Shown piece by piece: positions 1 through 64,000 of a stretch of DNA of 64,000 bases. Location: assembly GCA_014801985.1 (NCBI GenBank), contig JAAVDD010000013.1:6702-70701 (forward strand), read 5' to 3'. Numbering within the stretch: position 1 is the first letter of the stretch; each line of letters opens with the position of its first letter. A model generated the notes under the pieces. It saw nothing but the letters and a program-made list of their open reading frames with translations, was not told the DNA's origin and searched no databases. The position numbers were made by a program, and so were the translations under genes. Source of the DNA: Bacteroides sp. Lineage in GTDB: Bacteria > Bacteroidota > Bacteroidia > Bacteroidales > Muribaculaceae.

Positions 1-126
1 AGCAGCAACCGTCGTGTTGAGGAGGAGGAAGATGAGGATGACGACTACTTCGATCCCACTGCCAATCCCTTCGATCCAAACCAAAAACGCCGTCGGACCA
101 ACAACAATGCCGGATATGGGTATTGA
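1..126 (+). CDS. C-terminal end of a protein truncated by the window edge; acidic then basic tail (...EEEEDEDDDYFDPTANPFDPNQKRRRTNNNAGYGY*)
   Basis: Open frame 1 from base 1 to TGA at 124-126; family not identifiable from 41 residues. Confidence 0.6.
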   Translation, partial: SSNRRVEEEEDEDDDYFDPTANPFDPNQKRRRTNNNAGYGY

Positions 127-195
127 GAGGGGATGGAAATGGCGAGTTATAGGTTATAAGGTTATTAGAAATTAGAAAATTCACTCCAAAAGATT

Positions 196-1749
196 ATGAA
201 ATATCCCGTTGGTATCCAAAGTTTTGAATTCATACGCAGGGGAGGATATGTTTATGTAGATAAGACCGACGTAATCCATCATCTCGTGTCTTCGGGCAGC
301 TATTTCTTTTTAGGGCGTCCCCGCAGATTCGGGAAAAGTCTCCTCCTATCTACCCTCGAAGCTTATTTTCAAGGACGTAAAGAGCTCTTCGACGGTCTGG
401 CAATTGATCGCCTCCAGCCCGACGAATGGGAATCATATCCTGTGGTGCGCATTGATCTCAGCGGGCAGAATTTTAATTCTCCGGGGGAATTCACTCATTA
501 TCTTAAAGGATATTTGGAAGATATTGAAACCAAATTCGACCTTAATACTTTTGCAGAAGATATATCCACAAAATTTCGCCGTATTGTTCAAGCCTTGCAC
601 GCTAAATTCAATAAAAAGGTGGTAATTCTTATTGACGAATATGACAGCCCGTTGACAAGGAATAGCAGCAAGCCGGCTTTGCAGGAAGAGATTCGCGGCG
701 AGATGCAGGGCTTCTATTCGGGAATTAAACCGTTGGCCGAGCATGTCCGTTTCTGTATGCTGACGGGTGTGACCAAATACGGGAAGCTGTCAATCTTCTC
801 CACCCTCAATAATCTCGACGACATATCTTTCGATGAAGCTTATTCCTCAATCTGCGGCATCACCGATAGCGAATTGCGTGAATATCTCGGAGACGGATTG
901 AATCGATTGGCCCGGAAATATTCCCTCCCGGTCGAAGCAGCCTATCAGAAAATGAAAGACTATTATGATGGTTACCATTTCTCTGAAAAGCTAATTGATA
1001 TTTATAATCCATTCAGCGTGATGAGTGCGCTTTCCAAAGAACGGTTAGGAGAATACTGGTTTGAAACAGGCACTCCCACCATGTTGGTTGATTTTCTAAG
1101 AAATCCGCAAAAGGAGATCCCTGAGCTCAGCGGTATCAGGGTAAGGCGCGAAACTATCTCCAACATCTCCCTGTTCCAACCGCAGTTTGTCGCGCTTCTT
1201 TATCAGACCGGTTACCTCACCATAAAGGCCTTTGATGCCGAGAGAGATCGCTACACTCTGGATTTCCCCAATCGGGAGGTAAGGCTGGGATTCTTCAGCT
1301 CCTTGCTTCCTATTTACGCTCATCTCCAGCGTTCGGAAACGGATAGTGTATCAGAGAATATCTTGGATGCCATTCTTGAAGGGAGTCCTGAAAAACTAAT
1401 CTCCTGCTTATCCTCCTTTTTAGCATCTATCCCTTCCGGGCTACATAAGCATACAGGCAAATATGAATCCCATTACCAGCTGATACTTTATCTTCTCTTC
1501 CGATTGATAGGCACAAGCGTAAGCGTAGAATATCAGACTTCCGACGGCTTCATCGACATTCTCATAAAGACCGACCGATACATATTCCTAATGGAATTAA
1601 AAGTTGACGGCACAGCCTCGGAAGCTCTCGCTCAGATAGAAGAAAAAGGCTATCCCCTCCCCTTCGCCGCCGACTCGCGAACCCTCTTCCGAATAGGAAT
1701 CAGCTTCGATTCGAAGACAAGAAGGATAAACGACTATTTGATTGGGTAA
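196..1749 (+). CDS. AAA-ATPase-like protein with C-terminal PD-(D/E)XK nuclease-like domain (AAA-ATPase_like/DUF1703 type)
   Basis: Walker A-like GRPRRFGKSLLLSTL, Walker B VVILIDEYD, C-terminal GFIDILIKTDRYIFLMELK (D...ExK). Confidence 0.85.
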   Translation: MKYPVGIQSFEFIRRGGYVYVDKTDVIHHLVSSGSYFFLGRPRRFGKSLLLSTLEAYFQGRKELFDGLAIDRLQPDEWESYPVVRIDLSGQNFNSPGEFTHYLKGYLEDIETKFDLNTFAEDISTKFRRIVQALHAKFNKKVVILIDEYDSPLTRNSSKPALQEEIRGEMQGFYSGIKPLAEHVRFCMLTGVTKYGKLSIFSTLNNLDDISFDEAYSSICGITDSELREYLGDGLNRLARKYSLPVEAAYQKMKDYYDGYHFSEKLIDIYNPFSVMSALSKERLGEYWFETGTPTMLVDFLRNPQKEIPELSGIRVRRETISNISLFQPQFVALLYQTGYLTIKAFDAERDRYTLDFPNREVRLGFFSSLLPIYAHLQRSETDSVSENILDAILEGSPEKLISCLSSFLASIPSGLHKHTGKYESHYQLILYLLFRLIGTSVSVEYQTSDGFIDILIKTDRYIFLMELKVDGTASEALAQIEEKGYPLPFAADSRTLFRIGISFDSKTRRINDYLIG

Positions 1750-1775
1750 AACTCTGAAAGATTTGCTATTGTTAT

Positions 1776-2736
1776 AGAAGTTGTTTAAACTAATTTGATT
1801 TGTGAAATTTTTTAAGGGAAATAACGATAAATGCGAGAAAGTTCCATCCTTTCCAACTGGATACTGTGGTGTCAAAGCGTGTGAGAACAGCTTTGAAACC
1901 ATCCATCCAAGCATTTGTACGTTCAATTTTCCATCTATGTTTATACATCTCTTCATCATAAAGCCATTCCTCCGTGTTTTCTCCTCCGTTGCGGGGATTT
2001 GGACACACATTGGGAATGATGCCGTAGGAGATAAGGGCACTTCTGAGTTCCTTTCCGTCAAATCCTGCATCGAGGTCACAGAAGAGGCCGTCGACAGCAA
2101 TATCTGCCGTACAAAGCTGACTGATGATTTCATCCACCCTGTCCTCTATCTCGAAGAGGTCGGCATGATTGCCAGCCTGAGGCTCAGCCATGGCAAGTGG
2201 TATCCCCTGATTATCCGAAAGGAAAAGCGCATTGGTAGTACATCGCTTTTTCCTTCCCTGATATTCAGTCTTTTCTCCTCCACGGTACGCCGGTGTATGG
2301 GAACCGTCAATATGAGAGATGGAAAGATCAAGCTTACTTTTATTCTTATTGAGGATTCCGGAATAGATCCTCCGCCATTCCTCCTTAACAGACCATTTAC
2401 GGTAATGATGGAAGACTGTGTTCCAACTCGGAAGTTCCCCGCTGAAAAGATGGCCTATCGGCAACAGACGCCACTGGCATCCGCTCTTGAGCTTGTAGAG
2501 GATTGCATTTACAATCTCAACAAGATCGAATTTGGAAGTGAAACCTCTTTTTGCTATCGAAAGATAGGGCATAATTTCAGATTTTATTGTATCTTTGTCG
2601 AGTACAGCGTATTCTGGCATTGGTACGATATATTAGAGTTTGGCGACAATAATATAGTGCGTACTTTGTAGAATGCGCTGTATTTTAATTATTTTACTGC
2701 ATTATTAACATCTCGAAATAAGTTTAAACAACTTCC
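1776..2736. mobile_element. IS5-like insertion sequence, ~961 bp
   Basis: Terminal inverted repeats aGAAGTTGTTTAAACT (1776-1791) and gGAAGTTGTTTAAACT (reverse complement of 2721-2736), flanked by TTAT (1772-1775 and 2737-2740); encloses one transposase. Confidence 0.8.
1790..2620 (-). CDS. IS5 family transposase
   Basis: DDE-type signature: HIDGSHTPAYRGG, AVDGLFCDLDAGFDG, HRWKIERTNAWMDGFK; full-length frame. Confidence 0.88.
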   Translation of the reverse strand: MPEYAVLDKDTIKSEIMPYLSIAKRGFTSKFDLVEIVNAILYKLKSGCQWRLLPIGHLFSGELPSWNTVFHHYRKWSVKEEWRRIYSGILNKNKSKLDLSISHIDGSHTPAYRGGEKTEYQGRKKRCTTNALFLSDNQGIPLAMAEPQAGNHADLFEIEDRVDEIISQLCTADIAVDGLFCDLDAGFDGKELRSALISYGIIPNVCPNPRNGGENTEEWLYDEEMYKHRWKIERTNAWMDGFKAVLTRFDTTVSSWKGWNFLAFIVISLKKFHKSN

Positions 2737-2757
2737 TTATAAGAAACTCAATAATCT

Positions 2758-4446
2758 ATGAAGAAACAGATACTTTTTTTTGCTACAACCTGCATGGCAG
2801 GTTTGTCAGTTTACGGACAGGATGCGAGTGCGATTGACGCATATCGGTTTTCTCAACCGGATTTAAAGGGAACAGCTCGCTTTATGTCTATGGGTGGTGC
2901 TTTCGGTGCATTGGGAGGTGATTTATCCACACTTTCTCAGAATCCCGCAGGTATAGGTGTCTACAGAAGTAACGAAATCGGATTTACACTTGATCTTGAT
3001 TTCCAAAATGCATCCTCCACTTCACAAGGGGTGAAGACAGGTGTGAACCAGACAAAATTCCTTCTTAATAATTTGGGAGGAGTAGCCACACTCCGCCTTC
3101 CAAGTTCAACAGTACCGAATCTTAATTTAGGCTTCACCTATAATAAGGGGGCATCATTTAATCGACGTTATCAAGGAGTCATTCCGCGATTAAATATCTC
3201 GATGAGTAATTATATTGCCGGGACTGCAAACAATAACGGATTGACAGTAGCGGATGTTGAATCTTCTGATAACTTTAATGCTTATAACCCTAACGATGGT
3301 GGTTTGCAGGCACCTTGGCTTACAATTCTGGGATATGACGGCTATCTGATCAATCCTAACGGTGATCCGAATGATCCTTATTGGACAGGGCAGTGGGGGG
3401 AGGCCTCTACTGTGGATGGTGTCACGAACCCGGCAACCTCAGGCTCCGGATACTTCGACGTAATTGAAAAGGGGTCTGTGGATGAATATAATATCGCTAT
3501 TGGAGGTAACATCGCAAATAAGGTCTACTGGGGTATGAATTTCGATATCATTAATTTTGATTATCGTCTTCAGAGTTTATGGGGAGAGAATCTGGAAAAT
3601 GCCTGGGTTTATAATGAATCCACCGGCAATGTAGGACAGACCACTTCACAATGGAATATGCAAAACCTATATCGTGCTAACGGATCAGGTTTCAATTACC
3701 AGCTCGGAGTGATTGTAAAACCAATCCAGGAATTACGTCTTGGTCTTGCCTTCCATACTCCGACATGGTATAACCTTACACAGACCTATAGCGCCGATAT
3801 TCTTGGAAGCTATTATGGTAAGGATTATAATCCCATGACCAACAATGGCACACCCGGTTACTGCGATGTCAATCTCCGTACACCCTGGAAGGTTATAGCC
3901 AGTGCTGCCGCCGTAATTGGATCTAAGCTCATCGTATCAGCCGATTATGAGTGGCAGGCATATCAACACATGAAGCTATCTGAGCCGACATATAATGATT
4001 ATTATTATGATTATTATGCAATTCCAGGTTCTCCTTTCAATCCTGATATATATGCGGAAACCAATCAGGATATCAAGGATTATTATAAACAGACAAATAC
4101 ATTGCGTGTGGGTGCTGAATATAGAGTGACTCCGAAATTTAGTGTACGTGCTGGGTATAGCTTTGTCTCCTCTCCTGTGACATCTAAGGCTAAGGAGAAT
4201 CAGATTCCGGTGTATACTGTCGGCACAGTGACCGACTACCGTTTTGATAATGAAACCAATTATATAACTTGTGGTTTGGGATATAGATTCTCAGGATTCT
4301 ATGTGGATCTGGCCTACGTCTATAAACACATGACAAGTGAATATCATGCATTCTCTCCGGATCCCACTTCAAACATAAGAACTCCTCAGGCAAGCGTATC
4401 ACTCAACAACAGCCAGCTGGTTTTATCCTGTGGGTTAAAATTCTAA
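2758..4446 (+). CDS. Outer membrane beta-barrel protein, OmpP1/FadL/TodX-like
   Basis: Signal peptide; N-terminal FMSMGGAFGALGGDLSTLSQNPAGIGVYRS motif typical of the family; C-terminal Phe. Confidence 0.75.
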   Translation: MKKQILFFATTCMAGLSVYGQDASAIDAYRFSQPDLKGTARFMSMGGAFGALGGDLSTLSQNPAGIGVYRSNEIGFTLDLDFQNASSTSQGVKTGVNQTKFLLNNLGGVATLRLPSSTVPNLNLGFTYNKGASFNRRYQGVIPRLNISMSNYIAGTANNNGLTVADVESSDNFNAYNPNDGGLQAPWLTILGYDGYLINPNGDPNDPYWTGQWGEASTVDGVTNPATSGSGYFDVIEKGSVDEYNIAIGGNIANKVYWGMNFDIINFDYRLQSLWGENLENAWVYNESTGNVGQTTSQWNMQNLYRANGSGFNYQLGVIVKPIQELRLGLAFHTPTWYNLTQTYSADILGSYYGKDYNPMTNNGTPGYCDVNLRTPWKVIASAAAVIGSKLIVSADYEWQAYQHMKLSEPTYNDYYYDYYAIPGSPFNPDIYAETNQDIKDYYKQTNTLRVGAEYRVTPKFSVRAGYSFVSSPVTSKAKENQIPVYTVGTVTDYRFDNETNYITCGLGYRFSGFYVDLAYVYKHMTSEYHAFSPDPTSNIRTPQASVSLNNSQLVLSCGLKF

Positions 4447-4462
4447 AAAAATCCACTATATG

Positions 4463-4497
4463 AAAGGATGGTGCTCAATTATGGGCATCCATCCTTT
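4463..4497. terminator. Hairpin between convergent genes (AAAGGATGG...CCATCCTTT)
   Basis: 9-bp perfect stem downstream of the 2758-4446 CDS and overlapping the 3' end of the minus-strand CDS. Confidence 0.55.
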
Positions 4498-5692
4498 TCC
4501 CTTCTATAATCATTGGCTTTCCCTTGCGACCTATCCTGAAAGCATAGATAAAATTATTAGGATTCTCTTTGAGTCCAAATTTCGTTCTTATTTCTTCTGC
4601 TTTTGCAGGATAATTTCGAGAAACGACACTGAAGCCACGTCCTTTAAGATGTTTAAGTTCTTTAGAGGTGGGGATTCTTTCAATTTTTATGATCCTACCT
4701 GGAAAATCGGCAATAAGAGAGGGAGAAACATATAATTCTGTGTTGGCAGATATTTTCTTTATATCCGTAAATCTTCTGCATATCTCGCGAGCGGCATTAA
4801 GTTTCATAAGGGCTGAATTAGGTTCATAAAGATAAAATTCAGCTACTATGTCTTGAATTTCCGCAATCGGTATAGATGTTTCATTTTTCTCATTTGTCAA
4901 AGAGAAAGATGATTTGATTCCTTTATCATCAAGATCCACAGCATGTAGTAAAGGTTTACCCGAAATCTCTCTCTTCAGATGAATAAGAACCTCCTTGCAT
5001 TCATTTTTTACACTTACCACATATATGGCATTAATGTATTCAAGCTCATTCCGAATAGCTGATATATCGAGAAGAGGGGAGGCTTTAATGTATAATTCAC
5101 TTCCAGATTCTATTATAATTCGGTATAATTTGGTAACGTCTGGTAAACAATCTGAAAGAGCATAGGTTCTATTTTTGGAAGCATCTCTTCTGGCAGGATC
5201 AATGAAAAATAAATCCGGAAAGATTGTTAGAGATTTTAAATAATCCACACAATCTTTGCACACAACTTCAAGTTTAGGAATATTTAGAACATTGGAATTA
5301 TAGGCTAAAGCATCTGCTTTTATAGGATCAAGTTCAACACATGTCATATTGTTTCCTTGTCTGGCAATTGTCATTGCATCTATACCTAACCCTGTGGTAA
5401 GGTCAACAACCTTCTTTCCCGTTCCAATTAAAGAGGCATGGAAATTTGCCACTCGCTCATCCGAGGCTTGTTCTGAAGAGATAGCGTCAGGAAATAAAAA
5501 GGCCGGATGGGAAAGATAATATGGGATTTTTTTATAAGCCTTGTTCCGACAAGCAATCTGCATCACGGCAAATTTAAGGTCAAAAGATAGTTCCTTCTTA
5601 CTAAATTTCATTAAAATATCCTCAGGCCGAGCGTGAATATGGTCAGATACAAATTGAATTAATTCCTTATGAGTGTCTATTTGAGATTCCAT
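4475..5692 (-). CDS. Class I SAM-dependent methyltransferase with THUMP-like C-terminal domain
   Basis: VVDLTTGLGIDAMTIA, VELDPIKADAL, LFFIDPARRD motifs. Confidence 0.75.
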   Translation of the reverse strand: MESQIDTHKELIQFVSDHIHARPEDILMKFSKKELSFDLKFAVMQIACRNKAYKKIPYYLSHPAFLFPDAISSEQASDERVANFHASLIGTGKKVVDLTTGLGIDAMTIARQGNNMTCVELDPIKADALAYNSNVLNIPKLEVVCKDCVDYLKSLTIFPDLFFIDPARRDASKNRTYALSDCLPDVTKLYRIIIESGSELYIKASPLLDISAIRNELEYINAIYVVSVKNECKEVLIHLKREISGKPLLHAVDLDDKGIKSSFSLTNEKNETSIPIAEIQDIVAEFYLYEPNSALMKLNAAREICRRFTDIKKISANTELYVSPSLIADFPGRIIKIERIPTSKELKHLKGRGFSVVSRNYPAKAEEIRTKFGLKENPNNFIYAFRIGRKGKPMIIEGKRMDAHN

Positions 5693-5852
5693 TTTTAAAA
5701 ATTAGTTAAATTATAATTCAAAATTAAGCATTTTTTCTTACTTTTACTCCATTTTAGCTAACTTTGCAAAAAATATACTCATCTCTAAAACGAGAATGGG
5801 CTAAACTTCAATTTTCTCTCCCTTTTTATAGATAAGAAGGATATAAACAAAG

Positions 5853-7328
5853 ATGAAAATAACAAAATCAATATTGAGGTATTTTCTATTGGCAGTAATG
5901 TTATTTACAGGAATGACTTTATTGGCAGCAGAAAAAGATTCAGAGTTTGTCGTAGTAATAGATCCCGGTCATGGTGGACATGATACAGGTGCTATTGATA
6001 ACGGCGTGAAGGAGAAGGATATCAATCTTGCAGTAGCAAAACGATTGCAGGAAGATATACACAAGAAACTCAAGGGAGTCAAGGTGGTGATGACCAGAAG
6101 CAATGATAGTTTTGTAACATTGCAGGGTCGTGCCGATATAGCCAATCGGAACAAAGCTGACCTTTTCATTTCCATCCATACCAACTCTGTAGATGCAAAG
6201 AACCCTAATCGAAAGACTGTGGCAGGAACTTCAGTTTACGCTTTAGGACTACATAAGGATAAAGATAACCTTAATGTTGCAAAACGAGAGAATGCCGTAA
6301 TTGAGCTTGAACAGAACCATGAGCAGAAATATAGTGGATTTGACCCCTCTAAAGATGAATCCTATATCATCTTTGAAATGGCTCAAAAAAAGAATTTAGA
6401 ACAAAGCTTAAAGTTTGCCAACTATGCTCAAAAGCAGCTTGTATCTCATGCCTTACGAAAAGACAGGGGTGTAAAGCAAGCTGGGTTCTGGGTTCTATGG
6501 GCAACTTCAATGCCTGCGGTATTGGTCGAACTTGATTTTATTTGCAATCCTACCTCGGCTCAATTTATGGGTTCTTCGGAAGGTGTTAAAAAAATGGCAG
6601 AGTCGTTATGTTCAGCAGTGGAACAGTATTATAATAGTGTGAAGAATTCCAATGGTGTTGGAAAGCGAGTATCTTTGAATTCAAAAACTAAGGGATCTTC
6701 TCAAAATGTAGCACAAAAGAGTGTTGCATCGACATCAAAATCAGCTTCCGCGGTATCTTCGCATTCAAATACTGTTCAATCCTCTGAAGATAATAGGGGG
6801 GAACTGGTGGGTCAATCAAAAGCAAAGAGGACAGATACTCCACCGACAATTACAAAGTCGTCTGCCAACACACGTGGTGTCACTACTGCGAGAAAGCGTA
6901 GATCCACCTCCTCAAAATTGGCTTCTGAGAAGCGTAATGTCTCCACATCTTCAATTGTTGTTAAGTCGGAAAAAGACTACTTGGCTAAATCCTCTGATAA
7001 GAAACCGGTGGTGAAACAGGAGAAGCCGACCCCGGTAAAGGAGACTCCTAAAGAACGGAAAAAACGTCTTGCTCTTGAGAAGAAGAATAAAGAAAAGGAG
7101 AGAAAAGAAAAAGAGGCTGTTAGAAAAAAGGAAGCAAAAGCTAAGGAAGAAGCCTTGAAGAAAAAACGGAAAGAAGCTCAAAAAAAGACAAACAACAATA
7201 ATAATTCTAAAAAGAAAGTTGTTGTAAATAAGAGCGCATCCTCATCATCTACTAAGAGTAGGGATAATAAGTCCTCTTCCTCCATACAGGTGAAGAAACG
7301 TAAATCGCTTAATTCTAAAAGCAAATAA
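5853..7328 (+). CDS. N-acetylmuramoyl-L-alanine amidase (Amidase_3) with long Lys/Ser-rich C-terminal tail
   Basis: VVIDPGHGGHDTGAIDNGVKEKDINLAVAKRL, SIHTNS, PAVLVELDFICNP; signal peptide. Confidence 0.92.
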   Translation: MKITKSILRYFLLAVMLFTGMTLLAAEKDSEFVVVIDPGHGGHDTGAIDNGVKEKDINLAVAKRLQEDIHKKLKGVKVVMTRSNDSFVTLQGRADIANRNKADLFISIHTNSVDAKNPNRKTVAGTSVYALGLHKDKDNLNVAKRENAVIELEQNHEQKYSGFDPSKDESYIIFEMAQKKNLEQSLKFANYAQKQLVSHALRKDRGVKQAGFWVLWATSMPAVLVELDFICNPTSAQFMGSSEGVKKMAESLCSAVEQYYNSVKNSNGVGKRVSLNSKTKGSSQNVAQKSVASTSKSASAVSSHSNTVQSSEDNRGELVGQSKAKRTDTPPTITKSSANTRGVTTARKRRSTSSKLASEKRNVSTSSIVVKSEKDYLAKSSDKKPVVKQEKPTPVKETPKERKKRLALEKKNKEKERKEKEAVRKKEAKAKEEALKKKRKEAQKKTNNNNNSKKKVVVNKSASSSSTKSRDNKSSSSIQVKKRKSLNSKSK

Positions 7329-7389
7329 TATATAATCCAATGTGGACTATCATTTAATTTGACTACAAAGGAAATGAAAATATAAGGTT

Positions 7390-8322
7390 ATGAAAAAAAT
7401 ATTCAACAAGGAATTTAAAATCGGAGTCTTTGTTATACTTGCAATCCTGATTCTGATCTTTGGAATAGATTACCTTAAAGGAATCAATCTATTCAGCCCT
7501 GCTAATTTCTATTATGCATCCTACAACAATGTTCAGGGTCTGGAAGTGGCTGCTCCCGTCACATGTAATGGATATAAGGTAGGACAGGTCCGTGAGATTT
7601 CCTTTGATTACTCTAATCCTGGGAAAATAAAAGTGCAGCTTGCCTTGAATAAGAATTTCAAAATGCCTGAAAATTCACAGGCAATGATCGCATCTACTCT
7701 TTTGAGTGGTGCATATATTGATATTAAGATGGGGGATAGCAAGAAAATGCTTCCAATTGGTGGGGCCGTAACTCCGACAACGAGTCCGGATCTCATGGCA
7801 ACTGTAAGTAATGACATTATGCCTGCGGTGAGTGAAATGCTCCCTAAGATTGATGCAATTATGGATAATCTTAATGCAGCTACATCCAATCTCGCAGCCA
7901 TTTCAAGCGATCCGGCGTTGGCTACTTCGATTAAGCGTCTTAATGGTATTACAGGCAATGTAAATTCTATTACTGATAACTTCAATGCGGTTTCCGTAGG
8001 TTTAAAAGGGCAGGTCCCGGCTGTTATGAGAAATGTTAATTCTCTTACTTATGGTCTTGATACAATTGTAGCAAACCTTGGGGTCCTATCTTCTCAACTT
8101 AGAACACTTCCCCTTAATTCCACAGCAGATAATTTAAATGAGATTACAGAGAATTTAACGAAATTCTCTAATCAACTTAACGATAAGAATTCTTCTCTTG
8201 GAATGCTTATGAATGATCCTGAACTTTATAACCGATTAAACAATGTTGCAGCCGATGTCGACTCTTTAATTGTGGATATAAAGAAGAATCCTAAACGATA
8301 CATAAGTATTAAACTCTTATAA
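7390..8322 (+). CDS. MlaD/MCE family protein (phospholipid/lipid transport substrate-binding)
   Basis: N-terminal TM followed by NVQGLEVAAPVTCNGYKVGQVREI...STLLSGAYIDI MCE pattern. Confidence 0.88.
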   Translation: MKKIFNKEFKIGVFVILAILILIFGIDYLKGINLFSPANFYYASYNNVQGLEVAAPVTCNGYKVGQVREISFDYSNPGKIKVQLALNKNFKMPENSQAMIASTLLSGAYIDIKMGDSKKMLPIGGAVTPTTSPDLMATVSNDIMPAVSEMLPKIDAIMDNLNAATSNLAAISSDPALATSIKRLNGITGNVNSITDNFNAVSVGLKGQVPAVMRNVNSLTYGLDTIVANLGVLSSQLRTLPLNSTADNLNEITENLTKFSNQLNDKNSSLGMLMNDPELYNRLNNVAADVDSLIVDIKKNPKRYISIKLL

Positions 8323-8346
8323 AAACGACTTCTATTATTTATTTAA

Positions 8347-8375
8347 CAGGCGACCTAAATATTTTGGGTCGCCTG
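8347..8375 (+). terminator. Hairpin CAGGCGACC...GGTCGCCTG
   Basis: 9-bp perfect stem, 11-nt loop, 24 bp after the MCE stop codon. Confidence 0.65.
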
Positions 8376-8758
8376 CTTGTTGAACCAAGCTGTATTTAGA
8401 ATCAATCTAAATAAAATTTTAAATGAAATATGTATAACTTACAAATTAATAAGCAAATAGTATTCATAAGCATAAATAATTATTTAATCTACCAAAGAAT
8501 AAAAGTTTGATAATAGGAGAGTTGCAGAGATAGAAGATGAAATTAATGGTATTAAACAAATATTTGGGAATCAGACAAGTAAATAAAAGATGAAAAAAGC
8601 AAGAAAAATTAGATTTTTTTTTTAGATAAATTCTTATTTATTTTGTAGTCTGAAAAGAGGGCACATGTCATAACTCCATGTGTTTTCTTTAAGGCAAGCG
8701 GGTCTATAACTCCCCGTAAGTCTAACTCATAACTCAAACTCAAACAACAAATCTGAAA

Positions 8759-10147
8759 ATGGACAATGATTTCAAATTAAAATGGAACAAATGTCTGGAG
8801 CTTATAAAGGCCAATATAGGGTCTGAACGCTTCGACGTCTGGTTCAGTGAGACCACTCCTGAGTCGTTTTCGGATGATACGATTGACCTTCGTGTTCCTT
8901 CGCAATTTTATGTGGAGCTATATGAAAAAGATTTTATCAACCTTATACGTGCGGCTTTACGACATGTTTTCGGAAGAGATATCAAGATAGCCTATCAATA
9001 TTCAGTCATAGCCAATGATAAAAAGTCGGATATAAAGATAGAGGGGCCGGATCATGCAAAGATTCTTAAGAATAAACTTGTTCAGTCATACGAAAACGCT
9101 CCTGTACAGAATAGGGAGAAGAATTTTGATTCTCAACTTGTCTCAAATCTAACATTTGAGAATTATTGTGTTGGCACTTGCAATCGTCTGCCTGTGACGA
9201 TTGCCGAGTTTATCGCAAATAATCCTGGACAAGCCGAATTTAACCCGTTCTTCCTTTATGGTAATGTTGGAGTTGGAAAGACTCATCTGGCTCAGGCTAT
9301 CGGTATAAGGATTAAAGAACGCAATCCGAATGCAAAAGTGCTTTATGTGCCTATCAAGCAATTTCAGACGCTTTATGCAAATGCCACCATGAAGAAGGAG
9401 ATACCCGCCTTCATCAATTGGTTCCAGCAAATGGATGTCATTCTCTTTGATGACCTTCAAGAGTTGGCACATAAGACAGGTACGGCCGAAGCATTATTCC
9501 CGATTTTCAATCATCTTCATCAGAATAAGAAGAATCTCATTTTCACTTGTGATCGTCCACCCATGGAACTTGATGGAATTGCAGACCGATTGATAGACCG
9601 CTTCAAGTGGGGTGTAACGGAGCGTTTATCGAATCCTGATTACGAGTTGAGAAAGAAGATACTTGCATTTAAGGCTAAAAAGAATGGATTAAATCTTACT
9701 GAGGATGTGACCGATGTCATAGCTTCTACAGTAAATGGATCGGTCCGTGAAATGGAACAGATTGTGATGCGGATGTTGACTCGTTCCATTGTAAAGAATT
9801 CTCCCATCACAATTGAATTGGCCAGAGAGGCAATGGTTGATGTAGTTAAGAAGCCTGAAAAGAAAGTGGTGAATTTTGATATGATTGTGGAAACCACTGC
9901 CGAATATTTCAACCTTAGTCCGGATGCGATTTTCTCAAGAAGTCGCTTAAGAGACATTGCTGATGCACGTCAGGTGATTATGTATCTAACTCATAAGCAT
10001 ACCCAGCTCTCATCTCCGGCAATAGGACATAAGCTTAACCGAAAACATGCCACTGTCCTTCATGGTATTAGCTCAATTAAAGATCGTTTGAGTTATAGCA
10101 AGGAGCTTTCCGAACTTATAACATCAATTGAATCGCAACTCCTTTGA
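8759..10147 (+). CDS. dnaA: Chromosomal replication initiator protein DnaA
   Basis: FFLYGNVGVGKTHLAQAIG Walker A, VILFDDLQELA Walker B, domain IV ...RKHATVLHGISSIKDR. Confidence 0.95.
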   Translation: MDNDFKLKWNKCLELIKANIGSERFDVWFSETTPESFSDDTIDLRVPSQFYVELYEKDFINLIRAALRHVFGRDIKIAYQYSVIANDKKSDIKIEGPDHAKILKNKLVQSYENAPVQNREKNFDSQLVSNLTFENYCVGTCNRLPVTIAEFIANNPGQAEFNPFFLYGNVGVGKTHLAQAIGIRIKERNPNAKVLYVPIKQFQTLYANATMKKEIPAFINWFQQMDVILFDDLQELAHKTGTAEALFPIFNHLHQNKKNLIFTCDRPPMELDGIADRLIDRFKWGVTERLSNPDYELRKKILAFKAKKNGLNLTEDVTDVIASTVNGSVREMEQIVMRMLTRSIVKNSPITIELAREAMVDVVKKPEKKVVNFDMIVETTAEYFNLSPDAIFSRSRLRDIADARQVIMYLTHKHTQLSSPAIGHKLNRKHATVLHGISSIKDRLSYSKELSELITSIESQLL

Positions 10148-10172
10148 TTTTTTCTGTTAATATATATAATTG

Positions 10173-10205
10173 CTTCACGTCGTAGTTAAATAAAGCGACG
10201 TGAAG
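10173..10205 (+). terminator. Rho-independent terminator (CTTCACGTCG...CGACGTGAAG TTTTATTTT)
   Basis: 10-bp perfect stem plus T-rich tract after dnaA. Confidence 0.85.
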
Positions 10206-10256
10206 TTTTATTTTAGGTCATTATAACAAATTTAGGTGGATTAGATGATGGGAATA

Positions 10257-10288
10257 TTTGCTTAATAGGCGAGTAATTTGTAATTTTG
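10257..10288 (+). promoter_or_regulatory. Bacteroidetes-type promoter upstream of ddl
   Basis: TTTG (10257-10260) - 20 nt - TAATTTTG (10281-10288), fits TTTG/TAnnTTTG. Confidence 0.65.
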
Positions 10289-10326
10289 CAGTCAGACTTT
10301 CTAAATGTTAGTAAATATATCTTAGA

Positions 10327-11523
10327 ATGAAAACGAATGTAGCAGTTTTTTTCGGCGGACGCTCCGTTGAACATGAGATTTCAGTCATTTCCGCCCTTCA
10401 AGCGATAAATGCTTTCAATAAGGAGAAATATAACATTATCCCTATATATATTTCCAAACAGGGGAGATGGTATACGGGCCAGAATCTGCTCAATATTCGC
10501 AATTATCGGGATCTTAAAAAGCTCACCGAGGATGCGGAAGAGGTGTTCATGCGCCCTGAATACGGAGATTATAATCTCTATAAGGTTAATATGGGACGAT
10601 TTTCAAAGAAGAATCCCGTGGTTGCCGAACTGCACGCAGTTGTCCCTGTTCTTCATGGAACTAATGGAGAAGATGGTATTTTTGAAGGTGTCCTTGAAAC
10701 GATTGGTATTCCCTTTGCTGGATGCAACACTCTTGCCAGTGCAAATGGAATGGATAAAATCACCATGAAGATGATTCTTCGTGAGTGCGGATTGCCGGTA
10801 GTGGAATATGTGTGGTTCACGGATCGAGAATGGATTGCCGATAAGGATGCAATTGTAGAGAGAGTTGAGGCAAAACTTTCTTATCCGGTGATTGTAAAAC
10901 CCGCCAACCTCGGTTCAAGTGTCGGAATTGGCAAGGCTTCAAACCGTGAAGAGCTCATAGAGAAAATCAATGAGGCGGAGAAATTCTCACAGCGTATCAT
11001 TGTTGAGCACATGATCGAGCAACTTAAGGAAATCAACTGTTCAGTACTTGGTGAAGCCGACGATCATATATCTTCAGTATGTGAGGAACCGATCAAGACC
11101 GGAGATTTCCTATCATACGAAGATAAATATATGGGAGGAAGTAAGGGTACTGCCGGAATGCAGGCAAGTGAAAAGCGCATTCCTGCTGATCTTCCTGAGG
11201 ATATGAGCGAGAAAATAAGGAATCTTGCAGGAGAGACATTCAGAGTGCTTTCGTGTCATGGTGTCAGTCGTATAGATGTTATGATAGACGAGAAGGATAA
11301 TTCTATTTATGTGAATGAAATCAATACTATTCCGGGTTCTCTATCATTTTACCTCTGGGAGGCATCCGGAATCTCATTCGAGCAACTTATGGATCGACTC
11401 GTCACTCTTGCTTTGAAACGAAAAAGAGATACAGACCGCAAGACGTTTACATACGATCAGAATATATTTGCGCTCGGAGGGGGAGTAAAGGGAGCCAAAG
11501 GTGCAAAAGGAGGAAAATTTTAA
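10327..11523 (+). CDS. ddl: D-alanine--D-alanine ligase family protein
   Basis: FFGGRSVEHEISVISA, HGTNGEDGIFEGVLE, VKPANLGSSVGIGKA, VNEINTIPGSLS. Confidence 0.88.
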   Translation: MKTNVAVFFGGRSVEHEISVISALQAINAFNKEKYNIIPIYISKQGRWYTGQNLLNIRNYRDLKKLTEDAEEVFMRPEYGDYNLYKVNMGRFSKKNPVVAELHAVVPVLHGTNGEDGIFEGVLETIGIPFAGCNTLASANGMDKITMKMILRECGLPVVEYVWFTDREWIADKDAIVERVEAKLSYPVIVKPANLGSSVGIGKASNREELIEKINEAEKFSQRIIVEHMIEQLKEINCSVLGEADDHISSVCEEPIKTGDFLSYEDKYMGGSKGTAGMQASEKRIPADLPEDMSEKIRNLAGETFRVLSCHGVSRIDVMIDEKDNSIYVNEINTIPGSLSFYLWEASGISFEQLMDRLVTLALKRKRDTDRKTFTYDQNIFALGGGVKGAKGAKGGKF

Positions 11524-11547
11524 GAAGAAATAAGAAAGCAAACATAT

Positions 11548-14500
11548 ATGAAAAATTTTAAGGAATACAGCAAGCAGCTGAACCTTTCAGATATCAACAA
11601 GGAGATGCTTGAGGAATGGGATAAGCATTCCCTTTTTGAATCAAGCATGAAGGAGAGAGAGGGGTGCCCGACTTTCGTTTTCTATGAAGGCCCCCCGAGT
11701 GCTAACGGTATGCCCGGTATTCACCATGTGATGGCACGTACAATCAAGGATATCTTCTGTCGTTATAAAACGATGAAGGGTTTCCACGTGAAGAGAAAAG
11801 CGGGATGGGATACCCATGGACTTCCTGTTGAGCTTGGTGTAGAAAAGAGCCTCGGAATCACTAAAGAAGACATAGGGAAAAAGATATCAGTGGATGAGTA
11901 TAATGCCGCGTGTCGTCGTGAAGTGATGAAATATACCAAGGAATGGACCGATCTTACTCATAAAATGGGATATTGGGTTGACCTTGAACATCCCTACATC
12001 ACTTATGATAATAAGTATATCGAATCCATCTGGTGGCTTCTCCAGCAACTTTATAAAAAGGGTTATCTCTTTAAAGGCTATACGATACAGCCTTATTCTC
12101 CGGCAGCCGGAACAGGTTTGAGCTCTCACGAGCTTAATCAGCCTGGCTGTTATCGTGATGTAAAGGATCTTACAGCAACTGCTCTTTTCCAAGTGAAAGA
12201 TCCAAAAGAGGAAATGATAGGCTGGGGCACCCCTTGTTTTATGGCATGGACCACTACACCATGGACACTTCCTTCAAATACAGCACTTTGTGTTGGTCCC
12301 AGCTTTGATTACGTTGCCCTACGTACATATAATCCCTATACCGGCGAAAAGATTACAGTCGTAATGGCTGAAGTCCTTATTTCTCAATATTTCAAAAAAG
12401 AGGGTGCAGAGAAACCTTTGAATGAATATAATCATGGAGATAAGGTTATACCTTACCAGATTGTTGGTAGATGGAAGGGTTCTGAGCTCGTTGGTATGCA
12501 CTACAAACAGTTGATGCCATGGGTGAAACCGACAGAAAAACTATCTGACTATTCTCCTGAATATGTAAAGGAATATGCTGCCAAATATCCTGAAAAGGTA
12601 TTTGAAGTAGGAACAGATCGTTTTGTAGAACTCGAGTCAGAGGCTTTCAGAGTGATTCCGGGAGATTATGTCACCACTGAAGATGGTACAGGTATAGTGC
12701 ATATAGCTCCGACTTTTGGTGCCGATGACGCCAAGGTTGCCAAGGCTGCCAATATACCCTCACTTTTCATGGTGAATAAGCGTGGTGAGACAAGACCTAT
12801 GGTGGATCTTACCGGCAAATTCTATCTGTTGGATGAGCTTGCGGATGTGTTTGTAAAGGATTGTGTCAACACTGAGCTTTATTCTAAGTATGCCGGAGAG
12901 TACGTTAAAAATGCATACGATCCTAAGTTTACACCTGACGGAAAATATGATGAAGAAGCGGCCTCAAAAGCTGAAGATTTAAATTTCCGTCTATGTATGG
13001 AGATGAAACTTGACGGCCGTGCATTCAAAATGGAAAAGCATGTGCACAACTATCCCCATTGTTGGCGTACTGACAAGCCGGTGCTTTATTATCCTCTTGA
13101 TAGCTGGTTCATCCGTACTCCGGAAGCACGCGAACGCCTTATCGAGCTTAACGAGACAATAAAGTGGAAACCGGCTTCAACAGGAACAGGACGTTTTGGA
13201 AAATGGCTTGAGAACCTACAGGACTGGAATCTTTCCCGTAGCCGTTATTGGGGTACACCTCTTCCAATTTGGCGGACCGAAGATGGTAAGGAAGAAATTT
13301 GTATAGATTCTTACGAAGAGCTGTCCACCAAGATCGATGAAGCCGTGGCAGCAGGTGTTATGAAATCCAATCCTCTTAGGGATAAAGGTTTTATTCCTGG
13401 TGAATATGCGCAGGAGAATTATGACAAGATTGACATTCATCGTCCATACGTAGATGATATTATTCTTGTGTCGGAAAGTGGCAAGCCCATGAAGCGTGAG
13501 ACAGATCTAATCGATGTATGGTTTGATTCCGGATCTATGCCTTATGCTCAGATTCATTATCCTTTTGAAAATAAGGAGCTTCTTGACAGCAAAGAGGTTT
13601 ACCCTGCTGATTTCATTGCTGAGGGCGTCGACCAGACACGAGGCTGGTTCTTCACACTTCATGCAATTGCCGGTATGGTATTCGATTCCGTGGCATATAA
13701 GGCTGTTATTTCCAATGGTCTTGTACTTGACAAAAATGGTAATAAGATGTCAAAACGTCTCGGAAACGCCATTGATCCCTTTGATAATATCGAGAGATTT
13801 GGCTCTGATCCGGTGCGTTGGTACATGATTTCTAATTCCTCTCCATGGGATAATCTGAAGTATGATGAAGAAGGTGTGAAAGAGGTGTCGAAAAAGCTCT
13901 TCTCGACCCTTTACAATACATATAAATTCTTTGCTTTATATGCCAACGTTGACGGTTTCACCGGATGTGAACCTCAGCTCCCCTCCGATAAGCGCCCTGA
14001 GATTGACCGATGGATTCTCTCACTTCTCAACACATTGGTTGCAGAGGTGACTGCCGATCTCGATGACTATGAACCTACACGTGCGGCTCGCGCAATAGAG
14101 GAATTTGTTAATGACAACCTTAGCAATTGGTATGTCCGTCTTAATCGTAGACGCTTCTGGGCAGGAGAGATGAATGATGACAAGCTCTCAGCTTATCAGA
14201 CTCTCTATGCTTGTTTGAAAACAATTGCACAGCTCATCGCACCTTTTGCGCCATTCTATGCTGATAGATTATACTCTGATCTGATGGCTACAGCAATGGA
14301 TGAAAAGAATGGCTATGCTTCAGTGCATTTGGCAGATTTCCCGGCTTCTGATCCCTCTTTGGTGGATAAGAATCTTGAGAAGAGAATGAATCTTGCACAA
14401 GTTATTACTTCTAATGTGCTTGGTTTACGTCGTAAAGTCAATTTAAAAGTGCGTCAACCTCTTCAGACTCTTCTAATCCCTGTGATAGACTCTCAGCAGA

Positions 14501-15117
14501 AAGAAGATATCGATAGGATTAAGAAGATCGTTCTCGATGAAGTTAATGTGAAAGAGGTGAAACTCGTGGATAATGAGGAGAGCGGACTTGTGAAGCGAGT
14601 GAAGGCTGATTTTAAGAAGCTCGGTCCCAAATATGGCAAGATTATGAAAGATCTTGGAAAAGCCATAAGCGGTATGACGCAGAAAGAGATCTCCATGCTT
14701 GAAAAGGATGGTCAGTTCACATTCGACACTCTTACCGGTTCTCCTGTGATAACACTTGAGGATGTAGAGGTGATTCCGGAGGATATTCCGGGATGGCTTG
14801 TAGCCAATGATGGCAACGTTACAGTGGCTCTCGATGTTACTGTAACCCCTGAATTGAAGAATGAAGGTATGGCTCGAGAGCTGATTAACCGTATTCAGAA
14901 TATCCGCAAATCCTCTGATTTTGAAATAACCGATAAAGTCAGGGTTGAACTAACTCCCACGGAGAGTGTGAAGGAAGCTTTAAATCAATTTGCTGATTAT
15001 ATCTCCACTCAGGTTTTAGCTGAGGAGATACTTCTTTCTGATCTTGAAGCCGGGGAAGATGTGACTGAACTTGATATCGACGGAGAGAAGATTCTTGCCA
15101 AGGTAACAAGAAAATAA
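11548..15117 (+). CDS. ileS: Isoleucyl-tRNA synthetase
   Basis: GPPSANGMPGIHHVMARTIKD (HIGH-like), NKMSKRLGN (KMSKR), 1189 aa class I aaRS. Confidence 0.96.
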   Translation: MKNFKEYSKQLNLSDINKEMLEEWDKHSLFESSMKEREGCPTFVFYEGPPSANGMPGIHHVMARTIKDIFCRYKTMKGFHVKRKAGWDTHGLPVELGVEKSLGITKEDIGKKISVDEYNAACRREVMKYTKEWTDLTHKMGYWVDLEHPYITYDNKYIESIWWLLQQLYKKGYLFKGYTIQPYSPAAGTGLSSHELNQPGCYRDVKDLTATALFQVKDPKEEMIGWGTPCFMAWTTTPWTLPSNTALCVGPSFDYVALRTYNPYTGEKITVVMAEVLISQYFKKEGAEKPLNEYNHGDKVIPYQIVGRWKGSELVGMHYKQLMPWVKPTEKLSDYSPEYVKEYAAKYPEKVFEVGTDRFVELESEAFRVIPGDYVTTEDGTGIVHIAPTFGADDAKVAKAANIPSLFMVNKRGETRPMVDLTGKFYLLDELADVFVKDCVNTELYSKYAGEYVKNAYDPKFTPDGKYDEEAASKAEDLNFRLCMEMKLDGRAFKMEKHVHNYPHCWRTDKPVLYYPLDSWFIRTPEARERLIELNETIKWKPASTGTGRFGKWLENLQDWNLSRSRYWGTPLPIWRTEDGKEEICIDSYEELSTKIDEAVAAGVMKSNPLRDKGFIPGEYAQENYDKIDIHRPYVDDIILVSESGKPMKRETDLIDVWFDSGSMPYAQIHYPFENKELLDSKEVYPADFIAEGVDQTRGWFFTLHAIAGMVFDSVAYKAVISNGLVLDKNGNKMSKRLGNAIDPFDNIERFGSDPVRWYMISNSSPWDNLKYDEEGVKEVSKKLFSTLYNTYKFFALYANVDGFTGCEPQLPSDKRPEIDRWILSLLNTLVAEVTADLDDYEPTRAARAIEEFVNDNLSNWYVRLNRRRFWAGEMNDDKLSAYQTLYACLKTIAQLIAPFAPFYADRLYSDLMATAMDEKNGYASVHLADFPASDPSLVDKNLEKRMNLAQVITSNVLGLRRKVNLKVRQPLQTLLIPVIDSQQKEDIDRIKKIVLDEVNVKEVKLVDNEESGLVKRVKADFKKLGPKYGKIMKDLGKAISGMTQKEISMLEKDGQFTFDTLTGSPVITLEDVEVIPEDIPGWLVANDGNVTVALDVTVTPELKNEGMARELINRIQNIRKSSDFEITDKVRVELTPTESVKEALNQFADYISTQVLAEEILLSDLEAGEDVTELDIDGEKILAKVTRK

Positions 15118-15118
15118 A

Positions 15119-15814
15119 ATGTATATGCTTGAAAAGAGTTTAATCTCTAACAATAATAAGCCATCCGGCCTTTCGACCGGGTGGCTTGCCCTAATTATCA
15201 TAGTGGCTGTCATTATTGCCGATCAGCTGTTGAAGATATGGGTCAAGACCTCATTCTATCTTGGAGAGGATTATCCAATCACTTCTTGGTTTCAATTAAA
15301 GTTCATTGAAAACAATGGCATGGCATTCGGGATGGAGCTATGGAATAAACTCGTTCTTACTTTTGGGCGTATTCTTGCTGTAGGAGTGTTTATTTGGTTT
15401 CTATGGAAAATCAAAGATGTAAAAAGTATTAGAAAGGGATTCTTCATTAGTGTAGCGTTGATTACAGCCGGGGCAGCCGGTAATATATTCGACTGTGTAT
15501 TCTACGGTGTGATTTTCAATAATCCTCTCCCGCCTGAGACTGCTGTCCTTTTTCCACCTGACGGTGGTTACTCCACTTGGTTTGAGGGGCGTGTGGTTGA
15601 TATGATATACTTCCCACTCTTTGATTTCTATTGGCCTGAATGGATGCCAATGATAGGAGGGAAGTACTATGAATTTTTCGCCTATATATTTAATCTTGCA
15701 GATTCGGCAATATGTATAGGGGTCGCATTGCTCATCTTCTTCTATTCAAAGGATGCTTCGCTTGCATTTAAGGCTCTTGGAAAGGAGGAGTTAAAATCCA
15801 GTGAATTGAAATAA
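15119..15814 (+). CDS. lspA: Lipoprotein signal peptidase (signal peptidase II)
   Basis: IIADQLLKIWVK, FIENNGMAFGM, GAAGNIFDCVFYG...VVDMIYF, NLADSAICIG motifs. Confidence 0.9.
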   Translation: MYMLEKSLISNNNKPSGLSTGWLALIIIVAVIIADQLLKIWVKTSFYLGEDYPITSWFQLKFIENNGMAFGMELWNKLVLTFGRILAVGVFIWFLWKIKDVKSIRKGFFISVALITAGAAGNIFDCVFYGVIFNNPLPPETAVLFPPDGGYSTWFEGRVVDMIYFPLFDFYWPEWMPMIGGKYYEFFAYIFNLADSAICIGVALLIFFYSKDASLAFKALGKEELKSSELK

Positions 15815-15845
15815 TAGTTTATATCCATTTTCTTCTCAAGACACT

Positions 15846-16694
15846 ATGAGAGACTTTCATTCATTAAAAATTCTTTTACTTGGTGTTCCGTTCTATCTGA
15901 TTGGATGTTCAGATCGTCCTGATAATATCCCTTCAGATTCCCAAATGGTGAATATCATGGCGGATATAGAGATGGCGCAGGCTTATATACAGAGTAAGGG
16001 CTATCGTGATAATACCCAGGAAAATCGCGAAAGAATCTTGGAATATGTTTTGGAGAAGAATGGAATGACACGAGAGGATTTCGACAGTACGTTATCATGG
16101 TATGGAAAGCATATTGACTTATATGATGACTTATATGCCAAGGTAGATAAAGAATTGGCAAGAAGGGAAGCGAAAATATCAGGAAATGGCATAGAAGTGT
16201 TATCAAATGATTTATGGCCTTATTCTCGTCATCTTGTCATATCTTCCAAGGGTTCTCAGGATAATCTAATCTTCACTATTCCGACTGAAGAAATGGAGAA
16301 GGGGGATTTCCTGACTTGGAAATTCCGAATGTCAGGTTCTTCTGATGGAACAGCTCTTTTAGGTGTAAAATATGATGGAGGCAAGGTATCATACGTAAAT
16401 CAAAATCTTGGAGGCAATAATATCGAAATCACTTTACAGACTGATACTGCTTTAAGAGTAAAGGAGATATTTGGTAATGTCCGGATAAAAGAAAATCGTT
16501 CATTTGTCGGTTTAGACAGTCTTTCCCTTTCATCAGCTCCTTTTGACAGTACAATGTACTATCGTATTCATTCTGTACGAAATTTCTATGGACCTATTTC
16601 CAAGAAGAAACCAAAGGAGACAATTGATTCCCTTACCAATTCAAAAGATTCACTTCTAAAAGTGGTGAATGATACAATCATTAAGACTAAATGA
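15846..16694 (+). CDS. DUF4296-type lipoprotein
   Basis: Lipobox LIGCSD; MADIEMAQAYIQSKG...EYVLEKNGMTREDFDSTLSWY; location after lspA. Confidence 0.7.
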   Translation: MRDFHSLKILLLGVPFYLIGCSDRPDNIPSDSQMVNIMADIEMAQAYIQSKGYRDNTQENRERILEYVLEKNGMTREDFDSTLSWYGKHIDLYDDLYAKVDKELARREAKISGNGIEVLSNDLWPYSRHLVISSKGSQDNLIFTIPTEEMEKGDFLTWKFRMSGSSDGTALLGVKYDGGKVSYVNQNLGGNNIEITLQTDTALRVKEIFGNVRIKENRSFVGLDSLSLSSAPFDSTMYYRIHSVRNFYGPISKKKPKETIDSLTNSKDSLLKVVNDTIIKTK

Positions 16695-16706
16695 AATTTT
16701 CATTAA

Positions 16707-16988
16707 ATGAAGTCAAGTGCGACAATAGGGCTTCTTAGCCGTGAAATAACTTTGGTTTCTCTCGATGGAGAGGAAACAAAGTTATTTCTTCATATATTGA
16801 AACCGTTAGGATGGAAGAATAAGTCTGATCTGGTCAAATTAAAGAACCATGAATTAGTGAATTTTGAAATCTCGGAATTCGAAATTTTTCCTTTCCAGCA
16901 TGAAGAATCGTTTGTTATCTATTTTGATTGTCCACTAAAACTTACCCAAAAAGGATATAAAAGTTTTGAACTAACTTTTTTACAATAA
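16707..16988 (+). CDS. Hypothetical protein, 93 aa
   Basis: ORF 12 bp after the DUF4296 gene and followed by a strong terminator; no family recognised. Confidence 0.5.
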   Translation: MKSSATIGLLSREITLVSLDGEETKLFLHILKPLGWKNKSDLVKLKNHELVNFEISEFEIFPFQHEESFVIYFDCPLKLTQKGYKSFELTFLQ

Positions 16989-17027
16989 TAAAGAGAATAG
17001 GAATGAGGAAGTTAGAAAAAAAGAAAC

Positions 17028-17068
17028 AAAATCTTTGGTAAATAAATTGAAAGTTTACCAAAGATTTT
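17028..17068 (+). terminator. Terminator hairpin AAAATCTTTGGTAAA...TTTACCAAAGATTTT
   Basis: 15-bp perfect inverted repeat with T run. Confidence 0.85.
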
Positions 17069-17069
17069 T

Positions 17070-17077
17070 TAAATTTG
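17070..17077 (+). promoter_or_regulatory. Candidate -7 element of the hut operon promoter
   Basis: TAAATTTG matches TAnnTTTG; -33 position reads ATTG rather than TTTG. Confidence 0.4.
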
Positions 17078-17140
17078 TAGATGGAAAGAGATGAAATGAA
17101 GCAAATCTTTCCTTAAACAGTAACCTTCTAATCAAGATTC

Positions 17141-19141
17141 ATGAACACAGAACCGATCACCTTAACCTCCGAATGGCCGGAGAAAAAGGAATTTGTTGAG
17201 GGAATCCGTCGCGCGCCCGACAGAGGATATACCCTTACTCCCGAGAAGACAGTCACAGCATTAAAGAATGCGTTGAGATATCTCCCTCCTGAACTTCATG
17301 AAAAAGCTGCCCCTGAATTTTTGGAGGAGCTTCGCACACGTGGTAGAATATATGGTTATAGATGGCGCCCCGAGGGTAATCTGAATGCTAAACCCATAGA
17401 TGAATATAAGGGAAAATGCTTGGCAGGAAAAGCTTTTCAGGTGATGATCGATAATAACCTTTGCTTCGATATTGCCCTATATCCTTATGAGCTTGTCACT
17501 TATGGAGAGACTGGCCAAGTATGTCAAAATTGGCTTCAATATAGGCTGATAAAGAAATATCTTGAAGAACTTACGGAAAATCAAACTCTTGTCGTGGAAT
17601 CAGGACATCCGCTCGGACTTTTTCCATCAAAACCGGATGCACCGAGGGTGATAATAACTAATGCGATGATGGTCGGATTATTCGATAATCCACATGATTG
17701 GCATGAAGCAATGCAGATGGGAGTGGCCAATTATGGCCAGATGACGGCCGGAGGATGGATGTACATTGGACCACAAGGTATCGTGCATGGAACATTCAAT
17801 ACTCTTCTTAATGCAGGGAGAATGAAACTTGGAATACCTCAGGACGGAGATCTTAGAGGTCACTTGTTTGTTTCTTCCGGTTTGGGTGGTATGAGTGGTG
17901 CCCAACCTAAAGCGGCCGAAATTGCGGGCGCAGCTGCAATCATAGCCGAAGTGGATCTTTCCAGAATAGAGACAAGAAAGAATCAGGGATGGGTGAAAGA
18001 AGTCACTGATGATATTGAGACTGCTTTCAGACTTGCGGAAGAAGCAATGAAGAAAGGTGAATCCACATCTATTGCCTATCATGGGAATGTGGTAGATTTG
18101 CTTGAGTATGCGGTGGAACATAACAAACCCATAGAGCTCCTTTCCGACCAGACATCTTGTCATGCAGTCTATGAAGGAGGTTATTGTCCTGCAGGAATCT
18201 CTTTTGAAGAGCGCACCCGTCTTCTACATGAAGATCCACAGGAGTTCAGACGCCAAATCGATGAAACCTTACGACGTCACTATAAGGCTATAAAAGCTCT
18301 TACGGAGAGAGGAACTTATTTCTTTGATTATGGCAATTCATTCATGAAGGCTATCTATGACGCAGGAGTCAAAGAGATTTCAAAAAATGGAATAGATGAG
18401 AAAGATGGCTTTATATGGCCTTCATACGTAGAGGATATCATGGGTCCGATGCTATTCGACTTCGGGTATGGTCCCTTCCGTTGGGTATGCCTCAGCGGAA
18501 AGCATGAAGACCTCGTAAAAACCGATAAAGCCGCTATGGAGTGTATTGATCCGAACCGTAGAGGTCAGGATCGCGATAACTATAATTGGATTAGGGATGC
18601 TGAAAAGAATGCCCTTGTAGTTGGAACGCAGGCTCGTATCCTCTATCAGGATGCAATGGGACGTCTCAATATCGCCTTGAAATTTAATGAAATGGTGAGA
18701 AATGGTGAAGTAGGTCCTATTATGCTTGGAAGAGATCATCATGATGTGAGCGGTACTGATTCTCCATTCCGTGAGACTTCTAATATCAAAGATGGATCAA
18801 ATGTGATGGCTGATATGGCTGTGCAGTGCTTCGCAGGTAATTGTGCACGAGGAATGAGTCTTGTTGCTCTCCATAATGGAGGTGGCGTTGGAATTGGCAA
18901 GGCTGTCAACGGTGGTTTTGGAATGGTATGCGATGGATCGGAAAGGGTTGATGAAATTCTTCGTCAGGCAATGTTATGGGATGTTATGGGCGGCGTGGCA
19001 AGAAGAAGCTGGGCTCGTAATGAGAATGCAATGTCAACCGTGAAAGAATGGAATCAAATGCAGGGTGAGAATGGATTCATGATCACTGAACCTTATCTTG
19101 CCGATGAAGATGCTTTAAAAAACCTTATCTTTAAATCATGA
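17141..19141 (+). CDS. hutU: Urocanate hydratase
   Basis: ESGHPLGLFPS, GGWMYIGPQGIVHGT, SSGLGGMSGAQPKAAEIAGA, LGRDHHDVSGTDSPFRETSNIKDGSN. Confidence 0.95.
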   Translation: MNTEPITLTSEWPEKKEFVEGIRRAPDRGYTLTPEKTVTALKNALRYLPPELHEKAAPEFLEELRTRGRIYGYRWRPEGNLNAKPIDEYKGKCLAGKAFQVMIDNNLCFDIALYPYELVTYGETGQVCQNWLQYRLIKKYLEELTENQTLVVESGHPLGLFPSKPDAPRVIITNAMMVGLFDNPHDWHEAMQMGVANYGQMTAGGWMYIGPQGIVHGTFNTLLNAGRMKLGIPQDGDLRGHLFVSSGLGGMSGAQPKAAEIAGAAAIIAEVDLSRIETRKNQGWVKEVTDDIETAFRLAEEAMKKGESTSIAYHGNVVDLLEYAVEHNKPIELLSDQTSCHAVYEGGYCPAGISFEERTRLLHEDPQEFRRQIDETLRRHYKAIKALTERGTYFFDYGNSFMKAIYDAGVKEISKNGIDEKDGFIWPSYVEDIMGPMLFDFGYGPFRWVCLSGKHEDLVKTDKAAMECIDPNRRGQDRDNYNWIRDAEKNALVVGTQARILYQDAMGRLNIALKFNEMVRNGEVGPIMLGRDHHDVSGTDSPFRETSNIKDGSNVMADMAVQCFAGNCARGMSLVALHNGGGVGIGKAVNGGFGMVCDGSERVDEILRQAMLWDVMGGVARRSWARNENAMSTVKEWNQMQGENGFMITEPYLADEDALKNLIFKS

Positions 19142-20838
19142 AGAAGATTGTTGAATGCGTTCCTAATTTCTCAGAAGGACGCGATAGAAAAGTGATTGAT
19201 GCAATCACGGCTGAAATTGAAAAAGGTGGAGAAGTGACTCTACTTGATGTTGATCCGGGAGAGGCAACCAACCGAACAGTTGTTACCTTTGTCGGTGAAC
19301 CGGAAGCCGTGGTGGAAGCAGCCTTGCGTGGAATGAAGAAGGCAGCCGACCTTATTGACATGCGCCATCATCATGGTGCTCACCCCAGAATGGGGGCGAC
19401 TGATGTATGTCCAATAATCCCGGTAAGCGGTATAACCTTAGAGGAATGTGCAGAAATTGCAAGAAACCTGGCAAAACGTGCTTCTGAAGAACTTGGAATT
19501 CCATGTTATTGCTATGAGGCGGCAGCTTATAAACCTGAAAGAAAGAATCTTGCGGTTTGTCGTGAAGGAGAATACGAAGGTCTCCCTGAAAGAATGGGTA
19601 ACTCGGAAAAAGGTCCGGATTTCGGTAATCGTGCGTTTGATGAGGATGTGGCTAAAACAGGATGTACTGCAGTCGGCGCGAGAGATTTTCTGATAGCTGT
19701 AAACTTCAATCTTAATACCACTTCAACCCGTAGGGCCAATGCAATAGCCTTTGATGTAAGAGAGAAGGGGAGACCCAAAAGAGAGGGAGGTAAGCCTAAT
19801 GGCAAGCCAATGAAAGATGAGAAGGGTGAAGTCATAATGCTTCCGGGAACTCTCAAGGCAACCAAAGCAATCGGTTGGTTCATTGATGAATATGGGGTTG
19901 CTCAGGTATCGATGAATATCACTGATATGGGTGTCACTACGCTTCATAAAGCATTTGATGAAGTTAACCGAGCTGCTGCTGCTCGCGGTATTCGTGTAAC
20001 AGGTACTGAGATTGTCGGACTTGTTCCTAAGAGAGCGCTTCTTGAGGCCGGTAAGCATTATCTGCGACTTCAACAACGATCTCTCGGGTTACCGGAAGAT
20101 GAAATAATCAGAATTGCCGTCAAATCTATGGGACTTGACGAACTGAAGCCTTTTATTCCGGAAGAAAAGGTGATCGAATATATGCTTGAATCAGGGGATA
20201 ATAAGAAGCATCTTGTAGATATGACGTGTAAGGCATTTGCTGACGAGACTGCTTCAGAATCACCGGCTCCTGGTGGTGGATCGATATCTGCCTATATGGG
20301 AGCATTGGCAGCTGCACTTGGTTCGATGGTGGCAAATCTATCTGCACATAAGGCAGGCTGGGACGATCGATGGGAAGAATTTTCTGACTTTGCAGTGAAA
20401 GGAAGAGAGCTGCAGGATCGTCTGATATCACTGGTGGATGAAGACACTGCTGCCTTTAATAGGATAATGGATGTCTTTGCAATGCCAAAGAAAACGGATG
20501 AAGAAAAGGCCGCAAGAGCTAAAGCAATGGAAGAAGCAACGCTGTATGCTACTGAAGTTCCATTAAAGACCATGGAAACCGCTTTTGAGACCTTTACTGT
20601 TCTTGAGGCAATGGCAGAGAAGGGAAATCCTGCTTCAGTATCAGATGCCGGCGTTGGTGCGCTTGCTGCTCGTGCAGCTGTTTTGGGCGCATGGCTGAAT
20701 GTGCGTATTAATGCTTCTGGTTTAAAAGATCGTGAAAAGGCATCTTCAATCTTGACTAAGGCAAATGAAATAGCACAAAAATCTAAGGAAGCTGAGGAAA
20801 GAATAATTGAAAAGGTGAACCACGTAATAGATAAATAA
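19138..20838 (+). CDS. ftcD: Fused glutamate formimidoyltransferase / formimidoyltetrahydrofolate cyclodeaminase
   Basis: VECVPNFSEGRD...GAHPRMGATDVCPI (transferase) and ASESPAPGGGSISAYMGALAAALGSMVANLS (cyclodeaminase); ATGA overlap with hutU. Confidence 0.94.
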   Translation: MKKIVECVPNFSEGRDRKVIDAITAEIEKGGEVTLLDVDPGEATNRTVVTFVGEPEAVVEAALRGMKKAADLIDMRHHHGAHPRMGATDVCPIIPVSGITLEECAEIARNLAKRASEELGIPCYCYEAAAYKPERKNLAVCREGEYEGLPERMGNSEKGPDFGNRAFDEDVAKTGCTAVGARDFLIAVNFNLNTTSTRRANAIAFDVREKGRPKREGGKPNGKPMKDEKGEVIMLPGTLKATKAIGWFIDEYGVAQVSMNITDMGVTTLHKAFDEVNRAAAARGIRVTGTEIVGLVPKRALLEAGKHYLRLQQRSLGLPEDEIIRIAVKSMGLDELKPFIPEEKVIEYMLESGDNKKHLVDMTCKAFADETASESPAPGGGSISAYMGALAAALGSMVANLSAHKAGWDDRWEEFSDFAVKGRELQDRLISLVDEDTAAFNRIMDVFAMPKKTDEEKAARAKAMEEATLYATEVPLKTMETAFETFTVLEAMAEKGNPASVSDAGVGALAARAAVLGAWLNVRINASGLKDREKASSILTKANEIAQKSKEAEERIIEKVNHVIDK

Positions 20839-20844
20839 AAATCA

Positions 20845-20872
20845 GGCCGGAAGGATTACTATTCTTCCGGCC
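20845..20872 (+). promoter_or_regulatory. Intercistronic hairpin between ftcD and hutI (GGCCGGAAG...CTTCCGGCC)
   Basis: 9-bp perfect GC-rich stem, no T run. Confidence 0.5.
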
Positions 20873-20886
20873 CCTAACTACGAATT

Positions 20887-22128
20887 ATGAGAAGAAACCT
20901 GATTATTAAAAATGCATTCGTAGTCACCCCAATTGGAAAGGAAGCCAAGAAAGGGAAAGAGATGTCTATTCTTAAAAAAATAGAGAATGCTGTCATTGTT
21001 GTAAAGGATGGCACTATTCTTTATTGTGGTGACGCATTCGGCGCTCCTGCCGTAGAAGAAAACGATTATACAGTCTTTGACGCAGAAGGGAGAGTCGTAC
21101 TCCCGGGATTTGTTGATTCTCACACGCATCTAATTTTCGGTGGTTATCGACCTGACGAGTTTGAATGGCGTCTTAAGGGAGATTCTTATATGAGTATAAT
21201 GGAACGTGGGGGTGGAATCCAGTCCACGGTTAATGCTACTAAAGAGTGTCCGGAGGGTGAATTGACAGAAAAAGCTCAGTGGTTTATCGACAGAATGAGT
21301 GAGATGGGAGTCACTACTGTTGAGGCAAAGAGCGGTTACGGGCTTGATGCCGCAACTGAAATAAAAATGCTTGATGTCATTAAGGCTCTCTCTGAGAAAG
21401 AGGATCAGAAACTTAGAATCATAAGTACATTCTTAGGAGCCCATGCGGTTCCTAAGGAATATAAGGGAATGACAGATGAGTATATCGACCTTATGATTCG
21501 AGAGATGCTTCCGGCTGCTAAGGGAAAAGCTACATTCTGCGATATATTTACGGAGAAGAATGTATTTGAAATAGAGGAATCTCGCCGATTTATGCAGGCA
21601 GCCAAGGATGCTGGTTTCAAGTTGAAATTCCATGCTGATGAAATTGTGACTTTAGGTGGTGCTGAATTGGCGGCTGATTTAGGTGCCGTATCTGCCGACC
21701 ACCTTCTTCACGTAAGTGACAATGGAATTAAGAAAATGGCGGAAAGTGGAACGGTAGCTACATTGCTTCCTCTTACTGCTTTTGCTCTTCGTGAACCCTA
21801 TGCTCCTGCACGAAAATTTATAGATTCCGGGTGCGCAGTGGCATTAGCCACCGATCTAAATCCGGGATCCTGCTTCAGCGGTTCAATTCCCTTAACAATT
21901 GCATTGGCGTGCATCTATATGAATATGAGTATAGAGGAAGTAATTACGGCGTTGACTCTTAATGGAGCTGCCGCACTTGACATTGCTTCAGAAACCGGGT
22001 CGATTGAAGTGGGAAAAACCGCAGATATTCTCATCCTTGAATTTGATAATTATAAAATGCTTCCTTATTATATAGGAATGAATTGTGTGAAGACAGTCAT
22101 TTCTAATGGAAGAATTGTGAAAGAATAA
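20887..22128 (+). CDS. hutI: Imidazolonepropionase
   Basis: GFVDSHTHLIFGGYRPDEFEWRLKGDSYMSIMERGGGIQSTV; amidohydrolase fold; hut context. Confidence 0.95.
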   Translation: MRRNLIIKNAFVVTPIGKEAKKGKEMSILKKIENAVIVVKDGTILYCGDAFGAPAVEENDYTVFDAEGRVVLPGFVDSHTHLIFGGYRPDEFEWRLKGDSYMSIMERGGGIQSTVNATKECPEGELTEKAQWFIDRMSEMGVTTVEAKSGYGLDAATEIKMLDVIKALSEKEDQKLRIISTFLGAHAVPKEYKGMTDEYIDLMIREMLPAAKGKATFCDIFTEKNVFEIEESRRFMQAAKDAGFKLKFHADEIVTLGGAELAADLGAVSADHLLHVSDNGIKKMAESGTVATLLPLTAFALREPYAPARKFIDSGCAVALATDLNPGSCFSGSIPLTIALACIYMNMSIEEVITALTLNGAAALDIASETGSIEVGKTADILILEFDNYKMLPYYIGMNCVKTVISNGRIVKE

Positions 22129-22165
22129 TAAATTGGCTTTGGCCGAATAATATCTATAATATATC

Positions 22166-23677
22166 ATGAGTAAACTTGATGTATATGCAATCGGATCATC
22201 TCAACTCACCTATGATCTGATTGAAAGAATATTGAATGATAAAACGCGACTCATCCTTTCTGAGGAGGGCAGAGCCCGTATCACTCACTGTAGAGAATTT
22301 TTGGATAAAAAAACAGATGAAAACACAATTCCAATTTATGGAGTTACCACAGGTTTCGGTTCTCTCTGTAATAAACATATCTCCAGAGAAGATCTGTCCA
22401 CATTACAGGAAAATCTTGTTAAAAGCCATTCCTGTAGTGTAGGTACTCCGGTTGACAGTGTTATCGTAAAACTGATGCTTCTTCTGAAAGCTCATGCTCT
22501 GACAATGGGATATAGTGGAGTTCAGGTGCAGACCGTGGAGAGAATAATCGACTTCTATAATAATGATGCTCTTCCCGTTGTCTATGACCGAGGTTCACTT
22601 GGAGCTTCCGGCGACCTTGCTCCTTTAGCAAATCTGTTCCTTCCTCTAATTGGAGAGGGAGAGATGGTGCTCGATGGAATTAAGTATAAAAGCTCCGATG
22701 TCCTTAACCGTTTCGGTTGGAAGCCTATTAAGCTCCAATCAAAGGAGGGTCTTGCTCTATTGAATGGAACGCAGTTTATGAGTGCAAATGGTATAAAGGC
22801 TCTCATTGACGGTTGGCATTTGGTGAACTGTTTTGATCTTTTCGGAGCAATGTCACTTGAGGCTTTTGACGGTCGTATCGAACCGTTTTGGGATTGCATT
22901 CAGCAGGTTCGCCCTCATCCCGGACAGATTCAGACAGGTAAAGTTTTCCGTGAGCTTTTAAAAGGAAGCGAAATAATCAAGAGAGAAAAAGAACATGTGC
23001 AGGATCCTTACTCTTTCCGTTGTATCCCTCAGGTTCATGGAGCAGTGAAGGATGCAATGAATCATGTAACAGAGATTCTACACATTGAGATTAATTCTGT
23101 GACCGATAATCCGACTGTCTTCCCTGATGAAGATCTTGTCGTATCAGGAGGAAATTTCCATGGTGAACCTTTAGCATTAGCGTTTGATTATATGGGTGTT
23201 GCACTTCATGAGCTGGGTAATATATCTGAACGTCGCACTGCACAGTTGATTCTCGGAATACGTGGTCTGCCTGAATTCTTGGTTGCTAAACCGGGTTTAA
23301 ATTCAGGTTTCATGATTCCTCAGTATGCAGCTGCTTCAATGGTAAGTCAAAACAAGATGTATGCTTGGCCGGCATCATGCGATTCTATTGTCAGCTCAAA
23401 TGGTCAAGAGGATCTTGTTTCAATGGGTGCAAATGCCGGAACCAAACTACATAAGATTGTAGATAACCTGAAATACATCGCAGCCATTGAACTTATGAAT
23501 GCTGCGCAGGGAATTGATTTCAGAAAACCACTAAAGTCTTCACCTTTTATTGAAAAGGTAATGAATGACTATCGTGAACATCTTCCATTTGTGGAGGATG
23601 ATGTCGTAATGGCAGATTATATTGCCAAGACGATGGAATTCCTCGAAAATTATGAAATAAATTTCGAAGGAATTTGA
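22166..23677 (+). CDS. hutH: Histidine ammonia-lyase
   Basis: YGVTTGFGSLCN, DRGSLGASGDLAPLANLFLPLIGEG (MIO-forming ASG), SVTDNPTVFPDED. Confidence 0.95.
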   Translation: MSKLDVYAIGSSQLTYDLIERILNDKTRLILSEEGRARITHCREFLDKKTDENTIPIYGVTTGFGSLCNKHISREDLSTLQENLVKSHSCSVGTPVDSVIVKLMLLLKAHALTMGYSGVQVQTVERIIDFYNNDALPVVYDRGSLGASGDLAPLANLFLPLIGEGEMVLDGIKYKSSDVLNRFGWKPIKLQSKEGLALLNGTQFMSANGIKALIDGWHLVNCFDLFGAMSLEAFDGRIEPFWDCIQQVRPHPGQIQTGKVFRELLKGSEIIKREKEHVQDPYSFRCIPQVHGAVKDAMNHVTEILHIEINSVTDNPTVFPDEDLVVSGGNFHGEPLALAFDYMGVALHELGNISERRTAQLILGIRGLPEFLVAKPGLNSGFMIPQYAAASMVSQNKMYAWPASCDSIVSSNGQEDLVSMGANAGTKLHKIVDNLKYIAAIELMNAAQGIDFRKPLKSSPFIEKVMNDYREHLPFVEDDVVMADYIAKTMEFLENYEINFEGI

Positions 23678-23691
23678 TCCATATCAAAATA

Positions 23692-23726
23692 ATAAAAGGA
23701 ACAGGGTCATTCTCTGTTCCTTTTAT
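23692..23726 (+). terminator. Terminator after hutH (ATAAAAGGAACAG...CTGTTCCTTTTAT)
   Basis: 13-bp perfect stem. Confidence 0.85.
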
Positions 23727-23770
23727 TTATATAAGTATAAGTAAGCTTTCTAAATTAGTTAATATTATCA

Positions 23771-23930
23771 AATAAGTGAGTAAAGTATCAGGCCAATGTT
23801 CTTTTTGCTTTTGAGCGGTCTCTTTGCCCCTCGCTCAGTCGCATAGCCCGCTATGCTCCTTCGCTCGCGAGACAAACAGCCGCACTCAAAATTCAAAAAT
23901 AACTATTGGCTAATTTCTCAAACTTACATA
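23771..23930. repeat. Long imperfect palindromic intergenic element with core GCATAGC-CC-GCTATGC
   Basis: Arms pair outward from centre ~23848/23849: core 23841-23856, GTCTC/GAGAC, TTTTGAG/CTCAAAA, GGCCAAT (23791) / ATTGGC (23905-23910), AAGTGAG/CTCAAACTT. Confidence 0.7.
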
Positions 23931-23958
23931 TGGTAAATATTCTTACCTATCTAAAGTG

Positions 23959-25416
23959 TCATCTTTTAATTAACCTTACCACATTCTCAACATGATGGGT
24001 ATGAGGGAACATATCCACCGGTTGAACATCGGTTACTTTATATTTAGCATCTAATAATGCAAGATCACGTGCCTGAGTCGCAGGATTACAACTGACATAA
24101 ACCAGCACTTCAGGTTCGGCACGTAGTATGACATTCACTACATCTTCATGCATACCTGCACGTGGGGGGTCTATTATCATTACATCCGGACGACCATGTT
24201 TTTTTACAAAATCATCAGTCAGAATATCTTTCATGTCTCCGGCATAAAATAGTGTATTATCTAAGCCATTTACTTTTGCATTTAGTTTTGCATCCTCAAT
24301 AGCCGCCTCCACATATTCTATGCCTATGACCTTTTGTGCTTGTCGTGCCACAAAGTTGGCGATAGTGCCTGTTCCTGTATAAAGGTCATAAACTAAAGGC
24401 TTCCCTTTTCTGTCATCTATAGCATTAGGTGAAAGTCCTGCAAATTCTCTTGCAACTTTGTAAAGCTCATATGCCTGAAGTGAATTAGTCTGATAGAAAG
24501 ATTTTGCATTGACTCTGAAACGTAAACCTTCCATCTCTTCTTCTATATAATCAGGTCCCTTGAAACTTTGAACATTCAAATCTCCGATTGTGTCATTAAG
24601 TTTAAGATTGACAACAAAAAGAAGTGAAGTAATTTCAGGAAAATTTTCTGAAATAGCAGTAAGAAGTGCATTACTGAGATCCGGATTCTCTTCGCCGAAA
24701 CTAATGCAAACCATTATTTCTCCTGTAGATGCAATTCGGATCATTAATGTGCGTAGAAGACCGGTATTCTCTTTTATGTTATAAAAGGAAAGGGCATTCT
24801 CTTCTGCATACTGATAAATGAAATTTCGGATTCGATTGCCTAGATCATCCTGAAGGTGACAGTTTTCGATATGGTACACCTTGTCAAAGCCACCCGGTAT
24901 ATGAAATCCAAGTGCATTAGGACTGTCAGTGAATTCCTTTCCTGATTTAACATCCTCCCATGTACGCCATTTTTTATTGGAGAAAGTGTATTCCATTTTG
25001 TTGCGGTATCCCCATATTTTTTCTGATCCCAAGATAGGGGAAATCTCCGGCAATTCCACTTTTGCAATTCGAGTTAATGCATCAATCACCTGTTGCTGCT
25101 TGAATTTTAGTTGCTCAGAATAGGGGAGATGTTGCCATTTACATCCACCGCAGATTGTAAAATGCGAACAATGAGGTTCTGTTCTTATGGGAGAAGGCTC
25201 GACAAGGCGTTCAATATGTCCTTCTGCAAAACTTCTTTTCTTTTTATCTATTTTTATATCAGCGATGTCTCCCGGTGCACCGAAAGGTACAAACACTACG
25301 ATTGGAGATTCATCGGTCTCCTTTATCTTAACACGAGTCAGAGCCTTTCCTTCGGCTGCTACACCTGTGATTTGCACCCCTTTAAGAAGGGGTAGCGTTT
25401 TCTGTTTTCTTCCCAT
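23959..25416 (-). CDS. rlmD: 23S rRNA (uracil-5-)-methyltransferase, RumA/RlmD family
   Basis: TRAM-like N-term, HFTICGGCKWQHLPY Fe-S motif, VYDLYTGTGTIANFVA, MIIDPPRAGMH, YVSCNPATQARDL. Confidence 0.9.
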   Translation of the reverse strand: MGRKQKTLPLLKGVQITGVAAEGKALTRVKIKETDESPIVVFVPFGAPGDIADIKIDKKKRSFAEGHIERLVEPSPIRTEPHCSHFTICGGCKWQHLPYSEQLKFKQQQVIDALTRIAKVELPEISPILGSEKIWGYRNKMEYTFSNKKWRTWEDVKSGKEFTDSPNALGFHIPGGFDKVYHIENCHLQDDLGNRIRNFIYQYAEENALSFYNIKENTGLLRTLMIRIASTGEIMVCISFGEENPDLSNALLTAISENFPEITSLLFVVNLKLNDTIGDLNVQSFKGPDYIEEEMEGLRFRVNAKSFYQTNSLQAYELYKVAREFAGLSPNAIDDRKGKPLVYDLYTGTGTIANFVARQAQKVIGIEYVEAAIEDAKLNAKVNGLDNTLFYAGDMKDILTDDFVKKHGRPDVMIIDPPRAGMHEDVVNVILRAEPEVLVYVSCNPATQARDLALLDAKYKVTDVQPVDMFPHTHHVENVVRLIKR

Positions 25417-25483
25417 TTATAGAGAGTTTTTATTCTTTACTGCAAAATTAGTGAAAATCCCTGAAATTGTCAATATTGGGGCT

Positions 25484-27517
25484 TCAATATAGTGATACCT
25501 TCAATGCATTATCACGTCTCAGCGAATGAACTGGAATGTTGAGCTTGGATGCTTCTTCGATTAATATGTTTTCACGTTGCTTCCTAATAGAAGAATGAAT
25601 AATTATTTGCTTAGGATTAAAGATTTCTTTAATTCGGGATATATTACCCTTGTATCTACCCGTTATGATGAGATAATCAATATTTGAAGTATTTTTATTT
25701 ATGTTCTTTTTAAGTAAATCAGAATTATTGATACCATTTATATATTTATTTATCTCGAAGAGTGGGTTATGATCTTTCTCCGGAATAGAATCGTAATCCA
25801 ATACTATGATATTATATCGGTTAATTTGATGTAAAGAGAGTGCATTAGAAGGAACATTAATCAATGATTCATTTTTTCCATCGGAAACATTTATTTGAAG
25901 TGCAGGATATGAATTACATATTATAAAGCCCCTCTCCATAATGGGTTCATAAAATACTGTGACTACAATTGAGGAGAGAAGAAGTAGTGCAGAAAGGGAA
26001 TATATCCATATTCTCTTTACTATCAATAAATTTAGTTTCCATACTGAAATGGCCAGCAGAAATACTCCTACAAGCCATAGAAAGACGGAGATAAAAGGTA
26101 CTGAAAGATTTAATACTGTCCCTTCCCCAAAAAATGAAGTTATAGAGACAATAAGATTAAAACAATAATCTATCACTTTAGTAAAAAGCTCTATATGGAA
26201 ACCACACAATTCTAATATCAAGTAGATTATTATTCCGGTTACATAAAAAGGAAGAAAGGGGAGAATGAGTGTATTTGCAGGGAGAAAGAGCGTGGGAAAA
26301 GTTTGAAAATAATATGCCACTACAATCCAGGAAGTGAAGGTAGTGATAAGTGAGGCCAATATCAATGCGGATATATTGTAAAGCTTGGGATGATGGCGAT
26401 GATCGAATGGATTAAATTTTTCTGCAAAAAGAATTAATGAGCTTACACATAAGAAGCTTAACTGAAAACTAATTTCATATAATGCCATAGGATTGAACAG
26501 AAGAATAATGAAACCTGCAAGACATAATGAATTGAAAGCAGTATTTTTCCGCTCTAAAATCAAAGCTATTATGAAAGCAGACGCCATAACACACGCACGA
26601 ATAATTGAAGGCGACATACCCGTGACAAAAACATAAAACCATAGTAGAAGTGCAGTAAGTAAATAACGTAATTTATATTTCCCGAAGAAATTCAATGGGA
26701 AAAGTATAGAAAGAAATATACCTGCTATTATGGCAATATGCATTCCGCTTAATGCCAAAACATGGGCTATTCCTGCATCAGCAAAAGTTTGCCTCATATC
26801 CGGATTAAGATATGCACGATCTCCTGAAAGAATGGTAATGATAAAATCCCTCGTGCTTCTTTGAAGGGATTGCTTTTCAATGAAAGCGATAATATCATCT
26901 CTTATTCCTTTTGAAATACCCTCGACATAGAATCTATCGTGTCCAATTTTACTTATATTTCCTCCGGTAACTCGAATATTATAATATATACCTTGTTTCG
27001 CTTTCACTTCTGCATAACCATTGCGGAATGAATTGGGAGAGTCTTCTATTTTACGCAAACTATTGGCAGGAAAAACGATAATGTCACCTTCCGTCACTGA
27101 TACAGCATCAGAATAACAGTCAATCTTGAAATTGGAGTAATCCTTTCTAAATCCTCTTTTATCATATAAAGATTGGATTTCAATTGTCAGCTGATCGCCC
27201 GATGTGCGGTTACGGATATCCGTAACCTTTCCTTCGGCAATCACGCTCTCCTTAATCTCTTTTGTCTGCGGCTGATAGGGTAGAGACAAATTACCTCCGA
27301 TTATTCCAATACCTAAAAAGAAGAGGAATAACCAAAAATAATGATAATTGTAATATCGAAATGCCTTAACTGGATTTCGTCCAACATAGGTAAGATAATA
27401 ATATATAAATGAGCCTAATACAACAATCGATACTCCTCCCCATAGTCCTACACCCATGAAAGCGAGAATAATTCCGCATCCAAGGGAAAGAAAGGGGAAG
27501 AGCATCGGTGCGTTCAC
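25484..27517 (-). CDS. comEC: ComEC/Rec2-family competence protein
   Basis: IAHVLALSGMHIAIIAG, multiple TMs, N-terminal DUF4131-like region; no intact C-terminal metallo-beta-lactamase HxHxDH motif seen. Confidence 0.82.
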   Translation of the reverse strand: MNAPMLFPFLSLGCGIILAFMGVGLWGGVSIVVLGSFIYYYLTYVGRNPVKAFRYYNYHYFWLFLFFLGIGIIGGNLSLPYQPQTKEIKESVIAEGKVTDIRNRTSGDQLTIEIQSLYDKRGFRKDYSNFKIDCYSDAVSVTEGDIIVFPANSLRKIEDSPNSFRNGYAEVKAKQGIYYNIRVTGGNISKIGHDRFYVEGISKGIRDDIIAFIEKQSLQRSTRDFIITILSGDRAYLNPDMRQTFADAGIAHVLALSGMHIAIIAGIFLSILFPLNFFGKYKLRYLLTALLLWFYVFVTGMSPSIIRACVMASAFIIALILERKNTAFNSLCLAGFIILLFNPMALYEISFQLSFLCVSSLILFAEKFNPFDHRHHPKLYNISALILASLITTFTSWIVVAYYFQTFPTLFLPANTLILPFLPFYVTGIIIYLILELCGFHIELFTKVIDYCFNLIVSITSFFGEGTVLNLSVPFISVFLWLVGVFLLAISVWKLNLLIVKRIWIYSLSALLLLSSIVVTVFYEPIMERGFIICNSYPALQINVSDGKNESLINVPSNALSLHQINRYNIIVLDYDSIPEKDHNPLFEINKYINGINNSDLLKKNINKNTSNIDYLIITGRYKGNISRIKEIFNPKQIIIHSSIRKQRENILIEEASKLNIPVHSLRRDNALKVSLY

Positions 27518-27526
27518 AATATTATA

Positions 27527-28276
27527 TTATATAGGTTGACTCCAGATTTCCCAAGCTCGTTCAGCTTGACGATAGAGCATTTCGAGTCCATTCTTAACTC
27601 TGGCACCTCTTTCTTCGGCACGATGCATAAATTCCGTAACTTCCGGATTATATACAAGATCGTAACAGATGTGCAGCGGAGTTAAAAGATGATATGGAAT
27701 CGGAGCACAGGCTTCAACTTTCGGGAACATCCCCAAGGGAGTAGTATTGACAATGAGAAGATTTCTTGTCATTATCTCATTATCAAGGTCATCATATGAT
27801 AAATCCCCCTCTTTAGGTTGTCGAGAAACCAATGTTGTATTGATTCCAAGACCTTTCAAGGCATATACTACTGCCTTCGAGGCGCCTCCAGTACCAAGTA
27901 CAAGAGCATTATTAATATCCTTCCTAAGCAGTGGGTGCAGGGAGTCTGCAAAACCAACATAATCGGAATTATACCCCTTTAAGAATTTTTGACCATTCTC
28001 ATTTTTAATCTTAATTACATTGACTGCTCCTATTTCACTTGCATCTTCAGAAATCTCATCAAGAAAACGCATTACATCTTCTTTGTATGGGATTGTTACA
28101 TTAAGACCCTCCAAATTGTCTATCTTAGAGATTAATGAAGGAAGAGAATTGATATTCCCAATAGGAAAAAGAGAATATTTTGCATCAATTTCTTCTTTTT
28201 CAAATTTTTCAGTGAAGTAGATTTCAGAGAATGAATGTCCTAATGGGAAGCCTATTAAACCATAGTTACTTTTCAT
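27527..28276 (-). CDS. aroE: Shikimate dehydrogenase
   Basis: YGLIGFPLGHSFS, GLNVTIPYKEDVM, VLGTGGASKAV, NTTPLGMFP. Confidence 0.93.
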   Translation of the reverse strand: MKSNYGLIGFPLGHSFSEIYFTEKFEKEEIDAKYSLFPIGNINSLPSLISKIDNLEGLNVTIPYKEDVMRFLDEISEDASEIGAVNVIKIKNENGQKFLKGYNSDYVGFADSLHPLLRKDINNALVLGTGGASKAVVYALKGLGINTTLVSRQPKEGDLSYDDLDNEIMTRNLLIVNTTPLGMFPKVEACAPIPYHLLTPLHICYDLVYNPEVTEFMHRAEERGARVKNGLEMLYRQAERAWEIWSQPI

Positions 28277-28286
28277 GTTTATTAGC

Positions 28287-30257
28287 TTACCAAATTAAAA
28301 TTCTGTCCTCTTCCTTGCGATACATAGAATCTCCTTCCTTTATACCAAAGGCTTCAAAGAATGGAGTAAGATTGCGAAGAGTTACATTCACTCTGTTTTT
28401 CCCTAATGAGTGGGGATCTGATTTTGTACGGTCAAGAATTTCGGCTTCCCGAATGTTATCGGCCCAAACATTAGCGTATGATAGATAAAAACGTTGAAGA
28501 GGGGAGAAGCCCTCTATGTCAATGGGTTCATGAGTACGCGAATCGAGGTAGGCAGTCAAAGCAACACGTAATCCTCCTTGATCGGCAATATTTTCACCTA
28601 AAGTGAACCGTCCATTGGCATGAACTCCAGGAGCGACTTCGACTGCATCAAACTGTTCCACAAGTTTATCTGCCAGTGAATTAAACTTCTCAGCATCTGC
28701 CTCTTGCCACCATTCGTTAAGATTACCGTCTTTATCAAACCGTCGACCTGAATCATCAAATCCGTGGGTCATTTCATGACCGATTACTACTCCTATGCCT
28801 CCATAATTCAATGCATCGTCTGCATTCACATCAAAATATGGAGCCTGCAGAATACCAGCAGGGAAACAAACTTCATTTGTGGTGGGATTATAGTAAGCGT
28901 TAACAGTCTGGGGATACATGTGCCATTCCTCTTTATCTACAGGTTTGTCCAGCTTACTGTAATTATCTTTGGCATACCATCTGGAAGCGCGTAAAAGATT
29001 CTCCTGATAACTTAATGAGGGATCGATTTCAATTTCAGAATAATCTTTCCATTTATCCGGATAACCAATTTTCACCTTAAAAGTTGAGAGTTTCTCTTGA
29101 GCCGCAGCTTTTGTTTCCTCGGACATCCAAGAAAGTTGGTCGATATGTTTTCCTAAAGCTTTACGAAGATTCTCCACGAGATCAAGCATATAGCGCTTGT
29201 TCTTTTCAGGAAAATATTTTTCAACATATAATTTTCCAACTGCCTCTCCGAACATTGAGTTAGCAACCCCCATAGCTCTTTTCCATCTTGGCTCCATCTC
29301 CTCCACGCCCGACATAACCTTATTGAATTCAAAAGAGGCTTCATAAAAGTCATCTCCAATTGAGGCTCCGGCACCTTCAATAAGATCAAGAATCATAAGA
29401 TCCTTTTTTTCTCTCTCCGTTAGAGTGGGGAGATAATCATTTAAAAATTCCATGAATTTCGGAGAAACGACATTTGCTTTTTTTATCTGCTCAATTCCAA
29501 TACCTTTAAAATATCTATCCCATTCAATATTGGGGTATTTCTCTTTTATTTCCTCAATAGACATCATATTGTAGCGAGCAAGCGGGTTACGTCTCTCTTC
29601 ACGGGTCATTTTATGATGTGCAAAATCTGTTTCAACTTTGATTAAAGTATTCCACATTCTTTCTTGCACTTCGTGATCATATCCGGTAAGCTCAAGAATG
29701 CGCTTGATATATTTATGATAAGCTGCCAGCACTGCATCATTACGGTCACTTTTTTCGAGATAGTAATCACGGTCACCCAACCCAAGTCCGGCCTCACCAA
29801 TATGCATGACATTCATATTGGAATCGCGCGCGTCAGTTCCTACTCCCGTTCCAAAGAATGGAGAAGCAATCCCATAATGCATCCATGCTAAAATATCGGT
29901 GAAATCCTCATTCTTCATATCCTCCACTTTTTCGATCATTGGAAGAATTGGAGTAACACCTTCTCGATTAATCTTTTCCGCATCCATACCCATTTTGTAT
30001 AGATCACTTACTTTCTGAGCAATTGTACCCTTTTTAGATGCATCAGGATGATTGGAAAGATTCATTATCAATTCCTTCAATTGCTCACGCGCGTTTTCAC
30101 GAAGAAGGTCAAAAGTGCCAAATCTGGCAAATTCACCTTTCAAAGGATGATTTTTCTTCCATCCTCCGCAAGCATACATATAGAAATCCTCTTTGGGATT
30201 AACTGTCATATCAAGGTTCTCCGTGGAGATACCATATTTATTATTGTTTCCTTCCAT
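28287..30257 (-). CDS. M13 family metallopeptidase (neprilysin/PepO-like) without obvious signal peptide
   Basis: GVVIGHEMTHGFDDSGRRFD, ENIADQGGL, VNAYYNPTTNEVCFPAGIL. Confidence 0.93.
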   Translation of the reverse strand: MEGNNNKYGISTENLDMTVNPKEDFYMYACGGWKKNHPLKGEFARFGTFDLLRENAREQLKELIMNLSNHPDASKKGTIAQKVSDLYKMGMDAEKINREGVTPILPMIEKVEDMKNEDFTDILAWMHYGIASPFFGTGVGTDARDSNMNVMHIGEAGLGLGDRDYYLEKSDRNDAVLAAYHKYIKRILELTGYDHEVQERMWNTLIKVETDFAHHKMTREERRNPLARYNMMSIEEIKEKYPNIEWDRYFKGIGIEQIKKANVVSPKFMEFLNDYLPTLTEREKKDLMILDLIEGAGASIGDDFYEASFEFNKVMSGVEEMEPRWKRAMGVANSMFGEAVGKLYVEKYFPEKNKRYMLDLVENLRKALGKHIDQLSWMSEETKAAAQEKLSTFKVKIGYPDKWKDYSEIEIDPSLSYQENLLRASRWYAKDNYSKLDKPVDKEEWHMYPQTVNAYYNPTTNEVCFPAGILQAPYFDVNADDALNYGGIGVVIGHEMTHGFDDSGRRFDKDGNLNEWWQEADAEKFNSLADKLVEQFDAVEVAPGVHANGRFTLGENIADQGGLRVALTAYLDSRTHEPIDIEGFSPLQRFYLSYANVWADNIREAEILDRTKSDPHSLGKNRVNVTLRNLTPFFEAFGIKEGDSMYRKEEDRILIW

Positions 30258-30266
30258 AATTTTTCC

Positions 30267-32201
30267 TTAAAGTTCGTCAAGTTCCATCTGTGCAATTTCC
30301 CATTTACTCATGGTCTCCTCCAATTGCTTCTGAATTTCGGAATAGGCATTTAACGTATCTGATGAAGCATCTCCGGCAGATATTTTCGCTTCAATTTCCT
30401 TTTGCCTTGTTTCCAATTCCTCAATCTCCCTTTCATACTTCGCCACAGCTTTTTCTGCTTTATTTCTTATCTTGGCAATCTCCTTCTGCTGGGCATAGTT
30501 AGCTTTCCCACTCGACTCGGTTGTCGGTTCATCTTGGATTCCGTTCTTATTCTGATTTGTAGGATGTGATGACAATTCCAATTGATTCAGATTCTCAAGA
30601 TTCTTCTTCCGGAGGAAATCATATATTCCCCCAAGATTTTCCCGAACCTTCCCTCCACCGAATTCATAGACTTTATCTACCAGACCGTCAAGAAAGAATC
30701 GATCATGACTAACCACAATAACAGTCCCGTTAAAATCCTTTATGGCACTTTTAAGAATATCTTTTGTACGCATATCGAGATGATTGGTAGGCTCATCAAG
30801 TATCAGGAAATTGACAGGCTCTAATAAGAGTTTTATCATTGCAAGACGTGTTTTTTCACCTCCGGATAGAACTTTCACTTTCTTATCGGAAGCTTCACCG
30901 CCAAACATGAATGCCCCTAAGATATCTCTTATTTTGGTTCGGATGTCTCCGGTTGCTACGTTATCGATAGTTTCAAAAACAGTAAGGTTTTCATCAAGAA
31001 GTTGAGCTTGATTCTGGGCGAAATAACCAATTTTGACATTATGGCCTACCTTAAGATTTCCATCAAAAGGAATCTGATTCATTATACATTTTACCAGGGT
31101 AGATTTTCCTTCACCATTTTTCCCGACAAATGCTACTTTTTCACCCCTGCGAATAGTCATTTCCACTCCATTGAAAACATTGTGCGTGCCATAGGTTTTC
31201 GAAAGATTTTCCGTAATCAAAGGATAATCACCGGATCTTTCTGCAGGAGGAAATTTCAAACGTAAGCGTGAATTGTCAACTTCGTCAACCTCAATAGGGA
31301 TTATTTTCTCCAATTGTTTTATCCTACTTTGAACCTGAATGGCTTTAGTGGCTTGATAACGGAATCTTTCAATAAAATCCTTAATATCAGCAATCTGTTT
31401 TTGCTGATTTTCGTAAGCGCGTTTTTGTTGTTCCACTCGCTCTTCCCGAAGTTCAACAAATTTTGAATAATTCACCTTGTAATCGTATGCTTTACCACAT
31501 GAGATTTCAATGGTCCTTTTTGTTACATTATCCAAAAATGCCCTGTCATGACTTACCAATACCACAGCCTTTGCCTTTGTCTGCATAAAATTCTCAAGCC
31601 ATTGTATTGATTCAATGTCAAGATGGTTGGTCGGCTCGTCAAGAAGAAGTACATCAGGTTGTTGAAGTAGAATCTTGGCCAATTCAATACGCATTCTCCA
31701 GCCACCGGAGAACTCTGAGGTGGGACGATTGAAGTCGTCTCGCGAAAAACCAAGTCCGATGAGGGTACGTTCTATTTCAGAATCCATGTTCGCCCCATCT
31801 TCAATTGCAATCCGATCATTCAGAAATTCGAGATGTTCAATCAGTTTTGAATAACTTTCTGATTCGTAATCGTCACGTGTGCAAAGCTCTTGATTGATTT
31901 TTTCAATCTCCTCTTTTAAAGCAGTAAGATGACAAAAGGCTTTACGTGTTTCTTCAATAAGTGTAGTTTGATCGGCAATCTCCATCTGCTGAGGAAGATA
32001 ACCTATAGTCACATCATTGGGTACACTCAGATTGCCGGAAGTGGGACTCTGCAGGCCGGCTAATATTTTTAAAAGGGTAGACTTGCCGGCTCCATTTTTC
32101 CCGACAAGTGCAATCTTATCATTCTTGTTAATGACAAAACTGATATCGTCGAATAGGGGACGAGCGGAAAATTCCACACCTATGTTATTTATTGAAATCA
32201 T
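30267..32201 (-). CDS. ABC-F family ATPase (Uup/YheS-like)
   Basis: Two ABC domains (GKNGAGKSTLLK, SGGWRMRIELA; GKNGEGKSTLVK, LSGGEKTRLAM). ORF track start is 32252, but that start overlaps the groEL terminator; MISINN at 32201 preferred. Confidence 0.9.
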   Translation of the reverse strand: MISINNIGVEFSARPLFDDISFVINKNDKIALVGKNGAGKSTLLKILAGLQSPTSGNLSVPNDVTIGYLPQQMEIADQTTLIEETRKAFCHLTALKEEIEKINQELCTRDDYESESYSKLIEHLEFLNDRIAIEDGANMDSEIERTLIGLGFSRDDFNRPTSEFSGGWRMRIELAKILLQQPDVLLLDEPTNHLDIESIQWLENFMQTKAKAVVLVSHDRAFLDNVTKRTIEISCGKAYDYKVNYSKFVELREERVEQQKRAYENQQKQIADIKDFIERFRYQATKAIQVQSRIKQLEKIIPIEVDEVDNSRLRLKFPPAERSGDYPLITENLSKTYGTHNVFNGVEMTIRRGEKVAFVGKNGEGKSTLVKCIMNQIPFDGNLKVGHNVKIGYFAQNQAQLLDENLTVFETIDNVATGDIRTKIRDILGAFMFGGEASDKKVKVLSGGEKTRLAMIKLLLEPVNFLILDEPTNHLDMRTKDILKSAIKDFNGTVIVVSHDRFFLDGLVDKVYEFGGGKVRENLGGIYDFLRKKNLENLNQLELSSHPTNQNKNGIQDEPTTESSGKANYAQQKEIAKIRNKAEKAVAKYEREIEELETRQKEIEAKISAGDASSDTLNAYSEIQKQLEETMSKWEIAQMELDEL

Positions 32202-32221
32202 AAGGCAAATATAGCGAAAAA

Positions 32222-32249
32222 AACGCAGATGAGAAAACTCATCTGCGTT
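32222..32249 (-). terminator. groEL terminator hairpin (AACGCAGATGAG AAAA CTCATCTGCGTT)
   Basis: 12-bp perfect stem with T run in minus orientation. Confidence 0.85.
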
Positions 32250-32272
32250 CAATATGTTTAAATGAACGATTT

Positions 32273-33916
<1,644 letters not shown>

Positions 33917-33972
33917 TTAGAGATTTCTCTCTTTTATTCATTTTATAATATAACCAAATCCCCCTTACTTCC

Positions 33973-34245
33973 TTATTCTACAACTGCGAGCACATCGCTT
34001 TGGCGCATCATAAGATATTTTACGCCTTCAAATTCGATTTCTGTGCCGGAATATTTACCATAGAGCACAACATCACCCTCTTTGAGAATCATCTCCTCAT
34101 CCTTTGTGCCATTGCCGACGGCAACAACCTTACCTTTCAAGGGTTTCTCTTTTGCAGAATCAGGTATGATGATACCTGCCATTGTCACTTCTTCAGCAGC
34201 TGTCGGTTCGATAAGAACTCTGTCTGATAAAGGTTTTATATTCAT
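33973..34245 (-). CDS. groES: Co-chaperonin GroES
   Basis: MNIKPLSDRVLIEPTAAEEVTMAGIIIPDSAKEKPLKGKVVAVG. Confidence 0.97.
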   Translation of the reverse strand: MNIKPLSDRVLIEPTAAEEVTMAGIIIPDSAKEKPLKGKVVAVGNGTKDEEMILKEGDVVLYGKYSGTEIEFEGVKYLMMRQSDVLAVVE

Positions 34246-34358
34246 AATGTTCTATATTATTTAGAGTTTTCTATGTTATTTCTATCGTTTTTATATTTTA
34301 CAAATCCCATGCCAAATTTCAGATATATTTCTTTTTTACATAATAGATTTACAAAAAT

Positions 34359-34390
34359 AGGCAGGGGATGAATTAAATCATCTCCTACCT
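34359..34390 (-). terminator. Terminator hairpin downstream of the amylase gene
   Basis: 13-bp stem with two G-U positions; T run in minus orientation. Confidence 0.65.
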
Positions 34391-34421
34391 ATAAAACAAG
34401 TGAGGACTAAAATAGTTTGGA

Positions 34422-35852
34422 TTATTTCTTCTGGAGAATGTATGTGCGATGTGGTGCGGCTATACCGGTGAGACGACCGTTTTTCACCTTGAATTCCTTA
34501 TTATACACTACATCTTTATACGTTCCATTGGGTAGTCCCGTGGGCAGGTCAACAGAATTAGCTGAATTATTGATATTCACAATAGCAGCACCTTTATTAC
34601 CACGATTCACCACAAGAACCTGACCATTCGGAGAAATCTGTATATTCTCCTTCTGCCCATCCATAGCGATACGGAATTTGTTGACGGCCACAACTTCAGG
34701 ATGGAAGAATTCATCGTTTCCACGAGCGCCTAACACATTGTCGCCCCAATACGCCTGACGAGTAGAACCGGCAGGACGGCTAAAAAATAGGGGAGTGCCA
34801 TTCTGACGGGCAGTCAGGAATACCCAGCCAGTACGTATTTGATCATCTGTAAGATGTGCAGATTCGTGCGCATTTGCATAGGTGTCATGGCTCTCAACCC
34901 ATGTAGTAAGGAATTCGGGTGCGGAAGTATGATGCCAGTTAATTAGATCAAGACCCTTTACAGATTGCTTTTCGAGCGCTTCTCTAAGAACATGACCATA
35001 TCCGGAAGCTGTCTGACCAAAATAATCAGCATATTCAGCCTCAGGTACATTTCTATCTTGAAGCACCTCACCATAAACGAATAAAGAATCGTAGGGAACA
35101 GCAAGCTTTACACCACCTACTGATTTTCTTCCGGTTGCAACATCCCAGAAGTCATTTTCCTTAACTCCGGCAGCAGTATCTACAGGATCTGAATGCACAC
35201 CTATATGCTTTGCTGTATCGTATCTGAAACCTTTCACTCCAAGACCGAGAAGATCATTTACGAATTCCATGTAATATTTCTGGAATTTGGGATTCTCGGT
35301 ATTTACATCGGGCAGACCGCCTGAACCCCAGAGGGTGCACTGAAGACGATCGTTATAATCTCTCACAGGGAGTAGACCTTCAGTGTGATACATCTTGTCA
35401 CGACCACCAACAGCCTTATAAAAGTCTTCTGAAACTGCATCCACATCAAAAGCAGTATGGTTAGGAAGCACGTCAACTATTACTTTGACATTATACTTTG
35501 CGGCAGAATCCATCATGGCCTTCATCTGGTCACGGTCGCCAAGTATATTATTGCCGATTTTCCAATCAGTGGGCTGATAATAATAATACCAGTTTCCTTC
35601 ATTTTCATCGAAAATCTTTTTTCCACTCCCTTCGGGTGCATAGCAGTTCTGTACTGGGGAGGTTTGGATCATTGTAAAACCTGCATCGGCGATTTTCTTC
35701 ATGTTCTCTCCGATAGTAGGGAAGTTCCAACTCCAAACATGGAGAATCGATTCCGTGTTGACAGCATTGGGATTAACTGTCACCCTGTCTTTTGCCAATC
35801 CTGGCAAAACAGGAAGAAAAAGCACCGGAAGGATTAATAAGTTTTTTTTCAT
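34422..35852 (-). CDS. Secreted GH13 alpha-amylase family protein
   Basis: Signal peptide; VIVDVLPNHTAFD, GVKGFRYDTAKHIG, FVYGEVLQ, TWVESHDTYAN. Confidence 0.88.
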   Translation of the reverse strand: MKKNLLILPVLFLPVLPGLAKDRVTVNPNAVNTESILHVWSWNFPTIGENMKKIADAGFTMIQTSPVQNCYAPEGSGKKIFDENEGNWYYYYQPTDWKIGNNILGDRDQMKAMMDSAAKYNVKVIVDVLPNHTAFDVDAVSEDFYKAVGGRDKMYHTEGLLPVRDYNDRLQCTLWGSGGLPDVNTENPKFQKYYMEFVNDLLGLGVKGFRYDTAKHIGVHSDPVDTAAGVKENDFWDVATGRKSVGGVKLAVPYDSLFVYGEVLQDRNVPEAEYADYFGQTASGYGHVLREALEKQSVKGLDLINWHHTSAPEFLTTWVESHDTYANAHESAHLTDDQIRTGWVFLTARQNGTPLFFSRPAGSTRQAYWGDNVLGARGNDEFFHPEVVAVNKFRIAMDGQKENIQISPNGQVLVVNRGNKGAAIVNINNSANSVDLPTGLPNGTYKDVVYNKEFKVKNGRLTGIAAPHRTYILQKK

Positions 35853-36085
35853 GTCTAAAATTTTAGATTATTTTTTAGTTAAGCTTGTTAGCACTCATCT
35901 CATTATGTAATAATAAGAGGTGACAATCATCTTATTTTTTACAACAATGTAAAGATAAATCTTTTTTATCGATTAAACAAATTTTTTTCTATTAACTTAA
36001 AAATTACTTTAAGTTTTGCACACATATTTTATTGATGTGCCAATTCCTAAATATTTTTAAAATACTGATTCATAATAAGGAAAAA

Positions 36086-36117
36086 TTTGGAAAAGTTTAA
36101 AGTAAATTCTAACTTTG
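36086..36117 (+). promoter_or_regulatory. Bacteroidetes-type promoter of the NlpC/P60 gene
   Basis: TTTG (36086-36089) - 20 nt - TAACTTTG (36110-36117). Confidence 0.7.
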
Positions 36118-36170
36118 CAACCAGAAAAATCCCCGAGAGGAGGACTTACTAAACAACAATAACAACAACA

Positions 36171-36785
36171 ATGAAACTTAGAACTTTATTTACAACTATC
36201 ATATTGGCATCTTGCGGCCTTATTGCAAGCGCTCAGACATCGGAGAAAACTCTTTCAGCACATCAGCGTCTTCATCAACAGCAGCTGGCTAATGTCAACT
36301 CAAAACTTGACAAGTCGGTTATATCCGATATGCTAAAGGAGGATGTTGCGAAGAGGGAAGCTTCTAATTCATCAGCTTTGTCATCTGAGTCTTCACAGCT
36401 AATAAATGATCTACTTGTTGAGGCTAACAAGCATATTGGGAAGCCATACGTTCATGGAGCAAAGGGACCCTCACGATTTGACTGTTCAGGATTCTCAAGC
36501 TATGTTTATAAACAATTCGGATATAATATCAGCCCATCATCACGGACTCAATATACGGAGGGAGTGAAAGTGGAACGAAATGACCTTCAGAAAGGTGATC
36601 TTGTATTCTTCACAAGCAGAAGCAGCGGAAAAAATGTAGGCCATGTGGGAATTGTGGTGAGTGCGGATAATAAGACTGGCAAGTTCAAGTTTATTCACGC
36701 AAGCATCAAGGGAGTGAAAATAAGCGATTTCGATGGATATTATGTGCCTCGTTACATTGGGGCAAGAAGAATTATTACAAAATAA
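36171..36785 (+). CDS. NlpC/P60 (C40) family cell-wall endopeptidase
   Basis: Signal peptide; FDCSGFSSYVYKQFG, GDLVFFTSRSSGKNVGHVGIVV, FIHAS. Confidence 0.92.
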   Translation: MKLRTLFTTIILASCGLIASAQTSEKTLSAHQRLHQQQLANVNSKLDKSVISDMLKEDVAKREASNSSALSSESSQLINDLLVEANKHIGKPYVHGAKGPSRFDCSGFSSYVYKQFGYNISPSSRTQYTEGVKVERNDLQKGDLVFFTSRSSGKNVGHVGIVVSADNKTGKFKFIHASIKGVKISDFDGYYVPRYIGARRIITK

Positions 36786-36808
36786 TTTAAATTTTTTTCA
36801 TGAATTAT

Positions 36809-36840
36809 TTGGTAGTTTAAAAATAAAGTTGTAATTTTGC
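36809..36840 (+). promoter_or_regulatory. Bacteroidetes-type promoter of the tRNA-Gln pair
   Basis: TTTG (36809-36812) - 20 nt - TAATTTTG (36833-36840). Confidence 0.7.
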
Positions 36841-36878
36841 AACGTCAAAAAGGGAATAGCCCTGGAGACTTTAAAAAG

Positions 36879-36949
36879 TGCCTTGTGGTGTAATGGTAGC
36901 ACACCGGATTCTGGTTCCGTTTGTGAGAGTTCGAGTCTTTCCAAGGCAA
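36879..36949 (+). tRNA. tRNA-Gln (anticodon CTG), copy 1
   Basis: Folds by hand: TGCCTTG/CAAGGCA acceptor, GTGT/GCAC D stem, CCGGA TTCTGGT TCCGT anticodon arm, GAGAG TTCGAGT CTTTC T arm; CCA not encoded. Confidence 0.92.
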
Positions 36950-36966
36950 CATAACAATAACTACAC

Positions 36967-37037
36967 TGCCTTGTGGTGTAATGGTAGCACACCGGATTCT
37001 GGTTCCGTTTGTGAGAGTTCGAGTCTTTCCAAGGCAA
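36967..37037 (+). tRNA. tRNA-Gln (anticodon CTG), copy 2, identical to copy 1
   Basis: Same 71 nt repeated with an 88-bp offset. Confidence 0.92.
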
Positions 37038-37040
37038 CTG

Positions 37041-37070
37041 AGCAGCTGATTATTCAGCTGCTTTTTGTTT
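37041..37070 (+). terminator. Terminator after the tRNA pair (AGCAGCTG ATTATT CAGCTGCT + T run)
   Basis: 8-bp perfect stem followed by TTTTGTTTTTT. Confidence 0.85.
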
Positions 37071-37088
37071 TTTATAATTTGTCGCTTT

Positions 37089-37988
37089 ATGCAGGAAAAT
37101 AATAAAAACATTGTAACGATTATTCGTCATGTCACATTGGTTGGCTTTTGGGTGAATGCAGTGTTAGTTATATTAAAACTGTTTTTCGGTTATTGGGGTC
37201 ATAGTGATGCGTTGGTGGCTGATGGATATCATTCCATCAGCGATTTTATTACAGACCTTATAGTGATTATATTTGCAGGGAAGGCATATAAAAAGGCTGA
37301 TAAAGATCATCCATACGGCCATGGAAAATTTGAAACAATGGCTTCCTTGATTATTGGGGTGATATTAATGCTTGTAGCATTATTTATCTGCTACGAAGGT
37401 ATTGTTCGTATTATTCTTGCATTGAATGGAACAATCCTTGCAAAACCTGATATTTGGACGATTATTGTGGCTTTCATTTCGATTGGAGCCAAGGAGTGGT
37501 GTTTTAGATACACAAAAAGAGAAGGAAAGAGAATCGGATCTTCTTCATTGATGGCAAATGCAGAACATCATAGAAGTGACGCGGTTTCATCTATAGCAAC
37601 ATTAATCGGAGTGGGTGTGGCTTTTGCATTTGGGGCTGAATGGAGAATTATGGATCCCATAGCGTCTTTAGTGATAGCGGGAATGATAGCTTTGTCTGCG
37701 TATAAGATTGCAAAACCTTCGATAAATGAATTATTGGAAATGTCGTTGGCACAAAATGAAATTGACGAGATTCGCATAATTGCAAGTAGAATTGATGGAG
37801 TAAAGAATATTCATAATCTCAGAGCTCGAAAAAACGGCCATTCTACGATTATTGAAATGAATGTACATGTAGCTCCGGAAATCACTGTCAAACTTGGCCA
37901 CAAAATTGCAAATAATATTGAAGAGGCTCTACATCATGAATTCGGGACTGATGCAATAATTTATATTCATATTGAGCCGGAAGAATAG
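37089..37988 (+). CDS. Cation diffusion facilitator family transporter
   Basis: ALVADGYHSISDFITDLIV, DKDHPYGHGKFE, NAEHHRSDAVSS; start moved from 37065 (inside terminator T run) to ATG 37089. Confidence 0.9.
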   Translation: MQENNKNIVTIIRHVTLVGFWVNAVLVILKLFFGYWGHSDALVADGYHSISDFITDLIVIIFAGKAYKKADKDHPYGHGKFETMASLIIGVILMLVALFICYEGIVRIILALNGTILAKPDIWTIIVAFISIGAKEWCFRYTKREGKRIGSSSLMANAEHHRSDAVSSIATLIGVGVAFAFGAEWRIMDPIASLVIAGMIALSAYKIAKPSINELLEMSLAQNEIDEIRIIASRIDGVKNIHNLRARKNGHSTIIEMNVHVAPEITVKLGHKIANNIEEALHHEFGTDAIIYIHIEPEE

Positions 37989-38107
37989 GTGAAAAGCTTA
38001 ATTCTTTCGAAATATAATTCTTTACTTAACATAATAGTGATTATGTAACAAAATAAAGATATAAGGAAATAGGTTGATTTTATTTGCTTATAGCGTTAGA
38101 AATAAAA

Positions 38108-38161
38108 ATTATAATCCGGAAAGACATTTTATATCATTATTGTGTCTTTCCGGATTATAAT
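38108..38161. terminator. Bidirectional terminator between CDF transporter and uvrA
   Basis: 19-bp perfect stem ATTATAATCCGGAAAGACA / TGTCTTTCCGGATTATAAT. Confidence 0.85.
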
Positions 38162-38175
38162 ATATTAAGGAATGA

Positions 38176-41019
38176 TTAAGAAACTTTCTTTGGCAATTCT
38201 TCAAGTAAGAATTTAGATGTTGGAGTGTTTAACTTGACTACATCTTCAGGTGTTCCCTTGGCAATAACCTGTCCACCATCTCGTCCTCCGCCCGGTCCCA
38301 TATCAATTATATAGTCGGCGCATTTGATGACATCAAGATTATGTTCAATAACAACCATGGTGTTACCCTTATCCACAAGCTTATTGATAACTTTAAGCAA
38401 TACACGTATGTCTTCAAAATGCAAACCGGTTGTAGGTTCATCAAGAAGAAATAGAGTTTTCCCTGTATCTTTTTTAGCAAGCTCGGTAGCAAGTTTGACA
38501 CGTTGGTTTTCTCCTCCACTCAGAGTGCTGGATGGTTGGCCAAGCTTTATATAACCAAGTCCTATTTCTTGTAAAACCTTGATTTTCTTTAAGATAACGG
38601 GAACATTCTCAAAGAATTCAACTGCTTGGTTTACAGTCATTTCAAGTACATCAGAAATAGATTTACCCTTATATCTAACTTCCAATGTCTCTCGATTGTA
38701 TCGCTTACCATGACATTCCTCACAAGGAACTAACACATCTGGAAGAAAATTCATCTCTATGGTTTTATATCCATTCCCCTTGCATGTTTCGCATCTTCCT
38801 CCGGCAACATTGAATGAAAAACGTCCCGGCTTATAGCCTCTAAGCTTGGAGTCTGGTAATTCCACAAATAATTTTCGGATATCAGCAAAGACTCCTGTAT
38901 AAGTGGCAGGGTTAGAACGTGGTGAACGTCCTAACGGTGACTGATCCACAGTGACAACCTTATCGATATTTTCAAGTCCCTTTACTTTCTTATAAGGTAA
39001 AGGTTCCTGAATTGAACGATAGAATTTTTTACTAAGCAAAGGTTGAAGGGTACCATTGATTAAGGAAGATTTACCACTTCCACTAACTCCGGTTACACAG
39101 ACAAACATTCCTAAAGGAATCTCTAAATCAACATTCTTAAGATTATGTCCGGTTGCCCCTTTAATTTCAAGAAACTTACCATTCCCTTTTCTTCTCTCGG
39201 CTGGAACGGCAATTTCTTTTGTTCCATTAAGATAGTCAGCAGTAAGAGTATGGGTACTTAGCATTTTCTGAGGGGTTCCTTGAAACATCACCTCTCCTCC
39301 TTTTCGACCTGCTCCGGGACCAATATCAATTATATAATCAGCCTCCTTCATTATATCTTTGTCGTGCTCAACCACAATAATGGAATTTCCATTGTCTCGT
39401 AGTTGCTTTAAGCTGTCTATGAGACGCACATTATCTCGTTGGTGAAGACCGATGGAGGGTTCATCCAGGATATAAAGAACATTGACTAATTGGGAACCGA
39501 TTTGAGTTGCCAATCTTATACGTTGACTTTCACCGCCGCTAAGTGATGCACTATTGCGGTTTAAGGATAGGTAATCCAAACCGACGTCAAGCAGGAACTT
39601 CAACCTACTTCTAATCTCCTTCATTATCTCTTCAGCAACCAGACGCTTTGATGGATCCAATCGGTCTTCAAGATTCTGGCACCATTCGTAAAGTTCCGAA
39701 ATATCCATCCTGGCCACATCTGCTATTGTCTTCCCATCAATATAATAATGAAGTGAGATTTTATTAAGTCTGTCGCCATTACATTCCGGACAAACTGAAA
39801 CGGAATAAAACTGGTTACTCCATTTATTTGCCTCTGCTCCGGCATCCTCATCCTGCTGCATCTCGATATATTTCAAGAGACCATCATAGTTTGAACCATA
39901 ATTACTTGTGCTCAAAGTCTCGTTCTTTATGTTTAATCGAGCATCGGTACCATTTAGAATATCATTAAGACATTCTTCCGGCAGAGATTTTACAGGAGTC
40001 TTTATATTACAGTTATATAGCTGACAAATCGCTTCAATTTGCCAGAACACGATGGAATTCTTATATTTACCAAGTGCAGTAATTGCTCCCTCATAGATTG
40101 ATTTTTCTCTATCGGGAATTAATTTATCAATATCCACCACATTAACATATCCTAATCCTTTACATTTAGGACATGCCCCTTGCGGAGAGTTGAAGGAGAA
40201 ATTATGGGGTGCCGGTTCTGGATAAGAGAGGCCATTTTCGGCATCCATGAGCAGTTGGCTGTAATGTTTCACTTCTCCCGACTCCATATCCATAACCATC
40301 ATCTGTTTTCCACCCTGTTTCAAAGCAGAATCTATGGTTGCTTTCAATCGTTGCACATCATTCTTGTCAGGACGCATCCGATCAATCACAAGTTCTATGC
40401 TATGGTTCTGATAGCGGTTAAGTTTCATGCCGGAAGTAAGTTCCTCTATACGCCCGTCAATCCTTACATAAAGAAAGCCTTTCTTTCGTAAATTCTCAAA
40501 GAGTTCTTTATAATGACCTTTTCGATTCTTTATTAAAGGAGCGAGCACATAAATCTTCCGGCCTTCATATTCATTTAATAAGAGATCGGTAATTTTTTCC
40601 TTACTGTATTTCACCATAGGAGCTCCACTGATATAGCTTCGAGCCTCCCCCATTCTTGCATATAGCAGACGGAAGAAGTCGTAAATTTCAGTTGTAGTGC
40701 CTATTGTGCTTCGAGGATTTTTATTCACTGTCTTCTGCTCAATGCTTATAACGGGACTAAGTCCTGTAATTTTATCAACATCCGGGCGTTCAAGTGAGCC
40801 GAGCATATTTCGGGCATAAGAAGAGAATGTTTCAATATAGCGCCTCTGCCCTTCTGCGAAAATTGTATCAAAGGCAAGCGACGATTTGCCACAGCCGCTA
40901 AGTCCTGTGATTACGCTTAATGAATTGTGAGGTATTGAAACATCTATATTTTTAAGATTATGCACTCTGGCTCCGTAAACATCAACGGAGTCGGAAGCTT
41001 TGATATTTTCGTGTGTCAT
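38176..41019 (-). CDS. uvrA: Excinuclease ABC subunit A
   Basis: GLSGCGKSSLAFDTIFAEGQRRYIETFSSYAR, Zn fingers CPKCKGLG / CETCKGNG, SGGESQRIRLA. Confidence 0.97.
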   Translation of the reverse strand: MTHENIKASDSVDVYGARVHNLKNIDVSIPHNSLSVITGLSGCGKSSLAFDTIFAEGQRRYIETFSSYARNMLGSLERPDVDKITGLSPVISIEQKTVNKNPRSTIGTTTEIYDFFRLLYARMGEARSYISGAPMVKYSKEKITDLLLNEYEGRKIYVLAPLIKNRKGHYKELFENLRKKGFLYVRIDGRIEELTSGMKLNRYQNHSIELVIDRMRPDKNDVQRLKATIDSALKQGGKQMMVMDMESGEVKHYSQLLMDAENGLSYPEPAPHNFSFNSPQGACPKCKGLGYVNVVDIDKLIPDREKSIYEGAITALGKYKNSIVFWQIEAICQLYNCNIKTPVKSLPEECLNDILNGTDARLNIKNETLSTSNYGSNYDGLLKYIEMQQDEDAGAEANKWSNQFYSVSVCPECNGDRLNKISLHYYIDGKTIADVARMDISELYEWCQNLEDRLDPSKRLVAEEIMKEIRSRLKFLLDVGLDYLSLNRNSASLSGGESQRIRLATQIGSQLVNVLYILDEPSIGLHQRDNVRLIDSLKQLRDNGNSIIVVEHDKDIMKEADYIIDIGPGAGRKGGEVMFQGTPQKMLSTHTLTADYLNGTKEIAVPAERRKGNGKFLEIKGATGHNLKNVDLEIPLGMFVCVTGVSGSGKSSLINGTLQPLLSKKFYRSIQEPLPYKKVKGLENIDKVVTVDQSPLGRSPRSNPATYTGVFADIRKLFVELPDSKLRGYKPGRFSFNVAGGRCETCKGNGYKTIEMNFLPDVLVPCEECHGKRYNRETLEVRYKGKSISDVLEMTVNQAVEFFENVPVILKKIKVLQEIGLGYIKLGQPSSTLSGGENQRVKLATELAKKDTGKTLFLLDEPTTGLHFEDIRVLLKVINKLVDKGNTMVVIEHNLDVIKCADYIIDMGPGGGRDGGQVIAKGTPEDVVKLNTPTSKFLLEELPKKVS

Positions 41020-41021
41020 CT

Positions 41022-42386
41022 CTATTCAAGTTCTTCAGCACCTCCCGTGCTGTTACCATATTTCTTATAATTCAAAATATTTATGTCGCCGCTTCTCTTA
41101 TATTTCTTACCGTCGGCTCCTAAAGCCTGTATCACATAATAATACACACCAGGATTAACAGTCTTACCTCTATATGTTCCATCCCAGCCGAGAGAAGGAT
41201 CATCGAATGAAAAAAGTTGGTTACCCTTGCTATCGAAAATCCAACATTTGAACTCAAGAAGAGAACGATATCCAACTTTCCAAACATCATTCACTCCATC
41301 ATTGTTCGGTGAAAATGCATTTGGGATTCTTAGATCAGAAGCACCGATTGAAATTGTATAGGTATCCCCTATTGCTTCACATGAACCATCTGCATTGCTT
41401 CCGATGAAACGCATATAGTATGTACCCTCTTCCAAAAAACTATATGAAACATCCTTTTCGTTGAAACGATATATGATATATTCAAAGTCGGCATCAGAAG
41501 CCATCTGCCATTCCGTATGCATCACTGCGTCCGTAGTGTAACCATAAAAAGTGATATCGGCAGGAGCAGAACCTCCAAGTCCATCGGAATCGCCTTTAAT
41601 CATATTGGAAGGCTCTTCCGAGTCAGTAATATTTGTTTGTTCAGCCTTACTATTGACTCCTACGGCATTGGGGGCAAAAGTAACAGACTCTATCTCTTCA
41701 TATTCCCCCCATGCCTTTAGAAAACGATCACCCTCAACATTAACCACAGTATTACAATATAAGGGAGGATTAAGTAAAACCGGATCGGAGATGGCGTTTA
41801 CTGTCTTTTCACAAGTAATGATATCGAAGCTCTCATCCTGAGTATTCCATTGAAGGGTCTCGTAAGAGATCTTTATATCTCTACTAAGGATAGATTGACG
41901 ACCATCTATTGTATAATAATGAATTTCCTCTCCCTTTCCGGTAATTCTTATACGAGTAGACTCGCAATCCTGCTCTTCAGTCATCACAATTCCTGTCAGA
42001 TTCAACGGCATTGAGGAATAGTCAACAATCCAGAAACAGAATGTACCTGAAGAATCGCGGATTATATAACCCATATTCCCTTCCGGTTGAGTAAGCGTAA
42101 TTTCATTGCCGTTTAAGGTATAAGGCAATTCCTCTGCATATCCTCCTCCAAGATTGCTATATCTGCTTACATCAATTACCGTGCCATTTATTCCGCTTAA
42201 CTTTATTTCATTTATTTCAGATACATTATAGGCAACATATATATATTCGAGTCCGGTATTCTTATCAGCAGGAATCTCTATTACCTTCTTGGAGGAACCA
42301 TTAAATTCAATATCATATGCAAAGCTGTCAAAGCATTGCACCATACTTAATGAAGCCAACAAGAAGGAAAATTTTTTATAGTTCAT
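41022..42386 (-). CDS. Secreted protein with C-terminal CHU_C / gliding-motility-associated (type B T9SS-like) domain
   Basis: Signal peptide; LRIPNAFSPNNDGVNDVWKV...WIFDSKGNQLFSF...GWDGTYRGKTVNPGVYYYVI. Confidence 0.82.
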   Translation of the reverse strand: MNYKKFSFLLASLSMVQCFDSFAYDIEFNGSSKKVIEIPADKNTGLEYIYVAYNVSEINEIKLSGINGTVIDVSRYSNLGGGYAEELPYTLNGNEITLTQPEGNMGYIIRDSSGTFCFWIVDYSSMPLNLTGIVMTEEQDCESTRIRITGKGEEIHYYTIDGRQSILSRDIKISYETLQWNTQDESFDIITCEKTVNAISDPVLLNPPLYCNTVVNVEGDRFLKAWGEYEEIESVTFAPNAVGVNSKAEQTNITDSEEPSNMIKGDSDGLGGSAPADITFYGYTTDAVMHTEWQMASDADFEYIIYRFNEKDVSYSFLEEGTYYMRFIGSNADGSCEAIGDTYTISIGASDLRIPNAFSPNNDGVNDVWKVGYRSLLEFKCWIFDSKGNQLFSFDDPSLGWDGTYRGKTVNPGVYYYVIQALGADGKKYKRSGDINILNYKKYGNSTGGAEELE

Positions 42387-42448
42387 GCGATTTATCTTTT
42401 AATTATAAAACGCTATCCTAATGTTCTTATTTTATATGATATCATAGA

Positions 42449-43861
42449 TTAATCTTCCTGTGACTTTTTCGGCCATGGAAATGTGGAAGGATTAACTGTT
42501 AGGGATATATTTTTCTTCCCTAATCTTACTTCGACATATTCGATGAGCTTTGACCTTTCCGTCGCAGTCAACCCCTTAGTGGAGTTAACAAACATCATAC
42601 TTACTGTGTCCGTAAGATCTCTCCCTAATGATGCTACCACCATTTGGGAAAGAGCAATATCCTGGATTGATGGAAAGAGTACCTTGATTTCCGGTGCGAT
42701 TCTTACTCCTTCATCAGAGAATCTTCTATGCGCTGCCAAGGTCCCTTTGAGAGAATCAATAATCATTTGCTTAGATGACAATTCATTTTGCATCAGCTCA
42801 TAAAACTTGTCTCCGGAATGAAGAAGCTCGTTATTGTTAGAATTTGAAGATAATGAAAAGCCTTGATGAATATTTAGGATGGTGCCTCCAAGTCCGACAG
42901 AATCCAATTTCAGCATCATGGCAAGTTGCAAGGAATCTTTAGGGAGAGCCTCTCCAATTAAGGTCACATCAATAGATTTTTTCCCTCTTTCATAACTCTC
43001 TTTATGACTCAGAACCTGTGTATTGGGAAAAATCATTTCGTTTTCAACAAATGCCTGTGCCTTGTCGAGGAAAATATTCTTTTGAAGCATAACCACCGTA
43101 AGATAGGTACTAACAGCAATCGTGGCAACAACTACAGAATAGACAATATATTTAACTCTCTTAGCTCTTGCTTCATTCTGGTATACGATTCTCTTAAATC
43201 TAAACATCTTTACTCCAATCCAGGTGGCTACTAAAATGAATACCATATTAGTAAAGAATAGATAAAGCGCACCAAAAAAGAAGTGCATCTGCCAGGTGGC
43301 AAGACCATATCCTGCAGTGCAAAGCGGTGGCATAAGTGATGTAGCTATGGCAACCCCAGGTAAAACTTGACCTTTATCCTTAGCCGCAATGCTCAAGATT
43401 CCAGCCGCACCTCCGAAAAGCGCTACAAAAACGTCATATATAGAAGGAGAAGTTCTTGCAAGCAATTGACTTGATCCTTCATATTGCGGAGAAATGAGGA
43501 AATAAAGAGCTGATGTCAGTAAGGAACCTATCACAGCAGCGAAAATATTCTTCAACCCTCTTTTCAAGAGGTCATAATCCTGAATTCCTATTCCAAGACC
43601 CATCCCAATTATAGGACCCATTAAGGGAGAAATAAGCATCGCACCAATAATCACAGGTATACTATTGGTATTGAGTCCTAAAGAGGCAATGAAAATTGCA
43701 AATATAAGTGTTAGAAGCTGACTCCCTTTAAAGGATACTCCGGATCTTATGGAGGCTTCCACATTTGCCTGAGATTCGAGATCGTCAGAAACATTAAAAT
43801 AGCTCCGAAAATCTACCACAAAATTCTTTAATTTTTCTTTTATAGTGGCCTTTATTTCCAT
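42449..43861 (-). CDS. DUF389 domain-containing membrane protein
   Basis: IPVIIGAMLISPLMGPIIGMGLGIG, ATSLMPPLCTAGYG; start likely at the internal Met (MEIKATIKEK) rather than 43915. Confidence 0.8.
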   Translation of the reverse strand: MEIKATIKEKLKNFVVDFRSYFNVSDDLESQANVEASIRSGVSFKGSQLLTLIFAIFIASLGLNTNSIPVIIGAMLISPLMGPIIGMGLGIGIQDYDLLKRGLKNIFAAVIGSLLTSALYFLISPQYEGSSQLLARTSPSIYDVFVALFGGAAGILSIAAKDKGQVLPGVAIATSLMPPLCTAGYGLATWQMHFFFGALYLFFTNMVFILVATWIGVKMFRFKRIVYQNEARAKRVKYIVYSVVVATIAVSTYLTVVMLQKNIFLDKAQAFVENEMIFPNTQVLSHKESYERGKKSIDVTLIGEALPKDSLQLAMMLKLDSVGLGGTILNIHQGFSLSSNSNNNELLHSGDKFYELMQNELSSKQMIIDSLKGTLAAHRRFSDEGVRIAPEIKVLFPSIQDIALSQMVVASLGRDLTDTVSMMFVNSTKGLTATERSKLIEYVEVRLGKKNISLTVNPSTFPWPKKSQED

Positions 43862-43990
43862 AGATTTATAGGTAAACTTGTTAACAATTTGGAAGAGATA
43901 TTTTCTTCTTAACAATATTTAAATCAAATTTATTATTGTTTCGACATAACTTTCTTTATGGTATTTTCTAAAAGTCTCATAAAATTTGCT

Positions 43991-43998
43991 TATATTTG
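43991..43998 (+). promoter_or_regulatory. Candidate -7 element (TATATTTG) of dapA promoter
   Basis: TAnnTTTG match ~160 nt upstream of the dapA ATG; -33 not a clean TTTG. Confidence 0.45.
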
Positions 43999-44160
43999 CA
44001 ATCTACTTTAAAGTATTATAAAAACGATTCGGGAAGAAAGATGATCATTCCGGTTGCATGCGTGAACGAAGACCCTCCCACCAAGGTGGAGTTTTCCTTA
44101 TATTAACAGGTAAAATTAACTATCAGAGGAAAATCATAATCCCGACTAAAAGACAGCTTT

Positions 44161-45048
44161 ATGAATTCTTTTAATCTAAGAGGCCTTGGGGTGGCACTAA
44201 TCACACCCTTCAAGAGCGACAAAAGCATTGATTTCGAAGCGTTGGAAACCCTCATCGAACGCCTCATTGAAGCAAAGACCGACTATATTGTCGTTTTGGG
44301 CACTACCGGCGAGACTCCTTCTCTTTTCCCTGAAGAGAAAAAGGAGGTCAGAGAATTTATCAAGTCGAAAACTGCCGGACGCATTCCTTTGATTATTGGA
44401 ATCGGAGGAAATAGCACTATGGGAGTGGTAAGAGAACTTAAGGAAACCGACTTGTCGGGTTTCTCAGCAATATTATCAGTGGTGCCTTATTATAATAAAC
44501 CCTCTCAGGAAGGAATTTTCCAGCACTATAAAGCTATTGCCGATGCCTCTCCCCTCCCTGTGGTGCTTTACAATGTGCCTGGACGTACCGGAGTCAATAT
44601 GAGTGCCGCCACTACTCTTCGAATTGCCAAGGCTTGCCCCAATGTAATTGGTGTCAAAGAGGCATCAGGCAATTTCTCACAGATTCAAGAAATAATCAAG
44701 AATAAGGAGAAGGATTTTGTAGTAATTTCCGGCGATGACTCCATCACATATCCTCTGATGACCTTGGGTGCCGAGGGTGTTATTTCTGTCATAGGAAATG
44801 CCTACCCTAAGGAGTTCGGGAAAATGGTACGACTATGTCTTGAAGGGAAATATGATGAAGCACTTCCAAAACATCTCCAGTTCATGGAACTTTTCAATCT
44901 GCTTTTTGTAGATGGTAATCCTGCGGGAGTGAAATGCACACTTAATGCCATGGGGTTAATTGAGAATGAACTTCGGTTGCCATTGGTGCCAACAAGAGTT
45001 TCCACCAATGAAGAGATCCACAAAATCACAGCTAAAATTACAGAATAA
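44161..45048 (+). CDS. dapA: 4-hydroxy-tetrahydrodipicolinate synthase
   Basis: GLGVALITPFKSDKSIDF, VLGTTGETPSL, VVPYYNKPSQEGIFQHYKAIAD, VLYNVPGRTG. Confidence 0.95.
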   Translation: MNSFNLRGLGVALITPFKSDKSIDFEALETLIERLIEAKTDYIVVLGTTGETPSLFPEEKKEVREFIKSKTAGRIPLIIGIGGNSTMGVVRELKETDLSGFSAILSVVPYYNKPSQEGIFQHYKAIADASPLPVVLYNVPGRTGVNMSAATTLRIAKACPNVIGVKEASGNFSQIQEIIKNKEKDFVVISGDDSITYPLMTLGAEGVISVIGNAYPKEFGKMVRLCLEGKYDEALPKHLQFMELFNLLFVDGNPAGVKCTLNAMGLIENELRLPLVPTRVSTNEEIHKITAKITE

Positions 45049-45066
45049 CAACTTCATCACATTCTT

Positions 45067-47328
45067 ATGCCTTTGATTGATAAGGAGACCGTACAGCGTA
45101 TAAAAGATGCCGCCGATATCGTGGAAGTGGTGGGCGACTATGTCCATCTCATCCGACGAGGTGCCAACTATATGGGGTTATGTCCTTTTCATAATGAACG
45201 TACACCCTCGTTTTCAGTTAATAAGCGAAAGAATTTTTGTTATTGCTTCTCATGTAAACAAGGAGGATCTCCGGTGAATTTCATTATGAAAAAGGAGGGT
45301 CTATCCTATCATGAGGCCTTGCTTCATCTGGCAAAGAAATATGGAATCGCTGTTGAGGAGAGAGAGCTTTCCGAAGATGATAAACGGCGCCAGACCGAGA
45401 GAGAGGCAATGTTCGTGGCTAATGAATGGGCAATGTTGAATATGAGAGATAATCTGTTCAACACTGAGGAAGGCCGCTCAATCGGATTATCCTATTTTTT
45501 TGGTCAGCGTGGCATAACGCAGGAGGCGTGCGAGGCTTTTAGACTCGGATATGCAATCGATAGAGGTAATGCCTTGATCAGTGATGCAAAAAAGAAAGGG
45601 ATAGATGTCGATGTACTCAAGAAGGTCGGATTAGTGGGTGAATCTCAGGAGGGTCGACTATACGATAAGTATCGCGGTCGTGTGATTTTCCCGATCATTA
45701 ACACAGCCGGAAAAGTAATAGGTTTTGGTGGAAGGACTCTTAAAAACGATAGAGCAAAATATATTAATTCCCCGGAATCTGATATCTATAAAAAGAGCAA
45801 TGAATTATATGGGATTTTTCAGGCTCGTGCCTCAATTAAAATGGAAGATAAATGCTTTCTCGTTGAAGGCTATTTTGATGTCATCGGTATGTGGCAGTCA
45901 GGGCTGAAAAATGTCGTGGCATCTTCCGGCACTGCTTTGACAGATGGGCAGATTACACTTATTCATCGGTTTACAGAGAATATCACCCTTATATATGATG
46001 GAGATAAGGCAGGCATTAAAGCTGCGTTACGTGGAGTGGATATGTTGCTTTATCATAATATGCAGGTTAGTGTATTACTTCTTCCTGATGGCGACGATCC
46101 CGATTCATTTGCACGTAAACATACTCCGGAGGAATTCCGCGCTTATGTGGAACAACATGAAACGGATGTCATTACCTTTAAGGCTAAAGCGTTGGTAAAT
46201 GATATCCAAGAGAATCCTCAGGGTAGAATAAATGCAATTCAGGAAATGGTTACTACCTTAGCTCACATTTCTTCTCCTATAGCTCGTGATGTATATCTTC
46301 AGGATTGCAGCCGATTGATGCAGATTCCTCAGGAAACTATCTTAGAGGCAGTGGTGAAAAAACGTGCTGAATTGGTGGAGGGTTGGAAGAGAGAACGGAC
46401 AAAAAAGGAATTCTCTCAGTTTGCCCCTCAAAAAAATTCGGAGAACGAAAGTGAAAGTGGAGAGAAAGAGGCTCAGGCAACAAATGTTCCATCTCTTAAT
46501 GCACCCCTCTCCCCTCTTTTCCCTCTTGAACGACGAATAATGGAATTTGTGGTAAAATACGGTTTTATACTTTTCTGTTCAATAAATGAAGGGTTGGAGA
46601 ATGAATCAGAGATAGCAACAGAGGAGGTGAAGAATGAGAAAACATGGTGGAATATCACTGAATTCATATATAATGAGCTTCGCGCTGATAATATAGTGCT
46701 CTCGAATCCGGTGTTTAATAAAATATTTTCAATTTTATTAGATATAAAAGAGGAATTCGGTGTGGCGCGTGCTGTAAAGGAGGAAGAAATCAAAAAGAAA
46801 AGCAAAGGTTGGCTTAAGGAAGGATATGAGAATATAGCACAAAGAAACCTCACTATGTCTGAAATACAACGAGAGGAAAAATTTCTCGAAAAAGATATTG
46901 AGGAGAGAGCCACCGCGGAGCTTAATGATTTCGATAGACACTATCCAATAAAGTATCTTTCAAGTCATGAGGATGACGAGGTTAGAGAAATGGCAACTAA
47001 ACTTGCTGTCGAACCGCATCAACTTAGTGCAATTTTTTATAAGGATAACAATACGGTGGAGACAGAGGAAGATCGTTTGGATATTCTTGTTCCAAGGGCT
47101 GTAGAGGAGTTAAAAAGTGAAATTCTCAACATCCAGCTGAAAGAATTGTATGGACGTTTGGCAAATACTTCTAACTCGGATGAAGAGGTGCAGATTTTAA
47201 AGTCCATAAACGATAAGATTCACATAAGGGCTATTTTGGCAAAAAATCTTGGGGAAAGAATTGTTTCTCCATCGGTCGGAGGTCAGAATAGATATAATCC
47301 TTCCTCCAGATATATTATAGGTAGATGA
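45067..47328 (+). CDS. dnaG: DNA primase
   Basis: GANYMGLCPFHNERTPSFSVNKRKNFCYCFSCKQGG zinc-binding motif, FGGRTL, LVEGYFDVIGMWQSG, IYDGDKAGIKAALRG. Confidence 0.96.
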   Translation: MPLIDKETVQRIKDAADIVEVVGDYVHLIRRGANYMGLCPFHNERTPSFSVNKRKNFCYCFSCKQGGSPVNFIMKKEGLSYHEALLHLAKKYGIAVEERELSEDDKRRQTEREAMFVANEWAMLNMRDNLFNTEEGRSIGLSYFFGQRGITQEACEAFRLGYAIDRGNALISDAKKKGIDVDVLKKVGLVGESQEGRLYDKYRGRVIFPIINTAGKVIGFGGRTLKNDRAKYINSPESDIYKKSNELYGIFQARASIKMEDKCFLVEGYFDVIGMWQSGLKNVVASSGTALTDGQITLIHRFTENITLIYDGDKAGIKAALRGVDMLLYHNMQVSVLLLPDGDDPDSFARKHTPEEFRAYVEQHETDVITFKAKALVNDIQENPQGRINAIQEMVTTLAHISSPIARDVYLQDCSRLMQIPQETILEAVVKKRAELVEGWKRERTKKEFSQFAPQKNSENESESGEKEAQATNVPSLNAPLSPLFPLERRIMEFVVKYGFILFCSINEGLENESEIATEEVKNEKTWWNITEFIYNELRADNIVLSNPVFNKIFSILLDIKEEFGVARAVKEEEIKKKSKGWLKEGYENIAQRNLTMSEIQREEKFLEKDIEERATAELNDFDRHYPIKYLSSHEDDEVREMATKLAVEPHQLSAIFYKDNNTVETEEDRLDILVPRAVEELKSEILNIQLKELYGRLANTSNSDEEVQILKSINDKIHIRAILAKNLGERIVSPSVGGQNRYNPSSRYIIGR

Positions 47329-47346
47329 AAATTAATAAATCAGATA

Positions 47347-48273
47347 ATGAATATATTAACAATTAGGAACCTCAATAAACGATACGATAATGTCGAGGCC
47401 TTGTCAGACTTTACATTAGATGTTCCGGAGGGTTCAATTTTGGGACTATTAGGGCCCAATGGAGCAGGTAAAACCACTCTACTGAGAATAATCAACGGGA
47501 TTCTTTCTAAAGATTCCGGAGAAGTTAGAATCCTTGATGAGGAAGTGAATCTGAAGGCTGCCAGAAAAATTGGTTATATGCCGGAAGAAAGAGGACTTTA
47601 TGACAATATGACCGTTGCTAACCAGATTCTATTTTTCGGTCAATTGAAAGGAGGTTCGCCAGCTCGGCTAAGAGAGGTGATGAGAGAATATCTTAATCTC
47701 TTCAATATCGGAGATTTTGAAAATAGAAAAGTTAAGGAGCTGTCTAAAGGTAATCAGCAGAAAGTTCAAATTATTGCTACCCTTGTCCATGAGCCTAAAC
47801 TTTTGATCCTTGATGAACCTTTCAGCGGATTTGACCCTATAAATGGTGCTTTATTGCAAGAGCTTATAGATCGTCTGCATACAAATGGGACTACAGTCAT
47901 GCTCTCTTCGCATAATATGCATGCAGTGGAGGAAATGTGCGATTCTATAGCACTTATCAACCAAGGAAGATTGTTATTGGCCGGCTCTCTTGGAGATATA
48001 AAGGAAGCTAACAAGACGGATGAGATACTAATCACAACGGCTTCTCCAATAGACACAGAGATTCTCAATAATTCCGGCTTAATAACTTTCATTACAGAGA
48101 ATCAAGGCAAGAATGCAAGGAAAGGATATGCGTATAAGCTTTTGAAAAACGATGGTGTTGTAAATGCAGATCTAATTTCCGAAATCGCCAAACAAGCAGA
48201 TATTCGTCATTTTGAAGAGGCGCTCCCCTCTCTAAATGATATTTTCATCAATTATACTTCTCACAAGCAGTAG
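47347..48273 (+). CDS. ABC transporter ATP-binding protein (NatA-like)
   Basis: LLGPNGAGKTTLLRIINGIL, LSKGNQQKVQ, LLILDEPFSGFDPI. Confidence 0.88.
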   Translation: MNILTIRNLNKRYDNVEALSDFTLDVPEGSILGLLGPNGAGKTTLLRIINGILSKDSGEVRILDEEVNLKAARKIGYMPEERGLYDNMTVANQILFFGQLKGGSPARLREVMREYLNLFNIGDFENRKVKELSKGNQQKVQIIATLVHEPKLLILDEPFSGFDPINGALLQELIDRLHTNGTTVMLSSHNMHAVEEMCDSIALINQGRLLLAGSLGDIKEANKTDEILITTASPIDTEILNNSGLITFITENQGKNARKGYAYKLLKNDGVVNADLISEIAKQADIRHFEEALPSLNDIFINYTSHKQ

Positions 48274-48295
48274 TAACAAAGCGTCATAACATAAA

Positions 48296-49195
48296 ATGAG
48301 TCAACTCGGTTTAATTATAAAAAACGAATATCTTACCGATCTGAAGTCTAAATCGTTTTGGATCAGTACAATCCTTGTTCCGATTCTATTCGGGGCTTTT
48401 TCAATATTCATAGGGTTTCTTGTGCAGGATTCTGAAGCCACAAAGAAGCTTGCTAATCCGGCAGCTCCTGATCCTTCAGAAATGACTGGAATCCAGTCCA
48501 TGGGGATGCTGTGTGGTATTTTCCTCGCATTATTTCTAATGATTTATGGTGCTCAGATTTTTAATAAAGTAAAAAAGGAGAAAACTAACAGAGTCATGGA
48601 AGTTCTGGCCACTTGCGTGACAGGACGCACGATGATGCTTGGAAAGATTATTTCGGTCGGTCTTCTGGGTCTAACCCAGATGTTAATATGGATAGCTTTG
48701 GTGGTTGCAGTTTTAGGAGCTATCTTAATAGCTGTTCAGGAGTCAATTCCACTCGAATATCTGACAGATTCTCGGATTTACCTTGGTTTGATGTGGTCAT
48801 TTCTTTTCTTCTTGGGAGGATATGTTTTCTACGGATCCATCTATGCTGCATGCGGCGCCATGACAGATAAAGATAATGAAAATCAAGCTTACATGACAAT
48901 TATCACCTTCCTCCTGTTAGGTTCATTCTATATAGGAGAATATGCAGTGACAAATTCGACCAATCCATTCGTTATATTCTGCTCCTTCTTTCCCTTTACA
49001 AGCCCGACGATTGCGGCAGTAAACGCAGTGGCAGGAGCGGTTCCTGTATGGCAGTCGATATTAGCCCTTGTAGTTCTGTATATATTTAGTGCACTTTCAG
49101 TTTCCCTATCAGGTAAAATTTATACTTCATCATTACTTCTGAAAGGTAAACGATTCACCCCAAAGGATATCCTCATATTTCTGAAATCCAAATAA
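48296..49195 (+). CDS. ABC-2 type permease (NatB-like)
   Basis: Multiple TMs; VKKEKTNRVMEVLATCVTGRTMMLGKI; adjacent to ABC ATPase. Confidence 0.82.
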   Translation: MSQLGLIIKNEYLTDLKSKSFWISTILVPILFGAFSIFIGFLVQDSEATKKLANPAAPDPSEMTGIQSMGMLCGIFLALFLMIYGAQIFNKVKKEKTNRVMEVLATCVTGRTMMLGKIISVGLLGLTQMLIWIALVVAVLGAILIAVQESIPLEYLTDSRIYLGLMWSFLFFLGGYVFYGSIYAACGAMTDKDNENQAYMTIITFLLLGSFYIGEYAVTNSTNPFVIFCSFFPFTSPTIAAVNAVAGAVPVWQSILALVVLYIFSALSVSLSGKIYTSSLLLKGKRFTPKDILIFLKSK

Positions 49196-49200
49196 CGACG

Positions 49201-49258
49201 AACAACTAATAAATAGAGAGGCAGGCTTCGAAGCCTGCCTCTCTATTTATTAGTTGTT
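49201..49258. terminator. Perfect 58-bp palindrome, probable bidirectional terminator
   Basis: AACAACTAATAAATAGAGAGGCAGGCTTC / GAAGCCTGCCTCTCTATTTATTAGTTGTT with no spacer; between convergent genes. Confidence 0.85.
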
Positions 49259-50176
49259 ACTTTGATTGATAATTTCATCGATACGCTCAAAAAATTCATC
49301 TTCTGTAAGATCATAAGGAAGCCAATGAATCCTGGTTCCCCTCTTTTCCATTCCACGGAACCATGTCATCTGACGTTTAGCAAATTGATGAATGGCGATT
49401 TCCAATTGATTCACCATTTCCTCATATGAGAGTTGTCCGATTAGGTAAAGAGTCAGGAATTTATATTCAAGCCCATAATAAATCAAATCTTCCGGAGGAA
49501 TACCTCTGGAAAGAAGTGATTTTACCTCATCTACCATTCCGGCATCAAGTCGCACTCTAAGACGCTTTGAAATTGAAGCGCGTCTTCTTTCTCTCGGAAT
49601 GTCAAGACCAATTACTATGGCAGGGATCGCTACAGCGGTATCCTTTGATGTGAGGGCTGCTTCTTCCGGATGTGACTGATAATACTCACATATTTCAATT
49701 GCGCGTATGGCGCGTTTTACCGTGTCGACATCAGTGGAATTATGAAGATTTTTATATCCTTGCAGAATTTCGGTTAGCTCTTTCAGAGACCTTTTCTCAA
49801 GTTTCTGACGTAGCTCTGAATTTTCAGGGACTTCCGGCATTCGAATTCCGTTCAAGGCATTCTCTATATACATCCCGGATCCTCCGCATATAACTGGCGT
49901 TTTCTCACGTAACTTGATATCGTCATAGGCCTTTCGGAAGTCTGTTAAAAAACGATGTAAATTGTATTTTTCTCCAGCCTCACAGATATCAATAAGATGA
50001 TAGGGAATCTCCTCATATTCCTCCAAGTCTTTACCAGTGCCGAGCGACATATTGCGATATACCTGGCGAGAATCTGCAGAGATAATTTCACCTCCGAATT
50101 TACGAGCAACTTGTACTGCCCTATGAGTTTTACCACTGGCCGTAGGCCCGACAATTGCTATAGCATCTATCGCCAT
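49250..50176 (-). CDS. miaA: tRNA dimethylallyltransferase
   Basis: AIVGPTASGKTHRAVQVARKFGGEIISADSRQVYRNMSLGTGK, RQMTWFRG. Confidence 0.94.
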   Translation of the reverse strand: MAIDAIAIVGPTASGKTHRAVQVARKFGGEIISADSRQVYRNMSLGTGKDLEEYEEIPYHLIDICEAGEKYNLHRFLTDFRKAYDDIKLREKTPVICGGSGMYIENALNGIRMPEVPENSELRQKLEKRSLKELTEILQGYKNLHNSTDVDTVKRAIRAIEICEYYQSHPEEAALTSKDTAVAIPAIVIGLDIPRERRRASISKRLRVRLDAGMVDEVKSLLSRGIPPEDLIYYGLEYKFLTLYLIGQLSYEEMVNQLEIAIHQFAKRQMTWFRGMEKRGTRIHWLPYDLTEDEFFERIDEIINQSNN

Positions 50177-51534
50177 TCTTGAGTTGATTTATTACTGTCG
50201 TTTCCTCTAATTCCTCTCCACCACCTCTTGAATCGGTAAAGTTTGGTGTCAGAATTGAACATTGAAATCCTAATCCATTTCTCTTCCTGGAAATCATACC
50301 CATTCTTCTTCACCTCCTTAAGATTGAATGAAGGTTGATATGATTTCAGTTTCATCTTTCTGAAACCATCCTCATTGAATATTTTCTGAGTTAGAATAAT
50401 GGTGGCCATACGGGTGATATCGCTCACAAACGTAGCCGACATCTCCTCAGGATGATAGGAGTAGATGCGTTTGACTAATTCGAAGTCCATCCATTCCCCG
50501 TCTACATTCATTTCCGGATAATCCTCAACGGATCCATCAAGGAAATAGAAATAACGCAGAGTGCTATGTCGGTTCATACCGGGATTTTTTCTACCATAGA
50601 AGAATCGTAACTCCCCGTTATCGACACCTGTCATCCTTTTAATAAGGGTCAGTACTTCAGGTATAGTTATACCACTCACACTTCGCTTAGTCGTAAATGG
50701 AGTGTCAAGCACACGTGAGGCAGTGCGGTTGATATCCACTACCTTTGTATTTACAAAAATATGATTACCACATATCACATAATAGCGGAGATAGGTTTTT
50801 GAGGTCATATCCTGAAGCTCCTCTTGCGTGATAATCTCATTATTATCTTTTAGATCAAGATAAAGATTGTAATATCTGAACGCAAAATAGAGCTCATCGA
50901 AACTACATCCGATGATATTCATCCAAACAAATACGTAGTAGTCACGCCCATTTAATTCTGCATCAACAAAATAGAATATATAATAACTCCATATCACCAC
51001 TGAAAGTAATCCAAAGAGGAAAATCATATTTCTGAGCTGAAGATATGATTCGGAAGATAGGATACTTCCTAATTTGCTTCTTCCACTATAGTCACCTGAT
51101 GCAAGCTTACAATTGACACATATTTTCATTCTCTTCCTTCTAAGATAAATAATTGTAAGAGTAATGAAACATACCGGGTCAAGTATAAGCGATGGTAAGA
51201 AGGGTTTTGAAAAGAATGAAAATTCTTTTGGTAATTTAAATGGTAATATCTGCCAGATGTCAAGGATATTAACAAGGATAGTGCTAAATGAATAAGCCAC
51301 AGCACAGAAAAAAATTGCATATATCACCAACATACAATTTGATTTGTGCGTGAGCTTATTATTATATAGAATAGTATAAAGAATAGCTGCCGCTATAAGC
51401 GCCACTATAGGAGAGAAATAATATGGAAGAAGAGCAGAGAGCCCGACCATTACCATTATGATCAGGAGCCCTATGGAAAAATTCTTCCAGAAAGAGTAAA
51501 GCTGCTCTTTGCTTACTTTGTTTAGCTCTTCCAT
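50167..51534 (-). CDS. Uncharacterised multi-pass membrane protein with large soluble C-terminal region
   Basis: 455 aa ORF with clustered N-terminal hydrophobic segments and an ICVNC motif; overlaps miaA start by 10 bp; no family recognised. Confidence 0.7.
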   Translation of the reverse strand: MEELNKVSKEQLYSFWKNFSIGLLIIMVMVGLSALLPYYFSPIVALIAAAILYTILYNNKLTHKSNCMLVIYAIFFCAVAYSFSTILVNILDIWQILPFKLPKEFSFFSKPFLPSLILDPVCFITLTIIYLRRKRMKICVNCKLASGDYSGRSKLGSILSSESYLQLRNMIFLFGLLSVVIWSYYIFYFVDAELNGRDYYVFVWMNIIGCSFDELYFAFRYYNLYLDLKDNNEIITQEELQDMTSKTYLRYYVICGNHIFVNTKVVDINRTASRVLDTPFTTKRSVSGITIPEVLTLIKRMTGVDNGELRFFYGRKNPGMNRHSTLRYFYFLDGSVEDYPEMNVDGEWMDFELVKRIYSYHPEEMSATFVSDITRMATIILTQKIFNEDGFRKMKLKSYQPSFNLKEVKKNGYDFQEEKWIRISMFNSDTKLYRFKRWWRGIRGNDSNKSTQEWR

Positions 51535-51555
51535 ATATTATAATGAATAAGGAGA

Positions 51556-53745
51556 TTATTTTAAATTAGTGTCAAGAAAATCCTTGACTTTCTTAAACAG
51601 CTGTACACGTGCGTTACACTTGGGGAGGCTGTGCTCAAATCCGGTGAAGGACATCATGTCGAACACTTTACCTTCAAAATTTAATTTTGAAGTATATTTG
51701 AGAGTATTATAATAATGAACATTATCATCGTTTGTACCGGACATAATCAACAGACGCGAGTTCATTGCCTTAGTACGCTCCAACGCCGAAGCAGCATTAT
51801 AGCCGGCTTCGTTTTGTTGGGGAGTAGTCATATATCGTTCAGTATATATGGAGTCATAAAATCTCCAGTCAGTCACAGGGGCCATTGAGATTCCAGCCTT
51901 AAATGGCGATGAGGGCGCTGACAATTCCATCAATGTCATATAGCCTCCATAGCTCCATCCAAAACAAGCCATATTGGAGGAATCAATATATGGAAGTGTT
52001 GCGAAATAATTTGCTGCCGCAATCTGATCTTCCGTCTCCAATTGGCCAAGACGGCGATATACACTGTTGGCCCACTCCCGGCTACGGTTGCCTGTACCAC
52101 GTCCGTCTACGCAGGCCACCACGTACCCTTGTGAAGCTAAATAATACACACCTTCCATTTTCCAACGATTTAATACCTCTTGAGAATCCGGTCCATTGTA
52201 TTGATACATCAGAAGAGGATATTTCTGCGAAGTATTGAAATTTTCAGGTTTTATAATATAGGCATTCATTTCTTCCCCATTGGCATTCCTTACTTTAACA
52301 AATTCCTTTTTAGGAGCGGACGCATATTTTGAAGAATATGAAGAATTATTCTCAAGTTCAAGAATGAGTTTGCCTGAATTATCATGAATAGAATATATAT
52401 TGGGACGAGATGCATCACTATAGTTACTTACATAATAATCCATGGTGGTGCTGAATGATGCCGACTCAGTTCCCTCTTCCTTAGAAAGTCTACTGATGTT
52501 CCCTTTTCCGTCAACAGATGCTACGGATCTATTTATTGCTCCAAGCATAGTCGACTGAAAGAAATGTCGGCCACTTCGAGTATCTTTACCATAATAATCT
52601 GTCACATTCCAATCCCCCTTAGTCAATTGACGAAGAAGATTACCGTTATAATCATACTCATATAGATGACGGTAACCACTTCTTTCGCTACCTATGACAA
52701 AAGTCTTTTCCCCATAATCCACCATCTGATATGCTTCCGGGCTAAGCCAAGCCCCGCTCTTTTCAGTCATGACCAGATGTCCTACAGTTGAGCCCGGATT
52801 AACCTTATAAAGGCGAAGATCGTTCTGATCACGGTTAAGAAGCATAACCATAAGATTTATACCCTCTCCATCAAACTCTATTGATGGAACGTAATCTTCT
52901 CCTATCGGGAGATCCATGGTCTTTGTAATTCTTGTATCAAGGTTGTAGGAATGAACGGAGACCTTAGAATTTGGATAACCGGCCAAAGGATACTTATATG
53001 AATATGTAGTGGGATAAATATCCGACAATGGATTTTCCTCGCAATAACTTTTGTAATTATCAAATCCATACACCGGCACCTCGCTTTCGTCAAATCTTAC
53101 GAATGCAAGAAGATTATCATCCTTACTCCATCTTATGGTATTCACCAGAGTAAATTCCTCCTCATAACTCCAGTCGGAAGAACCGTTTATGATTTTATTC
53201 TTCACTCCATCAGTCGTGACTGCATAATCTGTATCGTAATCAAGATTGGAGATATAGATATTATTATCCCTGGTATAAGCAACCATCCTGCCATCGTGTG
53301 ACATTACGGCATCACGTTGTCTGCCATTGGAGGAAACGCGTTTTAATGTTCCGCGGAAAATATCATATACATAATATTCCGCAGTGAAAGAACGCCGATA
53401 GATAGGTTGCACATCGTTCCAAAGAAGTATTTTCTTTTCATTGGCGCTCAACTGATATCCATCGAATGAATCGATTCTTAAATCGCCCTTTATCGCATTA
53501 ACATCAAATAGAGTTGATAGAAGTTTGCCTGTTTTGTAACTGTAAACTTCTATTTTCTTTCCATCCTCACTGACAGCAGAATAAGAGATTCCGTCAGCAA
53601 GTGGGGTTATAGTCTTAATGCCCTTCGGAGCACAGATTTTTGGATCGCAAAAATCTTCCACCGTCAGCCCATAGACTGAAGATGATGAAAATGCCAACCC
53701 ACTGAGGAGTAGCCAATAGAAGGCTTTAGTTGATTTATGTGCCAT
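51556..53745 (-). CDS. S9 family peptidase, dipeptidyl-peptidase IV-like
   Basis: DPP-IV N-terminal propeller, WSYEEEF, catalytic GWSYGGYM, GTNDDNVHYYNT, GFEHSLP; start set at MAHKSTKAFYW. Confidence 0.92.
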   Translation of the reverse strand: MAHKSTKAFYWLLLSGLAFSSSSVYGLTVEDFCDPKICAPKGIKTITPLADGISYSAVSEDGKKIEVYSYKTGKLLSTLFDVNAIKGDLRIDSFDGYQLSANEKKILLWNDVQPIYRRSFTAEYYVYDIFRGTLKRVSSNGRQRDAVMSHDGRMVAYTRDNNIYISNLDYDTDYAVTTDGVKNKIINGSSDWSYEEEFTLVNTIRWSKDDNLLAFVRFDESEVPVYGFDNYKSYCEENPLSDIYPTTYSYKYPLAGYPNSKVSVHSYNLDTRITKTMDLPIGEDYVPSIEFDGEGINLMVMLLNRDQNDLRLYKVNPGSTVGHLVMTEKSGAWLSPEAYQMVDYGEKTFVIGSERSGYRHLYEYDYNGNLLRQLTKGDWNVTDYYGKDTRSGRHFFQSTMLGAINRSVASVDGKGNISRLSKEEGTESASFSTTMDYYVSNYSDASRPNIYSIHDNSGKLILELENNSSYSSKYASAPKKEFVKVRNANGEEMNAYIIKPENFNTSQKYPLLMYQYNGPDSQEVLNRWKMEGVYYLASQGYVVACVDGRGTGNRSREWANSVYRRLGQLETEDQIAAANYFATLPYIDSSNMACFGWSYGGYMTLMELSAPSSPFKAGISMAPVTDWRFYDSIYTERYMTTPQQNEAGYNAASALERTKAMNSRLLIMSGTNDDNVHYYNTLKYTSKLNFEGKVFDMMSFTGFEHSLPKCNARVQLFKKVKDFLDTNLK

Positions 53746-53814
53746 CGGTATTCCATTAGACAGCAAGGTCAGAACCATCCAAAGAGGGCTCTGACATTGC
53801 TTAAATGTTGCTTT

Positions 53815-55296
53815 TTAATATGCTCTTGCGAAAATTACTCTTTGCGAAGAGGGCTTTCCAGTCACCATGCATACACCGGGTGTCTTATCCCCTTCAAGCG
53901 GTATGCATCGTATGGTAGCTTTAGTCTCTTCCTTGATTTTCTCTTCAGTCTCAGGGGTTCCATCCCAATGGGCCATTATGAAACCGCCCTCCTCTATTTT
54001 TTCTTTGAACTCATCGTAGGTATCGACGGAGATAGTTTTTGCCTCCCTACGCTCCAAAGCCTTCTTAAAGAGGTTCTGCTGCATATCGGCCAATGTATTT
54101 TCAACAATTGACACGATATCCACAAGAGGAAGTGTCTCCTTCTCAAGAGTATCACGTCGCATAAGTTCGACAGTGCCATTTTCTATATCGCGCTGTCCTA
54201 TAGCCAAACGCACGGGTACGCCCTTAAGCTCGTAATCGGCAAACTTAAAGCCGGGACGGCGATTATCAGCATCATCATACTTCACGCTGATTCCCTTGGC
54301 ACGTAATTGCTCCACCAAAGGCATCACTGCATCTGAAATCTGCTTAAGTCCTTCGTCATTTTTATAGATAGGAACAATCACCACTTGGATAGGCGCCAGT
54401 TTTGGAGGAAGCACGAGTCCATTATCATCACTGTGTGTCATAATCAAGGCTCCCATGAGACGTGTAGAAACGCCCCAGGAGTTAGCCCATACATATTCAG
54501 GCTTGTTTTCCTTGTTCATAAAGGTCACATCGAAAGCTTTTGCGAAATTTTGACCTAAATTATGGCTTGTTCCAGCCTGAAGAGCTTTTCCATCCTGCAT
54601 CATTGCCTCGATCGAATATGTGTTCAAGGCCCCTGCAAAACGTTCATTGGGACTCTTCACCCCTATAGTCACAGGCATGGCCATATAATTCTGTGCGAAA
54701 TCCGCATAGACGTTGATCATCTCAACTGTGCGTTTCTCCGACTCTTCTGCCGTGGCATGAGCGCAATGGCCCTCCTGCCAAAGGAACTCAGAAGTGCGAA
54801 GGAACATCCTCGTACGCATCTCCCATCTCATTACATTAGCCCACTGATTAATCAACAAAGGCAGATCTCGATAGCTATGAATCCAGTTTTTATATGTACC
54901 CCAGATAATCGTCTCAGAAGTAGGGCGTACAATAAGCTCCTCTTCAAGACGAGCAGCCGGATCCACTATAACACCGGTGCCATCAGGATCATTCTTTAAT
55001 CTGTAATGTGTCACTACCGCGCACTCTTTCGCAAAACCCTCCACATGTTCAGCCTCGCGACATAGGAAAGATTTCGGTATCAAAAGTGGGAAATAGGCAT
55101 TCTGAACGCCGGTTGCTTTGAACATATCATCGAGCTGACGCTGCATTTTTTCCCAAATAGCATAACCATAAGGTTTGATCACCATACAGCCACGCACTGC
55201 CGATTGCTCTGCCAAGTCTGCTTTTACAACCAGCTCATTATACCATTGTGAATAATTTTCCGACCTTTTCGTAAGGTTCTTAAGTTCTTTTGCCAT
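53815..55296 (-). CDS. proS: Prolyl-tRNA synthetase (archaeal/eukaryotic-like type)
   Basis: [71 protein letters not shown]. Confidence 0.94.
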
Positions 55297-55325
55297 AGAT
55301 TGGTTTTCCTTTTTATGAGGGGTCA

Positions 55326-56378
55326 TCAAACAAATGTTTCTACATTCTCTTGGCTGCCGACCGACACATTCCTACGCAAAGTTACAAATTTTATATTATC
55401 TAAGCAAACATTAACCTCGATGTTTTTTCTTTTAACAAGATTTTGTGATGTCATTTCTAAAAATTGGGTATTTGCTACCTTTATTTCACTGGAGTTCCAG
55501 TTCTCTCGCGGAGATTCTTCTTTATCGTCATTAGATGGCCTCGTAGAGTTTATATCCACAATCTTATATGGATTCTTTATAGCTTCCTGAGCTGCTTTCC
55601 TACATACCTCCCCTTCCTCCAACGTCATCCCTGCCGGGAGATAGGTGGCAATCGAAAATGGTTGTGAGAAAAGCACTCCATACCATGTGCACGATGCAAT
55701 GTATCGGCCGGTAGTGAAATCAAGATGATATCCGTCTCTGGTGAGATCGTTCCCCAGAAAAGAGGTTCTTGCATCCTGAATAGCCGTGCCTGTTGGAATT
55801 AGTCCTTTCAACTCAGGATTGTCTGCTAGTACTCTTTTGGTGCAATAAAGGATTGCTGCATACATACGTATCTGGTCGCTTGAGTATTTCTTAAATCCGG
55901 GGTGCGACGATGTGGGGGCATAGGCCCATGTCTGGTGCCATAAAAACTTCGGATGATTACCTACAATTTGTCGCACTCGTTTAATTAGTGCGGGAAGATA
56001 ACGGTAGGAGGAATAAATTCCTGAAACCGCACTCCCCTGTTGAAAAGTGATTATGTCCCAGGCCTCTTCCCTTAATGCACGAGTAAGGGTGCAATTGGAG
56101 ATAGTATCTGCTCTCCCATCGGTATAAATTTTCCGGAAACTGTAATCCCCCCGGTCATTGGTGAGGTTATTCCAATGCCGTTCAATAGAACAGGCCGGGT
56201 AATAAAGATTACCAATGATTATGTCATGTCCTCCGAGTGCCGCCATTGCACTTAAATCTTGTTCAGTTGCATCTTCAGAAAAACTATTACCGATAGCAAG
56301 TACCTTAAGAGGCTGTGCGGCATAGCCAACTTTAAATAGAGAGAAAAACAATAGTATTATAAAGAGCTTCCTTGTCAT
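55326..56378 (-). CDS. DUF4886-type (SGNH-like) secreted protein
   Basis: Signal peptide; [45 protein letters not shown]. Confidence 0.75.
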
Positions 56379-56422
56379 TATCGTTGAGAATTTTTTTTGT
56401 GTTAATATCTTTCCTAACGTCT

Positions 56423-56581
56423 TTATTTGAGTCTCTGTTCGGCAGTAGCCTTCAGAGCTTCCTCATGACCCTCCAATGCAGAGAATGGTGCAAATTGTGC
56501 TGCACGGTTTTCCATTGGCATCCTGGGATGACGTTTTGGTTCATAATGAGGGAGATTAATAATAGAATCATAGTTGTTCAT
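56423..56581 (-). CDS. Small YolD-like protein, 52 aa, partner of Y-family polymerase (absent from ORF track)
   Basis: Manual translation: MNNYDSIINLPHYEPKRHPRMPMENRAAQFAPFSALEGHEEALKATAEQRLK*; ATGA overlap with polymerase stop; AGGAGG 11 nt upstream. Confidence 0.8.
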   Translation of the reverse strand: MNNYDSIINLPHYEPKRHPRMPMENRAAQFAPFSALEGHEEALKATAEQRLK

Positions 56582-58101
56582 GCTTTATGTCCTCCTATTT
56601 GGCGGTTTCGTGTTTTCTGAGTTGCTCCATCTGCAAAATTCAATCCTTTCAAGATAACATTCTTGCCGAATTTCTTCTGTAGGTCAAGGATGAGTTTCTG
56701 ACGTTCTCTTTCTTCTACAAAAAATTTGTTATCATTTGCCTCCTGCCTTTTAACAGCTTCATAATCTGTGAAAAGATCTAATTGTACAGGGGTATTTTTC
56801 TTTTTCTCAAGCAATCGTTCAGCCATAAGATTATTGGCTGTGATATTAAGTCGTCTCACTAAGAGAGAGGAATTAATCAGACGGTCAAATAGATTTGAGG
56901 TAAGCTCTCGAATTAGTCTGGACGAGGAAGTGAATGTTTTGAAATTTCCAGACCCATGTGAGGGTATAGGCACCAGGCGACCATAATGGTCTCTTTTCAC
57001 CTGGCCATGATAATTCGCTGCAATCTCAGGATTAGTCAGGCTCTCGACATCGTATCCTATATGGATCACAAGTTGATTTGTCAGCATTCCCTTCTCCACA
57101 AGTTCAAGCGCAAGAACATCCGCCATCTCTAAAAGGACAACCTTGGCCTTTTTAACACTATAGGCCTCACTTAATACCTGGCCGTTACTTATGGAATGAG
57201 TTTCGGGCCGATAGTTTTTTATATCCTTCATTTCAACCGGTTCCCAACCCCAGGCATGGTCTATCAAGAGTTCGGCATTTATTCCGAAAAGTTTATAGAG
57301 AAGATCTTCATGTTTCATGGAACAAAGAGCAATATCTCCCATCGTGGAAATTCCGTATGTTGCAAGACGTTTTGCAATGCCTCTTCCCACTCTCCAAAAA
57401 TCGGTCAACGGTGTATGATTCCAAAGTAGATGCCGATAACTTTGCTCACTGAGCGATGCGATGCGAACACCATCTTTATCAGGGGCCATTTTTTTAGCCA
57501 CAATATCCATTGCTATTTTACTCAGGTATAAGTTATCCCCTATCCCTGCGGTGGCAGTAATTCCTGTGGCGGCAAGTACATCGCGTATAATAGTCCTCGC
57601 AAAATCATGAGCGGTCATATTAAAGGATGACAAATAATCTGTGGCATCAATGAATACCTCATCAATGGAGTATATATGCATATCTTCCGGAGCCACATAA
57701 CGAAGGTAGATATCATAGATACGTGCACTATACTCTATGTAAAGAGCCATTCTCGGAGAGGCGACTATATAATCGATAGTCAATTCCGAGTGTGTTTTCA
57801 AATCTCTTAACGAATGGGATTTCCCTTTCTTCCCCCTTTCATAATTTACCTCCTCAACCCTCTGGATCACCTCAAATAGCCGAGGACGTCCTCCCAATCC
57901 AAAACTTTTAAGCGCCGGTGATACTGCCAGCACGATTGTTTTCTCAGTGCGTGATGCATCTGCCACCACAAGACATGTGTCGAGAGGGTCAAGGCCCCTT
58001 TCGACACATTCCACTGAAGCGTAGAATGATTTCAGGTCGATTGCGATATATTTGCGTGTATTCGTCGGCAAGTCTGTAGCTGATTTGTTTTTCAACTTCA
58101 A
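56578..58101 (-). CDS. Y-family (UmuC/UvrX-like) DNA polymerase
   Basis: YIAIDLKSFYASVECVERGLDPLDTCLVV, MHIYSIDEVFIDATDYL, C-terminal GLNFADGATQKTRNRQIGGHKA. Confidence 0.9.
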   Translation of the reverse strand: MKLKNKSATDLPTNTRKYIAIDLKSFYASVECVERGLDPLDTCLVVADASRTEKTIVLAVSPALKSFGLGGRPRLFEVIQRVEEVNYERGKKGKSHSLRDLKTHSELTIDYIVASPRMALYIEYSARIYDIYLRYVAPEDMHIYSIDEVFIDATDYLSSFNMTAHDFARTIIRDVLAATGITATAGIGDNLYLSKIAMDIVAKKMAPDKDGVRIASLSEQSYRHLLWNHTPLTDFWRVGRGIAKRLATYGISTMGDIALCSMKHEDLLYKLFGINAELLIDHAWGWEPVEMKDIKNYRPETHSISNGQVLSEAYSVKKAKVVLLEMADVLALELVEKGMLTNQLVIHIGYDVESLTNPEIAANYHGQVKRDHYGRLVPIPSHGSGNFKTFTSSSRLIRELTSNLFDRLINSSLLVRRLNITANNLMAERLLEKKKNTPVQLDLFTDYEAVKRQEANDNKFFVEERERQKLILDLQKKFGKNVILKGLNFADGATQKTRNRQIGGHKA

Positions 58102-58146
58102 AATTACTTATTCCTTTTTAATTTTACAACCCTCAGTAAAAATAAA

Positions 58147-58180
58147 AAGCATCACGTTCAATAAATGTGACGTGATGCTT
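58147..58180 (-). terminator. Hairpin AAGCATCACGT...ACGTGATGCTT
   Basis: 11-bp perfect stem between the DUF4293 gene and the polymerase; T run in minus orientation. Confidence 0.75.
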
Positions 58181-58204
58181 GATAGATTATAATGTCAAAA
58201 CTAT

Positions 58205-58675
58205 TTATCTCAAGCGGTCGGCTGATTTAAGGAGACGATCATCGGCATTGATTCTGTTGAACGCCAAAATATCAGCCATCAGGGCAAGGAATGGTGCACA
58301 TACCAATGTCGACCAACTTATAGTTCCGTTATCAATACCTGTGTAGGCATATATGGCAGCTGTTGCGATTACAGCAATCAATATCAATAATTCGATCATA
58401 CACAGTCTCTTCTGAAGACGGAGATTCTTAAATGTAAAGATATTGATAAATGGGATAATCGCACTCAGAAGAGAGATTGCAAACAATCCCCACGTATGCA
58501 TCAGGAATCCTGTCGGAGCGCCATTTACAGCCTCACCTTCATATTTAAACCCGAAAGTTGTAAAATTTAAGGTATAATCAGGAAGCTGCACCTGTCCTAA
58601 TGACATAAAGGTAAAAAATCCCATACACACTACTGCGATAAGGAGCAGCACCGATTGCCATCTTTGTATTACCAT
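58205..58675 (-). CDS. DUF4293 family membrane protein
   Basis: MVIQRWQSVLLLIAVVCMGFFTF; four TMs; ...LMADILAFNRINADDRLLKSADRLR C-terminus. Confidence 0.8.
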   Translation of the reverse strand: MVIQRWQSVLLLIAVVCMGFFTFMSLGQVQLPDYTLNFTTFGFKYEGEAVNGAPTGFLMHTWGLFAISLLSAIIPFINIFTFKNLRLQKRLCMIELLILIAVIATAAIYAYTGIDNGTISWSTLVCAPFLALMADILAFNRINADDRLLKSADRLR

Positions 58676-58699
58676 AATTTTTTCGATTTGGTGATTAGG

Positions 58700-60841
58700 T
58701 TATTTCTTTATGCCATCACGACGCATCAATGCCTCTACGGATGGTTCTTTGCCACGGAACTCAATGTACAGCGTCATCGGATCCACAGTGTTACCGCTCT
58801 GAAGCATTTTGCGGAATCTCTGTGCAGTTTTCTTGTCGAATAATCCATTCTCCTGGAAGGCAGCGAATGCATCGGCATCAAGTGCCTCACTCCATTTATA
58901 CCCGTAATATCCGGCAGCATAACCACCTGAGAAGATATGTCCGAATGAGGGGGAAGTCAAACATCCCTCAACAGCTTCAAAACATCTCACAGGATCCTGA
59001 GCAGTTTTTTCAAATTCATATATGTCGGCCGATGCACGCAAAGGTTCCTCAATAGTATGATATGCCATGTCAAGATAACCGAATCCCAACTGACGCATGC
59101 AAGAATATGCTGCACCATATTGAGAGGCCTTTACAAACTTGTCGATGAGTGCCTGCGGCATCTTTTTGCCGGTCTTATAATGTTTGGCAAAACTGTCGAG
59201 ATATTCCTTTTCAGTGAGATAGTTCTCGTTAAACTGCGAGAAGAGCTCCACGAAATCATGCTTAACATTTGTTCCGCTTAAGGATTCGTAGGTCGCCTCT
59301 GCCGATAAACCATGAAGGGCATGGCCAAATTCATGAAGGAATGTCTCGACCTCGTACGGTGTCAGAAGTACAGGTTCCTTGCCTACAGGTTTTGAGAAAT
59401 TGCAGACGATTGAAATCAAAGGTATGTTCTTCGTTCCTTCATCATCTTTCGACTCGGTGCGGAATTCAGTCATCCATGCACCCGGACTCTTGCCGGGTCG
59501 ATAGAAGAAGTCTGCATAGAGCACACCCAGAAGCTTACCATCACTTTCATATACCTCATAGGCCTTCACATCCGGATGATACACATCAATATTCTTATTT
59601 TCTTTGAATTTATAGCCATAAAGCTTGGTGGCGAGCCCGAAAACGCCCTTTATGGTATTCTCTAATTCAAAATAAGGCTTCATGTCTTCGTCGTTGAAGG
59701 CATAACGATCGCTTTTCAGTTTGTCGCTCCAATAAGAATAATCCCATGCCTCAAGCTTGAAATCATCTCCTTCACTTTTTCGTGCGTAGTCTTCGATTTC
59801 CTTAAGCTCTTTCTTCATTGGCTCGGTATAGTTGATCCTGAGATTCTCAAGAAAATCCATTACTGCCTCCGGAGTCTTTGCCATCGTGGTCTGAAGGGAA
59901 TATTCAGCAAAATTCTTCTTTCCCATCAGCTTAGCGATTTCCAGACGAATGTTTGCAATATCCTTCAGCACCTGCACATTATCAAATTCCCCTCCTATAT
60001 TTCGGCTTGAATAAAGATTATAGAGCTGTTTACGGAGATCTCGACGAGCCGAATATTTCATGAAAGGACTATATGAAGGAGCAAACACAGTGACAAGGTA
60101 GGAAACACCATCGTCAGCCTTCCCTTCTGCTTCCAGAGCCTCTTTTGCAGCTTCTCTATATCCAGCCTTTATTGCGTCAGGTATACCGCTCAAATCCTCC
60201 TCCTTTAGCCATAACGCGCGAGACGGCTCTTTCATGGCATTTGACACATTTTGGGAGAATCTTACATTAAGAGCAGAGAGCTCGGCATTCAACTTACGAT
60301 ATTTCTCACGAGCCTCTCCTTCAAGGGATGCACCTGAAACCACAAAATTATCATAAGTCTCCTCAATCAGACGCAACTGTTCCGGGGTAAGGGAAGTATC
60401 CTGATTACGAAGATCATATACTTGACGGATACGATTCCAGAGACCTTCGTTAAGGACCACATCCGTTGAATGCTGCGAGAGAGCGGGAGTCACTTTGGCA
60501 ACAATATTCATCATCACAGTGTCTCCTGATGCCGTCTCAAGATTGCTAAGTGCCAAAATAGAACGGTTGAGAACTTCCCCACTACGGTCGAGGGCTGCAA
60601 TAGTATTTTCAAACGTGGGAACACTACGTTGATTTACTATCGAGGCTATTTCCTGATTTCTCAGACGAATCCCTTCCATCACCCCCTCTTCATAATCAGA
60701 TGGTGTGAGAGTGGAGAATGGCAGCGTTCCGTATATGCCGGTACCTCCAGTAATTAAAGGGTTGTTCTTGGCACCATCTGCCTCTGCCGCAAAAGTGAGC
60801 ATGGAGAAGGCTGCCAACGAACTCATGAAGAATTTTTTCAT
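58700..60841 (-). CDS. M3 family metallopeptidase (peptidyl-dipeptidase Dcp-like), secreted
   Basis: Signal peptide; VETFLHEFGHALHGLSAEATYESLSGTNVKHDFVELFSQF. Confidence 0.93.
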   Translation of the reverse strand: MKKFFMSSLAAFSMLTFAAEADGAKNNPLITGGTGIYGTLPFSTLTPSDYEEGVMEGIRLRNQEIASIVNQRSVPTFENTIAALDRSGEVLNRSILALSNLETASGDTVMMNIVAKVTPALSQHSTDVVLNEGLWNRIRQVYDLRNQDTSLTPEQLRLIEETYDNFVVSGASLEGEAREKYRKLNAELSALNVRFSQNVSNAMKEPSRALWLKEEDLSGIPDAIKAGYREAAKEALEAEGKADDGVSYLVTVFAPSYSPFMKYSARRDLRKQLYNLYSSRNIGGEFDNVQVLKDIANIRLEIAKLMGKKNFAEYSLQTTMAKTPEAVMDFLENLRINYTEPMKKELKEIEDYARKSEGDDFKLEAWDYSYWSDKLKSDRYAFNDEDMKPYFELENTIKGVFGLATKLYGYKFKENKNIDVYHPDVKAYEVYESDGKLLGVLYADFFYRPGKSPGAWMTEFRTESKDDEGTKNIPLISIVCNFSKPVGKEPVLLTPYEVETFLHEFGHALHGLSAEATYESLSGTNVKHDFVELFSQFNENYLTEKEYLDSFAKHYKTGKKMPQALIDKFVKASQYGAAYSCMRQLGFGYLDMAYHTIEEPLRASADIYEFEKTAQDPVRCFEAVEGCLTSPSFGHIFSGGYAAGYYGYKWSEALDADAFAAFQENGLFDKKTAQRFRKMLQSGNTVDPMTLYIEFRGKEPSVEALMRRDGIKK

Positions 60842-61041
60842 TGTTTTATATTTAATTTTTTACAGAATTTTTCATGTAGGATACATACCCACAGTCGATG
60901 ATTGCAAATTTACAAAAAAATCAGGCACATTGCAAATCCTTTGATTTTTTATATTAAATGCACATAATAATGAGATTTTATACATTTAATTTGTAATTTA
61001 ATCGGATTTTTAGGCAAGAGAAAAGAAAAATGCAAATAAAA

Positions 61042-61073
61042 TTTGTCATTTAATAAAATTTTGCATAATTTTA
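61042..61073 (+). promoter_or_regulatory. Candidate Bacteroidetes-type promoter of ilvD
   Basis: TTTG (61042-61045) - 20 nt - TAATTTTA (one mismatch to TAnnTTTG). Confidence 0.45.
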
Positions 61074-61146
61074 CGCTTTCAAATTAACGGTGGGATAATC
61101 GTATGTTGCTTTGCGTGGTTCCGCCCCTTTTACAGGTAAGAAGACT

Positions 61147-62976
61147 ATGGTTAATAAACTGAGAAGCTACGCCAGCACTTTCGGACGGAGAATGGCCGGG
61201 GCGAGAGCACTTTGGCGAGCAAACGGCATGAAAGAGGAGCAGATGGGGAAACCCATTATCGCTATTGTCAATTCTTTCACTCAATTTGTACCCGGACATA
61301 CACATCTTCATGAAATCGGACAGATTGTCAAAAAGGAGATTGACTCATTAGGATGTTTCGCCGCGGAGTTCAATACAATCGCTATTGACGATGGTATAGC
61401 CATGGGCCATGACGGAATGCTATATTCCCTCCCTTCACGTGATTTAATTGCTGACTCGGTAGAGTATATGGTCAATGCTCATAAGGCTGATGCAATGATA
61501 TGTATCAGCAACTGCGATAAGGTCACCCCCGGCATGCTGATGGCAGCCATGCGTCTAAACATTCCAACGATATTTGTATCAGGAGGCCCGATGGAGGCTG
61601 GAAATATCAATGGCAAGAAAGTCGATCTTATTAATATAATGATTGATTCTGCTGATGACTCCAAGACTGATAAAGAGGTGGAAGATCTGGAAAAATTAGG
61701 ATGTCCCACATGTGGTTCATGCTCCGGTATGTTTACTGCAAATTCCATGAACTCTCTCAATGAGGCCATTGGATTAGCTCTGCCTGGAAATGGGACAGTA
61801 CTTGCATCGCACAAAAATAGAATCGAACTTTTTAAGGATGCAGCGCGCAAGATCGTTGAAAACACATATAAATATTATAGAGATGGCGACGATAGCGTGC
61901 TCCCCCGAAGCATCGCCACAAGAGATGCGATGCTTAATGCAATGACTCTCGATATTGCAATGGGAGGAAGCACCAACACTGTGCTTCATCTTTTAGCCGT
62001 GGCTAACGAAGCCGGAGCAGACTTTTCTATGACTGATATAGATATGCTTTCACGTAAGACACCGGTCTTATGTAAGGTGGCTCCAAACAGCGAATATCAC
62101 ATCGAGGATGTTAATCGTGCAGGTGGCATCCTGTCTATTATGAGGGAACTCGCTAAAGAGGGACTGATTAATACAGAAGTCAAGCGTGTCGATGGGATCA
62201 CACTTGGAGAAGCAATAGACGAATATGCCTTGAATGGTAAAAACTATTCTGAAAAAGCTGATGCTCTATGGCATTCTGCACCAGGAGGAGTAAAGACTAC
62301 AATCATGGGCTCGCAGGAGAATAGGTATAAGTCTCTGGACACTGACCGGACTGAGGGGTGTATCCGTGATTTTGACCATGCATACGTGAAAGATGGAGGT
62401 CTTGCTGTATTAAAGGGGAACATTGCTGTAGACGGATGTGTTGTGAAAACTGCGGGTGTGGATGAAAGTATTTTTAAATTCTCCGGTCCGGCTAAAGTGT
62501 TTAATTCGCAGGAGGAGGCCGTAGAAGGGATTCTATCCGATAAAGTCAAGAGCGGAGATGTTGTGGTAATTCTCTATGAGGGTCCCAAAGGAGGCCCGGG
62601 AATGCAGGAAATGCTATATCCCACCAGTTACATCAAAAGTAAACATTTAGGTAAGGAATGTGCGCTAATTACTGATGGACGATTCTCTGGAGGAACATCC
62701 GGTCTTTCCATTGGACATATATCTCCTGAGGCAGCTGCAGGTGGAAATATAGCTCTCATAAAAGATGGAGATATCATAGATATTGATATCCCGGCACGTT
62801 CGATCAATGTGCGTCTTTCAGAGGAAGAACTATCAAAACGACGTGAAGAGGAACTTGATTTCGGTAAGAGTGCATTCACTCCAAGATCCAGAGATAGATA
62901 TATAAGCCGTGCACTTAAAGCATACGCGGCTTCAGTGACCTCCGCAGATAAAGGAGGTGTGAGAAAGGAACTTTAA
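61147..62976 (+). CDS. ilvD: Dihydroxy-acid dehydratase
   Basis: [76 protein letters not shown] at 61147 preferred over TTG at 61111. Confidence 0.95.
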
Positions 62977-62987
62977 ACGGAAGAATC

Positions 62988-64000
62988 ATGAGTAATCAAA
63001 TTTCCGGAGCAGAAATACTTATAAGGTCGCTTATCGACCAGGGTGTAAAAAATATATTCGGGTATCCGGGTGGTACTATTATGCCTGTGTATGACAAACT
63101 ATATGACTACACAGATCGTATTAATCACTATCTTGCCCGTCATGAACAAGGTGCAATCCATGCAGCTGAAGGCTTTGCAAGGGTCACCGGAAAAACCGGT
63201 GTGGTATTCGCAACTTCCGGACCCGGGGCGATGAATCTTCTCACCGGCCTAAATGACGCCTTGATCGATAGCACTCCCATTGTCGCGATCACAGGACAGG
63301 TGGCTACCGCGTTTCTTGGTAAAGATGCTTTTCAGGAATCCGATATTGTCAGCGTGACTTTACCGGTGACTAAATGGACTATTCAGGTACGTAAGCCGGA
63401 AGATATAGCCCCTGCTGTGGCTAAAGCATTCTATATTGCAAATTCGGGTCGGCCGGGTCCGGTAGTGGTTGATCTCACCAAGGACGCCCAGATGGCCATG
63501 GCCGAATACAAAGTTGAGACATGTGATTATATCCGCAGTTATCATCCTAATCCTGAAATAAAGGATGCAGTGATTCTGGAAGCAGCAGAGATGATCAATA
63601 ATGCAAAACGCCCACTCATTCTTGCAGGCCATGGCATATCGATTGCAAATGCCGAGAATCTACTCATACAGTTGGCGGAAAAGGCTCAAATTCCGGTGGG
63701 ATGTACAATGTTGGGTCTCTCTGCAATTCCAACCTCTCATCCGCTTTACAAGGGAATGTTGGGTATGCATGGAAATATAGGACCGAACATAAATACAAAT
63801 AACGCTGACGTAATCATCGCGTTAGGGATGAGATTTGATGATCGTGTCACAGGCGATGTTACAAAATATGCTCCAGATGCTAAAATTATTCATATGGACA
63901 TCGACGCCAGTGAATTTGATAAATGCATCAAGAGCGACCTCCATATACATGGATGCGTGAATCAAGCATTGAAAAAGCTTATTCCTTTTGTAAATGAATC
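62988..64000 (+). CDS. ilvB: Acetolactate synthase large subunit (3' end outside window)
   Basis: Manual translation MSNQISGAEILIRSLIDQGVKNIFGYPGGTIMPVYDKLYDY...ARHEQGAIHAAEGFARVTGKTGVVFATSGPGAMNLLTGLNDA; follows ilvD. Confidence 0.94.
   Translation, partial: MSNQISGAEILIRSLIDQGVKNIFGYPGGTIMPVYDKLYDYTDRINHYLARHEQGAIHAAEGFARVTGKTGVVFATSGPGAMNLLTGLNDALIDSTPIVAITGQVATAFLGKDAFQESDIVSVTLPVTKWTIQVRKPEDIAPAVAKAFYIANSGRPGPVVVDLTKDAQMAMAEYKVETCDYIRSYHPNPEIKDAVILEAAEMINNAKRPLILAGHGISIANAENLLIQLAEKAQIPVGCTMLGLSAIPTSHPLYKGMLGMHGNIGPNINTNNADVIIALGMRFDDRVTGDVTKYAPDAKIIHMDIDASEFDKCIKSDLHIHGCVNQALKKLIPFVNE

Follow-up and report, generated by a model that had tools for sequence, protein, structure and literature searches.

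The repeat unit of pneumococcus (RUP) is short, intergenic and non-coding, its terminal inverted repeats (TIRs) are like those of an IS630 element of the same genome (IS630-Spn1), and it combines TA termini with a TA target (PMC2229807). Correia/NEMIS elements of Neisseria are MITEs with TA termini, often intergenic (PMC2229807, PMC10969869), with known promoters and an IHF site, and they are cut by RNase III in transcripts (reviewed in PMC10969869). MITEs of the order Bacteroidales are represented by BrickBuilt, MITE293 and MITE700 of Porphyromonas gingivalis, which have IS5-like or ISPg3-like ends and, in the case of BrickBuilt, internal 23-nt tandem repeats (PMC4596501). Tagged hairpins characterise the REP/REPIN sequences associated with a RAYT.

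We analysed a palindrome within a window of 64,000 nucleotides from a draft Muribaculaceae genome. On sequence evidence it is very probably a copy of a non-autonomous MITE of the IS630 type (Tc1/mariner superfamily), from a new family in Bacteroidales, because it is multicopy, has ends matching those of IS630, shows no target duplication longer than TA, and all assessable insertions are intergenic. Judged by RUP's description, the element is comparable to it in the features listed above, with TA as its probable target; RUP, however, measures 107 bp, whereas most of the elements here span 183-261 bp, fold back over a long stretch and have an apex core that persists across genera. Correia elements differ in host, ends and core. 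The ends of the Porphyromonas gingivalis MITEs differ as well, and the string GCATAGC is absent from the text of PMC4596501. The tagged hairpin, and inverted pairs in some relatives, are shared with REP/REPIN sequences, but here no associated RAYT was found, the element is longer and TIR-bounded, and the repeat at its borders is TA only. A literature search of incomplete coverage found no paper describing this MITE family. The features of the locus are as follows.

22166-23677, plus strand: hutH (name from the earlier note), upstream neighbour outside the element, from the ORF list.
23697-23725, plus strand: terminator-like hairpin of hutH, AAAAGGAACAG...CTGTTCCTTTT, separate from the element, read from the sequence.
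23738-23930, unstranded: complete MITE copy of subfamily A, 193 bp; same-genome copies align over exactly this span and identity is lost at both ends.
23738-23758, plus strand: left TIR TAAGTAAGCTTTCTAAATTAG, including the target TA, from TIR alignment and counts (17/22 against the left end of the IS630 element of the same genome).
23797-23834, plus strand: left inner arm (GTTCTTTTTGCTTTTGAGCGGTCTCTTTG...), partner of 23860-23906, from folds and covariation.
23835-23859, plus strand: conserved apex core TCAGTCGCATAGCCCGCTATGCTCC, a 25-mer identical in sister subfamilies and found in other genera with allowed R/Y variants.
23841-23856, unstranded: apex hairpin GCATAGC-CC-GCTATGC, from folds, with compensatory variants in relatives.
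23860-23906, plus strand: right inner arm (TTCGCTCGCGAGACAAACAGCC...TCAAAAATAAC), from folds and covariation.
23910-23930, minus strand: right TIR CTAATTTCTCAAACTTACATA (end of other copies, CTTACTTA), from copy alignment.
23959-25416, minus strand: flanking convergent gene outside the element, from the ORF list.

The earlier note on this DNA had described a palindrome of ~160 bp at 23771-23930. The palindrome is present and far stronger than chance, but its true extent is the 193 bp of 23738-23930: the proposed start was too far right, and in the copy alignment the outermost arms begin 33 bp earlier. Symmetry around ~23848 was recovered, with the centre at 23848/23849 inside the core formed by GCATAGCC and CGCTATGC (23841-23856). 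The TIRs of the element are TAAGTAAG...CTTACTTA; apart from a mutated right end (CATA instead of CTTA), the window copy is typical of its subfamily. Folded alone, 23771-23930 reaches -46.9 kcal/mol on the plus strand (z = -5.34) and -58.6 kcal/mol on the minus strand (z = -5.30), and none of 200 dinucleotide shuffles folded as well. Most single folds also show a side hairpin on the left arm, but the consensus does not. The six-frame list holds no ORF of 60 aa or more inside the palindrome, in agreement with its reading as non-coding. Two octamers on the minus strand, TAAGTTTG in the right TIR (23919-23926) and TATTTTTG further in (23894-23901), fit the Bacteroidetes -7 promoter consensus, TAnnTTTG, and point into the element. 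The position between convergent genes was confirmed: hutH stops 60 bp before the element, and 28 bp separate the element from the 3' end of the facing gene, which we presume from sequence motifs to encode an RNA methyltransferase of RumA/TrmA type. The hutH gene does have a terminator-like hairpin of its own, distinct from the element.

The draft source genome (2.52 Mb in 55 contigs, 77% complete) was searched by BLAST with 23740-23960 and gave 33 matches, 11 of them near full length (window copy included), as expected of the dispersed element that had been proposed. Copies of this subfamily, designated A, have sharp common ends, TAAGTAAGTTTTCTAAATTAG and CTAATTTCTCAAACTTACTTA, and unrelated flanks when aligned with their surroundings; it also includes two copies with internal deletions, now 88 and 77 bp long, and several that are truncated. 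Further matches cover the centre only and lie in elements with like-styled ends and other arms, namely subfamily B (TAAGTAGCTACTAAAAATTAATCG..., elements of 106, 190, 195 and 241 bp) and subfamily C (TAAGTAGCTGTTCAAATTAAAC..., 196 and 241 bp); the apex 25-mer is exactly common to all three. The end pattern TAAGTARNTNNTNNAAATTA occurs 39+35 times in the genome, against 2+0 for a reversed-pattern control. These 74 end matches correspond to about 37 elements, sister subfamilies with the same ends included, and facing end pairs stand 77-241 bp apart. The repeats are thus short (<500 bp), non-coding, multicopy and dispersed, as MITEs are. Several copies sit at contig ends (C17, C5, C24, C40, C26 and C10), and both ends of C17 have flanks in common with C5 and C24; the element is a probable cause of breaks in the draft assembly.

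The source genome also holds an insertion sequence at C11:61926-63050, with a DDE_3 transposase (PF13358, E = 4.9e-27) between TAAGTAACTGTTCAAAATTA and TAAGTGAGTAGTCAAATTTA. Position 61926 was first seen as a solitary end and then recognised as the left end of this insertion sequence, the right one being at 63050. The gene is the only DDE_3 (IS630-type transposase) match in the draft. Its transposase (loci L086/L113) is split over two frames, so the activity of this copy is uncertain, and the N-terminal part may also be interrupted. Transposases at two further loci, L122 and L123, likewise look as if read in two frames, which may reflect programmed frameshifting or decay. IS630 relatives in 12 other genomes of the family were scanned for inverted, TA-ended pairs at any spacing of 950-1500 bp; in most, the best or near-best pair delimited an element of ~1.1 kb with TAAGTA ends. 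The IS630 elements do not contain the apex core; the TIRs are common to them and the MITEs. The left end of subfamily B is identical at 22/22 positions to an IS630 end of a same-genus genome, and so is the right end of the element at L046 to an IS630 end of genome G092. The left end of subfamily A matches the IS630 end at 18/22 positions, a score equalled by 0 of 4343 TA-starting 22-mers of the window; for the window copy itself the match to the IS630 left end is 17/22, equalled by 3 of 4343. Counting against IS630 as the mover, DDE_3 matches were found in only 2 of the 25 core-bearing relatives searched, and the copy in the source genome may be inactive.

No target duplication longer than TA was detected among 70 insertions. 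TA is present at every end, hence a TA duplication is inseparable from the element's own sequence; IS630 elements are expected to leave a TA duplication and nothing longer. One scan of viral contigs revealed no joined empty site. All 56 assessable insertions are intergenic, with no ORF interrupted, and most copies lie within ~100 bp of a gene. Several neighbouring genes end in frame on the first TAA of the element, which is their stop codon (L091 at 1501, L103 at 1520, L206, L218 at both ends, L247, and L300 at 2798), and at 6 of 7 of those stop-codon ends the far TA is followed by A or G. This small count offers a lead, not a result, that insertion may have hit the TA of a stop codon. An element-end TAA serving as the stop codon of a neighbour would be a simple route to harmless insertion.

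From the shared ends we infer that these MITEs are, or once were, actively moved by the IS630 lineage. A transposase made elsewhere in the cell would recognise the TIRs starting TA-AGTA and move the element, inserting it at TA sites, with the TA presumably duplicated on insertion; copies would survive in the gaps between genes. The conserved tip hairpin would serve the element in transposition, by protecting it, or by acting on neighbouring transcripts.

A structural alignment of 14 elements from ten genomes addressed the structure itself. Of the 44 predicted pairs, 25 show change on both sides; pairing cells amount to 94.3%, against 77.5% in shuffled alignments. The covariation score is 0.423, compared with 0.133 +- 0.014 for shuffles (0 of 500 reach it) and at most 0.106 for slid structures. 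The pairing is therefore kept by compensatory change, and a covariance analysis of copies, of the kind suggested by the earlier note, came out positive; with its dispersed copies and this covariation, the palindrome is not the single, unconserved copy that would have spoken against that note. In a pooled alignment of 59 core regions, RNAalifold retained the apex stem only, the arms being too divergent. As these arms are unalignable, an arm-swap comparison was used instead: across 115 core-region clusters, an arm forms a median of 25 pairs with its own partner, against a median of 7 with a partner taken from another element. Hence the two arms of an element change together. At the apex, relatives carry compensatory variants (CTTAG/CTAAG, ATATC/GATAT, CGTAG/CTACG). 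Joint change of the arms suggests either selection on the hairpin or template switching that repairs one arm from the other; the same signal is expected from RNA and from palindromic DNA.

This evidence bears on the structured RNA that the earlier note offered as an alternative. In that reading the MITE would contain a functional RNA structure or a hairpin for mRNA processing: the co-transcribed palindrome would form a long duplex, with its conserved tip recognised by a nuclease or an RNA-binding protein. Such a role is compatible with a MITE origin and competes with it only over the reason for which the structure persists. The palindrome-wide covariation, the preference of arms for their own partners, the conserved TCAGTC/CTCC beside the hairpin and the proximity of most copies to genes are in its favour, as is the cleavage of Correia MITEs by RNase III in transcripts (PMC10969869). 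We nevertheless consider it rather unlikely: all 22 matches of an Rfam search fell far below the gathering score, none above chance, convergent gaps are not favoured by insertions, and DNA cruciforms or template-switch arm repair would give equal covariation.

The apex core extends beyond the IS630-ended elements. Elements with unalignable arms in Muribaculaceae, Prevotella/Prevotellamassilia and other Bacteroidales also contain it, written as TCAGTCRCATAGCYCGCTATGCTCC, and the TCAGTC/CTCC beside its hairpin is conserved. This persistence of the core, and the continued pairing of diverging arms, are the unusual features of the family. An exact scan of a named genome collection gave at least 116 stretches; among the matches listed, hosts include Muribaculaceae (Duncaniella muris, Paramuribaculum, Muribaculum), Prevotella, Prevotellamassilia timonensis, and MAGs labelled by their depositors as Bacteroides, Barnesiella and Porphyromonadaceae. 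One 'Paenibacillus' MAG bearing the core is probably mislabelled. Sparse sampling of other families in the order (291 genomes) did not reveal the core within two mismatches, so its distribution is patchy. The invariance of the core in these sets is partly a selection effect, the core itself having been the query; what is independent of that choice is the failure of the arms to align where the core is identical. Elements with other ends, TAAGAGGYTGTTTAAAAA, TAAGGGGTGTTCTATAAATT and TAAGACCCCATCCCACAAAA, also contain the core. The TAAGAGGYTGTTTAAAAA class reaches 80 end matches in one genome, and palindromic elements of ~300 bp with such ends are abundant (G159, G161, G090, G024, G007), some having two inverted cores. 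For an autonomous partner of this class, the loci read yielded only element pairs or solitary ends, and DDE_3 gave no match in the genomes searched that carry TAAGAGGYTGTTTAAAAA ends. The ends of the TAAGGGGTGTTCTATAAATT class (Prevotellamassilia) match the tested IS630 ends at 11/22 positions, no better than chance.

Plasmid and phage collections gave no element match. A core element is present on two IMG/VR contigs (L306:12938-13120 and L307), in apparent host DNA beside a prophage end; its flanks there are the same as in the L237 record (Muribaculaceae Isolate-036). At L306 this setting is probable because, judged by motifs, one side has an integrase-like gene, a tRNA-like stretch and genes of phage type, and the other a presumed nucleoside-phosphorylase-like gene.

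It is conceivable, and we put it forward tentatively, that the 25-nt apex hairpin is a functional module under selection across Bacteroidales and carried by MITEs of several end types; a host protein or RNA would recognise the structure, and the arms would need only complementarity. If so, the elements would be more than IS630 remnants: they would be mobile hairpins that serve mRNA processing, strand-specific recognition in replication or the enhancement of transposition.

The hairpin also resembles a REP. On the minus strand the apex core reads GGAG, hairpin, CGACTGA, which places the tetranucleotide tag expected of REPs (GTAG/GGAG) at the hairpin foot (GGAG-CATAGCGGGCTATG) and fits the arrangement GGAG, hairpin, YGAC; in some relatives (L043, L044, L051, L054) two inverted cores stand ~150-160 bp apart, as in a REPIN. 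The core would then be recognised by a Y1 tyrosine transposase (RAYT), with the arms incidental. We regard this as very improbable. A RAYT should be flanked by the same repeat, but none of 64 Y1_Tnp loci (30 + 34, about half from core-bearing genomes) has the core as flanking repeats, several core-bearing genomes (G159, G126, G161, G006) have no Y1_Tnp match, and in the source genome the core sits within a longer TIR-bounded palindrome whose ends match IS630, while its Y1 gene is flanked by a different repeat. Of the 'MITE/REP-like' label in the earlier note, the MITE part is thus retained, now specified as IS630-type, and the REP part, with its associated transposase, is not supported. Locus L369 has a truncated Y1 fragment with a core-bearing element ~140 bp away, apparently a case of neighbouring insertion. 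The source genome yielded a single Y1_Tnp gene, which is RAYT-like (334-aa frame at locus L067, match at C12:26534-26779) and is surrounded by three copies of a 34-nt repeat, GATAGTAATCGTGATGCGCACGAAGTAAGCATAA (857-890, 2043-2076 and 2222-2255), one inverted; gene and repeat are likely a genuine RAYT/REP pair of another type.

Neighbour orientation of the 56 insertions (34 tandem, 11 divergent, 11 convergent) is near the background of control TA sites (56, 26 and 18%, respectively). An origin in place as a bidirectional terminator for hutH and the methyltransferase-like gene, to which the position between convergent genes and the strong fold on both strands would lend themselves, is hardly credible, as near-identical copies occupy all three kinds of gap at background frequency without orientation bias, and hutH has its own hairpin upstream.

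As an IS630-type MITE, the element would explain why some common gut Bacteroidales have tens of copies of this repeat per genome, and would tie the repeat to a mover. It also provides a natural series of palindromes, whose arms diverge while the pairing and the tip hairpin stay, in which selection on structure versus sequence in MITEs can be asked about.
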